Below are positions 1 to 64,000 of a DNA stretch of 64,000 nt, piece after piece. Numbering within the stretch: position 1 is the first letter of the stretch; each line of letters begins with the position of its first letter. The notes under the pieces are model-generated. The model was not told where the DNA came from. It did no database searches and saw only the letters and a program-made list of their open reading frames with translations. Source of the stretch: Gammaproteobacteria bacterium (GTDB lineage Bacteria > Pseudomonadota > Gammaproteobacteria > SZUA-229); the NCBI GenBank assembly GCA_015488885.1, contig WFMW01000057.1, positions 62,001 through 126,000 on the forward strand, in the 5' to 3' direction. Made by a program: the position numbers and the translations under genes.

Positions 1-243
1 ACGACGCATGTGTTTTTCCAGTTGTGCATCCAGTCCCGTTACGCTGGTGGCCACACCACTCACCAGTTCAGCAAAAAAATCGGCATCTACCTTGCCGGGA
101 TCAAGCTTGCCGGCATCAAAAAACTGTTGTTTGATATCATGGATATTATCACCCGTCATCTGCCACTGATAAATTGCCTGCATTGCCAGACGACGTGCTT
201 TGCCTCGCTCACGCGCCAGGCTGGTGGTTTTTTTTTGCAGCAT
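1..243 (-). CDS. nusB: Transcription antitermination factor NusB (C-terminus off window)
   Basis: This is the N-terminal 81 codons of NusB, which with NusE/S10 binds boxA RNA and supports antitermination during rRNA transcription. The minus strand reads MLQKKTTSLARERGKARRLA and continues AMQAIYQWQMTG, matching the NusB amino-terminal helix (the R..AR.LA.QA.YQ pattern). The ATG at 241-243 is the only Met in frame upstream of the conserved region. It lies 38 bp after the ribH stop, the normal ribH-nusB arrangement. The ORF track shows only a plus-strand shadow here. The rest of the gene lies beyond base 1. Confidence 0.88.
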   Translation of the reverse strand, partial: MLQKKTTSLARERGKARRLAMQAIYQWQMTGDNIHDIKQQFFDAGKLDPGKVDADFFAELVSGVATSVTGLDAQLEKHMRR

Positions 244-281
244 ATCAGTGTATACAACCGGTTTTATCGCGTCGGCGTGAT

Positions 282-758
282 TCAGGCATTTAGCATTTGA
301 AAAAGATTGCTCATTTCTATTGCTGCTGCGGCTGCATCGGCACCTTTATTACCGGCTTTCGTCCCCGCACGTTCAATACTTTGCTCAATGGAGTCTGTGG
401 TGATAATGCCATTAATAACCGGTAAATTATGATCCAGTGCAATGGCTGACAAACCTTTTGCTGATTCACCGGCAACAATATCAAAATGGGGTGTTGCGCC
501 GCGAATAACCGCACCTAAGGCAATAATGGCATTATACTGTCCGGTTTGCGCCAGAGCCTGTATGGTAACCGGTAATTCAAAAGCACCAGGCACCTTGACC
601 ACGGTCACCTGAGTTTCATCAACACCGCTGCGTCGAAAGGTATCCATTGCGCCAGCCAGTAAACTTTCAACGATAAAACCATTGAACCGTGCAACAACTA
701 TTGCAAAACGACCGGATGAATACTGTAAACCACCTTCAATCAAGTTATATTTAGTCAT
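282..758 (-). CDS. ribH: 6,7-dimethyl-8-ribityllumazine synthase
   Basis: RibH condenses 5-amino-6-ribitylaminouracil with 3,4-dihydroxy-2-butanone 4-phosphate to lumazine, the penultimate riboflavin step, usually in an icosahedral or pentameric assembly. The 158-residue length is typical. The protein shows the GAFELPV segment and the active-site stretch [14 protein letters not shown], whose His is the catalytic base, followed by [11 protein letters not shown]. It is separated from ribBA by a 217-bp gap filled by a fold-back element, unlike the tight spacing in the rest of the rib operon. nusB follows. Confidence 0.97.
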
Positions 759-809
759 GTTTTTTCTCTTTATTCACGTTCAAATAAGTATTTTTTAACA
801 GCAAGGCTA

Positions 810-976
810 ATTAGTTACCAAGCACAAACAGGCATCTACTGCGACTGCTTCCGGCACATAATCTTCTGGTCACAAGATAGAATTATCTGGAATAACCAAA
901 CGCCCCTATTTTGTGACCAAAATCTCATGCACCGGAATCATCCTCATAACGATGCTGTTTGTGCTTGGTAACTAAT
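810..976. repeat. Long imperfect palindrome (fold-back/MITE-like element)
   Basis: Outer arms of 21 bp are perfect inverted repeats: 810-830 (core TTAGTTACCAAGCACAAACA) and 956-976. Complementarity continues inward through GGCATC/GATGC with one bulge and, with mismatches, through TTCCGGCACATAATC and GGTCACAAGATA on the left and TTTTGTGACCAAAATCTC on the right, leaving a central loop of roughly 25 bp. It fills most of the ribBA-ribH gap and its right arm touches the ribBA stop codon. No coding capacity is seen. It could be a MITE-like insertion or a structured mRNA spacer; I saw no clear target duplication. Confidence 0.75.
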
Positions 977-2112
977 CATTGCACAGAACCTTCATCTGTA
1001 GATTCACCGGAAATATAACCAACGACTTCAAGACCAAATCCGCCCAGACCATGAATGACTTTTGGTGCGGTCATCAGCTGCATTTTTCTTACCCCGACGT
1101 CCAGTAATATTTGCGCGCCAACGCCGTCGGTACGTAATTTTTTTACCACTTTTGGCTGTATGCATGGTTCGTTATTTTGCTGTGCCATCCACTGCAATAC
1201 CATGGCATCTTCATCTGTCCCACTCAGCAAAACCAGTACCCCCTGCTTTGAGGCCGAAATTTGCTTCATTGCATTGGCTAACGGCCATGAATTTGTTGCC
1301 AGTGATCCCATTGAATCAGCCAGTATATTTTTCATGTGTACACGCACCAGCACCGGTTCAGTTGAATCAATGACAGCCGTTTCATTTTCAGTATGAACAA
1401 GTGCATAATGGATACTGGCATCCATGGTATTACGAAAAGCAAACAGTTTAAAGTTGCCGTAAATAGATGGAAAATTACATTCAGAAAGACGTTCTACGGT
1501 TTTCTCATGTTTAATTCGATAGCCGATTAGATCATCAATAGTACCTATTTTTAACTCGTGCTGTTTTGCAAACAGTTCCAGATCGGAGCGTCTGGCCATG
1601 GTACCGTCTTCATTCAAAATTTCTACAATCATCGCACTGGGTTCAAGCCCCGCCAGGCGTACTAGATCACAACCGGCTTCAGTATGCCCGGCACGACTCA
1701 GTACACCGCCAGGTTGTGCCATCAGGGGAAAGATATGCCCTGGTTGCACAATATCAGCTGGCACAGCATTGTCCTTTACAGCTGCCTGAATGGTCACGGC
1801 ACGATCAGCAGCAGAAATGCCGGTTGTTACCCCGTTCGCAGCTTCAATGGACAGGGTGAAGTTAGTGCTTTCTATTAAATTCGTGCCTGATACCATTAAT
1901 GGCAGATTCAACTGCTGGCAGCGTTCCTGAGTCAGCGTCAGACAGATTAAGCCACGACCATAGCGCGCCATAAAGTTAACATCATCAGCATTGACCGCCG
2001 AAGCCGCCATTAAAAGGTCGCCTTCATTTTCACGGTTCTCATCATCCATAATGATAACCATTTTGCCCTGACGGATGTCTTCGATAATTTCTTCTGTTGA
2101 ATTAAGTTTCAT
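976..2112 (-). CDS. ribB: 3,4-DHBP synthase with degenerate GTP cyclohydrolase II-like domain (RibBX type)
   Basis: The N-terminal half (to about residue 200) is 3,4-dihydroxy-2-butanone-4-phosphate synthase, making the C4 unit for lumazine from ribulose 5-phosphate. It has the acidic metal-binding motif DDENRENEGDLL near residues 23-34 and RAGHTEAGCDLVRLAG. The C-terminal half (about 205-378) aligns with GTP cyclohydrolase II, but where RibA has its three zinc Cys (C...GS..CDC) this protein reads RVHMKNILADSMGSLATNSW, with no Cys. GTP cyclohydrolase II activity is therefore very unlikely. This matches the known RibBX architecture, so a separate ribA is expected elsewhere. Operon: ribE upstream, ribH downstream. 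Confidence 0.93.
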   Translation of the reverse strand: MKLNSTEEIIEDIRQGKMVIIMDDENRENEGDLLMAASAVNADDVNFMARYGRGLICLTLTQERCQQLNLPLMVSGTNLIESTNFTLSIEAANGVTTGISAADRAVTIQAAVKDNAVPADIVQPGHIFPLMAQPGGVLSRAGHTEAGCDLVRLAGLEPSAMIVEILNEDGTMARRSDLELFAKQHELKIGTIDDLIGYRIKHEKTVERLSECNFPSIYGNFKLFAFRNTMDASIHYALVHTENETAVIDSTEPVLVRVHMKNILADSMGSLATNSWPLANAMKQISASKQGVLVLLSGTDEDAMVLQWMAQQNNEPCIQPKVVKKLRTDGVGAQILLDVGVRKMQLMTAPKVIHGLGGFGLEVVGYISGESTDEGSVQ

Positions 2113-2129
2113 GAGTTTTAGTAAGGAAC

Positions 2130-2783
2130 CTATTGTATAAAGCCCGCATCAGCGAGTGTTGTCATTGAAATATCAGCTGCGCTATCCCCGTCCTGTGTCT
2201 GTAATAAGCGTTCCAGATAACGTGCAATTAAATCCACTTCAAGATTAACCCAGCTACCGGGTGAATAGGTTTTGATAATGGTCTGTTGTTGCGTATGGGG
2301 AACAATGTTAACTGAAAACGTATTATCATTCACGGTATTTACCGTCAAGCTGGTGCCATCAATACACACCGAGCCCTTTACCGCAATATAACGTTTGAGC
2401 TTGTCCGGTACCTGTATAAGCAGTTGTATGGAGCGGGCCTGTGATGAGATTTCCATGATTTTACCAATACCATCAACATGACCGCTAACCAGGTGGCCGC
2501 CCAGGCGTGTAGTAGGCAATAATGCTTTTTCCAGATTAACCGCTGAACCGACGGTCAGGTCTTTTAATGTGGTTAAATTAACGGTTTCGCTGGACACATC
2601 AGCGGTAAATTTCGTCGGGTTAAATTCAATTGCGGTTAAACATACACCATTCACGGCAATACTGTCACCGTTACCTACATCTGTCATATCAAGTGTTGTC
2701 GTATTAACCGTCAGGCGCAGATCACCACCAACCGCTTCAAGCCGAGCCACATTGCCAACCGCTTCAATAATACCTGTAAACAT
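2130..2783 (-). CDS. ribE: Riboflavin synthase alpha subunit
   Basis: This enzyme dismutates two lumazine molecules into riboflavin and the ribitylaminouracil. The 217-residue protein has the two tandem lumazine-binding barrels: MFTGIIEAVG at the N-terminus with VNGVCLT in barrel one, then GHVDGIG and GTSLTVN opening barrel two. The length is typical of the family. It sits 17 bp upstream of ribBA and 26 bp downstream of the HslV-like gene, all on the minus strand, so co-transcription is likely. Confidence 0.97.
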   Translation of the reverse strand: MFTGIIEAVGNVARLEAVGGDLRLTVNTTTLDMTDVGNGDSIAVNGVCLTAIEFNPTKFTADVSSETVNLTTLKDLTVGSAVNLEKALLPTTRLGGHLVSGHVDGIGKIMEISSQARSIQLLIQVPDKLKRYIAVKGSVCIDGTSLTVNTVNDNTFSVNIVPHTQQQTIIKTYSPGSWVNLEVDLIARYLERLLQTQDGDSAADISMTTLADAGFIQ

Positions 2784-2809
2784 ATGAAATATCTTACCTC
2801 GTTATTGCC

Positions 2810-3382
2810 TTATTTCTTTAATCTGACTGTATAGCTTGATAACGGCATGGAAGAAGCATTATTAAATTCTGCACCTGCTGCGACACCCGCTGCGGCAATG
2901 TCTGCCGCACTGGAAAACTGGTCATAAACGGCATACATAGCACCTAAAGCATACTCTGAACCGGAACCAATAGACCAGAATTTTTTATACTCGGTCACTT
3001 CACGCAGGCTGTGTACGCCGAAAATTCCTGAGGGCGAGGCAATCAAGGCATCAATCTGCGTCGATTCATACGGATCATCTTCTTCATCCTTCGGATTAAG
3101 AAAATATTTTTCTTTCAGTAACGGATGTAAGGCGCGAAAGGTTTCAAAAATAGCCAGGCGACTATTAAAATGAATTTTATTTTTTTTGTCAGCAAAAATA
3201 CTTTCCATAACCAGTTGATGCGCCGCGCTACCGACAATACCCAGATAATTCCTGCCCTGATGAAGAATTTTATCGTGCGCAGCATCATAGTCCGATGACA
3301 AACGTAAATCACCAAAACTGGTTAAACTGTCAGCCGCAATGCAGGCTATACCTGCTTTTTTTACTACCACAATGGTTGACAT
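2810..3382 (-). CDS. Stand-alone HslV/proteasome-like Ntn-hydrolase, Ser at nucleophile position
   Basis: The 190-residue protein begins MSTIVVVKKAGIACIAADS, which lines up with the HslV start MTTIV...AGDG. Removing the initiator Met would leave Ser1, not Thr1. Asp17 (AADS) falls at the position of the proteasome catalytic Asp, a Lys follows at 37 (HDKIL; HslV has Lys33), and GSGSEYALGAM resembles the HslV GSGGPYA loop. These suggest an Ntn-hydrolase fold and a possible Ser-type peptidase. No hslU ATPase lies nearby. Its start has a good ribosome site (GAGGTAAAAG), and it sits 11 bp from ribD and 26 bp from ribE, so it belongs to the riboflavin operon. The related BPH family of proteasome homologues is an alternative name. 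Substrate is unknown. Confidence 0.72.
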   Translation of the reverse strand: MSTIVVVKKAGIACIAADSLTSFGDLRLSSDYDAAHDKILHQGRNYLGIVGSAAHQLVMESIFADKKNKIHFNSRLAIFETFRALHPLLKEKYFLNPKDEEDDPYESTQIDALIASPSGIFGVHSLREVTEYKKFWSIGSGSEYALGAMYAVYDQFSSAADIAAAGVAAGAEFNNASSMPLSSYTVRLKK

Positions 3383-3393
3383 CTTTTACCTCA

Positions 3394-4500
3394 TTAAATC
3401 CGGTTTGAAACCCGCGCGCGAATACGCAGGTCATGACCGACATTACGCACTTCAGAAAGGCTTAACGGTATTCTATCCTGCATTTTTGTTAAACCCGGTA
3501 AGCTAAACAACCCTCTGGCATCATCACCCATAATAACCGGTGCCACATAGAGAATCATTTCATCGACCAGTTGTGCCTGTAACAGGGCACCGCATAAGTG
3601 ACTACCCGCTTCAACATGCAGAAGATTAATCTGTGCGTCAGCCAGCAACCGCATTAAAGCCGTCAGATCAATATGCCCCTGCCTGGTTTTCACCACTTTG
3701 AGATAGCCCCTGTCATGTGACGTTTGCCGTATTGCCTGTTCACCGGTGACTAACCAGCACTGGCCAGGTAAGGTGATAATTTTTGCATCCAGTGGTGTGC
3801 GCAGGCGGCTGTCCACGACCACACGCAAAGGTTGTCGAACTGCACCGGTAATGCCCAGCTCATCACTACTCAGGCGAACATTCATACTCGGATTATCCGC
3901 GATGACCGTATCGACACCAGTAAGGATAGCACTACTACCGGCACGCAGAAACTGCACATCCCGACGCGCAGCCTCCGCCGTAATCCACTGACTTTCCCCT
4001 GAAGCCATGGCCGTACGCCCATCCAGGCTCATGCCCAGTTTAACGCGCACAAAAGGTCTTCCCTGTTCCATGCGTTGTATAAAACCCAGATTCAGGGCGC
4101 GTGCCTGAGCAGACAGTATACCGCATTCAACCTCAATACCCTGCTGAGCAAGTTTTTCCAGGCCTTTACCTGCCACCAGAGGGTTAGGATCCTGCATCGC
4201 AACCACGACCCGTTTCACCCCGGCTACAATCAAAGCATCGGCACAGGGCGGCGTTTTACCGGTATGGCTGCATGGCTCCAGAGTGACATAAGCCGTGGCG
4301 CCACATGCCTGGGCACCCGCCTGTGCCAGAGCCAGAACTTCGGCATGCGCCTGCCCTGCCCGTTGATGCCAGCCCTGACCCACCACACGCCCCTGATGGG
4401 CAATTACACAGCCAACATTCGGATTCGGAGCGGTCGTGTAAGTCCCTTTTGCAGCCAGCCGCAGAGCCTGCTGCATCAGTTTGATATCCAGTGTTTTCAT
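3394..4500 (-). CDS. ribD: Bifunctional diaminohydroxyphosphoribosylaminopyrimidine deaminase / uracil reductase
   Basis: RibD carries out the deamination and NADPH-dependent side-chain reduction after GTP cyclohydrolase II. The N-terminal domain (to about residue 145) has the cytidine-deaminase-type zinc site HAEVLAL plus PCSHTGKTPPC. The C-terminal reductase domain starts near VKLGMSLDGRTA. The 368-residue length is normal. It follows nrdR by 41 bp and precedes the HslV-like gene by 11 bp on the same strand. Confidence 0.97.
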   Translation of the reverse strand: MKTLDIKLMQQALRLAAKGTYTTAPNPNVGCVIAHQGRVVGQGWHQRAGQAHAEVLALAQAGAQACGATAYVTLEPCSHTGKTPPCADALIVAGVKRVVVAMQDPNPLVAGKGLEKLAQQGIEVECGILSAQARALNLGFIQRMEQGRPFVRVKLGMSLDGRTAMASGESQWITAEAARRDVQFLRAGSSAILTGVDTVIADNPSMNVRLSSDELGITGAVRQPLRVVVDSRLRTPLDAKIITLPGQCWLVTGEQAIRQTSHDRGYLKVVKTRQGHIDLTALMRLLADAQINLLHVEAGSHLCGALLQAQLVDEMILYVAPVIMGDDARGLFSLPGLTKMQDRIPLSLSEVRNVGHDLRIRARVSNRI

Positions 4501-4541
4501 TTAAATTGGCAAAAATCGGTCAACATAAACCGTATAGATCT

Positions 4542-5033
4542 TTACACATGTTTATGTGTTGATGTTTTTTTTCGACTGGCCTTGTTCTGCTCAATACGTT
4601 CTATTGCTACACGAAAGGCATTCATATCACTAAAATCCAGATACACCGAGGCAAAACGAATATAGGCAACATGATCAAGTACCAGCAGTTCTTCCATCAC
4701 CCAGTCACCCAGTTTTGACGAAGCCACTTCACGTTCACCGCTGGCACGTAGTTTATGCATAATCCGATTAATCGATGCATCAACCTGTTCAGTGTCTACC
4801 GGTCTTTTTTCCAGTGCCCGCATCACCCCTGCTGCCAGTTTGTTTTCATCAAACGGAACCCGGCTGCCATCACGTTTAACAAGACGCGGCATATTCAGTT
4901 CAGCTATTTCGTAGGTGGTAAAACGTTCCTTGCATGCAGGACATTCACGCCGCCGACGCACCTGATCGCCATCACTGGACAGACGTGAATCAACGACCCG
5001 GGTATCGGCTTCAGAACAGAAAGGACAATGCAT
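4542..5033 (-). CDS. nrdR: Transcriptional repressor NrdR
   Basis: NrdR represses ribonucleotide reductase genes in response to (d)ATP. The 163-residue protein starts [17 protein letters not shown], has a zinc ribbon with Cys3, Cys6, Cys31 and Cys34, then an ATP-cone domain (from about residue 49: [15 protein letters not shown]). The C-terminal tail is Lys-rich. It starts 3 bp after the glyA stop and is the usual neighbour of glyA and ribD in gammaproteobacteria. No ribonucleotide reductase genes are in the window. Confidence 0.97.
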
Positions 5034-5036
5034 GTT

Positions 5037-6320
5037 TTAATACTCATACACCGGTAGACGTGCACAGATAGCAGACACCTTGTTTTCGACCTCGGTGATA
5101 ATCGCTGAATCTGCCGTGTCACCATCAATCGAATCAATAATGTCACACATCCAGTTAGCCAGATCGCCTGCATCCTGCTGATTAAAACCACGCGTTGTTA
5201 TCGCCGGGGTACCTACGCGAATGCCGCTGGTAACAAAAGGTGATTGCGGGTCATTGGGTACAGCATTTTTATTGACCGTAATATGCGCCTTACCCAGTTC
5301 GGCTTCGACCACTTTACCGGTTAAACCACGCGCGGTTAAATCCCACAAGAACAGATGATTATCGGTGCCGCCGGAAACCACGTTAAAACCACGCTGGATA
5401 ACCACATTGGCCATGGCCTGCGCATTGACCACAACCTGTTGCTGATAGTCAGTAAAGGCCGGTTCCAGTGCTTCTTTAAAAGCAACTGCCTTAGCCGCAA
5501 TCACATGCATTAACGGCCCGCCCTGTGAACCAGGAAAGATAGCGGAATTCAGTTTTTTAGCCAGGTCTTTATTTTTCAGTATGGATTGCTCACCCGCCAG
5601 AATAATCCCGCCACGGGGACCACGCAGGGTTTTATGTGTGGTAGACGTCACGACATCGGCAATACCTACCGGATTAGGGTATAAGCCAGCGGCCACCAGA
5701 CCGGCAACATGCGCCATATCGACAAACAGAAAGGCACCACAGGAATCAGCAATATCACGAAAACGCTGCCAGTGCATAACCCGTGAATAGGCGGAAAATC
5801 CGGCGACAATCATTTTTGGCTGATGTTGATCGGCCAGCGCCTGCACCTGATCATAATCGACAATACCGGTGTCATTATCCAGCCCATACTGAACAGCATG
5901 GTAGATTTTGCCGGAAAAGCTGACATGCGAACCGTGAGTCAGATGACCACCATCGGCCAGTGACATACCCAGTACCGTATCGCCCGGCTGACACAAGGCC
6001 ATATACACGGCGGCATTGGCCTGTGACCCTGAATGTGGTTGAACATTGGCATAATCCGCACCAAATAACTGCTTTACCCGGTCAATTGCCAGTTGTTCAG
6101 CCACATCGACATTCTCACACCCCCCATAATAACGCCTGGCCGGATAACCCTCGGCATATTTATTGGTTAATACCGATCCCTGCGCCTGCATCACCCGCGG
6201 GCTGGCGTAATTCTCTGAAGCAATCAGCTCTATATGCGTTTCCTGACGCTTGACCTCATGCTCCATCGCCGCCCATAAGGCTTCATCATAACCCTGTATT
6301 TTTGTATCTCTGGAAAACAT
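5037..6320 (-). CDS. glyA: Serine hydroxymethyltransferase
   Basis: GlyA is a PLP enzyme interconverting serine and glycine and supplying methylene-tetrahydrofolate. The 427 residues are slightly longer than the usual ~417. The PLP Lys is Lys230 in [24 protein letters not shown] and the SENYAS segment are present. It is the first gene of the operon that continues into nrdR and rib genes. Its leader carries a GGGAG ribosome site and a short terminator-like hairpin (see 6344-6371). Downstream serC/serA at 33-36 kb supply serine. Confidence 0.97.
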
Positions 6321-6343
6321 CTGTACTCCCGATTAGCCCCCGA

Positions 6344-6371
6344 TAAGTTAAAAATCCCTGAACAGGCAGGG
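6344..6371 (-). terminator. Terminator-like hairpin in the glyA leader
   Basis: Read on the minus strand, TCCCTG-CCTGTT-CAGGGA is followed directly by TTTTTAA, a short intrinsic-terminator shape about 30-50 bp before the glyA start. It may be an attenuator of glyA or the end of an upstream transcript. The stem is only 6 bp, so the call is tentative. No glycine-riboswitch sequence was recognised around it. Confidence 0.35.
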
Positions 6372-6770
6372 AATGAGCAACAAAAACGAAGGAACGTTTA
6401 AACTGTGAATATTCGCTAATCATATCAAAATTTGGCCAATCTTGCATAAGAAGCTGTGAGCTATTTAATGGTAAATAGTTTAAGCTGGATAACATGCAGC
6501 ACTTCTTTATTCAGATCTTTACTGAATAACTCTCTAATATGGGAACTGCAAAACGCCTGGGCCGGTGAGTACCGAAAGATAAAGTCTGTGGCAGCTTAGC
6601 TGAAGCAAATAAAATAAGACAACGGCAAAGACGAAGAGTGGTGCCCTCTCTTTGGTGAGCTGGACTATAACGAATAAACGCTGCGCTGGAAACACCACAA
6701 CCAGCAGACAACAACCCCGACAACCTAGAGCGGGAAAAATATAGTGACTATCGGGATTAAGCTATCAATA
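6372..6770. other. Intergenic region glyA-PilZ gene, no recognised gene
   Basis: This stretch must contain the glyA promoter. Two minus-strand open frames of 69 and 70 codons (6286-6495 and 6511-6723) lack Shine-Dalgarno sequences, start at TTG or overlap glyA, and have low-complexity S/L/R-rich translations, so I do not call them genes. A small hairpin ATTCAG...CTGAAT lies near 6518-6537. No known RNA motif was recognised. Confidence 0.4.
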
Positions 6771-7088
6771 TCAACCTGTAGCTGCTGCATCAATCGAATA
6801 AAAACCTTCGATAACGCTGAAACCGTAGGCAGTTTCATTCGCATTCATTCGATCAGCATAACAGATCCGGCCCAGTACTTCTTTGGCAGTACCATCAGGA
6901 AAGCGTAAAAGAACCTGTACCCGGTCCTCCAGCTCGAAAATAACATCGGATAAAAAGCGAAACCCACCCTTGCCTATATTTTCAATATAAAAGGATTTCT
7001 GTGACAGATGATTTTGTACTTCACCATTAACGATTAATACCTGAATACAGTAACCATCGGCACATGCACGTTCCTGATTTCTAGACAT
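6771..7088 (-). CDS. PilZ-domain protein
   Basis: A 105-residue single-domain protein. The order IENIGKGGFRF, a run of beta strands (VQVLLRFPDG), and a C-terminal YGFSVI segment fit the PilZ fold. Canonical c-di-GMP binding uses RxxxR and (D/N)xSxxG; here the second motif appears as N-I-G-K-G-G, with Gly replacing the Ser, and the N-terminal Arg motif is weak, so ligand binding is uncertain. The ORF runs to 7292, but MSRNQERACADGYC at 7088 is where PilZ-like sequence begins and the extension covers a tandem repeat. It lies downstream of rarA. Confidence 0.68.
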   Translation of the reverse strand: MSRNQERACADGYCIQVLIVNGEVQNHLSQKSFYIENIGKGGFRFLSDVIFELEDRVQVLLRFPDGTAKEVLGRICYADRMNANETAYGFSVIEGFYSIDAAATG

Positions 7089-7182
7089 AGCAGCTTCTAT
7101 CTTTCTGGTTTTTATTATAGTACTAACAAGTATAGTAAATAAAAATGCGGAATGCATCTCAGTGATTAAAAATTGTTCAGAG

Positions 7183-7224
7183 ATTGCCTGTATAGGATTG
7201 CCTGTATAGGATTGCCTGTATAAA
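7183..7224. repeat. Tandem repeat, 3 x 14 bp
   Basis: Three head-to-tail copies of ATTGCCTGTATAGG (third copy ends AAA instead of AGG at its last bases) lie in the spacer between rarA and the PilZ gene. Copy-number change by slippage is plausible. It lies inside the unlikely N-terminal extension of the PilZ ORF, which argues against that longer start. Confidence 0.9.
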
Positions 7225-7322
7225 TGGGTATCATGAAGTGAACAGATAAATAATGCCTGCTGCCATCGATAAACACAGAGCACATAAGACAAGAATTTTT
7301 ACAGCAAGCAGAAATTTCGCTT

Positions 7323-8654
7323 TCATTTTTTATTCAACGCTCTTAAATGGGTGAGTTTCTGGCTGATTTTGGTTTCCAGCCCGCGCTCGACCGGTTCATA
7401 ATAGATCTGCTCACCCATAAGTTCGGGGAAATAGCTTTCACCGGCTGCAAAGGCATCCTGTTCGTGATGCGCATAGCGGTAATCTTTGCCATAACCACTG
7501 TCTTTCATCAGCTGCGTCGGCGCATTGCGTAGATGCAGCGGCACCTCCAGTGAGGCTGATTTTTTCGCATCGGCCAGTGCCAGATTCCATGCTGTGTACA
7601 CCGCATTGCTTTTTGCCGTACTGGCCAGATAAACAATTGCCTGAGCGATAGCCAGTTCACCTTCAGGGCTGCCCAGCCGTTCATAAGCCTGCCACGCATT
7701 CATGGCCAGCTGCAACCCACGCGGATCAGCATTGCCAATATCTTCACTTGCCATGCGCATCACGCGACGCGCAATATATAAGGCATCACAACCACCGTCA
7801 ATCATTCTGGCAAACCAGTATAATGCCGCATCCGGATTACTGCCACGGACGGATTTATGCAGTGCAGAAATCTGTTCATAAAACAGATCGCCGCCCTTAT
7901 CAAAACGGCGTAAGGACTGCGCGGTAACATCTTCAAGAATCGGCGTGGTAATCAGCCGTTGCCCCTGCGCGTCTTCTGCGGCCAGATCCACGGCAATTTC
8001 AAGAAAATTTAACGCCCGCCGCGCATCGCCATCCGCCACCTGCGCCAGAGAGTGTAATACTGTGCTATCGGCTTTGACTGATGACGCTTTTAGAATGGCA
8101 TCATTGTTGATGGCCTGTTCAAGCACCTGCACAATTTCTTCTACAGTCAAACTTTTCAACACATAGGTTTTAACCCGTGACAACAAGGCATTATTGAGTT
8201 CAAACGAAGGATTTTCTGTGGTAGCTCCAATAAAGAAAACGGTACCATCTTCCACATAAGGCAGAAACGCATCCTGTTGTGACTTGTTAAAACGGTGGAC
8301 TTCATCCACAAACAATATGGTTAATGCCTGTTGCGCCTGCCATTGTTTTGCCTGTGTGATGGCAGCACGAATATCTTTTACCCCGGACAACACTGCAGAC
8401 AGAGACACAAAGTGGGCGCTGACTGAATTAGCGATAATCTTCGCCAGCGTGGTTTTACCGGTACCCGGTGGCCCCCAGAAAACCATGGAATGCAAACTGC
8501 CGGTTTCAATGGCCTGACGCAGCAGTTTTTTTTCACCAAGAATATGTTGCTGACCGATATAAGCATCCAGAGATTGCGGGCGCATTCTATCCGCCAGCGG
8601 TCGATAAGGCTGCTTTGCAGTTTTTGCCTTATCTTCAATATCGGCTTGAAACAT
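7323..8654 (-). CDS. rarA: Replication-associated recombination protein A (AAA+ ATPase)
   Basis: RarA/MgsA acts at stalled replication forks and is related to clamp loaders. The 443-residue protein has Walker A GPPGTGKTTLAK (residues 61-72), Walker B LFVDEVHRF near 115, sensor-1 ATTENPSF and the C-terminal tetramerisation region with YRYAHHEQDAFAAGESYFP. It starts 11 bp after the lolA stop, giving the common ftsK-lolA-rarA order, and is probably co-transcribed with them. Confidence 0.97.
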   Translation of the reverse strand: MFQADIEDKAKTAKQPYRPLADRMRPQSLDAYIGQQHILGEKKLLRQAIETGSLHSMVFWGPPGTGKTTLAKIIANSVSAHFVSLSAVLSGVKDIRAAITQAKQWQAQQALTILFVDEVHRFNKSQQDAFLPYVEDGTVFFIGATTENPSFELNNALLSRVKTYVLKSLTVEEIVQVLEQAINNDAILKASSVKADSTVLHSLAQVADGDARRALNFLEIAVDLAAEDAQGQRLITTPILEDVTAQSLRRFDKGGDLFYEQISALHKSVRGSNPDAALYWFARMIDGGCDALYIARRVMRMASEDIGNADPRGLQLAMNAWQAYERLGSPEGELAIAQAIVYLASTAKSNAVYTAWNLALADAKKSASLEVPLHLRNAPTQLMKDSGYGKDYRYAHHEQDAFAAGESYFPELMGEQIYYEPVERGLETKISQKLTHLRALNKK

Positions 8655-8665
8655 AAAGCAACGAC

Positions 8666-9304
8666 CTAAAACTGTCCAAAAACATCAACACCGGGTGGTG
8701 GCGTAAATTTAAACAGACTGGCAGCCAGAGGCGTATTGGTTTTAAGTTTATCAAACACAATATCCGTTACCTGATTGAACTGATCGTGTAACTGTAAAAA
8801 ACGCAGGCCGTGTTTATCCATGCCCACAATAATTTCACCAAAATCAGCATCGCGTGTTTTACTGACCAGTTTCAAACGGTAGATGCCATGATGGTTATCC
8901 AGCGGAACAATATTAAACTGCTGGTGTAATTTTAAACTGTTATCCAGCAAAGCCATCGGGGTATTGGGAACACCCGTGGCCTGTTTTTTTACCGTTACCT
9001 GGTCAAGATCCACATCATAAATCCAGATGTGATCACCATCGGAGATAATTTTCTGCGCATAGGGCGCGCTGTAATCCCAGCGAAATTTACCTGGCCGGGA
9101 AAGATAGAAGACACCTGCGGTTTGTTGTAACACTTCACCATCGCTGCTACGTAAAGTCTGTTTAAAATCTGCCTGTAAAGTTCTGGTATTGGCCAGAAAA
9201 TTATCCAGATAATCTTCGCCCGTGGTTTTGTTTATGTCTGCCGCAGAAACCGTAGCAGAAACCGCTATCATTAACAGAAAAAGTTTAATAAATAATTGCA
9301 TCAT
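8666..9304 (-). CDS. lolA: Outer-membrane lipoprotein carrier protein LolA
   Basis: LolA is the periplasmic chaperone taking lipoproteins from LolCDE to LolB. The 212-residue product has a signal peptide (MMQLFIKLFLLMIAVSATVS, cut after about Ala21) and the diagnostic PGKFRWDYSAPYAQKIISDG region, with further strands to the C-terminus. It lies 20 bp downstream of ftsK and 11 bp upstream of rarA. Confidence 0.96.
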   Translation of the reverse strand: MMQLFIKLFLLMIAVSATVSAADINKTTGEDYLDNFLANTRTLQADFKQTLRSSDGEVLQQTAGVFYLSRPGKFRWDYSAPYAQKIISDGDHIWIYDVDLDQVTVKKQATGVPNTPMALLDNSLKLHQQFNIVPLDNHHGIYRLKLVSKTRDADFGEIIVGMDKHGLRFLQLHDQFNQVTDIVFDKLKTNTPLAASLFKFTPPPGVDVFGQF

Positions 9305-9324
9305 TATATTTTATTACCTGCTGG

Positions 9325-11682
9325 TTAACGATCCGGTGGCGGTGGCGCAAGCACTTCGCGTGAGCCATTAGACTGCATGGCCGAAACCACCCCCGATACT
9401 TCCATTTCTTCAACCATTCTAGCAGCACGGTTATAACCGATTTTCAGTCGCCGCTGAACATAGGAAATAGAGGCCTTACGGCTTTCGGTAACAATTTTTA
9501 CGGCTTCATCATATAAAGCATCAACATCGTCACCGTTATTGCCTGCCGGTGGTTTTTCACCTGGCAGTACCACCGCATTTTCCTGCAGGATTTCATCGAT
9601 ATAGTCCGGTTCACTCTGTTGTTTTAAAAACGCAACAACTTTATGCACTTCATGATCATCAACAAAAGCCCCGTGAATACGTATAGGCAGGCTACTGCCG
9701 GCTTCCATATATAGCATATCACCGTGGCCAAGCAGGTTTTCCGCGCCCATCTGATCGAGAATAGTACGTGAATCTACCCGCGATGAAACCTGAAAAGCGA
9801 TGCGTGTGGGAATATTGGATTTAATTAATCCGGTGACCACATCGACAGATGGCCTTTGTGTAGCCAGAATCAAATGAATCCCGGCGGCACGTGCTTTCTG
9901 GGTAATCCGGGCAATCAATTCTTCAATTTTTTTACCTACCACCATAAACAGGTCAGCAAACTCATCGACCACCACCACAATATATGGCAGCGGGGTTAAT
10001 TTCTGCGGGAAAGCACCGGGGGGTTGGTGATCGGGATTAAAGGTCGGGTCTTCCAGCGGTTTACCTGCATCAATGGCATCGCTTACCTTACGATTATAAC
10101 CGGCAATATTTCTGACCCCAAGTCCAGACATCAGTTCATAGCGACTTTCCATCTCTCCCACACACCAGCGTAAGGCATTTGCCGCTTCTTTCATATCGGT
10201 CACCACGGGCGTGAGCAGATGTGGAATACCTTCATAAACATTTAATTCAAGCATTTTCGGGTCAATCAATATCAGCCGAACCTGTTCTGGCTTGCTTTTA
10301 AATAATAAACTAAGCAATAAAGCGTTGACACAAACCGATTTACCCGAACCGGTGGTACCTGCCACCAGCAAATGCGGCATTTTACCCAGATCAGACACTA
10401 CCGGTTGGCCGCCTATATCTTTGCCCAGCCCCAGAGTTAAGGGTGAAGTGGATTTATCGTATTCTCTGGACATCAGGATTTCGCTTAAACAGACAAGCTC
10501 ACGATGTTCATTGGGTATTTCCAGACCGACGCAGGTTTTACCCGGAATAACCTCAACCACTAAAATACTGGGAACCGACAGCGAGCGTGCCAGATCTTTT
10601 GACAGCGCGGTAATTTTGCTCGCTTTTACCCCTGGTGCCGGTTCCATTTCAAAACGGGTGATGACCGGGCCGGGATGCACGGCAACCACTTCAACTTCAA
10701 CACCAAAATCGGCCAGTTTAATTTCAACCAGGCGTGACAGGGCTTCCAGTGCCTCTTTGCTAAAACCACCTTCCTGCGGTTTAGGCGGGTCAAGTAAACG
10801 CAAAGCCGGTAGTTCTGCATCGCCCGGCGTATCGAATAACTGAATCTGTTTTTCTCTGTCAACACGCTCGGATATTTTGACTTTTTTAACGACCGGTTCT
10901 ATGCGTACCTTGTTATCACCTTTGGCTTCACGTATGGCTTTTTTCTTTGCATTGGCTTTGACCAGTTGTTGGCGTTGACGTTTTGCCTGTTTACCAGCCT
11001 GTCTTTCATCCAGCCTTTCGCGAATATCTGTCATTGCCTGTTTTAACCAGACATAAACTTTCAGAGTGACCTGACCCGTCATATCAATGACTTGAAACCA
11101 GGATACCCCGCTGAATAAAGTCATGCCTGCCAGAAAAACAGACAATAATATAAGTGTTGAGCCCAGCAATCCAAGGTCACCGGCCATAGCATCACCCAAC
11201 AACCGCCCCAGATTACCACCGCTACCGCTATCCAGTGGCATAGCCTGACCAGCATCCGAGAAATGCAGACTGGCCAGGGCACAACCAGCAGCAACAGTCA
11301 GGATAAATCCGAGCCAGCGAATCGCTAACTCGTGATAATCAATTTCCCGACTTTTGGCGATATGTGTGCCTCGCAAAACCAGCCAGCCACTATAGGCAAT
11401 AATGACCACAAACAAATAGGCCAGATAACCAAACAGCGTGAATAGAACGTCTGCCACCCAGGCACCAACAACCCCGGTAGCATTATGCACCCCGCCGCGC
11501 AAACCGGTATAGGACCAGCCTGGGTCGGTGGAATTATAGGTAAACAATGCGGCGAGCAGAAATAATGCCAACGCGATAAGTATCAGCATCGTTGCTTCAC
11601 GCAAACCATGTTGTACCTGACGGCTGACAGGCGGTGTATTTTCCGCGTTTATTGTTGTTTTTTTACGGCGCGCCTGAGCCAA
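9325..11682 (-). CDS. ftsK: DNA translocase FtsK
   Basis: FtsK anchors to the septum and pumps chromosome ends for dif resolution by XerCD. The 785-residue product has about four N-terminal membrane segments (roughly residues 30-190), a short charged linker rich in K/R, then the RecA-like motor with Walker A GTTGSGKS, Walker [12 protein letters not shown], and [20 protein letters not shown]. The C-terminal winged-helix gamma domain ([18 protein letters not shown]) is intact. The linker is much shorter than in E. coli FtsK, as in many other gammaproteobacteria. Confidence 0.97.
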
Positions 11683-11768
11683 TAGATTTATCCTGAAAAA
11701 ATAGTAAGAAAAATGTCATTATAGCGCACAGATTGAGCTTATAGCTATGACTCTGGATTAATTCAGGA

Positions 11769-12830
11769 TCATCCTGAGGCTAACAGCAGTGGATCTTTAA
11801 TTTCTCCGTCTGCAACCGCCACTGCCTGCTGCAAAACCGTTTTATTCAGGCCATCTGCTGCCAGCAAATGGACATAAGGCAGGATAGCACTTGCCAGAGA
11901 CTGTGAAGATGTTCTTGGTGTCGCAGCTGGCATATTCGGCACGGCAGAATGCAGTATCCCATAGCGCAAATAACATAATGCATCGCTACTGGTGGGTTGT
12001 ATACCTTCGACACACCCCCCCTGGTCAATAGCAATATCCACAATCACGCTGCCATGACGCATCTGCTGTATAGCATGCTCGGTTAACACCACTGGCGCAC
12101 GTTGTCCTGCCCGCAAGACCGCGCCAACTATCAGATCAGCATGGCGACAAAGCTGAGTAATCAATGCCATACTGGAAAGATGGGTGGAAATCTGAGGATA
12201 GCGACTTTTTAGTGATGCCAGACGTTGTTCATTTAAATCAACCACATGTACCTGTGCACCTAAATCCATAGCCGTGGCCACTGCATGACTACCGGCAACC
12301 CCTGCTCCCAGCACCAGCACCATACCTGTTTGAGCACCATCCACACCACCCAGTAACACCCCACTGCCACCACGGTTATGAAACAACAAACTGGCTCCAC
12401 GCATTACCGCAATCCGTCCGGCAATGGCACTCATCGGTCGCAATAAAGGTAAATCACCACGATCATCGCGAACAGATTCAAAAGGTATTGCTGTTAAACC
12501 TGTCTCACATAAGCGTTTGGCCAGTGACAGGTTGGCAGCGAGATGCAGATAACTAAACAGAATATGTCGTGCCTGTAAATATTGAAGATCCTGAGCAAGT
12601 GGCTGTTTGACTTTAACAACCAGTTCAGCCTTTGCATATAAGGCTTTCGCATCAGGCATAATGACAACACCGACCTGTTGATAGCAGTTATCATCATAAC
12701 TACTACAGCTACCCGCACCGGTTTCAAGATAAACGGCATGGCCTGCTGATATCAGTGACTCACAGGCATCCGGGGTTAAACCAACACGGGTTTCCCCTGA
12801 CATAATTTCCAAAGGCAGACCTATATCCAA
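11769..12830 (-). CDS. ald: Alanine dehydrogenase
   Basis: This NAD-dependent enzyme oxidatively deaminates L-alanine to pyruvate and ammonia, or makes alanine in reverse. Family residues sit at canonical numbers: Arg15 (SGETRVGLTP), Lys75 (VKVKQP) and His96 (FSYLHLAA). A Rossmann motif VLVLGAGVAGSHA and the catalytic VDIAIDQGGC segment follow, then NMPAATPRTSS. The 353 residues are near the low end of the family. It is divergent from trxB and 86 bp upstream of ftsK, where such a gene is not standard, so it may be a local insertion. Confidence 0.92.
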   Translation of the reverse strand: MDIGLPLEIMSGETRVGLTPDACESLISAGHAVYLETGAGSCSSYDDNCYQQVGVVIMPDAKALYAKAELVVKVKQPLAQDLQYLQARHILFSYLHLAANLSLAKRLCETGLTAIPFESVRDDRGDLPLLRPMSAIAGRIAVMRGASLLFHNRGGSGVLLGGVDGAQTGMVLVLGAGVAGSHAVATAMDLGAQVHVVDLNEQRLASLKSRYPQISTHLSSMALITQLCRHADLIVGAVLRAGQRAPVVLTEHAIQQMRHGSVIVDIAIDQGGCVEGIQPTSSDALCYLRYGILHSAVPNMPAATPRTSSQSLASAILPYVHLLAADGLNKTVLQQAVAVADGEIKDPLLLASG

Positions 12831-14095
<1,265 letters not shown>

Positions 14096-14110
14096 GCGCC
14101 TGTTTAAAAC

Positions 14111-14782
14111 ATGACCCCCATCCCCTGGCTGGAACAAACCAGTTATCATTTTCCCGATGTAGAAACCGCATTGACGGATCCCGATGGTTTACTGGCGGCC
14201 AGTCAACAACTTTATCCTGAACTGATTATTGATGCCTACAGGCAGGGTATTTTCCCCTGGTACACAGCAGGACAGCCGGTATTATGGTGGTCACCCGATC
14301 CACGCTGTGTTTTTTTCCCGAAAGATTTTCATGTTTCACGCCGTTTTCAACGTACCCTCAAACGAAATATTTTCACCATAACCACCAATACTGTTTTTCG
14401 TGAGATTATGCTGGCCTGTGCAGCACCACGAAAAAATACCCGGAAAAATGAAACCGGCACCTGGATTACAGCTGAAATGCTCGAAAACTACTGTCGTTTA
14501 CATGAAATGGGCTTTGCACATTCTATCGAATGCTGGCATCAGAACAAACTGGCTGGCGGCCTGTATGGACTGAAAATTGGTAATATATTTTTTGGCGAAT
14601 CCATGTTCAGCAAAGTAAACGATGCCTCAAAAGTTGCCCTGCATTATGTCTGCACACAAATCAGGCCTGCCCTGCTGGATGCACAGGTAAAGTCGGATCA
14701 CCTGATGCGTATGGGTGCAACAATCATCCCCCGTAAACAGTTCACGCGTATTTTGCAGATGAATATTGCAGCGCTTCCTTAA
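14111..14782 (+). CDS. aat: Leucyl/phenylalanyl-tRNA-protein transferase
   Basis: Aat adds Leu or Phe to the N-terminus of proteins starting with Arg or Lys, creating ClpAP/ClpS N-degrons. The 223-residue protein has the family segments AYRQGIFPWY, LWWSPDPRCV, LAGGLYGLKIGNIFFGESMFS and HLMRMGA. It follows trxB by 15 bp on the same strand. It ends 38 bp before the stop of a convergent gene. Confidence 0.96.
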   Translation: MTPIPWLEQTSYHFPDVETALTDPDGLLAASQQLYPELIIDAYRQGIFPWYTAGQPVLWWSPDPRCVFFPKDFHVSRRFQRTLKRNIFTITTNTVFREIMLACAAPRKNTRKNETGTWITAEMLENYCRLHEMGFAHSIECWHQNKLAGGLYGLKIGNIFFGESMFSKVNDASKVALHYVCTQIRPALLDAQVKSDHLMRMGATIIPRKQFTRILQMNIAALP

Positions 14783-14783
14783 G

Positions 14784-14839
14784 CATACCTGTCAGTAATA
14801 TTCATTTACTAAGGCGAACACTAATTAGTAACAGGTATG
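14784..14839. repeat. Inverted repeat between convergent genes
   Basis: CATACCTGTCAGTAAT (14784-14799) and ATTAGTAACAGGTATG (14824-14839) pair with two mismatches around a 24-base loop. The right arm overlaps the last codons of the minus-strand gene. It may work as a weak bidirectional terminator, but it lacks a clean U-tract. Confidence 0.35.
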
Positions 14840-15579
14840 GAAAAGCGGCTGTAGCTTGCAGGCAGATCAAATAACTTTGCATCGACGTTCAGCTGTTTAT
14901 AACCAAGTAATATTTTCGTTTGCTGATTACTATGCCATTCCTGGATGGGCAGGCCTTTATCGTAATAAAGCCCTGCGTTAAAAATCTGATCAATGAGATA
15001 ACACGGTGTCTGCACCGATTTTATGGTGTTTTTTAACATAACGACCTGCTGTGCTGAAATAAGCTGCTGATATTTTTTTAATATCCGAGTGACCGCAGGT
15101 AACAATCCTTTTACCAATTGTATCGTCATACAGGTTTGTCTGTTTTTATTTTTACCTGAAAAAACCCGATAATTATAAATAGTTTTTCCTGCTACTTTTG
15201 GTGCATTGACCAGTGGCATATATTCGATGACTGGATGAATATTCAAATTGTCGGCAGGCTTATTTTTCGCCCCGTTTTTCGGATTGATAACCAGTATCCG
15301 CCTGTCGAAATGACTGAGACTATAAATAATGTTTTTTTTACCATCAAAAATAATATAACCGCTATTATCACCGAGGGTATCAATACGTATATAGCGTTTT
15401 GATACCAGCATTCTGACTTTATAGGCATCGACGCCAGGTTCAGTTTCCTGATACTGTAACTGGTAAACTTTTATTGTTGATGATTTATTTTTATTGACTG
15501 CTGCAAAAGCAATCGTAAAAAAAATACTGTGTGTCAGTAACAGCATGGTAAAAGCTATGTTAGAAGTAAATTGTTTCAT
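14821..15579 (-). CDS. Exported protein of unknown function
   Basis: I do not recognise this family. Starting at Met 15579, the protein (252 aa) has a signal peptide MKQFTSNIAFTMLLLTHSIF...AFA, then an alternating beta-rich body (DNSGYIIFDGKKNIIYSL, RRILVINPKNG). Three Cys occur in the mature part (CMTIQL, TPCYLID and nearby). The layout is loosely like periplasmic beta-sheet proteins of the LolA/RseB type, but that is only an impression. A longer start at 15624 overlaps the DUF455 stop as TAATG and would couple translation; I prefer 15579 because it leaves a normal-length signal peptide. Confidence 0.6.
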   Translation of the reverse strand: MKQFTSNIAFTMLLLTHSIFFTIAFAAVNKNKSSTIKVYQLQYQETEPGVDAYKVRMLVSKRYIRIDTLGDNSGYIIFDGKKNIIYSLSHFDRRILVINPKNGAKNKPADNLNIHPVIEYMPLVNAPKVAGKTIYNYRVFSGKNKNRQTCMTIQLVKGLLPAVTRILKKYQQLISAQQVVMLKNTIKSVQTPCYLIDQIFNAGLYYDKGLPIQEWHSNQQTKILLGYKQLNVDAKLFDLPASYSRFSIPVTN

Positions 15580-15623
15580 TATGCTTGCATAGAATTTATG
15601 ATACGATTCATTAAATCTATTCA

Positions 15624-16463
15624 TTAAATGGTCTTGTGTAAGTGACTTCGCTGGATTAAATTCTCCATCTCCTGCCGGGTAAAACCTGCCTGATAACGAG
15701 CCTGCATATCAAAAGGCCCGAATGAGGCATTTTGCATATATTTATCCAGCAAATGACTAAAGGTTGATTCTGCATCCAGATCTCGCTGTTGACACAGATA
15801 ATTAAACCACTTCGTTCCTGTTTTGACATGGCCGATTTCATCATTAAAGATTATTGTTAATAGTTTAACCAGTTTGGTTTGTGACTGAGCCTGGAGTTTT
15901 TTTATCATCCCCGGGGTAACATCCAGCCCCCTTGCTTCCAGAACCCGTGGTACCAGAGCCATCCGCACAAGTACATCAAAATCTGTTTTTAACGCCATTT
16001 CCCAAAGCCCATTATGTGCCGCTAGATCACCATAATGTACCCCATTATCGGCCAGATAATCGGCTACTAGCGTAAAGTGACGGGCTTCTTCCTCAGCCAC
16101 CAGACACCAGTCATGGTAATAGTCCTCAGGCATGGTTTGAAATCGATAGACGGCATCCAGCGCCAGATTAATCGCATTAAATTCAATATGAGCAATCGCA
16201 TGAACCAGACTTAATCGCCCCGCAGTAGTATTAAAATTTCGTCGTGGTACTTTTCGAGGATGCACCAGTTCCGGTTTATCCGGACGCCCCGGAACCGGCA
16301 ATGCAGAAATTTTTTCTGTAGGTGTTAAGGTTAACTCAGCGGTCAACCATTGTTGCCTTAATTGTTGTGTACGCGCTACTTTTTCTATTGGGTTGTTTAT
16401 TAACAGACATTCATATGCCTGCTGAAATAAACTTGATGTGGGTAAATTACGGCCTGTTTCCAT
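15624..16463 (-). CDS. DUF455 ferritin-like protein
   Basis: This 279-residue protein matches the DUF455 ferritin-like family, with helices carrying likely di-iron ligands: AHIEFNAINLALD, VAEEEARHF and FNDEIGHVKTG (the E..H spacing of a four-helix ferritin-like site). The family's reaction is not established. It is not the same as the tRNA hydroxylase MiaE, although the fold is related. The downstream exported-protein gene overlaps or nearly overlaps its stop. Confidence 0.85.
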   Translation of the reverse strand: METGRNLPTSSLFQQAYECLLINNPIEKVARTQQLRQQWLTAELTLTPTEKISALPVPGRPDKPELVHPRKVPRRNFNTTAGRLSLVHAIAHIEFNAINLALDAVYRFQTMPEDYYHDWCLVAEEEARHFTLVADYLADNGVHYGDLAAHNGLWEMALKTDFDVLVRMALVPRVLEARGLDVTPGMIKKLQAQSQTKLVKLLTIIFNDEIGHVKTGTKWFNYLCQQRDLDAESTFSHLLDKYMQNASFGPFDMQARYQAGFTRQEMENLIQRSHLHKTI

Positions 16464-16542
16464 GTCGTTAGTTTAGCTGTTTAGCCTGATTATTGCATAC
16501 ATCCCGTGTTCAAACTTATTCCATATCAGGAAATACCTGAAC

Positions 16543-16583
16543 AACCCGTTAACCATTATCAGCCTGATAACGGTTAACGGGTT
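16543..16583. terminator. Strong hairpin between comEA-like and DUF455 genes
   Basis: AACCCGTTAACCATTATCA (16543-16561) and TGATAACGGTTAACGGGTT (16565-16583) form a 19-bp stem with one mismatch around a three-base loop. It lies just after the comEA-like gene on the minus strand. There is no U-run on that strand, so it may be a transcript-end or processing hairpin rather than a classic intrinsic terminator. Confidence 0.5.
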
Positions 16584-16612
16584 TATATAAACCAGATTTA
16601 TACAAAAACAGA

Positions 16613-16870
16613 CTAAAAAGTAAAGTTCGCCTGATTTTTCTTCAGTGTTTTAATCCCGACACCTTTTACTTTTGCCAGATCATCAATGGAATGATATTTA
16701 CCATTGATTTTGCGGTAGTCAACAATCGCCTGGGCACGACTCTGGCCAATACCCTTCATCGTACTGGCAATCGTTTTTGCATCAGCCATATTGATATTGA
16801 CTTTTGCAGCAAATACAGATGAAGAGACTGACAGTAATAAGAGAAAAAATAAAGTAGATAATGATTTCAT
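16613..16870 (-). CDS. Small secreted helix-hairpin-helix protein (ComEA-like)
   Basis: An 85-residue protein with a signal peptide (MKSLSTLFFLLLLSVSSSVF, cleaved after AA) followed by a single pair of helix-hairpin-helix motifs: KTIASTMKGIGQSRAQAIVD and DLAKVKGVGIKTLKKN. This is the periplasmic DNA-binding ComEA-type domain used in natural transformation. The inner-membrane channel comEC is present at 52.9 kb, which fits, though other roles of such small HhH proteins are possible. Confidence 0.88.
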   Translation of the reverse strand: MKSLSTLFFLLLLSVSSSVFAAKVNINMADAKTIASTMKGIGQSRAQAIVDYRKINGKYHSIDDLAKVKGVGIKTLKKNQANFTF

Positions 16871-16988
16871 TGTTACATCCCTGGATTAACATCCAATAGT
16901 TATAGTTAATAGATAACTGTATAAACCTGTAGGCAGCTACAAGCCCATGCAGTAACGCTACCTTATTAAAATCGGTGATTAACCGCTA

Positions 16989-17735
16989 TCAGCGAATGCT
17001 GTTATTGATTGTAAGAATCACCTTACACGGATCTTTTGCCTGAGTGACAGGCCGTCCAATAACCAGATAATTAACACCATTGTTTATTGCCTGCTCTGGT
17101 GTGCAGATACGCAGCTGATCATCGCTTGAATCCGTTGCCAGGCGGATACCTGGAGTAACCAGATTAAACTCAGCTCCCAGTGTCTTTCGTAGCATAGCCG
17201 CTTCCTGTGCCGAGCAGACGACACCATCCAGACCGGCAGTCTGTGCCATGGTTGCCAGTTTGCGGACAAAAGCGACCGGTGTCGAGGCAATACCAAGTGC
17301 ATCCAGTTCTTTCTGACCACTACTGGTTAAAAGGGTCACTGCGATCAACAAGGGCGAATCAGCCGTATTAAGTACATTTCGTGCCGCTTCCATCATGGCC
17401 TGCCCACCCATGGCATGCACATTCATCATCCAGACGCCCAGATCAGCCGCTACACGACAGGCACTGCCAACGGTATGAGGGATGTCATGATATTTTAAAT
17501 CCAGAAAAACATCAAAACCTTTTGCAACCAGTATCTTAACCAATGATGGGCCACAACTGGTAAATAATTCTTTACCTACTTTTACCCGACATAAATCAGG
17601 ATCGATCTGTTCAACAAAATGAAGCGTGGTATCTTCATCTGAAAAATCCAGCGCCACAATCAGACGTTTTTCCAGAGGCTTTTCACATGCAGGTTTTTTA
17701 GCTTTATCCGATGGAGTATTATTTTCAGGCATCAA
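16989..17735 (-). CDS. pyrF: Orotidine 5'-phosphate decarboxylase
   Basis: PyrF makes UMP from OMP. The 248-residue TIM-barrel protein has VALDFSDEDTT, the catalytic Asp/Lys tetrad motif DLKYHDIPHTV, VVCSAQEA, TPGIR and IGRPVTQAKDP (phosphate-binding). An N-terminal extension of about 22 charged residues precedes the barrel. It follows lapB by 26 bp, the usual lapB-pyrF order. Confidence 0.97.
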   Translation of the reverse strand: MMPENNTPSDKAKKPACEKPLEKRLIVALDFSDEDTTLHFVEQIDPDLCRVKVGKELFTSCGPSLVKILVAKGFDVFLDLKYHDIPHTVGSACRVAADLGVWMMNVHAMGGQAMMEAARNVLNTADSPLLIAVTLLTSSGQKELDALGIASTPVAFVRKLATMAQTAGLDGVVCSAQEAAMLRKTLGAEFNLVTPGIRLATDSSDDQLRICTPEQAINNGVNYLVIGRPVTQAKDPCKVILTINNSIR

Positions 17736-17761
17736 TATTGATAGATCCTCTGTTGTTCATT

Positions 17762-18946
17762 TTATATATTACTCATTTTACAGGTATCACCCAGCAATGG
17801 TTTAATCTTCCCCCAATGACTACAGCTGGGACACAGCCAGTAATGCGTGTTGGTATTAAAGCCACACTGACGGCAACGGAATGCCATCCTTTCCTTTTGC
17901 ATTGAACCAAGTGCTCCTTTCATATCATCACACAGTGTCTGTGTATTAATATCAGTAAACTTATATGACAGTAGTTTTTGCATACCTTCAAGGCTGGGCT
18001 GTTGCCTTAGTTTTATTGATAGATATTGCACCGCTGATGATTTTCCTTTTATCTGTTCAAGTACATCGGTAATAACCGTTTGTAGAAATAATTTTTCATG
18101 ACGTTGTTCAAGCGCTAACAGGTAAGTATAAAATTCATTTAACGCAGATAACTGTGTATAACAGATTAGCATTGCATCCATTATTAACGTCATCGACTCA
18201 ACATCCTGATTTTCAATACCTGCAAAATAATTTATCGCAGCGCGATATTTACCTTCACGCTGACTTTGTTCAGCAAGTAATATTGATGCCCGTACACAGT
18301 TACTATCATAACTTAATGCTTTTTCAGTATTATTTAATAATTGCTTAATGTCACCTTTGGTACGTGCCATCTCAGCCAGTTCACAATAATACTGTGCAAT
18401 CATCGGCCCCTTAACAGAAGCGTTAACCTTATACAATTCAACAGCAATATCAATGGCTTTGTACCAATCTTTTTCCTGCTGATAGATTAAAATAAGGTTT
18501 TGCCTGGCCACTTTTGACTGTTTGTCTTCAATAAGCACTTCCTTGAATAAACCTTCTGCACGATCAAACCAGCCTGCACCAAGGTAGTCAAAACCCAGTT
18601 CAAGTAAAATTTTACTGCGATATTTTTCTGGCAAAGACGGGCGTCCAATCAGCCCCTGATGAATTTTTATGGCCTTGTCCATTTCGCCATTTTTGCGGTA
18701 GATTTTCCCCAGTGCAAAATGGGTATCAATAGTGTCCCAGTCAGTTTCAACCAGTTTAACAAAAACATCAAGTGCCTTACCCTGCTCATCGTTAAGCAGA
18801 TAATTTAGCCCTTTAAAATAATCGGATGACAGGTTGGATTGCTGTTTACTGTTTTTCTGTTTATGACGAAACAATAACCATAAAACAACAATAAGCAAAG
18901 GGAAAATGGCCAGTGACCATATAGATATCCGGGTGAAATCAAACAT
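17762..18946 (-). CDS. lapB: Lipopolysaccharide assembly protein LapB (YciM)
   Basis: LapB is an inner-membrane TPR protein that controls LpxC turnover through FtsH and thereby lipid A output. The 394-residue product has one N-terminal membrane helix (about residues 9-27), TPR repeats (for example HFALGKIYRKNGEMDKAI) and a C-terminal rubredoxin-like zinc site FRCRQCGF...WLCPSCSHWG. No lapA-like small membrane protein lies between it and ihfB, where lapA is often found. Confidence 0.95.
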   Translation of the reverse strand: MFDFTRISIWSLAIFPLLIVVLWLLFRHKQKNSKQQSNLSSDYFKGLNYLLNDEQGKALDVFVKLVETDWDTIDTHFALGKIYRKNGEMDKAIKIHQGLIGRPSLPEKYRSKILLELGFDYLGAGWFDRAEGLFKEVLIEDKQSKVARQNLILIYQQEKDWYKAIDIAVELYKVNASVKGPMIAQYYCELAEMARTKGDIKQLLNNTEKALSYDSNCVRASILLAEQSQREGKYRAAINYFAGIENQDVESMTLIMDAMLICYTQLSALNEFYTYLLALEQRHEKLFLQTVITDVLEQIKGKSSAVQYLSIKLRQQPSLEGMQKLLSYKFTDINTQTLCDDMKGALGSMQKERMAFRCRQCGFNTNTHYWLCPSCSHWGKIKPLLGDTCKMSNI

Positions 18947-19138
18947 GTTTATGGCAGAGAAATGCTGAATTAACTCTGATTGATGAAATGGCTATTCAAA
19001 ATAATGAAAATAAAATCTGTGTCGCAGCAAACAGACTGCAACATCTTGATTAAGTTGAACAGGTAAGCCAGGAAAAATTAAAACCGCCATTTGGTATATA
19101 CCTGAATACGTACTTGCAAATAAAACTATCAGGCTGTT

Positions 19139-19459
19139 TCAGGCCTTATTTATGGAATTATTCACCCGTTCACGTAATTCCTTGCCAGGTTTAAAATGCG
19201 GGACATACTTACCTGGTAGCATGACAGAACCACCTGTTTTTGGATTTCTGCCTGAGCGTGGCGGTCGGTAGTGTAATGAAAAACTACCAAACCCGCGTAC
19301 CTCTATCCGTTCACCACTGGCCAGTGATGCGCTCATTAGTTCCAGCAATCCCTTAACCGCAAGCTCAACATCCTTATAAGCCAGGTGACTTTGCTTACGT
19401 GCAATACGTTCAATCAATTCAGATTTCATCATTGCATTTGTCAGCATTTCTTCAGTCAT
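19139..19459 (-). CDS. ihfB: Integration host factor subunit beta
   Basis: IhfB is the DNA-bending partner of IhfA. The protein shows the HU/IHF signature: [33 protein letters not shown] and a C-terminal [12 protein letters not shown]. The 106-residue frame has about 10 residues before the usual MKSELIER start. I keep the longer start at 19459 because a strong GAGGAAGGG ribosome site lies 8 bases upstream, while the internal Mets (19429/19432) have none. It lies downstream of rpsA, the common rpsA-ihfB order. Confidence 0.95.
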
Positions 19460-19584
19460 AGCATTAACCCTTCCTCAATTTGCTTTATCAATACATAGTA
19501 ATGCCCATCATCGAGCATTATTCAGGGCAGATAATATCTGCCCTGAATATCCATTTATTATCGCCCTGATTTACTCAACAGCAT

Positions 19585-21267
19585 TTAATCTCCTGCTTTC
19601 ATTTGCTCTTTTAGCAGATCACCTAATGTTGGTGCCGCACCGGTTGTTGAATCCTGATGATCAGAATAGTCTTTCAGCGCTTCATTTTCATCATCATAAT
19701 CCTTGGCTTTAATGGATAATGCAATGCCTCGATTCTTACGGTCAACACCCAGCAATTTGGCTTCGACTTTATCACCGACTTTCAATACCGTTGAGGCATC
19801 TTCTACCCGGTCACGGGAAAGTTCAGAAGCACGCAGTGTGCCTTCAACGCCCTCACCCAGATCAATAATTGCCGCTTTGGCATCAACAGAAAGTACCGTG
19901 CCTTTTACAATAGAACCTTTCTTGTTTGCAGCGATAAAAGTAGAAATCGGATCCTGTTCCATTTGTTTGATACCCAGTGAAATACGCTCACGTTCTGCAT
20001 CAATAGATAGAACAACCGCCTCGATGGTATCGCCTTTTTTGAATTCACGAATGGCTTCTTCACCTGAATCATCCCAGGATATATCTGACATATGAATAAG
20101 GCCGTCAATTTCACCATTAAGACCAACAAAGATACCGAAGTCAGTGATAGATTTAATAGTACCACTTACCCTGTCACCCTTATTATGTGTGGCAAAGAAC
20201 TCATCCCATGGGTTTGGTAGACACTGTTTCATACCCAGTGAAATCCGACGACGTTCTTCATCGATATCCAGAATCATGACTTCTTTTTCTTCACCCAGAG
20301 TCACCACCGTTGCAGGATTAACATTTTTATTGGTCCAGTCCATTTCAGAAACGTGCACCAGACCTTCAACACCGTCTTCAATTTCAACAAAACAACCGTA
20401 ATCGGTAATATTACTGACTTTACCAAACAGACGTGAACCTTCAGGATAACGACGGGCAATTTCAGTCCAGGGATCTTCGCCTAACTGCTTCAGACCCAGT
20501 GAAACTCGCGTTTTTTCCTTATCAAACTTAAGCACCATGACTTCAACTTCCTGACCAACTTCGACAATTTCAGAAGGATGACGAACACGTTTCCATGCCA
20601 TATCCGTAATATGTAACAGGCCATCAACACCACCCAGATCAAGGAAGGCACCATAATCGGTAAGATTTTTAACCACACCTTTAATGGGTTTACCTTCTTC
20701 AATGCTGTTAAGCAATGCCTCACGCTCTTCACTGTATTCGTTCTCAACCACAGCACGACGGGATACAACAACATTATTACGTTTCTGATCCAGCTTGATA
20801 ACTTTAAATTCCAGTTCTTTATTTTCCAGGTAAGCTGTATCACGCACTGGTCGAACATCAACCAGAGAACCTGGTAGAAAGGCACGAATATCACCCAGCT
20901 CAACGGTAAAGCCACCTTTGACTTTACCGGTAATAACACCTTTGATGATTTCTTCATCTTCAAAGGATTTTTCAAGATTGATCCATGCTTTCGCACGTTT
21001 GGCTTTTTCACGTGAAAGGCGGGTTTCGCCAAAGCCATCTTCAACGGCTTCCAGTACTACTTCAACTTCATCACCCACTTCCACTTCGAGTTCACCCGCC
21101 ATATTGGTGAACTGACTGACGGGGATAACTCCTTCAGATTTTAGACCTGCTGAAACAATAACATAACCATCAGAGATGTCGGTAACGGTTCCAATAACAA
21201 CGTTACCGGCTCCCATATCGGTTTCACGCAGGCTTTCTTCAAATAATTCGGCAAAATTTTCGGACAT
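19585..21267 (-). CDS. rpsA: 30S ribosomal protein S1
   Basis: S1 binds mRNA on the 30S platform. The 560-residue protein has six S1 OB-fold repeats, recognisable by G.V......[29 protein letters not shown] and [15 protein letters not shown]. The track's ORF starts at 21330; the true start is [12 protein letters not shown] at 21267, as in the family. It follows cmk with a gap of about 145 bp that contains a terminator-like hairpin. Confidence 0.98.
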
Positions 21268-21338
21268 AATAGTTTGATTAAAATAAGAGTTGTAAGTGTT
21301 TATCTGTATAAGAGACACAGAAATGAACACGGCTAGTT

Positions 21339-21366
21339 AATAAAACGGCCTGTCATTGGACAGACC
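21339..21366 (-). terminator. Hairpin in the cmk-rpsA spacer
   Basis: On the minus strand GGTCTGTC-CAAT-GACAGGCC is followed by GTTTTATT. The 8-bp stem includes one G-U pair. It resembles a partial terminator or attenuator that would separate cmk from rpsA expression. The U-tract is interrupted, so strength is uncertain. Confidence 0.42.
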
Positions 21367-21411
21367 ACCTGTTTATACAAAGTTACTAATAACCACCACT
21401 ACTAAGTAGCT

Positions 21412-22095
21412 TCAGGTGACAGTAACAATGCGTTTTTGTACCCACTTCATTACTATGCTATAAACTTCATCAATATTATATTGTGTCGTATCAACAATGA
21501 TTGCATCGTCAGCAGGTTTAAGCGGTGCACTAGCCCGATTCATATCCCGTTGATCACGATGTTGCAAGTCTTCAGTGAGATTCGCTAGGTTAACATCTAT
21601 TCCCTTTTCTTTCAACTGCTTATAACGTCTATTTGCTCTTTCTCCAGGTGTAGCCGTTAAATAAATTTTAAGTGATGCATCAGGAAAAACCACCGTCCCC
21701 ATATCACGGCCATCGGCAACCAGACCTGGTGAACGCAAAAAAGCCCGCTGTCGCGCCAATAGAGCCTCACGTACGGCTGGCATGGCTGCTACTTTTGAGG
21801 CCAGAACACCTACCTCTTCACTGCGAATAAGCTGGTTAACTTCTTCATTATCCAGATAAATTTCAAGATTACCCCCATCCTCACGGTATTCTACCGCCAG
21901 TGATTTTGCCAGCATCGCAATACATTCTTCATCGGGCATTACATTTTCACGTGACACCTTTAATGCCGTCAGACGATACAGAGAACCACTATCGAGAATA
22001 TGCCAGCCCAGATTTCTTGCAACAAGCAGACAGATGGTGCCTTTACCTACGCCACTTGGGCCATCCAGACAAATCACTGCTGGCTTATTCATCAC
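21412..22095 (-). CDS. cmk: Cytidylate kinase
   Basis: Cmk phosphorylates CMP and dCMP. The 227-residue protein has the P-loop LDGPSGVGKGT, LDSGSLYR, the DGRDMGTVVFPDA segment that binds substrate, and the lid region RANRRYKQL. Its start (22095, or the adjacent Met at 22092) overlaps the aroA end by about 11 bp, indicating translational coupling in the aroA-cmk-rpsA order. Confidence 0.97.
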   Translation of the reverse strand: MMNKPAVICLDGPSGVGKGTICLLVARNLGWHILDSGSLYRLTALKVSRENVMPDEECIAMLAKSLAVEYREDGGNLEIYLDNEEVNQLIRSEEVGVLASKVAAMPAVREALLARQRAFLRSPGLVADGRDMGTVVFPDASLKIYLTATPGERANRRYKQLKEKGIDVNLANLTEDLQHRDQRDMNRASAPLKPADDAIIVDTTQYNIDEVYSIVMKWVQKRIVTVT

Positions 22096-23422
22096 ACACC
22101 TGAATAGTCATACCGGCAATCTCGGCAAGTCTGGCAAAACCCGGGAATGAAGTATTGACGTTATCACAGTCTTCAATGTGGATGGCACCATCACTGCGTA
22201 GTGCCGCCATCGTAAACGCCATTGCAATACGGTGATCATCATGACTACCCACCACACCACCATGAAAAGCCACCATATCCGCTGCCCCCTGAATAATCAT
22301 ACCATCGTGGGTAGCGACCGCATCAACGCCGAGAGCTTGCAGACCATCGGCCATTACCTGAATGCGATCACATTCTTTTACCCGTAATTCTTCAGCACCA
22401 GTGATGCGGGTTTCGCCTTCAGCACAGGCAGCCGCAACAAATAAGACAGGAAACTCATCAATCGCCAGCGGTACCAGTGTTTCCGGAATATGAATCCCCT
22501 GCAAACGAGCACTGCGCACACAGATATCAGCCACTGGCTCACCGCCAACTTCACGTTCATTTAATAACGTAAGATCCGCCCCCATTAGTTTCAGGATTTC
22601 GATAATACCAGTACGGGTCGGATTGATACCAACATGTTCCAGCACAATCTCCGAGCCGGTCGAAATTGTGGCACCCACCATAAAAAAAGCTGCAGAAGAA
22701 ATATCTGCCGGCACATCTATATCGGTAGCTTTTAATATCGCCTGACCTGTAACACAGACGGTAAGGCCTTGTTTGTGCCTGTTAATCGTCACCGGCCATC
22801 CAAAAGCTTTTAACATACGTTCAGTATGATCTCGGGTCGTTGCCGGCTCGGTCACACAGCTAGTCCCTTCAGCATAGAGCCCAGCTAGCAAACAGCATGA
22901 CTTAACCTGCGCACTGGCCATCGGCAAGGTATACTGCACCGGCTTGAGTTGCTGTCTCCCGGTAATTTTCAATGGCGGCCTGCCACCCTCGGCAGTTTTA
23001 ACTTTTGCACCCATTAATGTCAGCGGGTCGGTCACCCGCTGCATTGGACGTTTTGATAACGAAGCATCTCCACGCAGTTCAAGATCAAAAGCCTGACCCG
23101 CAAGCAGACCTGCCAACAGGCGCATGGAAGTACCCGAATTACCCACATTCAGGGGCGCAGCAGGCGACTGCAAACCATGCATACCAACACCATGAATACT
23201 TACTCTGCCATCATCAGGGCCATCAATTTTTACCCCCATGGCACGGAAGGCACGCAGGGTATTCAGACTGTCTTCACCATCAAGAAAACCACTGATATGA
23301 CTGACACCTTCAGCAATAGCACCAAACATAATAGAACGATGGGAAATAGATTTATCACCCGGCACACGAATCCGCCCCAGTAGTGTCCGACACTGGTAGC
23401 CGGGTTGCACAATAAATTTCAT
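22085..23422 (-). CDS. aroA: 3-phosphoshikimate 1-carboxyvinyltransferase (EPSP synthase)
   Basis: AroA joins PEP to shikimate 3-phosphate in the shikimate pathway. The 445-residue protein has PGDKSISHRS near the N-terminus, NVGNSGTSMRLLAGLL, PMRPKQRV-like KRPMQRV, and the C-terminal ELRVKECDRI and DDHRIAM segments. In Pseudomonas aroA follows tyrA; here a ~6.7 kb block separates them. It is divergent from ssrA with a 212-bp promoter gap. Confidence 0.97.
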   Translation of the reverse strand: MKFIVQPGYQCRTLLGRIRVPGDKSISHRSIMFGAIAEGVSHISGFLDGEDSLNTLRAFRAMGVKIDGPDDGRVSIHGVGMHGLQSPAAPLNVGNSGTSMRLLAGLLAGQAFDLELRGDASLSKRPMQRVTDPLTLMGAKVKTAEGGRPPLKITGRQQLKPVQYTLPMASAQVKSCCLLAGLYAEGTSCVTEPATTRDHTERMLKAFGWPVTINRHKQGLTVCVTGQAILKATDIDVPADISSAAFFMVGATISTGSEIVLEHVGINPTRTGIIEILKLMGADLTLLNEREVGGEPVADICVRSARLQGIHIPETLVPLAIDEFPVLFVAAACAEGETRITGAEELRVKECDRIQVMADGLQALGVDAVATHDGMIIQGAADMVAFHGGVVGSHDDHRIAMAFTMAALRSDGAIHIEDCDNVNTSFPGFARLAEIAGMTIQVCDE

Positions 23423-23618
23423 AATAGTCGTATACTCAAGAATGGGGCATCAGTTTTGTCAGACCCCTGAAAAAATTCAGGTTAAAAGGCTCTTTATTCA
23501 GAGTGCTATTATAAACAATGATCACCGTCCTGGACAGCGGCATAAGGATCAGTTTAAACGGCCATTAACCTGCATTAACTTGAAAAAAACAAATACAGCC
23601 ATACATTTATAAATAAAG

Positions 23619-23624
23619 TATAAT
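23619..23624 (+). promoter_or_regulatory. -10 box of the ssrA promoter
   Basis: A perfect TATAAT lies 10 bases upstream of the likely tmRNA 5' end at 23635, in AT-rich DNA. No good -35 hexamer is seen at 16-18 bp spacing. Confidence 0.7.
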
Positions 23625-23634
23625 ACCAGCTTCA

Positions 23635-23995
23635 GGGGATGACACGGCTTCGACGTGGGTAGCGAAACCTGAGGTGCATGCCGAGGTGCGGTTTCCTCGT
23701 AAAACCAGTCGCAAAACCTATAGTTGCCAACGACGACAACTACGCTTTAGCAGCTTAAGAACCTGCTCAAAGCCCTCGGCCTGATGTGTGCTTATACGCT
23801 CAGATAACCGGGGTCGACTCATATAAGCTCGCGATGAAGTTTGTTCTGGGTGGATTCGCTAAAACCTAACAGAAATCGCGCTATATTTTCCCTGCTCGTC
23901 GGGTAATACAGCGTTAAATCAATAGACGAAATAAGCATGTAGAGCCGATGGCGGAGTGCTTGCGGACGCGGGTTCGATTCCCGCCATCTCCACCA
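23635..23995 (+). ncRNA. ssrA: Transfer-messenger RNA (tmRNA)
   Basis: This RNA rescues stalled ribosomes and tags the nascent chains. The 5' end GGGGATGACACGGCTTCGAC and the 3' end GGGTTCGATTCCCGCCATCT then CCACCA form the tRNA-like domain; the CCA is encoded. The tag frame GCC AAC GAC GAC AAC TAC GCT TTA GCA GCT TAA gives ANDDNYALAA, one residue from the E. coli tag (Glu4 to Asp). Length is about 361 nt. A TATAAT box precedes it and a terminator follows. Confidence 0.97.
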
Positions 23996-24048
23996 ATAAT
24001 AAAGGTCACCTGTTTTTCAGGTGGCCTTTTTTATTGGTGGAGATGGCG
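23982..24048. repeat. 31-bp-arm inverted repeat spanning the tmRNA 3' end and terminator
   Basis: The last 14 bases of tmRNA plus the following 17 (23982-24012, starting CGCCATCTCCACCAATAA) are repeated in inverted orientation at 24018-24048 (ending ATTGGTGGAGATGGCG) around a TTTTT loop. Only two positions differ, one of them a G-U pair in RNA. Beyond it, sequence resembling the inverted T arm (CACGCGTG...GGGTTCG) continues to about 24075. It looks like a degenerate inverted copy of the ssrA 3' end. Confidence 0.85.
24004..24032 (+). terminator. Intrinsic terminator of ssrA
   Basis: GGTCACCTG-TTTTT-CAGGTGGCC followed by TTTTTTA forms a 9-bp stem with one G-U pair and a U-tract, starting 8 bases after the encoded CCA. 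It is the inner part of a longer inverted repeat that reaches back into the tmRNA. Confidence 0.85.
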
Positions 24049-24076
24049 TGGATGAGAACACGCGTGCCGGGTTCGA

Positions 24077-24149
24077 AAAAATCGTCTGGAACGATTTTTA
24101 ACGTGCGCTTTTTGCACGGCCCCGAAGGGGTGAGCCCCATGGATGGGGC
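24077..24149 (+). other. Four consecutive small hairpins (structured element of unknown role)
   Basis: In 73 bases, four stem-loops follow each other: AAAAATCGT/ACGATTTTT (24077-24099), CGTGC/GCACG (24102-24118), CCCC/GGGG (24120-24130) and GCCCCAT/ATGGGGC (24134-24149). There is no protein frame of note except a 72-codon shadow continuing from the tmRNA. This could be a small structured RNA, a repeated element or an island boundary. I have no family name for it. Confidence 0.5.
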
Positions 24150-24171
24150 GAATATTCTGCGGTTACGAACC

Positions 24172-24437
24172 TAACCCGAATATTTCATGGGAACGCTATA
24201 AATATGGCTTAACATAATGAATATACAAATAAATATTGGTATTAGAAAAATACACTGTGTACCTGTTGCCCGCTATACCGTTTTTGGATCAATCTCAGCG
24301 ACCCCTTTGAATGATTCGCCTGTAACCGTAGCTATGGCTACGCTTTTCGTCGAATCATTCAAATGGACTCACTGACTGCTTTTGTATAACATCCGCCCCA
24401 AAATCCTGCATTCCCATGAAATATCCGGGCTAAGGAT
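24172..24437. repeat. Fold-back/MITE-like element with ~19-25 bp terminal inverted repeats
   Basis: CCCGAATATTTCATGGGAA on the left (from 24175) and TTCCCATGAAATATCCGGG on the right (24412-24430) are inverted repeats with one mismatch; similarity weakly continues outward (CCTAACCCG versus the complement of CGGGCTAAGG). Inside are a second perfect inverted repeat, TTTGAATGATTCG/CGAATCATTCAAA (24306-24318 and 24351-24363), and CGTAGC/GCTACG. No transposase is encoded and no clear target duplication was found. Part of the interior (24237-24300) is repeated at 44420-44485. Confidence 0.7.
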
Positions 24438-24446
24438 TTGGATTTT

Positions 24447-24481
24447 AATATCGATCATATCGATATTAACTATCATATAAT
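24447..24481 (+). promoter_or_regulatory. Promoter with palindromic operator candidate upstream of the DsrC-like gene
   Basis: A perfect inverted repeat AATATCGAT-CAT-ATCGATATT (24447-24467) lies just upstream of a TATAAT box at 24476-24481 and covers the expected -35 position. A dimeric repressor binding there would block the promoter; that role is inferred from position only. The gene start follows 66 bases later. Confidence 0.5.
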
Positions 24482-24547
24482 ATCGTTTGACCGATACAAA
24501 TCGTGATTGATAAAATGCATCATCCTTTACCAATGATGAGGTTGATT

Positions 24548-24880
24548 ATGAATACTGAAGTAAAAGTGAATCTGGATAGCGAAGGTTATCTCGTTGATCC
24601 AGAAGACTGGGATAAAACAGTTGCCGCAGATCTTGCTGCACAGGAAGAACTGACATTAACCGATGAATACTGGCAGATTCTTGGCTTTATGCGTGAATAC
24701 TGGATGGAGAAAAAAGTCGCCCCGGATGTACGTCATGTGGTTGGTTTTTTGATGGAGACAGGTAACTACAGCAAAAAAGACGCCAAAACCCAACTATTTC
24801 ACCTGTTCCCTTACGGGTATGTGAAACAGGCGTGCAAAATAGCCGGAATGCAACGTCCGCGTGGCTGGAGTACCGGTTGA
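24548..24880 (+). CDS. DsrC/TusE-family protein lacking the terminal catalytic Cys
   Basis: A 110-residue DsrC-fold protein: DSEGYLVDPEDWD, LTDEYWQILGFMREYW, VGFLMETG and the C-terminal arm LFPYGYVKQACKIAG. In DsrC the arm carries two Cys (KQACKIAGLPKPTGC); TusE keeps only the last. Here the first Cys is present but the tail reads MQRPRGWSTG, so the final, normally conserved Cys is missing. Persulfide relay as in TusE or DsrC is doubtful; a regulatory or adaptor role is possible. I chose ATG 24548, with GAGG 8 bases upstream, over the in-frame start at 24503. No dsr or tus genes are near. Confidence 0.85.
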   Translation: MNTEVKVNLDSEGYLVDPEDWDKTVAADLAAQEELTLTDEYWQILGFMREYWMEKKVAPDVRHVVGFLMETGNYSKKDAKTQLFHLFPYGYVKQACKIAGMQRPRGWSTG

Positions 24881-24960
24881 TAGTTTTTTCCTGAGCGTTT
24901 AGCCACACCTTCACTGGACACACATATTCTACTGCATGTTCTGCTGGAGCGATTAAAAGT

Positions 24961-25000
24961 GATGATATACATTTGCACAGGTGTGCAAACGTATATCATC
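24961..25000. repeat. 40-bp near-perfect palindrome
   Basis: GATGATATACATTTGCACAG followed by GTGTGCAAACGTATATCATC. The two halves pair at every position except one (A versus G of the complement at the tenth/eleventh base) with the axis in the middle and almost no loop. Such symmetry suits a cruciform or a large dimeric operator better than a terminator. It sits 80 bp after the DsrC-like gene and 5 bp before the small ORF at 25005. Confidence 0.85.
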
Positions 25001-25004
25001 AACC

Positions 25005-25160
25005 ATGGAAATAATACCTTTGTCAGTGCGGTCACAACCTGAGAAATATTCATTAGCAAGGGTTTGGGGTAAACTGGAGGAACCTCTGACTTTCGATGCT
25101 ATTATTGATCCGTTAAATTACCCGTTTCATTGTTTCATGGCAATCAGGCGGGGTTATTAA
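25005..25160 (+). CDS. Possible small protein, 51 aa (weak)
   Basis: An ATG-started frame, too short for the ORF track, reads MEIIPLSVRSQPEKYSLARV and ends AIRRGY before TAA. The composition is protein-like (WGKLEEPLTFDAIIDPLNYP) rather than random, but there is no Shine-Dalgarno sequence, and the DNA just upstream is the 40-bp palindrome. It could be a gene remnant. No family recognised. Confidence 0.25.
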   Translation: MEIIPLSVRSQPEKYSLARVWGKLEEPLTFDAIIDPLNYPFHCFMAIRRGY

Positions 25161-25193
25161 TGGATATTCATAAAGGTCCTTTTGATAGAATGC

Positions 25194-25247
25194 CAGGGAT
25201 ACTCTGAACAAGCCTGATTCTAACCATACTTATTCAGAGTATCCCTG
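25194..25247. terminator. 15-bp perfect inverted repeat
   Basis: CAGGGATACTCTGAA (25194-25208) and TTCAGAGTATCCCTG (25233-25247) are perfectly complementary around a 24-base loop. The left arm and loop contain CTCTGAACAAGCCTG, resembling CTCTGAACAAGTCTG at 38626 in another fold-back element. No U-run follows, so this is a repeat or hairpin more than a terminator. Confidence 0.5.
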
Positions 25248-25433
25248 ATGCACAATCTCAGGTCGAAGGCCTGGAAATAATCACCATGACACTCAAATGG
25301 CTAAATATTCTGTCAGGGTGATAGACACTAAAAAATAACATGACAATATCAGGGTTAAAATTGCCTGTTATTTAAGCTATGATCCTAAATTAATCAGTTG
25401 ATCGCCTGTATAAATAATTAATAGTATAAAAAC

Positions 25434-26495
25434 ATGAATACACAGTGGAATCAGTTTCTGACTGAAAACGATGTTAATCTCAACACGATCAAAACACAAA
25501 ATCAGTCTGCTGGAACATCCTTTGCGGGCGACACCGACATGCTTTGTGATTTATCGGCTTATGGTCTGATTGTTATTGCCGGTTCCGATGCCATGACATT
25601 TATGCAGGGTCAGTTTACCAATGATGTCAGTCTGGTCAATGCTCGGACCGGTCAGCTTAATGCGGTGTGTAATAACAAGGGCCGGGTTATTGCTGATTTC
25701 ATATTATTTCAGTATCAGCAAAATTATTTTCTCAGCCTGCATCACAGCATGGTGGAAACGGTTATTGAACACCTTCAAAAGTACATTGTTCACGCGCAGG
25801 TGGCGATACAGGATGTCAGCGATCAACTGGTACATCTCGGTATCTGCGGCAAGCAGGCCTGCAATAAACTTGCTGAACTTTTACAAATCGATGCCGCCAC
25901 ATTTTTTAATAAAACCGCTGATAACAAACAACCCTGTGCCGTCTATGCCAGTGATGATTATATCGTTATCAATAACACCGATATACAAGCACGCTGCCAT
26001 GTTTTTGCGCAGACAGAAAACGCACAAACCTGCTGGCAGCAGATCAGTGAATTTGCAACACCGGTTCAAGCTAATGCCTGGGAAGGCCTTAATATTCAGG
26101 CTGGTCTGCCCGTTATTACCAAAGTGACCAGTGAGGCTTTTGTGCCACAGATGCTTAACCTCGAATTACTGGGCGGCGTGAGTTTTAAAAAAGGCTGTTA
26201 TACCGGTCAGGAAATTGTCGCCAGAATGCATTATCTGGGTAAACTCAAGAAACGGATGTATAAAATTTTTATTGATGCGGCGGAGACATCGCCGCCCCGG
26301 CCAGGTGATAAAATTTTTGCCCAACAGGCGAGTGCTGGACAGAATACCGGTATGTTAGTCAATGTACAGCCTGCTGTGAATCATGGCTTTGAGGCACTGG
26401 CTGTTATCCAGATTGCTGATAGCCAGTCAGCCTTAAAACTGCATGACGCAAATGGCCCTGCTATCAAGCTTGAAACCCTGCCTTATTCTTTTTGA
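25434..26495 (+). CDS. ygfZ: Folate-binding protein YgfZ
   Basis: YgfZ is a GcvT-like tetrahydrofolate-binding protein needed for full activity of some iron-sulfur enzymes such as MiaB. The 353-residue protein has the diagnostic motif KGCYTGQEIVARMHYLGKLK near residue 258 (with the reactive Cys), and the N-terminal MTFMQGQFTNDV segment. It is alone on the plus strand, convergent with rfbD (51 bp between stops). Confidence 0.95.
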   Translation: MNTQWNQFLTENDVNLNTIKTQNQSAGTSFAGDTDMLCDLSAYGLIVIAGSDAMTFMQGQFTNDVSLVNARTGQLNAVCNNKGRVIADFILFQYQQNYFLSLHHSMVETVIEHLQKYIVHAQVAIQDVSDQLVHLGICGKQACNKLAELLQIDAATFFNKTADNKQPCAVYASDDYIVINNTDIQARCHVFAQTENAQTCWQQISEFATPVQANAWEGLNIQAGLPVITKVTSEAFVPQMLNLELLGGVSFKKGCYTGQEIVARMHYLGKLKKRMYKIFIDAAETSPPRPGDKIFAQQASAGQNTGMLVNVQPAVNHGFEALAVIQIADSQSALKLHDANGPAIKLETLPYSF

Positions 26496-26546
26496 AACCC
26501 TGGCTTACTTTTTTGATTAAGGAAACGCTGAACGTAACGACCCGGA

Positions 26547-27437
26547 TTATTCTTTAATCTCTTCCATACACAGCTGTAACATCCGTTTCCAGTCAGGCAT
26601 GGTCACAGCAAAATGCTGTTCAAGACGAGTAAGTTGCAGGCGTGAATTCAGCGGGCGCTTTGCCGGGGTCGGATAATCCCTTGTCGGAATAGCCTGAATA
26701 TGACTTAACTTTAATGGCTGCTGGAAAATATCAGCAGCCATATGCATAATCGCCTCGGCGAAACCGTGCCAGCTGGTTTGTCCCGATGTGGTGAGATGAT
26801 ACAGGTCGGACATAAAATTTCCTGCAGCCTTTTCCTGCAATGACTGCTGCAAACACAGGACACTGGTATCGGCAATCAACCGGGCAGAGGTCGGTGAACC
26901 CAGCTGATCATTAACAATCGTCAGGCTGTCACGTTCGCCCGCCAGCCTGAGAATCGTCAGCAGAAAATTATGCCCTCGGGACGCATAAACCCACGAGGTG
27001 CGAAAGATAAGATAATCACCGCCAGCCTGTTGCACAGCCTGTTCACCTGCCAGCTTGGTTCGGCCATAGACATTCACCGGTGCCGGTTTATCGGTTTCAA
27101 GATAGGCACCGTCTTTGCTGCCATCAAAAACGTAATCCGTAGAATAATGCACCAGTAATATGTCGCGTTTTGTCGCTTCCTGCGCTAACACGGCCGGGGC
27201 GGTCTCATTGATGGCCGTCGCCAGGCTTACTTCCTCTTCCGCTTTATCAACCGCAGTATAGGCAACAGCATTGATAATAATGGCAGGCTGTACCGTGTCG
27301 ATAACCGTCCGTAAACTTTCCGGGTTGGAGAAATCCACGTCCTCGCGACCCAGTGCGGTAACCTCACCCAGCATCTGCAAACTTCGATTCAGCTCCCAGC
27401 CGAGCTGGCCATGTTTTCCAAACAGTAAAATTTTCAT
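26547..27437 (-). CDS. rfbD: dTDP-4-dehydrorhamnose reductase
   Basis: RfbD/RmlD performs the final NAD(P)H-dependent step to dTDP-L-rhamnose. The 296-residue SDR protein has FGKHGQLGWEL (a GxxGxxG nucleotide motif), the catalytic YxxxK as VYGRTKLAGE, and HYSTDYVFDG. Its ATG overlaps the rfbC stop by 4 bp (ATGA), so it is the last gene of the rfbB-A-C-D operon. Confidence 0.96.
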   Translation of the reverse strand: MKILLFGKHGQLGWELNRSLQMLGEVTALGREDVDFSNPESLRTVIDTVQPAIIINAVAYTAVDKAEEEVSLATAINETAPAVLAQEATKRDILLVHYSTDYVFDGSKDGAYLETDKPAPVNVYGRTKLAGEQAVQQAGGDYLIFRTSWVYASRGHNFLLTILRLAGERDSLTIVNDQLGSPTSARLIADTSVLCLQQSLQEKAAGNFMSDLYHLTTSGQTSWHGFAEAIMHMAADIFQQPLKLSHIQAIPTRDYPTPAKRPLNSRLQLTRLEQHFAVTMPDWKRMLQLCMEEIKE

Positions 27438-27979
27438 ACGAATTTTTCAGCCTCTTTTAATGTAACACCCCGGCTGTCTTTTTCAGACACCAGCGGCTGC
27501 CCGGTTAATTGCCAGTCTATGCCCAGATCCTTATCATCCCAGCGGATACAGCGTTCATGTTCCGGCGCATAATAATCTGTGGTTTTATATAAAAACTCAG
27601 CCGCTTCCGAGCGTACCACAAAACCATGCGCAAAACCGGGTGGCACCCACAGCTGACGTTTGTTTTCCGCTGACAGTATAATAGATTCCCAGTGGCCAAA
27701 TGTGGGTGAGGAAACCCTGATATCGACGACCACATCCAGTACTTCACCACGGCATATGCGCACCAGTTTCCCCTGCGCCTGTTTTAGCTGATAATGCAGG
27801 CCACGCAATACCCCGTGGGCAGATTTTGAATGGTTATCCTGCACAAACTCACTGTTAATACCTGTTGCCTGAGCAAACTCTTTTTTATTGAAACTTTCAA
27901 AAAAGAAGCCCCGGTCATCACCGAATACTTTGGGTTCGATAATTAAAACATCGGGAATTTTTGTGGTAATAATACGCAT
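27434..27979 (-). CDS. rfbC: dTDP-4-dehydrorhamnose 3,5-epimerase
   Basis: RfbC/RmlC epimerises C3 and C5 of dTDP-4-keto-6-deoxyglucose. The 181-residue cupin has DDRGFFFESFN, the catalytic His in VLRGLHYQ, and PPGFAHGFVV. The track's ORF begins at 28060 inside rfbA; I start at 27979 (MRIITTKIPDVLIIEP), which matches family N-termini. It lies 13 bp downstream of rfbA. Confidence 0.96.
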   Translation of the reverse strand: MRIITTKIPDVLIIEPKVFGDDRGFFFESFNKKEFAQATGINSEFVQDNHSKSAHGVLRGLHYQLKQAQGKLVRICRGEVLDVVVDIRVSSPTFGHWESIILSAENKRQLWVPPGFAHGFVVRSEAAEFLYKTTDYYAPEHERCIRWDDKDLGIDWQLTGQPLVSEKDSRGVTLKEAEKFV

Positions 27980-27992
27980 TGGTTTACCTGCT

Positions 27993-28868
27993 TTACTCCT
28001 CTGCCCGACGTAATAAATACTGGCCATACTGGTTCTTTTTAAAGGGCTGGGCCAGCTCAATCAGTTGTGCCCGGTTAATATAACCTTTTTCATAGGCAAT
28101 TTCTTCAATACAGGCAATTTTCAGACCCTGTCGATTTTCAATCGTCTGGATATAATTGGAGGCTTCCAGCAGACTTTCATGGGTGCCGGTATCCAGCCAG
28201 GCATAACCGCGCCCCATCAATTCAACCCGTAAATTTTCCTGCTGCAGATAAACCTGATTTACCGAGGTAATTTCCAGCTCACCGCGTGCAGACGGTTTAA
28301 TCTGTTTGGCAATATCAACCACACTGTTTGGATAAAAATACAGACCGACCACAGCATAGTGGCTTTTCGGCTGCGCCGGTTTTTCTTCGATACTCAGCAC
28401 ATTGCCGTTGGTATCGAACTCCACCACCCCGTAACGCTGCGGGTCTTTTACATAATAACCGAACACACTTGCCTTGGCCTGCTGTTTTACATTGGCCATG
28501 GAACTTTCCAGCATGGAAATCAAACCGTGCCCGTAAAAGATATTATCACCCAGCACCAGACAGACATCGTTGTCACCAATAAAATGCTCACCCAGAATAA
28601 ATGCCTGCGCCAGTCCGTCCGGTGAAGCTTGCTCAATATAGGAAAACTGCATACCAATCCGGCTACCATCGCCAAGCAGCGCCTTGAATTGCGGTAAATC
28701 CTGCGGCGTAGAAATAATCAGCACATCGGTAATACCCGAAAGCATTAATACCGATAGTGGATAATAAACCATCGGCTTGTCATAGACAGGCGTAAGCTGT
28801 TTACTGACACCCTGTGTTATGGGATATAAACGGGTACCGGAACCACCGGCCAGGATAATGCCTTTCAT
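27993..28868 (-). CDS. rfbA: Glucose-1-phosphate thymidylyltransferase
   Basis: RfbA/RmlA makes dTDP-glucose, the first step of the rhamnose pathway. From Met 28868 the 291-residue protein has [41 protein letters not shown] and the C-terminal AYEKGYIN. The ORF track begins 70 residues earlier inside rfbB; that extension is in another frame of rfbB and is not homologous. Spacing to rfbB is 10 bp. Confidence 0.97.
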
Positions 28869-28878
28869 TGATGACCTG

Positions 28879-29934
28879 CTATGCCTGTGTTCCGAGACGT
28901 TCCCGTTGATAGGAACCATCCTGCACATGCCGACACCAGTCGCGATTACCCAGATACCAGCGCAGGGTTCTTTCGATCCCCGAGTCGAAGGTTTCAGCCG
29001 GTGTCCAGCCCAGTTCTGCAGCAATTTTATCAGCATCAATCGCATAGCGCCGGTCATGGCCGGGGCGGTCGGCAACAAAGGTAATTAATGACGCATGAGG
29101 AATATGCACTGAATCAGGCAGCAGTTTATCGAGCAGACGGCAGATAGTCGTTACCACCTGTAGATTGGTTTTTTCATTATGCCCGCCTATATTATAGGTT
29201 TCCCCATTTTTACCTTTTTCCAGCACCAGACGTAAGGCTCGCGCATGGTCTTCCACATGCAGCCAGTCACGAATCTGCTTGCCCTTACCATAGATCGGCA
29301 GCGGTTTACCTTCCAGCGCATTGAGAATGACCAGTGGAATAAGTTTTTCAGGAAACTGGTAAGGGCCGTAATTATTGGAACAGTTGGTTATCACCACCGG
29401 CAGGCCATAGGTACGCTGCCAGGCACGAACCAGATGGTCAGACGAAGCCTTGCTGGCCGAATAAGGTGAGCTGGGTGCATAAGGCGTCGATTCGGTAAAA
29501 TAACCACTGGCATCCAGATCGCCATAAACTTCATCGGTGGATACATGATGAAAACGAAACGCCGATTTTTTAGCGCCGCTCAGACTTGCATAATAGTTTC
29601 TGGCAGCAGCCAGCAGTTGATATGTGCCGACAATATTGGTTTCGATAAACGCTGCAGGCCCGTCAATCGAGCGGTCAACATGCGATTCAGCTGCCAGATG
29701 CATTACCGCATCGGGCTGCTGCCTGACAAAAACACTTTCCACAGCCTTTGCATCACAGATATTGACATGCTCAAAGCCGTAACGGGGATGCTGTTCAACC
29801 TCAGCCAGTGATTCCAGATTACCTGCATAGGTAAGCGCATCCAGATTAACCACCTGATGATGCGTATGATGAATGTATTGCCGGATCACAGCTGAGCCGA
29901 TAAAACCAGCACCGCCGGTAACGAGAATCTTCAT
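28879..29934 (-). CDS. rfbB: dTDP-glucose 4,6-dehydratase
   Basis: RfbB/RmlB oxidises and dehydrates dTDP-glucose to the 4-keto-6-deoxy sugar. The 351-residue SDR has the N-terminal [23 protein letters not shown], the STDEVYGD loop, and the catalytic [12 protein letters not shown]. It is the first gene of the rfbBACD operon, which provides L-rhamnose for O-antigen or another surface polysaccharide; no glycosyltransferases lie beside it. tRNA-Ala lies 16 bp upstream. Confidence 0.97.
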
Positions 29935-29950
29935 TCCTGTCCTGAGAAAT

Positions 29951-30026
29951 TGGTGGAGCTAAGCGGGATCGAACCGCTGACCTCAACACTGCCAGTGTTG
30001 CGCTCTCCCAGCTGAGCTATAGCCCC
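29951..30026 (-). tRNA. tRNA-Ala (anticodon GGC)
   Basis: On the minus strand GGGGCTATAGCTCAGCTGGG begins a 76-nt cloverleaf with anticodon loop CTGGCAG (GGC), T arm GGTTCGATCC and encoded CCA. The acceptor stem GGGGCTA pairs with TAGCTCC with one mismatch-type G-U. It lies between tyrA and rfbB. Confidence 0.95.
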
Positions 30027-30057
30027 AAAATAGATGTGCGTAAAATCGGAGGTGAAT

Positions 30058-30084
30058 ATTATATGGAATCAGGCGCTGAGTCAA
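30058..30084 (-). promoter_or_regulatory. Promoter of tRNA-Ala
   Basis: On the minus strand TTGACT (30079-30084) and a perfect TATAAT (30058-30063) precede the tRNA by about 32 bases. The 15-bp spacer is short, so the -35 assignment is tentative. Confidence 0.5.
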
Positions 30085-30183
30085 AGGGAAGTTTGACAAG
30101 GGAAGTTTGTACAGCACAAATGTCTCATGGTATTCATCATGACACTCGAGCGACAGGAACCATGAGAAACTATATTCTATGCA

Positions 30184-31086
30184 TCAAACAAACTGATCAC
30201 GTGATTTTTTTGCGCGTGTAAACAGGGCTTGCAGTGAAGCGGCATCGGATGACTGTAAAGCCTGATAGATGATATCAAGCTCGGCCTGGTAACGCTGTAT
30301 CATTTCCAGGATTTGTTCACGATTTTGCATAAAGGTGTCACGCCACATAACCGGGTCGCTGGAGGCGATACGGCTGATGTCACGGAAGCCACCTGCAGCA
30401 AAACGAAAGATTTCGTCGATATCATCCATGGATGCCAGACAGTCCACCAGGGCAAACGCAATGGCGTGCGGCAGATGGCTGGTGGCTGCCAGCACTTTAT
30501 CGTGGTGTGTTGCGTCCATTCTTTCAACCGTGGCACCGGTGGCCTGCCACATGGCGGTTACCTGCTCCAGCGCACTAGCCAGGGTGTGAGTCGTTGGCGT
30601 TAAGATCACCCGTCGCTGTTGATAAAGCTCGGCAAAGGCGGCAGCCGGGCCACTGTTTTCTGTGCCTGCGATGGGGTGGCCGGCAACAAAACGCTGGCTG
30701 TGTTCGGCAAAGATTTTTTCAGCCAGGTTCACGACCTGCTGTTTGGCACTGCCCGCATCGGTGACCACCGCATCGGCTTTTAATGCCGGTTTTATCTGTT
30801 CGAAAACCGCTGACATAGCACCCAGGGGTACCGACACAAATACCATATCAGCCTGCGCCACTGCCGCCGCAATGGAGGTGTCATAATCATCAATAATCGC
30901 CAGCTGTTTAGCCCGTTGCAGCGTTGCTTCGCTACGCCCGGCGCCAATAATGCGGCCACAGTAGTTCTGCTGTTTTAATGCCAGACTCAGTGAACCACCA
31001 ATTAAACCGGTACCGATAACACATAAAACCGGGATGGCTGGAATTGAATCGGGTTGCGTTGGTGTGGATGCCTGCTTGCTGTGCAT
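30184..31086 (-). CDS. tyrA: Prephenate dehydrogenase
   Basis: TyrA oxidises prephenate to 4-hydroxyphenylpyruvate for tyrosine. The 300-residue protein has the NAD motif VIGTGLIGGSLSLAL near residue 22, FVAGHPIAGTENSG, and the C-terminal helical domain with HLPHAIAFALVD. Its start overlaps the hisC stop by 1 bp, and there is no ACT domain. In Pseudomonas it is fused to or followed by aroA; here the operon ends. Confidence 0.95.
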   Translation of the reverse strand: MHSKQASTPTQPDSIPAIPVLCVIGTGLIGGSLSLALKQQNYCGRIIGAGRSEATLQRAKQLAIIDDYDTSIAAAVAQADMVFVSVPLGAMSAVFEQIKPALKADAVVTDAGSAKQQVVNLAEKIFAEHSQRFVAGHPIAGTENSGPAAAFAELYQQRRVILTPTTHTLASALEQVTAMWQATGATVERMDATHHDKVLAATSHLPHAIAFALVDCLASMDDIDEIFRFAAGGFRDISRIASSDPVMWRDTFMQNREQILEMIQRYQAELDIIYQALQSSDAASLQALFTRAKKSRDQFV

Positions 31087-32207
31087 TAACCCAGCTCCTT
31101 GGCCAGGGCAGCAAGCAAACGCTGATTCTGGGTTTCGGTGCCGATGGTGATACGCAAATAGTCGGGCATTTGATAATTGGCAACCGGGCGCAGAATAATA
31201 CCGTGCTTTAATAAACGCTCATATAAAGCCTGCCCGTTCTGTTTAACATGCAAGGCGATAAAATTACCCATGGTTGGTAAATAATCCAGCTGCATGGCAT
31301 CAAACGCCGCTTCCAGCATAGCCTTACCGGCATTATTCATCGCCACACTTTTGTGAAGATGCTCGCTGTCATCCAGCGAAGCCAGCGCCGCAACCTGTGC
31401 CAGTGAACTGGTATTAAACGGCTGGCGGACACGATTTAAAATATTGGCAATATCAGGATGGGAAAGCGCATAACCAATACGCAAACCCGCCAGCGCATAA
31501 ACTTTGGAAAAGGTTCGGGTGATCACCAGATTGGGAAAACGTTGCAGCCAGTCGGCAATATCCGGTTGCAGACTTTTATCCATGTATTCCATATACGCCA
31601 GATCGAGAACGATAATAATGTCATCGGCAATACGCTCAAACAAGCCCAGCAACTGTGGCGGCGTTAGCCAGGTGCCGGTCGGATTGTTCGGGTTGGCAAT
31701 AAAAATCAGCCGGGTGGTATTATCGATACTGTCAAGCAAAGCATCTGGATCATGACCCAATGGCATGGTTGTATCGGTTGCCGACAGGGTGCTGGCAATA
31801 TTCGCGCGCGCGCCCACGGCCTGCACCACTATCGGGTAGACGGCAAAAGCATGTTCGGAAAAAACGGCTGAATCCGCTGGTGTTAAATAAGCGTGCGCAA
31901 GCATTTCCAGAATGTCATTCGAGCCATTGCCCAGGGTGACATTGCTAATATCAACATGATTAAGTTCGGCAATACGCTGGCTTAACGCAAAACCACTTCC
32001 GTCGGGATAATAATTGATACTGCTTAGTGCCTGCCGCAGTGCTGCCAGTGCCAGCGGTGACGGGCCCAGCGGATTTTCGTTGGAAGCCAGCTTAATGGCG
32101 TGTTGAATGCCCAGTTCACGTTCCAGTTCGGCAACCGGTTTGCCGGGCAGATAAGGCTGTAACTGCTGTACACCGGGCGTTGCCAGGGTAATAAAACGAT
32201 GCGTCAT
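31086..32207 (-). CDS. hisC: Histidinol-phosphate aminotransferase (aromatic-operon type)
   Basis: This PLP aminotransferase has NPNNPTGTWL, the PLP Lys in TRTFSKVYALAGLRIGY, ASNENPLGPSP and a C-terminal RITIGT. The 373 residues are typical. Its place between pheA and tyrA, as in Pseudomonas, suggests that it also transaminates aromatic keto acids (phenylpyruvate, hydroxyphenylpyruvate) in addition to histidine synthesis. It starts 18 bp after pheA. Confidence 0.95.
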   Translation of the reverse strand: MTHRFITLATPGVQQLQPYLPGKPVAELERELGIQHAIKLASNENPLGPSPLALAALRQALSSINYYPDGSGFALSQRIAELNHVDISNVTLGNGSNDILEMLAHAYLTPADSAVFSEHAFAVYPIVVQAVGARANIASTLSATDTTMPLGHDPDALLDSIDNTTRLIFIANPNNPTGTWLTPPQLLGLFERIADDIIIVLDLAYMEYMDKSLQPDIADWLQRFPNLVITRTFSKVYALAGLRIGYALSHPDIANILNRVRQPFNTSSLAQVAALASLDDSEHLHKSVAMNNAGKAMLEAAFDAMQLDYLPTMGNFIALHVKQNGQALYERLLKHGIILRPVANYQMPDYLRITIGTETQNQRLLAALAKELG

Positions 32208-32225
32208 AATAACACCTGCATAGCG

Positions 32226-33311
32226 TTAAAGTACCGCCCGGGGATAGGAACCCAGTATTTTTACCATTGCCGAGGTTTTACCGATTTCTTCGATGGCTTC
32301 AGCAACCCTGTCATCTTCATAGTGGCCATCGACATCAATAAAAAAAACATATTCCCAGACACCACGACGTGAAGGCCGCGATTCAATATTACTCATACTG
32401 ATGCCGCGTTTGGCCAGCGGTTTAAGCAGGTCGTAGAGGGAACCGGCACGATTGTGGGCAAATACCAGCAGACTGGTTCGGTCACAGCCACTGGGTGGTG
32501 CCTGGTAGCGACCGATGATAACAAACCGCGTGGTATTATTCGGTTCATCTTCAATATCGGCCTTTAATACCGGAATATCATACATATCAGCTGCCAGGAT
32601 ACCGGCAATTGCCGCAGACTGTTCGTGCTGCAAGGCCAGCAGTACGGCTTCGGCATTACTGTTAACGGCAATACGTTCACTATCAGGCAGATTTTTATCC
32701 AGCCACAGACGACATTGTGCCAAAGACTGCTGATGTGAATAAACCCGCTTGATTGTTGCCACCGACGATGCCTTGCTGAGTAAATTATGACGGATACGCA
32801 GGGCCACTTCACCACTGATTGACAAAGATGAATTCATCAATAAATCCAGGGTGTAATTAATCACCCCTTCGGTAGAGTTTTCTACTGGCACCACGCCAAA
32901 ACTGGCCCCATCAGCTTCCACCAGTCGGAAGACTTCTTCAATACTGTTGACCGGCTGTGGCTGTATCAGGCGACCAAAATGTTTGTTTGCAGCGGCATGA
33001 GAATAGGTGCCTTCCGGGCCGAGGAATGCAATTTGCAAGGGTTTTTCCAGTGCCAGGCAGGCAGCCATAATCTCTCGGAAAATGCCGGCAATACTTTCAT
33101 CGCTCAACGGCCCGCTATTACGTTCCATGACTGTGCGCAATACCTGCGCTTCACGTTCAGGACGATAAAAGTGGCCGGTTTCACCCTGCTGCTGTTTAAC
33201 CTGTGCGACCTGTGCTGCACAGCGGGCACGCTCGGAAACCAGATGCTGAATCGACTGATCAATTTCATCAATCTGCTGGCGTATTTCGGTTAGCGGGTTA
33301 ATATCGACCAT
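32226..33311 (-). CDS. pheA: Bifunctional chorismate mutase / prephenate dehydratase (P-protein)
   Basis: PheA makes phenylpyruvate from chorismate. The 361-residue protein has an AroQ chorismate mutase domain (about 1-90: LTEIRQQIDEIDQ, FYRPEREAQVL), a prephenate dehydratase domain (FLGPEGTYSHAAA; VPVENSTEGV; the TRFVIIG catalytic Thr-Arg-Phe) and a C-terminal ACT domain with the Phe-binding ESRPSRRGVWEYVFF. Feedback inhibition by Phe is expected from that motif. It lies 22 bp after serA. Confidence 0.97.
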   Translation of the reverse strand: MVDINPLTEIRQQIDEIDQSIQHLVSERARCAAQVAQVKQQQGETGHFYRPEREAQVLRTVMERNSGPLSDESIAGIFREIMAACLALEKPLQIAFLGPEGTYSHAAANKHFGRLIQPQPVNSIEEVFRLVEADGASFGVVPVENSTEGVINYTLDLLMNSSLSISGEVALRIRHNLLSKASSVATIKRVYSHQQSLAQCRLWLDKNLPDSERIAVNSNAEAVLLALQHEQSAAIAGILAADMYDIPVLKADIEDEPNNTTRFVIIGRYQAPPSGCDRTSLLVFAHNRAGSLYDLLKPLAKRGISMSNIESRPSRRGVWEYVFFIDVDGHYEDDRVAEAIEEIGKTSAMVKILGSYPRAVL

Positions 33312-33333
33312 TTATTATTACCACGGATAATCA

Positions 33334-34503
33334 TCAGGCCTGCACGATCCTGGCTTTTAATACGCCTTCAATGTCCGTAATTTGATCAATCATCTCATGA
33401 TCAACCTCACATTCAATATCCATTAACGTGTAGGCAATATCATTTCTGGAATCATTACGTAAATGATGAATATTAAAGCCGGCATCACCAACACTACTGG
33501 AAATTTTAGCGATCATATCCGGCATATTTTTATGCGTAATGGCAATACGTGCCTTACCACCGCGAGTCAGTTTGACGGCGGGAAAATTAACTGAGTTACG
33601 TATATTACCGTTTTCCAGAAAATCCTTAAGCTGGTCGGCAATCATAATGGCACAGTTTTCTTCAGCTTCCACGGTGGAAGCACCAAGATGCGGCAGGGTA
33701 ATCACATGCGGATTATTTTTAAGTTTCTGTGCCGGAAAATCACACACATAGGCACCTATTTTTCCCTCTTCAATGGCTACCAGTATATCATCATCATTAA
33801 CAATACCCTGGCGGGAAAAATTCAGCACCACCGCAGCGGTTTTCATTTCTGCCAGACGCGGTGCACTTAATAGATTTTTTGTTGCATTAATCAACGGTAC
33901 ATGGAAAGTAATAAAATCAGCCTGTGCAATCAGCTCGTCAACACTGGCCATTTCCTCCACCGAAGAAGACAGTTTCCACGCGCTTTTAACGGTGATGGTC
34001 GGATCAAAACCAATCACCCGCATCCCCAGCGCCACTGCGGCATTGGCGACTTTAACCCCGATAGCCCCCAGGCCAACAACCCCCAGAGTACGTCCCGGTA
34101 GTTCATAACCCACATACTGTTTTTTACCAGCCTCGACAGCTTTTGCCTGCTCTTCATCACTACCTTCAACATTTGCCGCATATTCCCAGGCCTGGCAGAG
34201 ATTACGGCAAGCCAGCAACATCCCGGCGATAACTAGTTCCTTTACCGCGTTGGCATTAGCACCAGGGGCATTAAACACCACTACCCCGGCTTGTGTTAGA
34301 CGTTCCACCGGTACATTATTGGTACCCGCCCCGGCACGACCAACCGCCAGTAAATTCTCGGCGATTTCCATATCATGCAATTTTTGCGAACGTAAAATAA
34401 TGGCATCTGGATTTTCTATATCGGGATCCACCAGATAATTACCGGAGGGTAAACGGCTTAAGCCCTTCTGGGAAATATTATTAATGGTTTTTATGTTATA
34501 CAT
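33334..34503 (-). CDS. serA: D-3-phosphoglycerate dehydrogenase
   Basis: SerA starts serine synthesis. The 389-residue protein has the NAD motif GVVGLGAIGVKVANAA, the dehydrogenase catalytic Arg in NFSRQGIVND, His in LPHLGASTVEAEEN, and a C-terminal ACT domain (ITHKNMPDMIAKIS; MDIECEVD) like feedback-regulated forms. It lies between serC and pheA, an insertion compared with Pseudomonas gyrA-serC-pheA, and together with serC and glyA gives a nearly complete serine/glycine route (serB not seen). Confidence 0.95.
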   Translation of the reverse strand: MYNIKTINNISQKGLSRLPSGNYLVDPDIENPDAIILRSQKLHDMEIAENLLAVGRAGAGTNNVPVERLTQAGVVVFNAPGANANAVKELVIAGMLLACRNLCQAWEYAANVEGSDEEQAKAVEAGKKQYVGYELPGRTLGVVGLGAIGVKVANAAVALGMRVIGFDPTITVKSAWKLSSSVEEMASVDELIAQADFITFHVPLINATKNLLSAPRLAEMKTAAVVLNFSRQGIVNDDDILVAIEEGKIGAYVCDFPAQKLKNNPHVITLPHLGASTVEAEENCAIMIADQLKDFLENGNIRNSVNFPAVKLTRGGKARIAITHKNMPDMIAKISSSVGDAGFNIHHLRNDSRNDIAYTLMDIECEVDHEMIDQITDIEGVLKARIVQA

Positions 34504-34599
34504 AATCTATTTGTACATAACCTATGTTTTAAAAAGTTTTAAGTTAGCAGTAAACTTTATTTATTCTTTATCTTGCAACGCTAATTTTTAATTTTGTTT

Positions 34600-35682
34600 T
34601 TATGCCCGGGTACGTTCAAATTCCTGCATAAAGGCAATCAGTTTATCAACACCTGCTTCGGGCATGGCATTATAAATACTGGCGCGCATACCACCTACAG
34701 AACGGTGTCCTTTTAAGGAAGTTAAACCTGCTGCGGCTGCCTGTTCAATAAAAGTCGCATCTAACTCGGCATCGGCCAGGATAAACGGTATATTCATCCA
34801 GGAACGACAGTTGAGTGCAACCGGATTAGTATAAAACGCGGAATCATCAATCGCTTTATACAGTTTTTCAGCCTTACGCTGATTGATGGCTTCGACGGCA
34901 GCCAGCCCGCCCAGGTCTAACGCCCATGCAAACACCAGCCCGGCCACATACCAGCTATAGGTTGGTGGCGTGTTATACATGGAACCATTATCCGCATGGG
35001 TTTTATAATCCAGCATTGCCGGCATCGCTGGATTCGCTTTGCCGATTAAATCTTCACGAACAATCACAATAGTTAAACCAGCCGGGCCGATATTTTTCTG
35101 TGCGCCCATATAAATCAAACCATAATGGCTGACATCGAGCTGGCGCGAAAGAATATTGGAAGACATATCTGCAACCAGTGGTACATCACCGGTTTCAGGA
35201 ATATATGGAAACTCAACCCCGACAATGGTTTCATTCGGCGTGTAATGCACATAAGCCGCGTCGGGGTCAAAAGCCAGACTGCTCGCTTCCGGTACTGTGG
35301 TAAATTTACTCTCGGTGGTGTCGGCAACAAGATTGACCTCGCCATAGCGTTTTGCCTCGGCAACGGCTTTTTTTGACCACTGCCCGGTAAGCAGATAATC
35401 GGCACTTTTTTTACCTGCCAGAAGGTTAATCGGTGCCATTGCAAACTGCATACTGGCACCACCCTGTAAAAACAGAACTTTATAATTATCGGGAATAGCC
35501 AGTAAAGTACGCAGGTCTGCTTCAGCTTTTTCAGCAATCGATTTAAATTCCTTGCCACGGTGACTCATTTCCATTACTGACATACCCGAACCCTGCCAGT
35601 CCAGCATTTCAGCACTGGCTTGCTGTAAAACAGTTTCAGGTAAAATTGCCGGACCGGCACTAAAATTAAATACTCTGCTCAT
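34600..35682 (-). CDS. serC: Phosphoserine aminotransferase
   Basis: SerC transaminates 3-phosphohydroxypyruvate (and the PLP-pathway analogue). The 360-residue protein has FSAGPAILPETVLQQA, GGASMQFAMAP and the PLP Lys in YMGAQKNIGPAGL. It follows gyrA by 174 bp, the Pseudomonas-type order, and is followed by serA. Confidence 0.98.
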   Translation of the reverse strand: MSRVFNFSAGPAILPETVLQQASAEMLDWQGSGMSVMEMSHRGKEFKSIAEKAEADLRTLLAIPDNYKVLFLQGGASMQFAMAPINLLAGKKSADYLLTGQWSKKAVAEAKRYGEVNLVADTTESKFTTVPEASSLAFDPDAAYVHYTPNETIVGVEFPYIPETGDVPLVADMSSNILSRQLDVSHYGLIYMGAQKNIGPAGLTIVIVREDLIGKANPAMPAMLDYKTHADNGSMYNTPPTYSWYVAGLVFAWALDLGGLAAVEAINQRKAEKLYKAIDDSAFYTNPVALNCRSWMNIPFILADAELDATFIEQAAAAGLTSLKGHRSVGGMRASIYNAMPEAGVDKLIAFMQEFERTRA

Positions 35683-35856
35683 GAAATTCTCACTGGAAAA
35701 ATATATAGAAACCGCTGCTTAATACCGATACGAGAAAGATTTCTGCCATTTTCACACCTACCCGTAGCGTACAAATATATCGATAAATAAGATTAAATAT
35801 ATTCGATAACTATATGATTAAAAAATTAAAATATGGATTAATAATATCTGGATAAA

Positions 35857-38436
35857 TTAGTCACCACCGACTTTGTCATCATCGGCAGCTTCATTATCCA
35901 TCGCCTCAATTTTAGCAAGCTCAACCAGTTTTTCATGGTTTGTTAAACGCACCAGGCGCACACCCTGTGTATTACGCCCCATTTCACTGATGTCGGCCAC
36001 CGCTATACGAACCAGGGTGCCGTTATCGCTGATCATCATAATTTCATCTTCAGGACGCACTTGCACCGCAGCAACCACTTTACCATTACGCTTGTTGGTT
36101 TGAATAGAGATAACGCCCTGACCACCACGACCTTTTAGCGGATAATCGTTAACATTGCTACGTTTGCCAAAACCATTTTCTGTTGCGGTAAGAATGGAAC
36201 CCTGCTCGGCAACCAGAATCATACTGATCACTTCCTGACCTTCAGCAATACGCATTCCACGTACACCAGCCGCCAGGCGCCCCATTGCACGCACATCGGT
36301 TTCTGAAAAACGCACCGATTTACCTGCATCTGACAATAACATAATGTGGCGTGAACCATCCGTAATGGCGACGTCTACCAGTTTATCCCCATCATGTAAA
36401 TCAATGGCAATAATACCGGATGCACGTGGTCGGGAAAAATCAGATAGTGCCGTTTTCTTAACTGTACCTGAGCTGGTTGCCATAAATATGAACTGATCAT
36501 CCTTGTAGTCACGTACCGGTAACACAGCATGGATCCGTTCACCAGAATTCAGCGGCAACAGATTTACCAGCGGTTTACCGCGTGAACCGCGCCCCGCCAT
36601 GGGAATCTGATACACTTTCAGCCAGTAAACTTTACCCAGGCTGGAAAAACACAATAGCGTATCATGGGTATTCGCAATAAATAAAGATTCGATAAAATCG
36701 GCGGTTTTCACATCTGCTGCCGATTTTCCTCGCCCACCACGTCGTTGCGTGTTGTACACATCCATAGCTTGCGATTTGGCATAGCCTTCATGAGAAACAG
36801 TCACGACCACATCTTCTTCGGTAATCAGATCTTCCATGGTCAGGTCTAACTGGTCAGCAATAATTTCACTACGACGATCATCATTAAAACTTTCTCTAAT
36901 TTCAATCAGCTCATCCTGAATCACCTGCATTAATCTTTCAGGGCTGGAAAGTATCTTGATAAGTTCTTTAATTGTCTCCAATATATCCTTGAATTCATTA
37001 ACTATTTTATCTTGCTCTAAGCCGGTCAAACGATGCAGTTTTAATTCAAGAATGGCTTGCGCCTGCGCTTCGGAAAGATGATAACCATCGTCTTTCAAGC
37101 CATAACGCGGGTCAAGATTATCTGGTCGTGAAGCGGAAATATCGGCATTTTCAGTGGCTCGCTTGACCATATCAACCACCATGCCCGGCGGCCATACTGT
37201 ATTGATTAAACCCGCCCTGGCCACGGCAGGACTGGAAGATTTCTTAATCAACGCAATGACGGCATCAATATTAGCCAGCGCCACTGCCAGGCCTTCCAAC
37301 AGGTGTGCACGTGCCCGGGCTTTGCGTAATTCATAAATAGTACGACGGGTAACCACTTCACGCCGATGGCGAATAAAGGCATCGAGAATCTGTTTCAGAT
37401 TTAGTAATTGCGGTTGACCATCGACCAGTGCCACCATATTGATACCGAAAGCAGTCTGCATAGCAGTCTGTGAATACAGGTTGTTCAACACGACTTCACC
37501 AACTTCACCACGCCGTAGCTCAATAACAATACGCATACCATCCTTGTCAGATTCATCTCGCAGCGCGGTAATACCTTCCAGACGTTTTTCCTTGACCAGT
37601 TCAGCAATACGCTCAATGAGCTTTGCCTTATTTACCTGGTAGGGAATTTCGCTGACAATAATAGTCTGCTTGCCATTTTTTTCATTGCTGATAATCGCCG
37701 CCCGTGAACGCATAACCATACGGCCACGACCCGTTTTATAAGCCTGACGAATGCCTTTGGTACCATTAATCAAGGCTGCTGTGGGCAGATCCGGTGCCGG
37801 GATATATTCCATGATGGCATCTATCGTCATATCCGGGTTATTAATCAATGCCAGACAGGCATCAATCGCCTCCCCCAGATTATGCGGTGGCATATTGGTT
37901 GCCATACCGACGGCAATCCCGGATGAACCATTGACCAGCATATTCGGCACCCGGGTAGGCAAAACAGTCGGTTCAGACTCGGAACCATCGTAGTTTTCAA
38001 CAAAATCAACGGTTTCTTTTTCCAGGTCGGCGAGTAGCTGATGGGCAATCTTTGCCATCCGCACTTCGGTATAGCGCATGGCTGCCGGGGCATCGCCATC
38101 GACCGAACCAAAGTTACCCTGTCCGTCAATCAGCATATAGCGTAATGAAAATGGCTGTGCCATGCGCACAATGGTGTCATACACCGCCGTATCACCATGC
38201 GGGTGATATTTACCAATGACATCACCGACCACACGTGCTGATTTTTTATAGGGTTTGTTCCAGTCATTACCGAGTACATTCATGGCGTAAAGCACACGTC
38301 GATGTACCGGTTTAAGGCCATCGCGAACATCGGGCAGAGCGCGACCAACAATCACACTCATGGCATAATCCAGATAGGATTGCCGCATTTCGTCTTCGAG
38401 GTTTACCGGGGATATTTCTTTTGCAAATTCTGCCAT
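35857..38436 (-). CDS. gyrA: DNA gyrase subunit A
   Basis: GyrA cuts and rejoins DNA for negative supercoiling. The 859-residue protein has the active-site Tyr122 in AAMRYTE, the quinolone-determining region [13 protein letters not shown] with Thr83 and Asp87, and the C-terminal beta-pinwheel with QRRGGRGK as GyrA box. Thr83 (Ser in E. coli) is also the normal residue in Pseudomonas, so it is not evidence of resistance. The ~450-bp gap upstream contains palindromic elements and presumably the promoter. Confidence 0.98.
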
Positions 38437-38526
38437 TTAGGCTGCCATTAAGGGTAAGTCATTAGTAACTGCTCAGAGCACATCGTGTCAGTTATGGTTA
38501 ATTGTAACGATTCATTGCAACGATTT

Positions 38527-38573
38527 ACTGTTCACCTGAATCCATGATGAACCTACGGATTCAGGTGAACAGT
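38527..38573. repeat. 17-bp perfect inverted repeat
   Basis: ACTGTTCACCTGAATCC (38527-38543) and GGATTCAGGTGAACAGT (38557-38573) are exactly complementary around a 13-base loop. It lies upstream of gyrA with no U-tract on either side. It could be an operator, a REP-like element or a terminus of a mobile element. Confidence 0.85.
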
Positions 38574-38618
38574 TAGCGTTATTTCATGCCAATGAATATG
38601 CGCATTAAAATACGTCTC

Positions 38619-38783
38619 GAGAACCTCTGAACAAGTCTGGATACAGCAGATTGAGAGCCAGAATTTTTTTCATAGCAAGGCGCCAGACAACTGGAATAGT
38701 TATTCTATTTCAATTGCTTAGTAACAAAGCTATGGAAAATTCTGGACTCAAGATGTGTATTCACGACTTGTTCCGAGGCTCCC
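38619..38783. repeat. Long imperfect palindrome (fold-back element)
   Basis: The left side (GAACCTCTGAACAAGTCTGG, from 38621) pairs with the right side (CACGACTTGTTCCGAGGCTCC, to 38782), then AGAGCCAGAATTTTT with AAAATTCTGGACTCAAG, then the centre GAATAG/TATTC (38693-38705). Mismatches are scattered. The length is close to those at 810 and 48601, but arm sequences differ. The motif CTCTGAACAAG is shared with 25202. Confidence 0.7.
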
Positions 38784-38888
38784 TTATTAAACCGTATAAT
38801 CTTACCATACTTCAGTCATGCAGACACAGTGTTTTAACGCGCCATGTTTTGATAGACCTGGTTCTGATTGACGGCGCACTTGCTGCCC

Positions 38889-41800
38889 TCAGGCAGACTT
38901 TGGCAGCAGCCGCTCAAGGTGTTTATGCATGACCGCATAATACACCACCGGTATAACCAGTAATGTCAGGATAGTAGATACCAGCAAACCAAAGATTAAG
39001 GAGATGGCCAGACCACCGAAAATCGGGTCACTGATAATAAAGAAACCACCGATCATCGCGGCAATACCGGTTAATACAATCGGTTTGGCACGTACTGCAG
39101 CTGAATTAATTACCGCAAGATGAAAATCGATGCCTTCGGCTACCTGCTGATTAATAAAATCAACCAGTAAAATAGAGTTACGCACAATAATCCCCGCCAA
39201 CGCAATCATGCCTATCATCGAGGTAGCGGTGAACTGTGCGTGTAACAGGGCATGACCGGGAAGAATACCGATAATAGTCAATGGAATCGGTGCCATAATT
39301 ACCAGCGGCACTTTGTAGGAATGAAACTGCGCCACTACCAGCAGATAGATCATCAGCAGACCAACGATGTAGGCAAGCCCCATATCACGAAAAGTTTCAT
39401 AGGTAATCTGCCATTCCCCATCCCACTTTAAACTGTATTCATAAGGGTCTTCCGGCTGGGTAATATACCACTGCTTTAATTGATGCTGCGCTTTGACTTT
39501 TTGCGCAATCGCAAACATGCCATACAACGGGCTATCCAGTTTCCCGGCGCTGTCACCGGTTACATAAACCACGGGCAATAAATCTTTATGGTAAATATTC
39601 TGTTCACGCGTCCCGGCATGAATACTTACCAGATCGGTTAACGGTACCAGCCTGCCCCTGGCTGAACGTACTTTCAATGCCAGCACCTGCTCGACATCCG
39701 CCTTGTCGGCATCTGCATATTCTACCCGCACCGGCACTGCATATTTAAGATGGTTACCATGCAGATAGGTCACATCGGTACCCTTTAATACGGTATTTAA
39801 CGCTTCACTGATAAGCTGTTGTGAAACCCCGAGTCTGGCCGCATGCTGACGGTCAACGTCAACGGTTAATTTCTTTTCTGGATAACCAATACTATCATCC
39901 ACATCGACGACATCGGCTGTGGATGCAAAAATTTTGCGTAGATTTCTGGCCTGCCGAATCTGACCGGCATAATCCAGACCATATACTTCAGCAATAATCG
40001 GCGACATAACGGGTGGCCCCGGCGGTACTTCAACTATTTTCGCATTACCATGGTATTTTTTTGCAATAGCCTGTAGCGGCTTACGCACATACTGAGCAAT
40101 AGCATGGCTTTCACGTTCACGCTGGTGTTTGTCAATCAGGTTAACCTGAATATCACCTTCATTAGCACTTTTACGTAAATAATACTGACGTACCAGGCCA
40201 TTAAAACTGATTGGCGAAGCGGTGCCAGCATAAACTTCATAGTCGGTGACTTCATTCACCTTACCAATATACGCCCCCATTTCCTGCAACACTCGTGTCG
40301 TCTGTTCCAGCGATGTGCCTTCTGGCATATCCAGTACAACCTGAAATTCATTTTTGTTATCGAAAGGCAGCATCTTCAGCACAACCGCCTTAAACATCAC
40401 CAGTGACAGAGCAGCCATAATTAGAAAAACAATACCAGCCAGCAATAACCAGCGGTTTCTATTGCTATTGGTATGCGTTAAAAAAGGTGTCATTAAGCGG
40501 CTAAAAAATTGATTAAGGTGACTTTCCTGCTGATTTTCTGCGCGTATTTCTGTTTGCGGCAGGCTGGCATGTTTACGCAGCATAATATAGCTGAACCAGG
40601 GGGTAAAAATAAAGGCAACGGCCAGCGAACCAAGCATTCCCATGCTTGCATTAATCGGTATCGGGCTCATATACGGCCCCATTAAGCCGCTTACAAAAGC
40701 CATTGGCAACAGTGCCGCAATCACCGTAAACGTTGCCAGTATCGTTGGCCCACCCACTTCATCAACGGCCACAGGGATGAGTTTACGCAAATTTTTCTTC
40801 CTGATAGACAGATGCCGATGAATATTTTCCACCACCACCACGGCATCATCAACCAGAATACCAATGGAAAAAATAAGCGCAAATAATGACACTCGGTTCA
40901 AAGTAAACCCGTAGGCCCATGAAGCAAACAGGGTAATTAATAGCGTAATACCAACTGCCGTACCAACAATAATGCCTTCACGCCAGCCCAGCACGCCAAC
41001 AATCAGCAACGTCACAATGACGGTTTCAATAATTAATTTATGAATTAACTTTTCAGATTTTGCCTCTGCGGTAACCCCATAATTACGCGTAATAGTAACT
41101 TCAACATTGTCAGGAATAAAAGTACCTTTTAACTGGTTCAGACGATGGATAACCTGATTAGCAATGGTGACAGCATTGGTACCCGGTTTTTTTGCAATCG
41201 CCAGTGTAACGGCAGGTTGTGGTTGATTAATAACAGTAGCATGAATGGTATGGTTAATTAAACCTGACTTACCTGCGGCAATAGAGACATAGTGTAATGG
41301 CGAATCGACACCATAATTTATTTTTGCAACATCACGTAAATAGACCGCCTTGCCCGCCGATACACCAACAACCAGATTGGCAATTTGATTCGCGGTGGTT
41401 AAAAAGCTGCCTGCCTGTACCAGAATCTGATGATTATCACTGGTAACGGTTAAATTGTTATGCGAAACATTTGCCGCCCGTAGCGCATCACTCAGTTGTT
41501 TAATATCAATGTTATAGCCTGCCAGCGCCTGTGGGTCGAGTACCACATGAACGACCCGGTCTGGACTGCCAATGGTGTAAATATCACGGGTACCCTGAAT
41601 ACGCTTTAATTCGGTTTCAAGACCATGCGCCACCTGACTGAGTTCATCAGCCCCCGTGTGTTTATCTTTAGACCACAAAGTTGCAGTAATAATCGGTACA
41701 TCATCAATACCTTTGGGTTTAATAATCGGCCGTCCTACACCAATATTTTTTGGCAGCCAGTCCCGATTGGAATAAAGTTTGTTGTACAGTCGAACAATAG

Positions 41801-42128
41801 CATCAGTGCGATTCTGCCCGACCAGAAACTGTACGGTAAGAATCGCCATACCTGGTGTTGAGGTGGAATAAACATGTTTTATGCCACTAATTTCTGAAAT
41901 CACCTGCTCTGCCGGGGTTGCCACCAGACTTTCCACCTCGGAAGCCGACGCACCCGGAAAGGCAATAAATACATTGGCAAAAGTCACATTAATTTGCGGA
42001 TCTTCCTCACGTGGTGTAACCGCGACTGCAAAAATACCCAGTAACACGCCGACCAGAGCCAGTAGCGGGGTTATCTGTGAAGTCAGAAAATGTCTGGCAA
42101 TGCTTCCCGACAGGCCAAGCTTAGTCAT
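38889..42128 (-). CDS. RND-family efflux transporter, inner-membrane pump
   Basis: A 1,079-residue AcrB/MdtB-type proton-driven pump with two repeats of membrane helices and two large periplasmic loops. It shows RND hallmarks: FPGASASEVESLVATPAE, GILVDDAVVVVENIHRH in helix 4 (the proton-relay Asp pair), a second-half LAGIIVRNSILLVDFI, and GGLAISLIFGLLVST. The substrate is not evident; the closest feel is the broad efflux group rather than the metal-pumping CzcA group. It overlaps its adaptor gene by 8 bp. No outer-membrane factor or regulator is adjacent. Confidence 0.93.
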   Translation of the reverse strand: MTKLGLSGSIARHFLTSQITPLLALVGVLLGIFAVAVTPREEDPQINVTFANVFIAFPGASASEVESLVATPAEQVISEISGIKHVYSTSTPGMAILTVQFLVGQNRTDAIVRLYNKLYSNRDWLPKNIGVGRPIIKPKGIDDVPIITATLWSKDKHTGADELSQVAHGLETELKRIQGTRDIYTIGSPDRVVHVVLDPQALAGYNIDIKQLSDALRAANVSHNNLTVTSDNHQILVQAGSFLTTANQIANLVVGVSAGKAVYLRDVAKINYGVDSPLHYVSIAAGKSGLINHTIHATVINQPQPAVTLAIAKKPGTNAVTIANQVIHRLNQLKGTFIPDNVEVTITRNYGVTAEAKSEKLIHKLIIETVIVTLLIVGVLGWREGIIVGTAVGITLLITLFASWAYGFTLNRVSLFALIFSIGILVDDAVVVVENIHRHLSIRKKNLRKLIPVAVDEVGGPTILATFTVIAALLPMAFVSGLMGPYMSPIPINASMGMLGSLAVAFIFTPWFSYIMLRKHASLPQTEIRAENQQESHLNQFFSRLMTPFLTHTNSNRNRWLLLAGIVFLIMAALSLVMFKAVVLKMLPFDNKNEFQVVLDMPEGTSLEQTTRVLQEMGAYIGKVNEVTDYEVYAGTASPISFNGLVRQYYLRKSANEGDIQVNLIDKHQRERESHAIAQYVRKPLQAIAKKYHGNAKIVEVPPGPPVMSPIIAEVYGLDYAGQIRQARNLRKIFASTADVVDVDDSIGYPEKKLTVDVDRQHAARLGVSQQLISEALNTVLKGTDVTYLHGNHLKYAVPVRVEYADADKADVEQVLALKVRSARGRLVPLTDLVSIHAGTREQNIYHKDLLPVVYVTGDSAGKLDSPLYGMFAIAQKVKAQHQLKQWYITQPEDPYEYSLKWDGEWQITYETFRDMGLAYIVGLLMIYLLVVAQFHSYKVPLVIMAPIPLTIIGILPGHALLHAQFTATSMIGMIALAGIIVRNSILLVDFINQQVAEGIDFHLAVINSAAVRAKPIVLTGIAAMIGGFFIISDPIFGGLAISLIFGLLVSTILTLLVIPVVYYAVMHKHLERLLPKSA

Positions 42129-43263
42129 GTTTCTGCCCTGCCATTAATTGCTGACGTTGTGCAATTAACATTGCACCTGCTCTGATCGGATCCAGGGCAA
42201 CTTTTTCACCCTGCATCAAACCGGACAAAACCACCCGGGAAGTCCCGCTTTTCCCACCCAGGCGTACATAGCGAAAACGAATCAGGCCATCACTTCCAAC
42301 AACATATACCGCTGTCACTTCGGAACGATAGGCAATACTTTTCTGTGGTATCATCAATGCCTGTTTTTCACCGGTAACCAGACCGACTTTAACAAACATA
42401 CCCGGAAACAGACCCTTGATACCTGCTGGCAGATCAAGGCGTACTTTAAAGGTATTGGAGGCTTTATCCGCAATAGGAAAGATGGTCATTTTTTCTGACT
42501 GAACGCGTATAGTTGAGCCGTTAATGGGGGCAGAAGTGTAGATATAAGCTTTCACATATTTACGTACTTTATTAATTAAACTTTGCGGCACATTAACATT
42601 GACGCGTAAATTTTCCAGTGAAAGCCCGGTCATTAATTTTGTTCCCGGCTGCACAGTCTCGCCGGTTTCAACATAGCGTTTTGTTACAATGCCATTATAA
42701 GGGGCTATGATGCGGGTATAGGATAATTGTTCACGCGCCTCCACCAGGCTGGCACGAGCTGCTTCCAGACGTGCTTTTGCAGCCGATAAATCATGAGTTG
42801 CCTGATCCATTTTTGCTTTGGAAACAACCTTTTTGGCAAACACATTTTTAATGCGTTTATAAGCATCCTGGGCACTGGATAAATGGGATTTGGCTTCTTT
42901 TTCACCCGCCAGGGCTTTTTTTAACTGCGCCTGCTGAGGTACATCATTCAGACGTATGATCAACGCACCTTTCTCTACATAATCGTCCACATCCGCCATG
43001 ATTTTCTCAATAGTGCCGTGTGTCTGCGCCGAAACGGTTGTTTTATTAATCGCCTCAACCTCGCCATCGAGACGAAATTCACGGTTAAATGTGTCCAGAC
43101 GAACGACAGCCGTTTTTAGCTTGCTGGCATCAACCGGCTTAACAGGCACCGATGATTCAGCCTTCACAAATTGAAAAACAGCAATGCTCAAACCTGTACC
43201 TACCAGCAATAATAGAAAGTACCGCCAGCTGTGTCGCGACATAGATCGTCTGTAGATTGCCAT
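42121..43263 (-). CDS. RND efflux periplasmic adaptor (membrane fusion protein)
   Basis: A 380-residue HlyD-type adaptor with an N-terminal membrane anchor (YFLLLLVGTGLSIAVFQF), a lipoyl half-motif GEVEAINKTTVSAQTHGTIE, a coiled-coil hairpin (AQLKKALAGEKEAKSHL...), the second lipoyl part YTRIIAPYNGIVTKR and beta-barrel domains. The anchor is a transmembrane helix, not a lipobox. It is the first gene of the pair, overlapping the pump by 8 bp. Confidence 0.93.
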   Translation of the reverse strand: MAIYRRSMSRHSWRYFLLLLVGTGLSIAVFQFVKAESSVPVKPVDASKLKTAVVRLDTFNREFRLDGEVEAINKTTVSAQTHGTIEKIMADVDDYVEKGALIIRLNDVPQQAQLKKALAGEKEAKSHLSSAQDAYKRIKNVFAKKVVSKAKMDQATHDLSAAKARLEAARASLVEAREQLSYTRIIAPYNGIVTKRYVETGETVQPGTKLMTGLSLENLRVNVNVPQSLINKVRKYVKAYIYTSAPINGSTIRVQSEKMTIFPIADKASNTFKVRLDLPAGIKGLFPGMFVKVGLVTGEKQALMIPQKSIAYRSEVTAVYVVGSDGLIRFRYVRLGGKSGTSRVVLSGLMQGEKVALDPIRAGAMLIAQRQQLMAGQKHD

Positions 43264-43486
43264 TATTTCACCCCGATATTATAAAAGCGTATAATAACAT
43301 ATATTAGATTTCTCTTATATAGAATATTTCTAACATACCCTGGTAGATAAAAAAGGATCTGGATCTGTCCGGGAACTAAACCGAATCAGGAGTAAGATAC
43401 GGATAGATTTTCCCATACATTCTGCGTTTCCAGGAAATAGCCAGGTAAACGACGCCATAAAAGACCTTTGCATTTTTCCATTAAGC

Positions 43487-44026
43487 TCACATGGAACTTA
43501 CAGTAGAAGAAATATCAGCTACTGAAGGCTGGTTTTCAAACTGCTTAATCAGATGACCAGAATATAAGCAATAACCCAGCCATTTATATAACAGACGATT
43601 AAGTTGCCATTTTATTTTTATTGCGGAAGCAGGTAAATGGTCATATTTCAGACGACCATGAAACAAATGACCTGTCAACACTTCAACCAGGCAGGCATCA
43701 TGATAAACACGGCAATGCAATTGTGGTTCAGCGATATAAACCGGTGGTTGCCGGTCCGGTTCGGCAAAATAATAGGTTAAAACAAAGGTAGTGGTATATT
43801 TTGTCTGTTCCAGTAAATGACAATGCAGATCAAGGCAGCCATCGACCCGTGAGACAGCATAGGATAATATTGTACTATTATGTTGATGATGTGGCGGTAT
43901 ATTTGCCTGTAAAGCAGGAATTAGCTTACGAATACGGATAAAATTATTTTCATACAGATCCATCAAACTGACAAAACCATGCGGTTCGACATCTTCACAG
44001 CCATAAGCCGTTTGTGAGCACTTCAA
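43487..44026 (-). CDS. DUF1249 (YqiB-type) protein
   Basis: A 179-residue protein with DUF1249 hallmarks: FVSLMDLYENNFIRIRKLIP, then DLHCHLLEQTKYTTTFVLTY, and VYHDACLVEVL. The function of the family is not established. It has a candidate TATAAT-type box (minus strand, 44059-44064) just upstream of its start, and stands alone on this strand. Confidence 0.88.
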   Translation of the reverse strand: MKCSQTAYGCEDVEPHGFVSLMDLYENNFIRIRKLIPALQANIPPHHQHNSTILSYAVSRVDGCLDLHCHLLEQTKYTTTFVLTYYFAEPDRQPPVYIAEPQLHCRVYHDACLVEVLTGHLFHGRLKYDHLPASAIKIKWQLNRLLYKWLGYCLYSGHLIKQFENQPSVADISSTVSSM

Positions 44027-44211
44027 AATATAAACTCAATTTGATTAAATGGAGTGCCATTATAGCCTGAATCCAGGATTTCAGGTGTTTTTAAGAAGAA
44101 CGTAGTTTATACAACAAGCAGCAAGTGATTCCGGTATAGTACCGTCAGAGTTTTACCGTTCCCGGCATCCTTTATAATTTAAGGTTAAACTAAGTAAAAT
44201 AGCCGTTATAT

Positions 44212-44298
44212 TGGTACCGGAGGCCGGACTTGAACCGGCACGCTATTGCTAGCATCGGATTTTGAATCCGACGTGTCTACCAATTCCACCACTCCGGC
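44212..44298 (-). tRNA. tRNA-Leu (anticodon CAA)
   Basis: Minus strand GCCGGAGTGGTGGAATTGGT begins an 87-nt class II tRNA. The anticodon loop TTCAAAA gives CAA; a long variable arm (GCTAGCAATAGC) marks it as Leu; the T arm is GGTTCAAGTCC and CCA is encoded. Confidence 0.95.
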
Positions 44299-44314
44299 TT
44301 TTGTGCAGTAGCGA

Positions 44315-44343
44315 ATTGTAGCGGAATTACTCAGCAGTTACAA
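44315..44343 (-). promoter_or_regulatory. Promoter of tRNA-Leu
   Basis: On the minus strand TTGTAA (44338-44343) and TACAAT (44315-44320) are separated by exactly 17 bp, with the tRNA 5' end 16 bases after the -10 box. This is a good sigma-70 layout. Confidence 0.7.
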
Positions 44344-44419
44344 AATAAAATAACCATTTAACCAGGGTATCTCATAGAAATACTATAAATTTGTTTTAAC
44401 ACTATGACCAGGTTAATGG

Positions 44420-44485
44420 AGATTGGTATCAGTAAAGTACACTGTGTACCAACGTCGCTATACATTTTGGGGAAAATTTCAGCGG
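44420..44485. repeat. Copy of a dispersed ~65-bp repeat (other copy at 24237-24300)
   Basis: ATTGGTATCAGTAAAGTACA here and ATTGGTATTAGAAAAATACA at 24235 begin two related stretches, each continuing CTGTGTACC, then GCTATAC and TTTTGG, and ending in TTTCAGCG or TCTCAGCG. The TACACTGTGTA core is itself a palindrome. In this copy the first ~35 codons of the ORF track's 44423 frame are repeat-derived, so the true gene start lies later. Confidence 0.65.
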
Positions 44486-44524
44486 CCATTTTTACTTATA
44501 ATTTTAGCCTACAAAGGTTTCACA

Positions 44525-45379
44525 TTGCTTTTTAAATTTTTAGCCAGGCAGGCTATTTTTATTTATCTTTTTATATTCTGCCTGTTAATAAGCTCATACC
44601 CTGCCAACGCAGGCCTGAGTTCTCTTAAATCTACCGCTGGTTTAACCAATTTCGCCTTTGCCAGTTACCTTGGTACGGGTTTTTATGTGTCATCAGGGCA
44701 AAAAGTTTTTGTCATACAACTACCTTTTGACCACACAATTAAACAAAAAACTGACACTGAGGCAGGCTGGGTATTAAAACTGCCGGTGACTTTCGGGTTG
44801 CTGGATTTTAACGGGCTCGAATCAGGAAACCTCCCAAACTTGAACCAAGTAGGCACTTTAACCTTCCTGCCAGGCATTGAATATCAATACCCGGTCACAC
44901 CAGAATGGACAGTGATTCCATTTGGCGATTATGGATTTGCCAGAGATTTAAATAATAAAACAAATATTCTAGTGACTGGTTTTGGCATTAAAAGTTATGT
45001 AAAAATCAACCATAAGGGAAACCAGGTCACCTTGGGTAATAAAATACTCTATGCGACAGAACATTCAAAAAACTCTGATCAGAATCCAGATTATGCACTG
45101 ATTGAAACCGGGCTGGATTATCAAATTCACACAGAACTAAATGCTGGCGGAAGGAATATTGACCTCAGTTTTTATTATATTAATTACTATTATCCAAATA
45201 ACCTGATTTTTCTTGCACAGACTAAAAACCCAATACGGGTTGGTAGTGCAAATGAAGTGGGTTTTAGCATAGCTAACTTGCCTGATTTTTTATTTTTAAA
45301 AAAACCACGATTGGGATTTGGTGTTCGCATAAGTAGCGGTGTCACCGTCTATCGTCTGCTTTATGGTCTGCCTTTTTAG
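44525..45379 (+). CDS. Outer-membrane beta-barrel-like exported protein, unknown function
   Basis: From TTG 44525 the 284-residue protein has a signal peptide ending SYPANA, then a wholly beta-rich, aromatic body (FAFASYLGTGFYV, YALIETGLDYQIH, IDLSFYYINYYYPNN) and ends in YGLPF, with the C-terminal Phe usual for outer-membrane barrels. It resembles solitary autotransporter-type barrel proteins, without a passenger. I prefer 44525 because AAAGG lies 7 bases upstream and the signal peptide is then normal; the track's TTG start (44423) begins in a dispersed repeat. Confidence 0.7.
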   Translation: MLFKFLARQAIFIYLFIFCLLISSYPANAGLSSLKSTAGLTNFAFASYLGTGFYVSSGQKVFVIQLPFDHTIKQKTDTEAGWVLKLPVTFGLLDFNGLESGNLPNLNQVGTLTFLPGIEYQYPVTPEWTVIPFGDYGFARDLNNKTNILVTGFGIKSYVKINHKGNQVTLGNKILYATEHSKNSDQNPDYALIETGLDYQIHTELNAGGRNIDLSFYYINYYYPNNLIFLAQTKNPIRVGSANEVGFSIANLPDFLFLKKPRLGFGVRISSGVTVYRLLYGLPF

Positions 45380-45458
45380 GCTTAAGGGCACTTCTATTAA
45401 TATCAGCAGCTATACTATTGAAAATAATTATGGATTTTTTGTGATGTTTTAGTACAAT

Positions 45459-45488
45459 CTAGTTATATACAGACTAGTTATATACAGA
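45459..45488. repeat. Tandem duplication, 2 x 15 bp
   Basis: CTAGTTATATACAGA is repeated exactly twice, upstream of rsd. It is in the promoter region and could change promoter spacing if its copy number varies. Confidence 0.85.
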
Positions 45489-45597
45489 GATTTTTGCAGT
45501 ATTCAGTTTCTAATGAAAAACAGAGAGACTTTAGCTTTTTTTACTTATGATTGTATCTTGCAAAGATTTCAAATACTAATAAAACGGGAGAGATTTT

Positions 45598-46113
45598 ATG
45601 GCAACCCAGGCCCCACCACAAACAGATACACTGGCACCCAATGAACGTCGGGAACGTGCCAGAAAAGAAATCAAACAGCTTATTGAAAATAGAAACACGG
45701 TTCTCGGCCAGTACTATAGTCTGATTGAACAGATCGAAGATATGGATAATCCCGATCATACACAGGAGTCATTACAGGAATTCTGTCAGGAACTGGTTGA
45801 TTACCTTGCTATCGGCCATTTTGAACTCTATCGCCGCATTGAAGAAGGCAATGAACGTCGCGATGAAATAATAAAACTGGCGCAGAAAATTATGCCGGTA
45901 ATTTCAACAACGACACAGGTCGCTGTTGCGTTTAATGACCGCTATGATCATAATACGCAATTTGATAAAACGCTAATAAAACAATTACCTGCTCAACTCA
46001 CTCAACTTGGTGAACATCTTGCCACACGTATTGACCTTGAGGATAAGCTAATTAATACGCTCCTGAACAGCTCAAACTCAAACCAGGCAAACCTGCAAGC
46101 AGCGAGTCTTTAA
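45598..46113 (+). CDS. rsd: Rsd/AlgQ anti-sigma-70 family protein
   Basis: Rsd binds sigma-70 region 4 and shifts RNA polymerase to alternative sigma factors in stationary phase; AlgQ is the Pseudomonas equivalent. The 171-residue protein has FCQELVDYLAIGHFELYRRI and VAVAFNDRYD, matching the helical-bundle family signature. A GGGAGAG ribosome site precedes the ATG by 7 bases. It is convergent with rlmKL. Confidence 0.9.
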   Translation: MATQAPPQTDTLAPNERRERARKEIKQLIENRNTVLGQYYSLIEQIEDMDNPDHTQESLQEFCQELVDYLAIGHFELYRRIEEGNERRDEIIKLAQKIMPVISTTTQVAVAFNDRYDHNTQFDKTLIKQLPAQLTQLGEHLATRIDLEDKLINTLLNSSNSNQANLQAASL

Positions 46114-46152
46114 AACTGGAAGAATGTCGTTGATAAGGCATTCAAACATCAA

Positions 46153-48384
46153 TTATCCACGCAGTTTTACTTGCAGGATTTCGTCGTCAAAGGCGATACC
46201 CCAGCTGCGGTGCAGAGGTTTACGTCGAAAATCTTCAGTCATGGTTATTGAAGTTATTTCTCTCACCGCATACTGCTGTTGCAGTGCTTTAGCCAGTTTA
46301 AATTTTCTGGCATTGGTGGAAAAGATCAAACACCCCTGCGGTTGTAGCAGATGCATCGTCAAACTGATCAATTCACCGTGATCACGCTGAATATCAAAGC
46401 TATTCTGCATTTTTGTTGAATTGGAAAAAGTAGGCGGATCAAGAAAAATTAAATCATATAACTTGCCAGCACGTTTTGCCTCCCATAACCACTGTGTACA
46501 ATCGGCGCGAATGAATGCGTGATTAATAACAGATTGTTTTCGCCCATTGAACCCATTCAAACGTAAATTTTCTTCTGCCCATTGAAGATAGGTATTCGAC
46601 ATATCAACTGTTGTGGTCGAGGTTGCACCACCAGCAGCGGCATAGACAGTAGCACTACCAGTATAGGCAAATAAATTAAGAAATTTACTGCCTGCCGCCA
46701 GCCGATAGATTAACTGGCGTGTCTTACGGTGATCAGCAAACAGACCGGTATCCAGATAGTCATAAAGATTGATAATAAATTTCAGGCCTGATTCATGAAC
46801 AATTAACCGTTTGTGTTTATTATCCAGTTGTTGATACTGGGATTTTCCTGATTGTTTTTTTCTTACCTTCAGTACAATTCTATCCGCTTCTACATCAAGT
46901 GTTTGCGCAATAACATCTAGCACATCAGTTAATCGTCGAAAGGCTTTTGACTGATTAACGGTTTTTGGTGCGGCATATTCCTGCACATGGATCCAGCCTT
47001 CATAGCGATCTATGGCAACCGCATACTGTGGAATATCGGCATCATAAATCCGGTAACAGCTGATATGATTTTTCCGCGCCCACTTTGTCAAATGTTTATT
47101 ATTTTTTTTCAACCGGTTGACGAACATCTGTACATATTCGTTAACCTCCTTATGTGGTGAAAACAATCTGGTTTCAGCCTGCCTGCTATCCAGATTACTG
47201 CCCGAGACAGCTTTATCATCACGATGATTATCATTAATGTGATATTGATAAAGCGTACATTTAATCGCACCATTAAAAAGTGTATTTTTATGAAAGGCAC
47301 GTAAACCAATACTTTTTGCCAGCTCGTCTTCTGCGGTAAAAATGGCCGCTGTCCAGCCGGGAAAGAACTGTTTCAAATTTTTTCCCAGGCGTAAATATAA
47401 TGTGCGTAACTGCTGGATCTGACCGAGGCGTTTACCATAAGGCGGATTACTGATTACCAGTCCCTGCCCGGCAGGTAGAAAAGGAATAGTTTTGCTGGTG
47501 TCGGCAAGTTCGAGTTTAATCTGTGCAGAAAAACCGGCAGCAGCGATATTTTTTTCTGCAATGTCTAATACCTGTTTAACATAGTCACAGCCGACTATAA
47601 CCGGTAAATCTTTTATACGTTGCGCCAGCCCCTGCTCTGCCTGTTGATGTAGCAGTGACCATAAATCAGCATCAAACTGTTTCCAGCCTAAAAAACCATA
47701 ATAATCACGTAATAGACCCGGTGCCATGTTTGCGGCTATCATTGCCCCTTCAATTAATAACGTACCACTTCCGCACATTGGATCAAACAATGGTTGCTTA
47801 TTGTCGGCAAAATCCTGCCATTTTGCCCGGTATAACATGGCTGCAGCCAGGGTTTCACGTAATGGTGCTGTGCCCGCACTCTGCCGATAAGCACGCATAT
47901 GGAGTGGCTCACCAGAAAGATCAAGATAGGCAATGCACTCACGCTCACTTAAATAAACATTAATACGAATAGAAGGATGTTCCCGGCTAACATCAGGGCG
48001 ACTTCCACAGGTTTCCTTAAACTGATCGACAATCGCATCCTTAATACGCAAGGTTGCATAATGACTATTTTTGATTGCAGGATGAGAGCTAAAACAGTCA
48101 ATGGCAAAATCATCGGTTACGGTCATATGCGCTGACCAGTCAATCATTTTTATGGCTGCATATAAATCATCTTCACTGTTAACTGAAAAATCGCTCAGTT
48201 TTAATAATATACGGCTGGCTACCCGTGACCATAAACAGGCCAGGTAGGCCTGTCTCATTTCACCTTCAAAATGGACGCCCCCGTTGCCTGTTTTTATCTC
48301 GGTGATACCAAGCCCTGTCAATTCAGCAACCAGAATATCTTCCAGCCCTTTTGAACAACTGGCAAAAAATAGATGATTTTTCAT
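46153..48384 (-). CDS. rlmL: Bifunctional 23S rRNA methyltransferase RlmKL
   Basis: RlmKL methylates G2445 (m2G) and G2069 (m7G) of 23S rRNA. The 743-residue protein has a THUMP domain at the N-terminus, a first Rossmann methyltransferase with DPMCGSGTLLIEGAMIA and the m2G motif ISNPPYGKRLG, and a second with FLNLFAYTGSATVYA and LIFLDPPTFSN. It begins 13 bp after the Trm112-like gene on the same strand. Confidence 0.95.
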   Translation of the reverse strand: MKNHLFFASCSKGLEDILVAELTGLGITEIKTGNGGVHFEGEMRQAYLACLWSRVASRILLKLSDFSVNSEDDLYAAIKMIDWSAHMTVTDDFAIDCFSSHPAIKNSHYATLRIKDAIVDQFKETCGSRPDVSREHPSIRINVYLSERECIAYLDLSGEPLHMRAYRQSAGTAPLRETLAAAMLYRAKWQDFADNKQPLFDPMCGSGTLLIEGAMIAANMAPGLLRDYYGFLGWKQFDADLWSLLHQQAEQGLAQRIKDLPVIVGCDYVKQVLDIAEKNIAAAGFSAQIKLELADTSKTIPFLPAGQGLVISNPPYGKRLGQIQQLRTLYLRLGKNLKQFFPGWTAAIFTAEDELAKSIGLRAFHKNTLFNGAIKCTLYQYHINDNHRDDKAVSGSNLDSRQAETRLFSPHKEVNEYVQMFVNRLKKNNKHLTKWARKNHISCYRIYDADIPQYAVAIDRYEGWIHVQEYAAPKTVNQSKAFRRLTDVLDVIAQTLDVEADRIVLKVRKKQSGKSQYQQLDNKHKRLIVHESGLKFIINLYDYLDTGLFADHRKTRQLIYRLAAGSKFLNLFAYTGSATVYAAAGGATSTTTVDMSNTYLQWAEENLRLNGFNGRKQSVINHAFIRADCTQWLWEAKRAGKLYDLIFLDPPTFSNSTKMQNSFDIQRDHGELISLTMHLLQPQGCLIFSTNARKFKLAKALQQQYAVREITSITMTEDFRRKPLHRSWGIAFDDEILQVKLRG

Positions 48385-48397
48385 GATTGATAATTTT

Positions 48398-48559
48398 TCA
48401 TAATTTACATGAATCGCCAGGTAATAAGACAGGAAAACTGTTGCGCACAGGAAAAGTTAACTGGTCTTTTTCACAGATAAATATTTTCTGCTTGCGCACA
48501 AAATGCAATGGCCCTTTACATAATGGGCAAACAATGACTGAAAGTAATTTTTTATTCAT
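48398..48559 (-). CDS. ycaR: Trm112 / YcaR-family zinc protein
   Basis: This 53-residue gene is too short for the ORF track. The minus strand reads MNKKLLSVIVCPLCKGPLHF and continues to KDQLTFPVRNSFPVLLPGD, matching UPF0434/Trm112 (CPxCKGPL ... C..D.L.FP.R...PVLL). Cys11, Cys14 and Cys29 are zinc-ligand candidates. An in-frame second ATG 18 bp upstream (48577) comes from an exact 18-bp duplication, and neither start has a clear Shine-Dalgarno sequence. It lies between lpxK and rlmKL; lpxK-ycaR is standard but the usual kdsB does not follow. Trm112 proteins stabilise methyltransferases, and rlmKL next door is suggestive. Confidence 0.85.
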   Translation of the reverse strand: MNKKLLSVIVCPLCKGPLHFVRKQKIFICEKDQLTFPVRNSFPVLLPGDSCKL

Positions 48560-48580
48560 AAATAATTTTTTATTCATAAA
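48545..48580. repeat. Exact tandem duplication, 2 x 18 bp, at the ycaR start
   Basis: TAATTTTTTATTCATAAA occurs twice head to tail. On the minus strand each unit carries ATG AAT AAA AAA TTA, so the duplication creates two in-frame start codons. Confidence 0.92.
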
Positions 48581-48600
48581 AATGTCTAAAATCGATTAAA

Positions 48601-48774
48601 AGTCCAGGAGTTTGTCGGTCTTAATCAATCATAGCGAGGGAAAGCCGATTTGAGGCAGATTTTTCGTTATTTTACCACTGGTTACCACGCGGAGCATAGG
48701 AACCAGTGCACGGGAAACATATCCAAATTCGGCTTTTACACAGTTAGCTTGCATTAAGTCCGACAGATTCCTGG
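48601..48774. repeat. Long imperfect palindrome (fold-back element)
   Basis: AGTCCAGGAGTTTGTCGGTC (48601) pairs with the complement of GTCCGACAGATTCCTGGCT (to 48774); further pairing occurs at AAAGCCGATTT/AAATTCGGCTTTT and the centre CACTGGTT/AACCAGTG (48677-48706). It fills the lpxK-ycaR gap. Length resembles the elements at 810 and 38619. No coding potential. Confidence 0.65.
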
Positions 48775-48802
48775 CTATTAACAAGTTCTGTTATAAAACA
48801 GA

Positions 48803-49807
48803 TCATTCACTACCGGTGATAAGATTTTCCAGCCGCCAGGCCATAAACCGGGTTAACGCATCACTCCAGTGCGCTTTAACCGGTAGATACCAGAACTGAG
48901 CGTGGGTATGCTGTTGCTGTATCAATGGCCGACACTTCACCGCGTCCTTTTCTGTCATGATAACCGTTTTCCCCTGCCAGCTGTTTATATCTTCCAGCGT
49001 ATAAACATAATGATCCGCATAGGCACGGGGTTCTATATCCATCCCCTGTTGTTGTAACAGGCGAAAGAAACGTGAGGGCTGGCCAATACCAGCAACAGCG
49101 ATAACCCGCTGGTGTTTCAATATACTCAAAGGTTGTTGTTCAGCATTGAGTAAATTAACTATCAGCGAAAAATCAAGTTGATAAAACAGCTTGTCTTTAC
49201 TTTCCCATTCAGTGCCATCAGGGATGCCATTATAAATAACAAGATCAACCTCTTGCAGACGTCTGACTGGCTCACGCAATGGCCCCGCAGGCAGACAGAA
49301 ACCGTTGCCATGCTTTATCTGTGCATCAACAACAGCAATTTCCATTGTCCGCGCCAGATGATAATGCTGTAAGCCGTCATCTGCTAACACAATATCGCAG
49401 TCATGACTGGACAGTAGATAGTCAACGGCTGCTGCCCGGTCAGCGCCAATCACCACCGGACAGGCAGTACGTTGATAAATCATTAAAGGTTCGTCACCAA
49501 CATCTACTGCCAGATCAGATGAGCTTAAAGCATGAACGGTTTTTATCCGCCCGCCATAGCCTCGACTAACCACACCGGGTTTTCTGCCCTGCTGAGTAAG
49601 ATAATCACAAATTGAAATAAGCAACGGTGTTTTACCACTACCACCAACACTGATATTACCAATAATTACCACCGGCGTGGTAAACACAACCGGTTTAAGC
49701 ATGCCACTGGTATAACTGAAGCGACGTATAAAACCCAGCACACAGAACACCACCGAAACCGGCCACAGCAACCAGGCCAGTGTATTTCGTCTATACCAGA
49801 ATTTCAT
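48803..49807 (-). CDS. lpxK: Tetraacyldisaccharide 4'-kinase
   Basis: LpxK phosphorylates the lipid A disaccharide at 4'. From Met 49807 (MKFWYRRNTLAWLLWP) it is 334 residues with an N-terminal membrane helix, the P-loop IGNISVGGSGKTPLL, and VVSRGYGG, DDGLQH. The track's ORF begins at 49867 inside msbA; family N-termini favour 49807. It overlaps the end of msbA by 17 bp, suggesting coupled synthesis. Confidence 0.95.
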   Translation of the reverse strand: MKFWYRRNTLAWLLWPVSVVFCVLGFIRRFSYTSGMLKPVVFTTPVVIIGNISVGGSGKTPLLISICDYLTQQGRKPGVVSRGYGGRIKTVHALSSSDLAVDVGDEPLMIYQRTACPVVIGADRAAAVDYLLSSHDCDIVLADDGLQHYHLARTMEIAVVDAQIKHGNGFCLPAGPLREPVRRLQEVDLVIYNGIPDGTEWESKDKLFYQLDFSLIVNLLNAEQQPLSILKHQRVIAVAGIGQPSRFFRLLQQQGMDIEPRAYADHYVYTLEDINSWQGKTVIMTEKDAVKCRPLIQQQHTHAQFWYLPVKAHWSDALTRFMAWRLENLITGSE

Positions 49808-51602
49808 CAGGCGGCTGGTAGGATGCATCTTTAAACTGAATACGATGCAATGAGGCATAGTGCGCATTGAGCACTAATAACTCATCGTGCGTACCTGATT
49901 CTACAATTCTTCCCTGATCCATCACCATAATAATATCGGCATTTTCGATGGTTGAGAGGCGATGAGCAATCACCAGCGTGGTGCGATTTTTCATCAGATT
50001 TTCCAGCGATGCCTGTATATAGCGTTCCGATTCGGTATCCAGCGACGAAGTAGCTTCATCCAGAATTAATACCGGCGCATTTTTCAGCAACGCGCGGGCA
50101 ATCGCAATTCGCTGACGCTGACCGCCCGATAACATCACTCCGCGTTCACCGACCATGGTATCGAAACCGTCTGCTGATTTACTGATAAAATCTGTGGCAT
50201 AGGCTGCCTTGGCGGCGGCTTCAATCTGTGCCTGACTGGCATCTTTCATTTGTCCATAGGCAATATTATGTTTGATAGTATCGTTAAACAACACCACATC
50301 CTGACCCACATAGGAGATATGTGAGCGCAAATTCTGCAGTGTATAATCCTGAATATTATGCCCATCGAGGGTGATCTCACCCTCCTCGATTTCATACAGG
50401 CGTGGAATCAAATTAAGCAGGGTTGACTTGCCGCTGCCTGAGCGACCCACAATCGCCACTGTCTGACCAGCGTTAATAGTAAAGTTAATGTTCTCAAGCG
50501 CGTTTTTCTTTGCCCGCTGATATTTAAAATTAAGCTGTTTAAACGCAAGCTCACCCTTAACCCGGTTAGCTTCATATTGCCCGGTATCTTTTTCTTTTTC
50601 CAGATCAATAAAATCAAAAATACTCTGTGCCGCTGCAATACCACGCTGCAGGTCACTGACCACTGCGGTGATTGCCTTAACCGACGGCATCAACATAAAT
50701 ATTGCCGCCAGAAATGACATAAAAGTACCCACAGTAATTTTTTCAATCATCCCTGGCAGGGTTGCCAGATAAATAAGTACAGCCAGTGCACAGGCAACAA
50801 TTAACTGTACAATAGGCTGACTCAGAGCGGTGGTCATTTGCATCTTTAGATTTTGGTGACGGTTTAAGCTATTAACCTGATCAAACTGTTGCTTTTCATA
50901 CTGCTGGCCACCAAATATTTTTACCACCTGGTTACCTTTAATGGCTTCTTCCAGCACACGGGAAACATCCCCCATACTACCCTGAATATGCTGACTGATA
51001 CGGCGAAAACGTTTTGATACCCAGACAATCAGCAAAGTGACTACTGGCATTACCACAATAAACAATAATGACAATAATGCATTTAAATAAATCATCCACG
51101 ACAGTAAACCGATAATAGTAAGTGTGTCACGGATAAAAACCGTAACAGCATGGGTTGAAGCATGCGCCACCTGCTCAACATCATAGGTAAATTTTGACAT
51201 TAACTCACCGGTGGTTGAACGATCATAGAAATATTTGGGCATGCTCAGCAACTTGTCCAGCATTTCATTACGCAATATATAAATCACATTGCGGCCAATC
51301 AGACTCATACCATAAGTAGCGGCAAAGGCACCCAGTGTTCTTATCAGATAAATACCAATCAATGCCAGAGGTACCCATTTTATGGTAGTGGGATCACGGT
51401 GTACAAAACTGCCATCCATTAGCGGTTTCATTAAAGCCGTAAATGCGGTTGATGACAGGGCTATAATCACCATGCCAATAATCGCCAGCGCAAAAATTTT
51501 CCAATAGACGAAAGTATATCGTAATAGTCGAAGATAAATATCAAGCCCAAACTGTTTTTTTTGCTGATCAACCTTTTTTTGGCTTATGGATTGTTCTAAC
51601 AT
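49791..51602 (-). CDS. msbA: Lipid A / lipid flippase MsbA (ABC transporter)
   Basis: MsbA flips lipid A-core across the inner membrane. The 603-residue half-transporter has six membrane helices followed by an ABC domain with Walker A AIVGRSGSGKSTLLNLI, Q-loop, signature LSGGQRQRIAIARALL, and Walker B VLILDEATSSLD. The context comEC-exbB-exbD-msbA-lpxK supports MsbA over another exporter. Confidence 0.96.
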   Translation of the reverse strand: MLEQSISQKKVDQQKKQFGLDIYLRLLRYTFVYWKIFALAIIGMVIIALSSTAFTALMKPLMDGSFVHRDPTTIKWVPLALIGIYLIRTLGAFAATYGMSLIGRNVIYILRNEMLDKLLSMPKYFYDRSTTGELMSKFTYDVEQVAHASTHAVTVFIRDTLTIIGLLSWMIYLNALLSLLFIVVMPVVTLLIVWVSKRFRRISQHIQGSMGDVSRVLEEAIKGNQVVKIFGGQQYEKQQFDQVNSLNRHQNLKMQMTTALSQPIVQLIVACALAVLIYLATLPGMIEKITVGTFMSFLAAIFMLMPSVKAITAVVSDLQRGIAAAQSIFDFIDLEKEKDTGQYEANRVKGELAFKQLNFKYQRAKKNALENINFTINAGQTVAIVGRSGSGKSTLLNLIPRLYEIEEGEITLDGHNIQDYTLQNLRSHISYVGQDVVLFNDTIKHNIAYGQMKDASQAQIEAAAKAAYATDFISKSADGFDTMVGERGVMLSGGQRQRIAIARALLKNAPVLILDEATSSLDTESERYIQASLENLMKNRTTLVIAHRLSTIENADIIMVMDQGRIVESGTHDELLVLNAHYASLHRIQFKDASYQPPDEILV

Positions 51603-51606
51603 AATA

Positions 51607-52038
51607 TTATTTATTCTCTACCGTTGCGATGGAAAGCCGGGTTATTCCCAGTTGTGAGATAGCATCCATCGCCCGCACTACAGACTCATGTGTCGTTTTT
51701 CCATCGGCACGCAAAATAATATGCTGTTTTTTAATTGCCGCAGGGGTTTTATTACCTAGTGTCTTGCTTAATGCCAGCTTCAATGTTTGTAAAGTTGTAT
51801 TTACCAGTTGACGATTATTGATATAATATTTTCCTTTTGCATCAATCGTCAGTACGATAGCATCATCCTGTACCCGTGTGGCTTTTGCTGAGGCTTCTGG
51901 CAGGTTAACTTTTAATTTTGCATTTCGGTCAAACGTTGTTGAAACCATAAAAAAAATCAGCAATAAAAACACCACATCAATTAATGGCGTTAAATTGATG
52001 TCGATATTTTCTTCCTTATGATGAGGACGTAAATTCAT
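51607..52038 (-). CDS. exbD: ExbD/TolR-type energy-transduction subunit
   Basis: A 143-residue protein with a single N-terminal membrane helix (LTPLIDVVFLLLIFFMV) carrying the conserved Asp of ExbD/TolR, and a periplasmic domain. With ExbB it harvests the proton gradient; the partner (TonB-like) is not in the window. Its ATG overlaps the exbB stop by 4 bp. In Pseudomonas relatives this gene pair stands in front of lpxK/msbA. Confidence 0.92.
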   Translation of the reverse strand: MNLRPHHKEENIDINLTPLIDVVFLLLIFFMVSTTFDRNAKLKVNLPEASAKATRVQDDAIVLTIDAKGKYYINNRQLVNTTLQTLKLALSKTLGNKTPAAIKKQHIILRADGKTTHESVVRAMDAISQLGITRLSIATVENK

Positions 52039-52799
52039 AAGATGGAGCCTGACGAGGTTTGTGTTGCCGAAGAGTCCATTACTTCAGTTGGCTCGCTTTC
52101 TCCTGCTTCGGCAAAATCTTCAACATTATCATCATTGCGTTTTTCATTGCCCTGAGAATTATTATCCAGAGACCGGGTATCCGCACAATCGACAGAACGA
52201 TGATAACTTAATACATCCACCATTTTTATTGCCTCACGTTCCATAACCACCACAATAGAATCAACCTTGCGACGAAAGAAACGGTAAAAAATCAGACTGG
52301 GAATGGCAACCGTCAAACCCGCTGCAGTCGTGATCATGGCCTGCGATATACCACTGGCAAGTACCGCTGGATTACCGACACCATAGCTTGTAATAGCGGT
52401 AAAAACATTAATCATACCAACAACCGTACCTAATAAACCCAGTAAGGGTGAAATAGAGGCAATGGTACCCAGTGTATTAAGAAAGTGTTCCAGATCATGA
52501 ACCACCTCGCGACCGCGTTCCTCGATGGACTCTTTTATGCGCTCACGGCTTTCATGACGATGTTTCAGACCCGCACTGAGAATCTTCCCCAGTGCCGACT
52601 GCTTTGCCAGCGCTTCAATCATCGCCGGTTTTAGATTATTCTGCTTGATAGCATTCCATACTGTCGCCACCAGATGTTCTGGTAAGACTACCTCACGTCG
52701 CAGGCTCCAGAAACGTTCCACAACGATCGACATTGCGATAATGGAACATAGAATAATTGGCAGCATCAACCAGCCACCGGATTTTACCAGTTCAAACAC
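52035..52799 (-). CDS. exbB: ExbB/TolQ/MotA-family proton channel with an acidic C-terminal tail
   Basis: The 254-residue protein has three membrane segments (MLPIILCSIIAMSIVVERFW; TIASISPLLGLLGTVVGM; AAGLTVAIPSLIFYRFF), the ExbB signature. The last ~50 residues (from about 200) are D/E/N/S-rich: NEKRNDDNVEDFAEAGESEP. I know of no such tail as a usual feature of ExbB, which is normally about 200-240 residues. It is the first gene of the envelope operon after comEC. Confidence 0.9.
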   Translation of the reverse strand: MFELVKSGGWLMLPIILCSIIAMSIVVERFWSLRREVVLPEHLVATVWNAIKQNNLKPAMIEALAKQSALGKILSAGLKHRHESRERIKESIEERGREVVHDLEHFLNTLGTIASISPLLGLLGTVVGMINVFTAITSYGVGNPAVLASGISQAMITTAAGLTVAIPSLIFYRFFRRKVDSIVVVMEREAIKMVDVLSYHRSVDCADTRSLDNNSQGNEKRNDDNVEDFAEAGESEPTEVMDSSATQTSSGSIL

Positions 52800-52850
52800 A
52801 GACCACCCTTCACTCTAAATAATATAATCGAATAATAAAACACCCTCATT

Positions 52851-55442
52851 TTACTGTATTTGACGGTTAAAAACAGCGTTCCAGTAATGATGATGCGATT
52901 GTCGATAAGCATCCACTGCTGTGAGGCCTTTATCAGGCGTAAATATCATACTGACTGCACCGCTTAAGCCGGTTTCAAACAGACGGCTATGTGCCTGCAA
53001 ATAGCGCTTTATCACCTTATGATTCGGTAGTCGATAACGATTTCGATACCCCGCCGGGACAATCGCAATTTGTGGATGTACTGCCCGAATAAAAGCTGGG
53101 CTGGATGAAGTTTTACTACCATGATGTGGCACCACCAGTACATCAGCGGATAAATGACTGGCCTGTGTTTTGAGTAAACGTTTTTCCACTACGGTTTCAA
53201 TATCACCGGTAAATAAAGCACTGCCACCGACAGCGGCTATTTTTAATACACAGGAATGATTATTACGTCTTTTGTGTAGCCCCCTTTTTATTGAAGAAAC
53301 AACTGCCATCGGTGAATAAGGTGGACTGAGAAACTGAAAATTAACCCCATCCCAATCCCAGTGCAAGCGCTGATTACAGGCTGTTTTACGGGTTGCCGAT
53401 AATGTCTGTAAATCCTGCCCCATCAACCTCGTGGTAGCATAGGCAGTGATAATAGATGCCGCCCCACCAATATGGTCACTGTCACCATGACTGATAACCA
53501 GCTCATCGAGATGGTGAATACCGTTGCCGCGCAGATAAGGCACGACCACCGCCGTACCGGCATCAAGATGAGCACCCAGTTTCGGGCCGCTATCAAAAAC
53601 CAGTGTATGATGTGCGGTCTGTATCACGCTCGCCAGCCCCTGGCCGACATCCAGCACCGTTAACTTAAACCCTCCTGCTGCAATAGTTGTCATCCGGGTT
53701 TGCCGGATTAAGCTGACTAACAACGGCATCGATAACAACATCACCATCATTAATCGCACTGACCATGGCGGTATTTTCCCCGACATTCTCATATAACGCA
53801 GAGGCACTAACCAGACCAATATTGCCAACATCGCAGGTGTCATCTGCCACCATGCAATACCGCCCTGTGAAAACCAGGCAAAAGGTAGATCTGCCAGCCC
53901 ATGAATAAATGGCCAGATCCACTGTAGCAGGCTGGCAGCAAGCTGCACAGCCAGTTCACTTACCCCAGGTAAGAATGGATAAAAAAATAATGCCACCAAC
54001 ACAAAAGGCACAACCAGAAAACTGACATAAGGCACTAGAATCAAGTTAGCCACTGGCGCAATTAATGAACTTTGTTGAAATAAATATAAAGACAACGGAA
54101 ACAACGCCAGAGTAATCATCCATTGCAACTTGATCCACAGTTGTATTTTCCCCCTGAGCCGCTGCCACAGACTTTGTTGATGACTTTGTTGATAGTTTGG
54201 TTGATCAACCTCACCTGCCAGACTGAATGAAACTGCATGGTGGTCTGTCAGGGTATAAAAAATAACCGCTACCGCAATAAACGAAAACCAGAATCCGGGT
54301 GATAATACCGACAGAGGGTCACGCACAAGAATCAGAAAAAGGGCCAGTCCAAGCGCATCCGTTGACCTGAAATGGCGTTTCAATAATGTAGCCAGCGCAA
54401 AACTGACTAGCATAATTAAAGCCCGCTGGGTAGGGATAGATAAACCCGCGAGCAAAGCATATAAAACGGCAACCCCCAAACCCAGCACGATACCTGAATA
54501 TTGCGCCGGCAGCCGTTGCAACCAGCCTGATGGCAGGAGCATGGCAAACAGCCAGCGCCCGAACAGATAGCCAAAAAGATAAGCCAGGCCAATATGCAGC
54601 CCGGAAATTGCCATTAAATGGTTGGTGCCGGTGTGCAATAAATCCTGCCATTGCTGAGTTTGAATATTATGCCGTTCACCCACTGCCAGCGCAGTCACCA
54701 GCCCTTGCATCGCCGCAGTCTGAGTATTCGCATGGAAACCGGCCTGTGATCCTGCCGGGCTGGTCGAGCTTAGCCACTGCCCGATTGATCGACTAATTTT
54801 CTCGCGCAGGGCATCAACCGAAAAGGCTGAAGCGGCATGCAGTCGTTGATTTTGCCAGACAGCTCCCTGACTGGCTGGTCGAATATAACCACGAGCATCT
54901 ACCCCATGGGCAAACAACCAGCCCTCATAATCAAACCCGCCAGGGTTAAAAAAACCATGTGGTGGTTTTAATCGCACCATAAATTGCCAGACTTCACCAG
55001 CATGAACAGCCCTGACAGGGTGTTTTTTACTGTTATACCAGCTCAGTTGAATTTTACGTGGTGGATGAATAAGCTTGAATGATGAACGATGCAGCGGCAC
55101 AAACTTTTCTACCTGCAGATAAAAACGCTCAGCGTGCTTTTCATGTTGTGGGATACCGGTAATTTTTCCCTGTACCTTTATTGTTTTAGCTGCCAGCGAC
55201 TCAGGTAGACGATACTGTAATGCATGTTGTGCAAAAAATAACGCCCAGCTAATGCCAACAAAAAACAACAGCAAAGCTTTAATTACCTGTCGAAAAGCCA
55301 TCCTAAAGCGACAATAAACAGCAACAACAAGCAATACAGACAGGCACAGGCTAATAATCAGGAAGCCTGACAGATCAGGCAACTGCGCCCATTGCTGAAC
55401 CAGTAAAATACCACTGAGAAAATAAACCGCCGATAATAACAT
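52851..55442 (-). CDS. comEC: DNA internalisation-related competence protein ComEC/Rec2
   Basis: ComEC is the inner-membrane channel for transforming DNA. The 863-residue protein has an N-terminal OB-type domain, the multi-helix Competence domain (HLMAISGLHIGLAY; FALATLLKRHF) and a C-terminal metallo-beta-lactamase-like domain (ISHGDSDHIGG; VVPHHGSKTSSS). All three parts are intact. With the secreted HhH protein at 16.6 kb this makes DNA uptake plausible. It lies 51 bp upstream of exbB. Confidence 0.95.
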   Translation of the reverse strand: MLLSAVYFLSGILLVQQWAQLPDLSGFLIISLCLSVLLVVAVYCRFRMAFRQVIKALLLFFVGISWALFFAQHALQYRLPESLAAKTIKVQGKITGIPQHEKHAERFYLQVEKFVPLHRSSFKLIHPPRKIQLSWYNSKKHPVRAVHAGEVWQFMVRLKPPHGFFNPGGFDYEGWLFAHGVDARGYIRPASQGAVWQNQRLHAASAFSVDALREKISRSIGQWLSSTSPAGSQAGFHANTQTAAMQGLVTALAVGERHNIQTQQWQDLLHTGTNHLMAISGLHIGLAYLFGYLFGRWLFAMLLPSGWLQRLPAQYSGIVLGLGVAVLYALLAGLSIPTQRALIMLVSFALATLLKRHFRSTDALGLALFLILVRDPLSVLSPGFWFSFIAVAVIFYTLTDHHAVSFSLAGEVDQPNYQQSHQQSLWQRLRGKIQLWIKLQWMITLALFPLSLYLFQQSSLIAPVANLILVPYVSFLVVPFVLVALFFYPFLPGVSELAVQLAASLLQWIWPFIHGLADLPFAWFSQGGIAWWQMTPAMLAILVWLVPLRYMRMSGKIPPWSVRLMMVMLLSMPLLVSLIRQTRMTTIAAGGFKLTVLDVGQGLASVIQTAHHTLVFDSGPKLGAHLDAGTAVVVPYLRGNGIHHLDELVISHGDSDHIGGAASIITAYATTRLMGQDLQTLSATRKTACNQRLHWDWDGVNFQFLSPPYSPMAVVSSIKRGLHKRRNNHSCVLKIAAVGGSALFTGDIETVVEKRLLKTQASHLSADVLVVPHHGSKTSSSPAFIRAVHPQIAIVPAGYRNRYRLPNHKVIKRYLQAHSRLFETGLSGAVSMIFTPDKGLTAVDAYRQSHHHYWNAVFNRQIQ

Positions 55443-55579
55443 TGATATTTACTTATCCCTTTGACCATTCCTGTCCGGGCCAAATGCCCTGTAAAACTTT
55501 CGCACCATACCACAATAATTCACGAAAGGTTATAATACCTTCCTGTTTCTGAACCCGCTAACCATATCTGTTTTCTATC

Positions 55580-56116
55580 ATGCCGCGCAAGTTTTTCCAA
55601 CGCTTAATGCCAGACCATAAAAAGATAAAGGAAAACAAAAGTTTATCTATATTTGGTGAAGTATTACATGAACCAAATTTATGGCATCTGAATCGACGTT
55701 CAGTCGCCGGTGCCTTTGCGGTAGGGCTGTTTTTTGCCTGGGTACCCCTGCCCTCACAGATGATTATGGCAGCGGCAACCGCAATTTTTTTCCGTACCAA
55801 TCTCCCCATCTCGGTCATGCTGGTATGGCTGACCAATCCATTGACCATGCCGCCAATGTTCTATTTTGCCTATCTACTTGGTACCTGGATTTTACATACC
55901 CCTCCCTCACACTTTACTTTTGAACCGACCCTGCAGTGGCTGTTACACGGCATGGCTACCAGCTGGAAACCCTTTTTAACCGGTTGTGCTGTGCTGGCTA
56001 TAGGCTCAGGTATTCTGGGTTATATTGGCATTCAGGGAATGTGGCGCTATTCCATCTATAAACGCATGGCTGCCAGAAAAAATAAAACCAGAAAATCCTC
56101 TGGCGCAAATAATTAG
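55580..56116 (+). CDS. DUF2062 membrane protein
   Basis: A 178-residue protein matching DUF2062: SVAGAFAVGLFFAWVPLPSQ, then MVWL-like VMLVWLTNPLTMPPMFYFAY and two more membrane helices. Function unknown. It is divergent from comEC with a 137-bp gap and stands next to nudJ. Confidence 0.88.
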   Translation: MPRKFFQRLMPDHKKIKENKSLSIFGEVLHEPNLWHLNRRSVAGAFAVGLFFAWVPLPSQMIMAAATAIFFRTNLPISVMLVWLTNPLTMPPMFYFAYLLGTWILHTPPSHFTFEPTLQWLLHGMATSWKPFLTGCAVLAIGSGILGYIGIQGMWRYSIYKRMAARKNKTRKSSGANN

Positions 56117-56198
56117 ACCGATAACCCGATATGATTAGACCGATAACCCAGTCAGTTATACAACCCCTCAGCAAAGACAATAAAGTGCTATCAATATA

Positions 56199-56672
56199 AT
56201 GCTATCAAAATCCCCCATCTGGAAACCCCATGCAACGGTTGCTGCCATTGTTGAACGCGACCACAAATTTTTGATAGTCGAAGAAACTATTGCAGGTAAA
56301 AATGCCTATAACCAGCCTGCCGGCCACCTTGACCCGGATGAAAACCTGCTTGATGCGGTGATTCGTGAAACCCGTGAAGAAACCGCCTGGGGCTTTTTGC
56401 CTGAGGCCATTACCGGTATCTACCTGTGGAAACACCCGCAAAACAACCGCACCTTCCTGCGCTTTACTTTCTGCGGGCAGGTCCACGATCATGATGACAA
56501 TCAACCGCTGGACGATGGCATTATTGCCGCCCACTGGCTGAGCCTGGATGAAATCAAAGCCAGAAAAAATCAACTGCGTTCACCCATGGTCATTGGCAAT
56601 ATTGAAGATTACCTGGCGGAAAAACGTTATCCGCTGGCGCTATTGACAGATATGCAAGCAAAAGTCTCTTAA
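56199..56672 (+). CDS. nudJ: NUDIX hydrolase NudJ
   Basis: NudJ hydrolyses thiamine/HMP pyrophosphates and nucleotides in E. coli. The 157-residue protein has the Nudix box GHLDPDENLLDAVIRETREE, followed by TA, with the conserved G..E..REx..EE pattern. The context nudJ-mnmA-hflD is the E. coli order. Confidence 0.93.
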   Translation: MLSKSPIWKPHATVAAIVERDHKFLIVEETIAGKNAYNQPAGHLDPDENLLDAVIRETREETAWGFLPEAITGIYLWKHPQNNRTFLRFTFCGQVHDHDDNQPLDDGIIAAHWLSLDEIKARKNQLRSPMVIGNIEDYLAEKRYPLALLTDMQAKVS

Positions 56673-56738
56673 AAATTAAATCTGTGAGCTGCTTCTATTA
56701 CCATTTCTCATCATGACATTTTATCGTGACATATACTC

Positions 56739-57830
56739 GTGAAACATAAACAGAAAATTATTATCGGTATGTCCGGCGGCGTGGATTCCTCCGTTGCCGC
56801 CCTGCTGCTTTTACAACAGGGCTATGAGGTTGAAGCGCTGTTTATGAAAAACTGGGAAGAGGATGATAATGAAGACTATTGTGCAGCAACCGAAGACCTG
56901 AAAGATGCCACGGCAGTTTGTGACACACTCGGCATCAGGCTGCATACGGTTAATTTTGCCAGCGAATACTGGGATCGGGTCTTCCAGCATTTTCTCGATG
57001 AATACCAGGCCGGGCGTACCCCGAACCCGGATATATTATGTAACCGGGAAATTAAATTCCGTGCCTTTCTGGATTATGCGCTAACGCTGGGAGCCGATAA
57101 AATTGCCACCGGTCATTATGCCCGCATTCAAGCGCATCATCAGCAGGTACAACTACTGCGTGGATGCGACAGTAACAAGGATCAAAGCTATTTTTTATAT
57201 ACACTTAATCAATATCAACTTGCTCACAGCCTGTTTCCTCTTGGCGGCTATGAAAAGCCGCGCATACGCGAACTGGCCAGAGAAAACCATTTAATCACCC
57301 ATAATAAAAAAGACAGCACCGGTATCTGCTTTATCGGTGAACGGCGTTTTAATCAGTTTCTGGAAAAATTTATTCCTGCCAATCCGGGTATTATCCAGAG
57401 CCTCGATGGCGAAGAACTGGGACAGCATAACGGTTTGATGTATTACACGCTGGGCCAGCGCAAGGGGCTGGGTATAGGCGGCGTCAAAGATGGCGATGAG
57501 GAACCCTGGTATGTGGTGGAAAAAGATTTAGCCCGCAATAGACTAATGGTTGCACAGGGGCACAATCATCCCCATCTATTTAATAACACTCTGAACGTTC
57601 ATCAGTACCACTGGATTGCAGGAAGATGGCCGGAAAACACGCAGATAACAGCAAAAATACGTTATCGACAGGCCGATCAGGACTGCACTGTTCAGCAGAC
57701 AGACAATGGCGGTTTGCGTGTGCGTTTTAACCACCGGCAACGCGCCATTACTCCAGGGCAATCCATCGTGTTTTATCACCATGAGATATGCCTGGGCGGT
57801 GGCGTTATTGAGAACATGTACAATGTATAA
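56739..57830 (+). CDS. mnmA: tRNA 2-thiouridylase MnmA
   Basis: MnmA inserts sulfur at the wobble U34 of tRNAs Lys, Glu and Gln, receiving sulfur through TusE in gammaproteobacteria. The 363-residue protein has the PP-loop [17 protein letters not shown], the catalytic Cys pair in [11 protein letters not shown] and [17 protein letters not shown] and NKDQSYFLY. hflD follows by 26 bp. If the DsrC-like protein at 24.5 kb is this strain's TusE-like partner, its missing Cys is a problem. Confidence 0.97.
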
Positions 57831-57856
57831 CAGTATTAACCGGCATATTTAAGTTT

Positions 57857-58480
57857 ATGACACATTCATCAAAGGATAAAACGCTGGCTCTTGCAGGCGT
57901 TTTTCAGGCTGCCTCACTGGTCAAGCAGATTGCCAACACCGGCACGGCCAACAGTGCGATTGTAGAATCCAGCATTGAAAGTCTGTTTCGCATCGATGCC
58001 GACAATGTTGCCGCCGTGTATGGCAATATTGCCGGTGTTAATCATGGTCTGCACGTCTTACAGGAACAACTCAGCAATAACCAGCCAACAGAAGATCTGG
58101 AAATTACAAAATATGCTATTTCAATGATTGCGCTGGAAAGGAAACTGTCACGCAATAAAAAAATGCTGGACAACATTACCGATGGCCTGCAAACCATCGA
58201 GTCACAGCTGGCATTTTTCAGCCTCAGCCACAACACTATTTTCAGCAAAATTGCTGAACTCTACAAAACCACCATCAGCACCCTGGGTAGAAAAATCATG
58301 GTAAGTGGTGAACAGCCGTACCTCAGTAATGAGACTAACGCCAGCAAGGTACGCGCACTATTGCTCGCTGGCATCCGCTCAGCGGTATTATGGCAACAAT
58401 GCGGTGGTTCACGCTGGCAGTTTATCTTTCGCCGCAAGACCTACCTGCAGGAATGCGAAAAAATGTTAAGGGTACTCTGA
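57857..58480 (+). CDS. hflD: High-frequency lysogenization protein HflD homologue
   Basis: The 207-residue helical protein has LALAGVFQAASLVKQIA and VYGNIAGVNHGLHVL, typical of HflD. It is a membrane-associated protein beside purB in E. coli, but here purB is absent and an SLC13-type permease follows 65 bp later. Confidence 0.92.
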   Translation: MTHSSKDKTLALAGVFQAASLVKQIANTGTANSAIVESSIESLFRIDADNVAAVYGNIAGVNHGLHVLQEQLSNNQPTEDLEITKYAISMIALERKLSRNKKMLDNITDGLQTIESQLAFFSLSHNTIFSKIAELYKTTISTLGRKIMVSGEQPYLSNETNASKVRALLLAGIRSAVLWQQCGGSRWQFIFRRKTYLQECEKMLRVL

Positions 58481-58545
58481 ATGCAGCTCAACTGCGCTGA
58501 ACACGTTAAACCACGCAGAGATAGACTTGATCAGAGGTTTCCTGA

Positions 58546-59607
58546 TTGAAAACTCAGGTAATATTTGTTGATTTTATTCTTAAAGAATGGCTGGTTATTG
58601 CATCTGCTGCCGGTCTGATTCTGACAATTTTTTCTACCAGACATTTTCCCGTCTATTCAACTCAGGAAATACAGGTATTGTTCATTCTGTTTGTGCTTTT
58701 TGTTACCGTTAGTGGTTTACAGAAAAGTGGTCTCATATTAAAAATTGCCCAAAATATAGAAAAGGGAAAAGCTATACCGTTAAAATTAGTGATAACAAGC
58801 TTCTTCCTGTCCATGCTGGTAACCAATGATATTGCCTTAATCGTCATAGTTCCTCTTACCTTATCACTCAATGTCAATCGAAAAGATATTCTGGTTATTC
58901 TAGAGGCATTAGCCGTCAATGCCGGTTCTGCATTGACGCCATTTGGTAATCCGCAAAATCTCTTTATTTACTGGTTTTATGCCATTCATCCTTATACATT
59001 CATAAAAACCATCGCTCCTTTTTCCCTGGTCTTTTTCGGTTTGCTAATTGTTTTCTCACTTTTAGTGAAAACAAAAAGTGGTATGCAGGAAAAGGTAATA
59101 CAGAAAGTTAATAAAAAGGCATATATCTATGGAATACTACTTTTTATTGTTCTACTGACGGTTCTCCATGTACTCCCTGTTTCAACAGGAATCCTGACCA
59201 TTCTTTTTGCCCTTATATTTGACAGGAAAGCCTTGCGCATTGATTATGCACTATTATTCAGTTTCCTGTTCTTTTTTGGCATCGCAGATAATTTAAAACT
59301 CATGCTGGCCACTGAAATTAATCATTCCAGACATATCTTCCTGTTTTCCGCCCTGTCCAGCCAGATCATGAGTAATGTACCCGCAACCCTGTTGTTTGCG
59401 AAATTCACCTCAAACTGGCAAGCTTTATTATGGGGCGTGAATACAGGAGGGTTTGGCAGCCTGGTTGGCTCGCTGGCAAATCTTATCGCCTATAAACTAT
59501 ACGTGACACATGAAGACACAAGTAATACAGCGAGTTTTACCGTGAAATTTCTTGTCATGAGTTATATAGCCTTTTTTATAGCCATAGGTCTGTATTTTAA
59601 TAGGTGA
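58546..59607 (+). CDS. SLC13/ArsB-like anion permease
   Basis: A 353-residue membrane protein, about 10 helices, with the ion-transporter superfamily hallmarks SMLVTNDIALIVIVPLTL and NAGSALTPFGNPQNLF, and a second-half mirror (SNVPATLLFAKF). The substrate (dicarboxylate, sulfate or arsenite-like) cannot be told. The start is TTG at 58546, with AGAGG about 9 bases upstream; no ATG lies in reach. The size is smaller than many SLC13 proteins. Confidence 0.82.
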   Translation: MKTQVIFVDFILKEWLVIASAAGLILTIFSTRHFPVYSTQEIQVLFILFVLFVTVSGLQKSGLILKIAQNIEKGKAIPLKLVITSFFLSMLVTNDIALIVIVPLTLSLNVNRKDILVILEALAVNAGSALTPFGNPQNLFIYWFYAIHPYTFIKTIAPFSLVFFGLLIVFSLLVKTKSGMQEKVIQKVNKKAYIYGILLFIVLLTVLHVLPVSTGILTILFALIFDRKALRIDYALLFSFLFFFGIADNLKLMLATEINHSRHIFLFSALSSQIMSNVPATLLFAKFTSNWQALLWGVNTGGFGSLVGSLANLIAYKLYVTHEDTSNTASFTVKFLVMSYIAFFIAIGLYFNR

Positions 59608-59635
59608 CCTGCCCGTTATTGATGTACGCCATTTT

Positions 59636-62600
59636 CTAAAATGGAAGACTAAGTCTCAACTCAGTAGAATAAATAGAAATATGATTATCAATCATTCTAT
59701 TATGCTCGAGACTGATTGACAGGTTTTTTCTTGTAATAAGATCCACACCAAAATTCACATTAAACAGGTTCTGCCCAATATCAACCGGCACCTGCATATA
59801 ATCAGCCATTGAAGGTGCTGCCTGAAAGCCAGCTAAAACAGTGGTATTAGAAGCTGAGAGCTTATGCTGTAGAGAGAAATTCATAAAAAAGCGTAACTTC
59901 GTATTATCGCTCAACATGCCTTCCATCCCCGTTTCAACACCTGGGCGTAAAAAACGATGTGTTTCATTATTTGCTGGCAAGATAAGGTTTAATGCACCTG
60001 CACCTGTTTCCGTTGCCCTTTTTGCCTTGATCTGCGTTACCCCAAAATCAACATAGGAAAATAAATACCCTGTATTATTTTCAATATCATGAGATAAACG
60101 CAATAAACCACCAACAGTATTCAATCGACGATTTATATGGGTTGAAAAAGCATTTACCAGATTACCCTGACGTAAAGTATTCGTATCACTTTGACCAATC
60201 GATACTACTGCAGCAAGTTTAGTACCCTTTGCACGATATTTTAGAGCCAGAGCAAACTGATTCGTATCCCCTTTTGAATGCCAGCGATCACTATAACCCT
60301 GACCATTGCTATGTGCCTGTGATATGGCGATACCAGTTGACCAGCCTGTACTAAATGTTTTTTGTAGTCCTATAGAAAAAGCATCAGTTGTAAAGCGTGA
60401 ACCTTTGTAGTCATCATAGGCATCGTGCGATATATTTTCAGCCTGGTATGATGACCAAAAACAACTGCCTTCGCGGGTAAATCGATATTTTCCATTAGCT
60501 TCATGACAACTCAGTAATGATTGTAAAAATTTATCACTATCATTTATCAATTTTAATTGTTGTTCACCATAAAAATCTGGGCTTAGTTGTGATAATGCAT
60601 TGCGATAGCTTTTATCATCAGGAATATATAACAAATGTTTCACCACATCAGCCAATACTGGCGAACTGCCTGCATTTTGAACTCTGTTGAAATAATCACC
60701 AACCCGAAGCAAATTTAAGCCCATACCAGCAGGTGAAAAATCAACGTTATAATTTAATGTTGCCTGGTTAGCATCTGGATACTGTAGCTCAGTTGTAAAT
60801 ACTCTGGATTTAAACGTTGATAACGCTATACCATTATCTATTACGCCCTGCTTACCGGAAAACACGACTTTAGAAAAATTGCCTGCCAGAACATTTTGAG
60901 GATTGAGCAAAGATAATGTAAGTTTTCCTGCCAGAGAAACAGTGCCTGTCGCGGCAATGTTATCAACTTTATCAGTACCAAAATCCAGCTCAATAAGATC
61001 CTTAGCATTTATGGATTGTGTGAAACTCCCCGACAGTTCTGTATCTTGAGCGAGATCTGTATCCCCAGTTGCCATTGTTCCATTATTCACTAACATATTT
61101 CCAGCAGCTCCCAGATAAACGACCCGTCCGGGAACAAAAACTGCCTGCTCATGGTTAACAAAAGAATTATTACCCTCACCCAGATAAACCTGGCCATCGA
61201 GTATCTTATAATTATCAACCTGATCATTTCCGCTGGTGGCATAAATTGCCATTCCACTAACCATATCTTTAGTCATAACGCTACCATGACTAATAAATTT
61301 ATTATCCACACCACCTGACATAACCAGTGCTGCACCACCGGTGCCTCCGACCATTTGCTTACCCTGCGGCAGATTGATTATAATATTGCCTTCACCATCA
61401 GCAGCAACAGATTGCGCAAAAACAGCAATACCGTTTGCCCCGCTGGAAACCATATTACCGTTGACATTAAGATGAATATCAGCTGACGTGCCATGACCCC
61501 CAGCACTATTAATAAATAAACGATCAAGCGCACCGCCACCACCACCTAAACTTTGTGCAAGCAGAGCAATGGAATTATCACCGGTTGCAGTAATATTACC
61601 TGTCTGATCAAAAGTAATATTTCCACCATTACCAGAATTATCTGCATGAGTGGCAATACCAATATTCTGCGCTGATAAATCAGTAAAAACAGTACCACCA
61701 CCGCCACCAATACTTTGTAAAACAATTCCGTGTGATAAAGCACCTGTGGTAAGAATATCACCGTTATTGCTAATATTAATATTGCCACCATCACCCGTAG
61801 CTCCATTGGCACCACCAAAATTAACACTAAGGGTACCGACGCCACTGATACGCGTATCACCACCACCGCCACCAATACTCTGAATAAGCATACCCAGGGA
61901 ACGATCACCGGTTGTTTGTGTGTTGCCACGATAAGTATTGTTAATACTGCCAGCAGAATTATTCAAACCACCATTCGCCCCCATAGCAAGCACAGTAGAC
62001 GCATTACTGTCATCAATAGTCTGAGATCCTGGTAATGCCAGGCCATACAGTGAATTGTAATCGCTTACCGTCAGCTTCGAATGCACGAATCGCGATGTTC
62101 TAACAGGGGATACTATAGACAATGCTGTTACTGCCCCGCCTGTCGCAGTCGAACCTGCACCTGTCGAATCGGGGACTCTTTTCACCGCTACCGTTAATTC
62201 ACCGCCGCCGCCACCAATAGATTGAACAGACGTTCCTTTTGATGTATCACCCGACGTTGATACATTGCCCGTACGATCAGAATTAATATTGCCGCCATTG
62301 CCATCATTCGTCCCTTCACTACCAAGCAATAAATCAAGCTTGATTTGTGCATCCTTATTAATAACAACATTCTCATTCGCATTGCCACCGCCGCCACCAA
62401 CGGATTGCGTACTTGATGCAGAAGAATTTTCACCTAGTGCTATTAAATCACCCAGATGTTTTGTCACAAAGTCACCTGCTGCCCCAATACCGGCTTTTAT
62501 CGCCCCCAGTTTCAGTGTATTTGAAACAAAGGCTAATTCCTTGGCTCCACCACCTTGCGGGCTACCATTAGTAACAGGATTAATCACACTGCCCGTGCCT

Positions 62601-64000
62601 TTTTTCTGTGCAGTCTTACTTACATCCAGAAACATATCGACATTGCCACCACCACCATTAACGGATTGGGCCAGATAGGCATGGCTGTTGTTACCGAGCA
62701 CCTGAATAGTACCCTTAGTATTCACTGTCACATTACCGGCAGTACCACTTGTACCATCGCGGCTACCAAGAACTACAGGGACAAGCATATTCGTTGCCAT
62801 CCAGACCGGGCTGGAAATCGAAAAACCAACTGCCCCACCACCACCGCCAACGGATTGGGCAAAAATACCATAAGTATTATCACCATGGGTAATGATTGAG
62901 CCATTGTTATTAACCACAACATTGGCACTATTAGCACCGGCACCGCCGGCACCACCAAGAGCAAAATTTGTCAGTAACGGCAGGGGATTTTTCCTTGGAT
63001 TTGTCAGCAAATTACTAGACAATGCCATGGCAAAGGCACCATTACCACCGCCACCACCAATAGACTGGGCAAAAACACCGTCTGAGCCTTTGCCAAATAC
63101 TTCAATATTGCCATTATTTATCACGCTAACATCGCCGGAAGCATTGCCATTGCCCCCTTTACCCCCAATGGCAACAGCAATAGAATGGCTTGCCGTATCA
63201 CCGTTACCCAAAACCATATTTCCGGAAAGACTTACACCCCCATTACCTCCACCACCACCAATAGACTGAGCAATAATACCGTGAGATTCTGTGCCATAAG
63301 TAGTAACCCCAATATTATTAGTCACCGTGACTTTGCCGCCCTTGCCCCCTGTACCTCCAGCGCCACCAAGACTAAAAGCAAGCGAATTAGCCGGGTTTTC
63401 TTCACCCACCTTTGTTGAAGCATTTGCCGTAACTACTGTACTACCTGTACCACCACCGCCGCCAACACTCATGGCAAAAATTCCGTGAGAGTTAGTCTGT
63501 GCAGTAATAATTTCACCTGCTGTACCATCAATATTCCTTAAATTTTTGACATCAACATTACCGCCCTGACCACCTGTGCCACCCTGACCACCGATACCGA
63601 GACTTATTTTGTTACCCGCTCCTTTACTGGAAAGCGATGCCGTGACCACCTGCTTAGCATTACCACCACCCCCACCAATGGACTGTGCAAACACCCCGAT
63701 AGCACCACGACCACTGGTGCCAATGCTACCGCGATTCGTAACCTGAACATTGCCACCAGTGGCACCATCACCACCATTGCCACCAATAGCAACCGCTAAT
63801 TGAGTTCCTTTATCGGTTGATTTATTTCTCAGTGTATTAATCGTCATGCCGCCATTACCGCCACCGCCGCCAAGACTTTGCCCCAGAATGCCATAAGCGT
63901 CATCTCCCGCAGTGACAATGATGCCTTTATTTTCTATTGTAACTTTGCCTGCAACAGATCCAGTTCCTCCGCGACCACCCATAGACAAAACTGCACCAGT
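59636..64000 (-). CDS. Giant Gly-rich autotransporter with beta-barrel (N-terminus off window)
   Basis: The window holds the C-terminal 1,455 codons; the frame stays open to base 64000 (the track's start at 63988 is only an internal TTG). The passenger has at least 12 repeats ending in SIGGGGGNGG-type blocks (AQSIGGGGG, AMSVGGGGG, AQSLGGGGG), each after an N-G-x-I-x-T-x-G-x-x-S-x-G-I strand set, as in a beta-helix or related fold; a degenerate copy (SVAADGEGN) closes the array. Residues from about 1185 form an autotransporter barrel, ending LRLSLPF. Glycine blocks are encoded by varied GGN codons, which keeps the DNA repeats imperfect. Exact role unknown; surface adhesion is only a family guess. 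Confidence 0.85.
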   Translation of the reverse strand, partial: TGAVLSMGGRGGTGSVAGKVTIENKGIIVTAGDDAYGILGQSLGGGGGNGGMTINTLRNKSTDKGTQLAVAIGGNGGDGATGGNVQVTNRGSIGTSGRGAIGVFAQSIGGGGGNAKQVVTASLSSKGAGNKISLGIGGQGGTGGQGGNVDVKNLRNIDGTAGEIITAQTNSHGIFAMSVGGGGGTGSTVVTANASTKVGEENPANSLAFSLGGAGGTGGKGGKVTVTNNIGVTTYGTESHGIIAQSIGGGGGNGGVSLSGNMVLGNGDTASHSIAVAIGGKGGNGNASGDVSVINNGNIEVFGKGSDGVFAQSIGGGGGNGAFAMALSSNLLTNPRKNPLPLLTNFALGGAGGAGANSANVVVNNNGSIITHGDNTYGIFAQSVGGGGGAVGFSISSPVWMATNMLVPVVLGSRDGTSGTAGNVTVNTKGTIQVLGNNSHAYLAQSVNGGGGNVDMFLDVSKTAQKKGTGSVINPVTNGSPQGGGAKELAFVSNTLKLGAIKAGIGAAGDFVTKHLGDLIALGENSSASSTQSVGGGGGNANENVVINKDAQIKLDLLLGSEGTNDGNGGNINSDRTGNVSTSGDTSKGTSVQSIGGGGGELTVAVKRVPDSTGAGSTATGGAVTALSIVSPVRTSRFVHSKLTVSDYNSLYGLALPGSQTIDDSNASTVLAMGANGGLNNSAGSINNTYRGNTQTTGDRSLGMLIQSIGGGGGDTRISGVGTLSVNFGGANGATGDGGNINISNNGDILTTGALSHGIVLQSIGGGGGTVFTDLSAQNIGIATHADNSGNGGNITFDQTGNITATGDNSIALLAQSLGGGGGALDRLFINSAGGHGTSADIHLNVNGNMVSSGANGIAVFAQSVAADGEGNIIINLPQGKQMVGGTGGAALVMSGGVDNKFISHGSVMTKDMVSGMAIYATSGNDQVDNYKILDGQVYLGEGNNSFVNHEQAVFVPGRVVYLGAAGNMLVNNGTMATGDTDLAQDTELSGSFTQSINAKDLIELDFGTDKVDNIAATGTVSLAGKLTLSLLNPQNVLAGNFSKVVFSGKQGVIDNGIALSTFKSRVFTTELQYPDANQATLNYNVDFSPAGMGLNLLRVGDYFNRVQNAGSSPVLADVVKHLLYIPDDKSYRNALSQLSPDFYGEQQLKLINDSDKFLQSLLSCHEANGKYRFTREGSCFWSSYQAENISHDAYDDYKGSRFTTDAFSIGLQKTFSTGWSTGIAISQAHSNGQGYSDRWHSKGDTNQFALALKYRAKGTKLAAVVSIGQSDTNTLRQGNLVNAFSTHINRRLNTVGGLLRLSHDIENNTGYLFSYVDFGVTQIKAKRATETGAGALNLILPANNETHRFLRPGVETGMEGMLSDNTKLRFFMNFSLQHKLSASNTTVLAGFQAAPSMADYMQVPVDIGQNLFNVNFGVDLITRKNLSISLEHNRMIDNHISIYSTELRLSLPF

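Follow-up and report, generated by a model that had tools for sequence, protein, structure and literature searches.

What can a DsrC-like protein do when its C-terminal arm keeps the cysteine known as CysB and has a tryptophan in place of the sulfur-carrying CysA? The question is posed by an intact open reading frame of 110 amino acids with an ATG start (24548..24880, plus strand), located in the window, that is, the whole 64,000-nucleotide stretch of DNA that was analysed. A ribosome-binding site, GAGG, can be read on the same strand six nucleotides 5' of the ATG (24538..24541). The product clearly belongs to the TusE/DsrC/DsvC superfamily, as it scores 103 bits against Pfam DsrC PF04358 (cut-off 24.9) and 93.2 bits against NCBIfam TIGR03342 (cut-off 53.5). 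Its C-terminus reads QACKIAGMQRPRGWSTG, and the last residues, RPRGWSTG, give the name WSTG protein that we use here. When its arm (FPYGYVKQACKIAGMQRPRGWSTG) is aligned with that of the canonical DsrC of the same genome (FPYGPGKQACKYAGLPKPTGCV), C96 (codon 24833..24835, plus strand) takes the CysB position and W107 (codon 24866..24868, plus strand), 11 residues further on, takes the CysA position, with no cysteine beyond C96. A structure search with the AlphaFold model (pLDDT 85.6) returned eight significant PDB matches, every one from the DsrC family (2xsj, 1yx3, 2v4j, 1sau, 3or1/3or2, 7syb and 1ji8; TM to the query 0.70-0.78), while the best winged-helix match was LexA, at E = 0.5.

A single search across 84,980 species genomes identified about 80 WSTG loci, largely in beta- and gammaproteobacteria, with products at 50-73% identity; a culturable host of one orthologue is Parasulfuritortus cantonensis (L090). 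Among 84 aligned orthologues the W-S tail is present in all 84 and CysB in 83, and in none is there a cysteine after CysB; the sole exception at the CysB site (L011) carries a valine. The genome of this protein (G037) encodes two WSTG proteins, L011 and L135, and apart from the valine the arm of the former is intact. In an alignment of 49 WSTG sequences conservation is highest in the arm, residues F87-I98, G100, M101, P104, R105, W107 and S108 being invariant. In a tree of 76 DsrC-family proteins, built on about 120 columns and unsure at its deeper forks, the WSTG proteins form a single clade of their own (support 96/98), outside the canonical DsrC cluster. Their sister is a second CysB-only clade, with proteins ending in LDL or LDV (100/92), and canonical DsrC comes next, weakly supported (91/75).

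The preliminary description had proposed that this protein retains CysB and lacks CysA, the reverse of the TusE pattern, and had pointed to a clade of orthologues with the same tail as possible support. Both the residues and the clade were found as described, and the pattern extends to the whole clade. A frameshift in the assembly, or orthologues with the final cysteine, had been named as what would speak against it, and these are excluded by the orthologues sharing the W-S tail. The loss of the catalytic cysteine might also suggest a decayed paralogue; this reading is ruled out, since the tail is the best-conserved part of orthologues that stand at 50-73% identity, and the operator described below is conserved as well. 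Decay and assembly error, taken together, have a negligible probability.

The subfamily is closely tied to the reverse Dsr pathway. In an even sample of the class comprising 274 genomes, with WSTG carriers called at E <= 1e-25, dsrA was detected in 33 of 34 carriers versus 59 of 240 non-carriers (Fisher p = 6e-17). One of the 34, G166, is possibly a member of the sister clade, as its protein is 43% identical and the match stops at residue 104. The converse fails, as a WSTG protein is encoded in only about a third of the dsrA genomes of this sample. In the 50 genomes behind the orthologue loci, dsrA scored above the cut-off in 43 and was found as split pieces in four more. Sequence comparison shows the WSTG proteins to be a DsrC-like subfamily in its own right, kept under selection in sulfur oxidisers of the reverse-Dsr type.

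Five members of the DsrC family are encoded in the source genome, which measures 2.63 Mb in 72 contigs. Beside the WSTG protein, these are a canonical DsrC (L001) in the dsrEFHCM cluster, a separate TusE-like protein with CysA only (L002), a Cys-less protein ending in RKGGY (L004, G000:C57:20023-20310, outside the window) and a CysB-only protein ending in SFGSAA (L005). The gene for the RKGGY protein (L004, L155) adjoins a Cas6/Cmx6-like gene (TIGR02807, 126 bits, above the cut-off) in the vicinity of the dsr cluster. Its tail is preserved in relatives, and further DsrC-like tail types were found in related genomes. A separate tusE had been suggested as something to look for, and since a TusE-like protein and a canonical DsrC are both present, the WSTG protein replaces neither of them.

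Upstream of the gene we found a predicted LysR-type operator, TATCG-N7-CGATA-N14-ATATCGTTTG (24449..24489, plus strand, no mismatches), the downstream half-site of which overlaps the -35 hexamer of a sigma-70-like promoter, TTGACC-18-TAAAAT (24487..24516, plus strand), recognised by consensus match only (10 of 12 positions). A half-site placed over the -35 box is the arrangement expected for a LysR-type activator, and the layout of the WSTG promoter would fit such a regulator. No match to the box appeared in 100 shuffles of the window. The upstream regions of the orthologues have in common the sequence TATCG-N7-CGATA-N14-ATATCGTTTGAC, about 95-125 bp 5' of the start. Matches to this sequence are bimodal: about 34 loci score 18-22 of 22 and the others at most 16, a value comparable to that of shuffled sequences (11-16). 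The regulon was defined by the pattern TATCG-N7-CGATA-N15-WATCGTTTG, to which the WSTG box shows no mismatch. The operator is kept even at orthologue loci with no adjacent LysR gene, and at many orthologues (betaproteobacterial and Beggiatoa-like) box and LysR are both absent.

No adjoining operon was found around the gene in the window. Its neighbours are aroA on the opposite strand (22085-23422), a tmRNA gene with the tag ANDDNYALAA, lying between aroA and the WSTG gene (23635-23995), and a YgfZ/GcvT-like gene (25434-26495). The WSTG gene is probably transcribed on its own, from a promoter under LysR control. A long inverted repeat, GATGATATACGTTTGCACACCTGTGCAAATGTATATCATC (24961-25000), lies 3' of the gene, and the far end of the window (59636-63988) encodes a large glycine-rich repeat protein with a beta-barrel-like end, probably an autotransporter, that runs off the window.

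Two perfect copies of the operator occur in the source genome, in which the reversed control pattern gave none. The second copy is located between a divergent LysR gene at G000:C63:3892-4713, HdfR-like and 63% identical to the LysR bordering the orthologues, and a cluster that encodes HPP, a nirB-type siroheme nitrite reductase, a Rieske protein (nirD-type), a molybdopterin reductase, a ferredoxin-DmsC-type subunit and mobB. The name nitrate reductase for the molybdopterin enzyme is an assignment from context, its large subunit giving the best scores against formate dehydrogenase models, none above the cut-off. In the 274-genome sample, in which the reversed control was again unmatched, 14 of 16 near-perfect sites lie 5' of genes for WSTG proteins (10), for a Cys-less DsrC paralogue with an RTKGEH tail (2) or for HPP (2), and in 58 relatives, a set that overlaps the former in a few genomes, a WSTG, RTKGEH, HPP or CBS-domain gene follows 13 of the 14 sites that have no more than one mismatch; the pattern was derived from WSTG promoters, and the independent part of both counts is that contributed by the HPP, CBS and RTKGEH sites. 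All together, the operator matches place the WSTG gene and the HPP-nirBD cluster in one putative LysR regulon, defined by the predicted operator.

The RTKGEH-tail proteins are about 213 amino acids long, their Cys-less DsrC domain being joined to an N-terminal domain of unknown type; their genes (L163 3983-4624, L164 3347-3988, L165 2675-3316 and L167 2024-2665) carry the same operator and are often found just after those for HPP and CBS proteins. In a relative, a weaker operator with two mismatches was observed about 400 bp 5' of a gene for a Crp/Fnr-like regulator (L173 1476-2174, G023:C39).

In the gene neighbourhoods, the LysR gene flanks 28 of 87 orthologue loci and none of 40 random control regions (p = 6e-6), HPP in 11 of 87 versus none of 40 (p = 0.017), and pooled nitrogen-oxide genes in 22 of 87 versus 4 of 40 (p = 0.06, borderline), counts that are biased and suggestive only, as the query genes were chosen from these same loci. 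HPP proteins include cyanobacterial and chloroplast nitrite transporters (Maeda 2014, as reported in PMC4137279). In four Thioglobus/Ruthturnera-type loci the WSTG gene follows narG, narH, narJ and narI, and in a Thiothrix MAG (L076) it is found between NapA-like and NapG-like genes. The source genome has neither NarG nor a canonical NapA, and thus any nitrate link there would run through the nir/nitrate-reductase-like cluster. Nitrate respiration was rejected as a general partner, because the two enzymes are missing there, their occurrence across the family does not go with that of the gene, and the pooled enrichment is borderline; HPP was likewise discarded as a phyletic marker, being common in genomes with or without the WSTG gene.

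Previous work on A. vinosum DsrC bears directly on what such an arm may do. Sulfur and sulfite bind exclusively to CysA, and replacing this residue with serine abolishes sulfur binding and strongly weakens the binding of DsrEFH; CysB (Cys100), on the other hand, binds neither sulfur nor sulfite and is dispensable for the binding of sulfur and of DsrEFH (PMC3397948). In sulfate reducers the DsrC arm occupies a cleft of DsrAB beside the siroheme (PMC3397948). Given the tryptophan at the CysA position and this dependence on CysA, the protein is not expected to relay persulfide by the known route, as the preliminary description had anticipated. At the same time, the docking part of the arm and CysB are conserved above all else, which argues that the arm has a partner.

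The reading that we favour, with a probability of roughly 40%, is that the WSTG protein acts as a regulator or adaptor of the DsrC type that relays no persulfide and links sulfur oxidation to the use of nitrogen oxides. The protein retains the fold of DsrC, CysB and the part of the arm used for docking, with an invariant tryptophan in place of the sulfur-carrying CysA, and would be made when nitrite or other nitrogen oxides are handled. Its DsrC-like arm may dock on a partner of DsrC, DsrAB being the first candidate, and HPP/CBS or LysR the next ones, and CysB might, but need not, act as a thiol switch. By docking without delivering sulfur it could tune the reverse-Dsr pathway to nitrogen-oxide use, acting as a brake on that pathway or protecting it, with nitrite as the possible signal. 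A more specific version, in which a nitrite-responsive LysR induces the protein together with a nitrite transporter and the tryptophan-ended arm plugs the DsrC channel of DsrAB, seems unlikely to us as a whole; a channel plugged in this way would keep both DsrC and nitrite, an analogue of the substrate sulfite, away from the siroheme.

The near-invariance of CysB can be read in another way, namely that C96 is itself persulfidated, nitrosated or engaged in a mixed disulfide, so that a single cysteine would relay or sense sulfane sulfur or NO. Its retention in the orthologues and in the LDL/LDV sister clade suggests that the thiol has a job; yet the equivalent Cys100 of A. vinosum binds no sulfur or sulfite (PMC3397948), one orthologue has a valine there in an otherwise intact arm, and the operator-sharing RTKGEH paralogue has no arm cysteine at all. 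We regard such a carrier as possible, though rather improbable. About the same likelihood may be given to a protein that makes no contact with DsrAB and instead works as partner or effector for either the LysR regulator or the HPP transporter, as PII does for nitrogen transporters. The LysR-HPP-CBS module stands beside various DsrC-like paralogues (WSTG, RTKGEH and LDV), as if these were interchangeable, whereas the near-strict co-occurrence with dsrA and the arm segment FPYG--KQACK-AG in common with DsrC point to a Dsr partner, and HPP is present in many genomes without a WSTG gene.

The preliminary description had guessed at a regulatory role, perhaps through DNA or protein binding. A role in regulation is in keeping with the regulon described above and has been suggested for some DsrC proteins (Venceslau 2014, as cited in PMC7787665), but DNA binding is unsupported, in that the structure search returned DsrC structures and a winged-helix match no better than LexA. 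That the protein is an RspA-like transcription factor acting on DNA is therefore quite improbable, and the non-relaying regulator or adaptor remains the preferred reading.

Sulfur oxidisers carry several DsrC-like paralogues, as in the Riftia symbiont with its several DsrC copies (PMC7787665), and the arm and tail now separate them. In the literature searched, no paper joining DsrC with LysR or HPP was found, nor were the definition of the WSTG clade, its operator or a regulon with HPP and nir genes. What appears to be new is the predicted LysR operator, the definition of the clade and the putative co-regulation with HPP and nir. One DsrC paralogue thereby gains a phylogenetic definition, a near-strict dsrAB link and a concrete, if predicted, LysR-box regulon shared with nitrite-handling genes, and the old question of what these paralogues do becomes directly testable.

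Compared with known systems, the WSTG protein resembles DsrC (TIGR03342) in fold (TM 0.73-0.78 to 2xsj, 1yx3, 2v4j and 1sau), in the arm segment LFPYG--KQACK-AG with its CysB and in its occurrence in dsrAB genomes. It differs from it in the tryptophan at +11, where canonical DsrC, defined by CysB and a penultimate CysA, has the latter, in an arm two residues longer that ends in STG, and in a gene that lies outside the dsr operon under its own, predicted LysR-controlled promoter. With TusE it shares fold, family and a single arm cysteine, but TusE has CysA without CysB, and the score against the TusE equivalog model is 69.5 bits (cut-off 191), a strict model under which the TusE-like protein of the source genome, at 81.6 bits, also falls below the cut-off. 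The function of DsrC and that of TusE are both excluded by these features. RspA proteins, the regulatory DsrC-like group of Venceslau 2014, reportedly lack CysA and have been proposed as regulatory and independent of conserved cysteines; the WSTG protein resembles them in the absent CysA and in the regulatory role proposed, and differs in its near-invariant CysB. The LDL/LDV-tail proteins, in turn, form the sister clade, have CysB only and are also encoded beside LysR and HPP (L166), but their tail is KL-LD(L/V) rather than WSTG, in these genomes usually FPYGYGQQACKIAGM.
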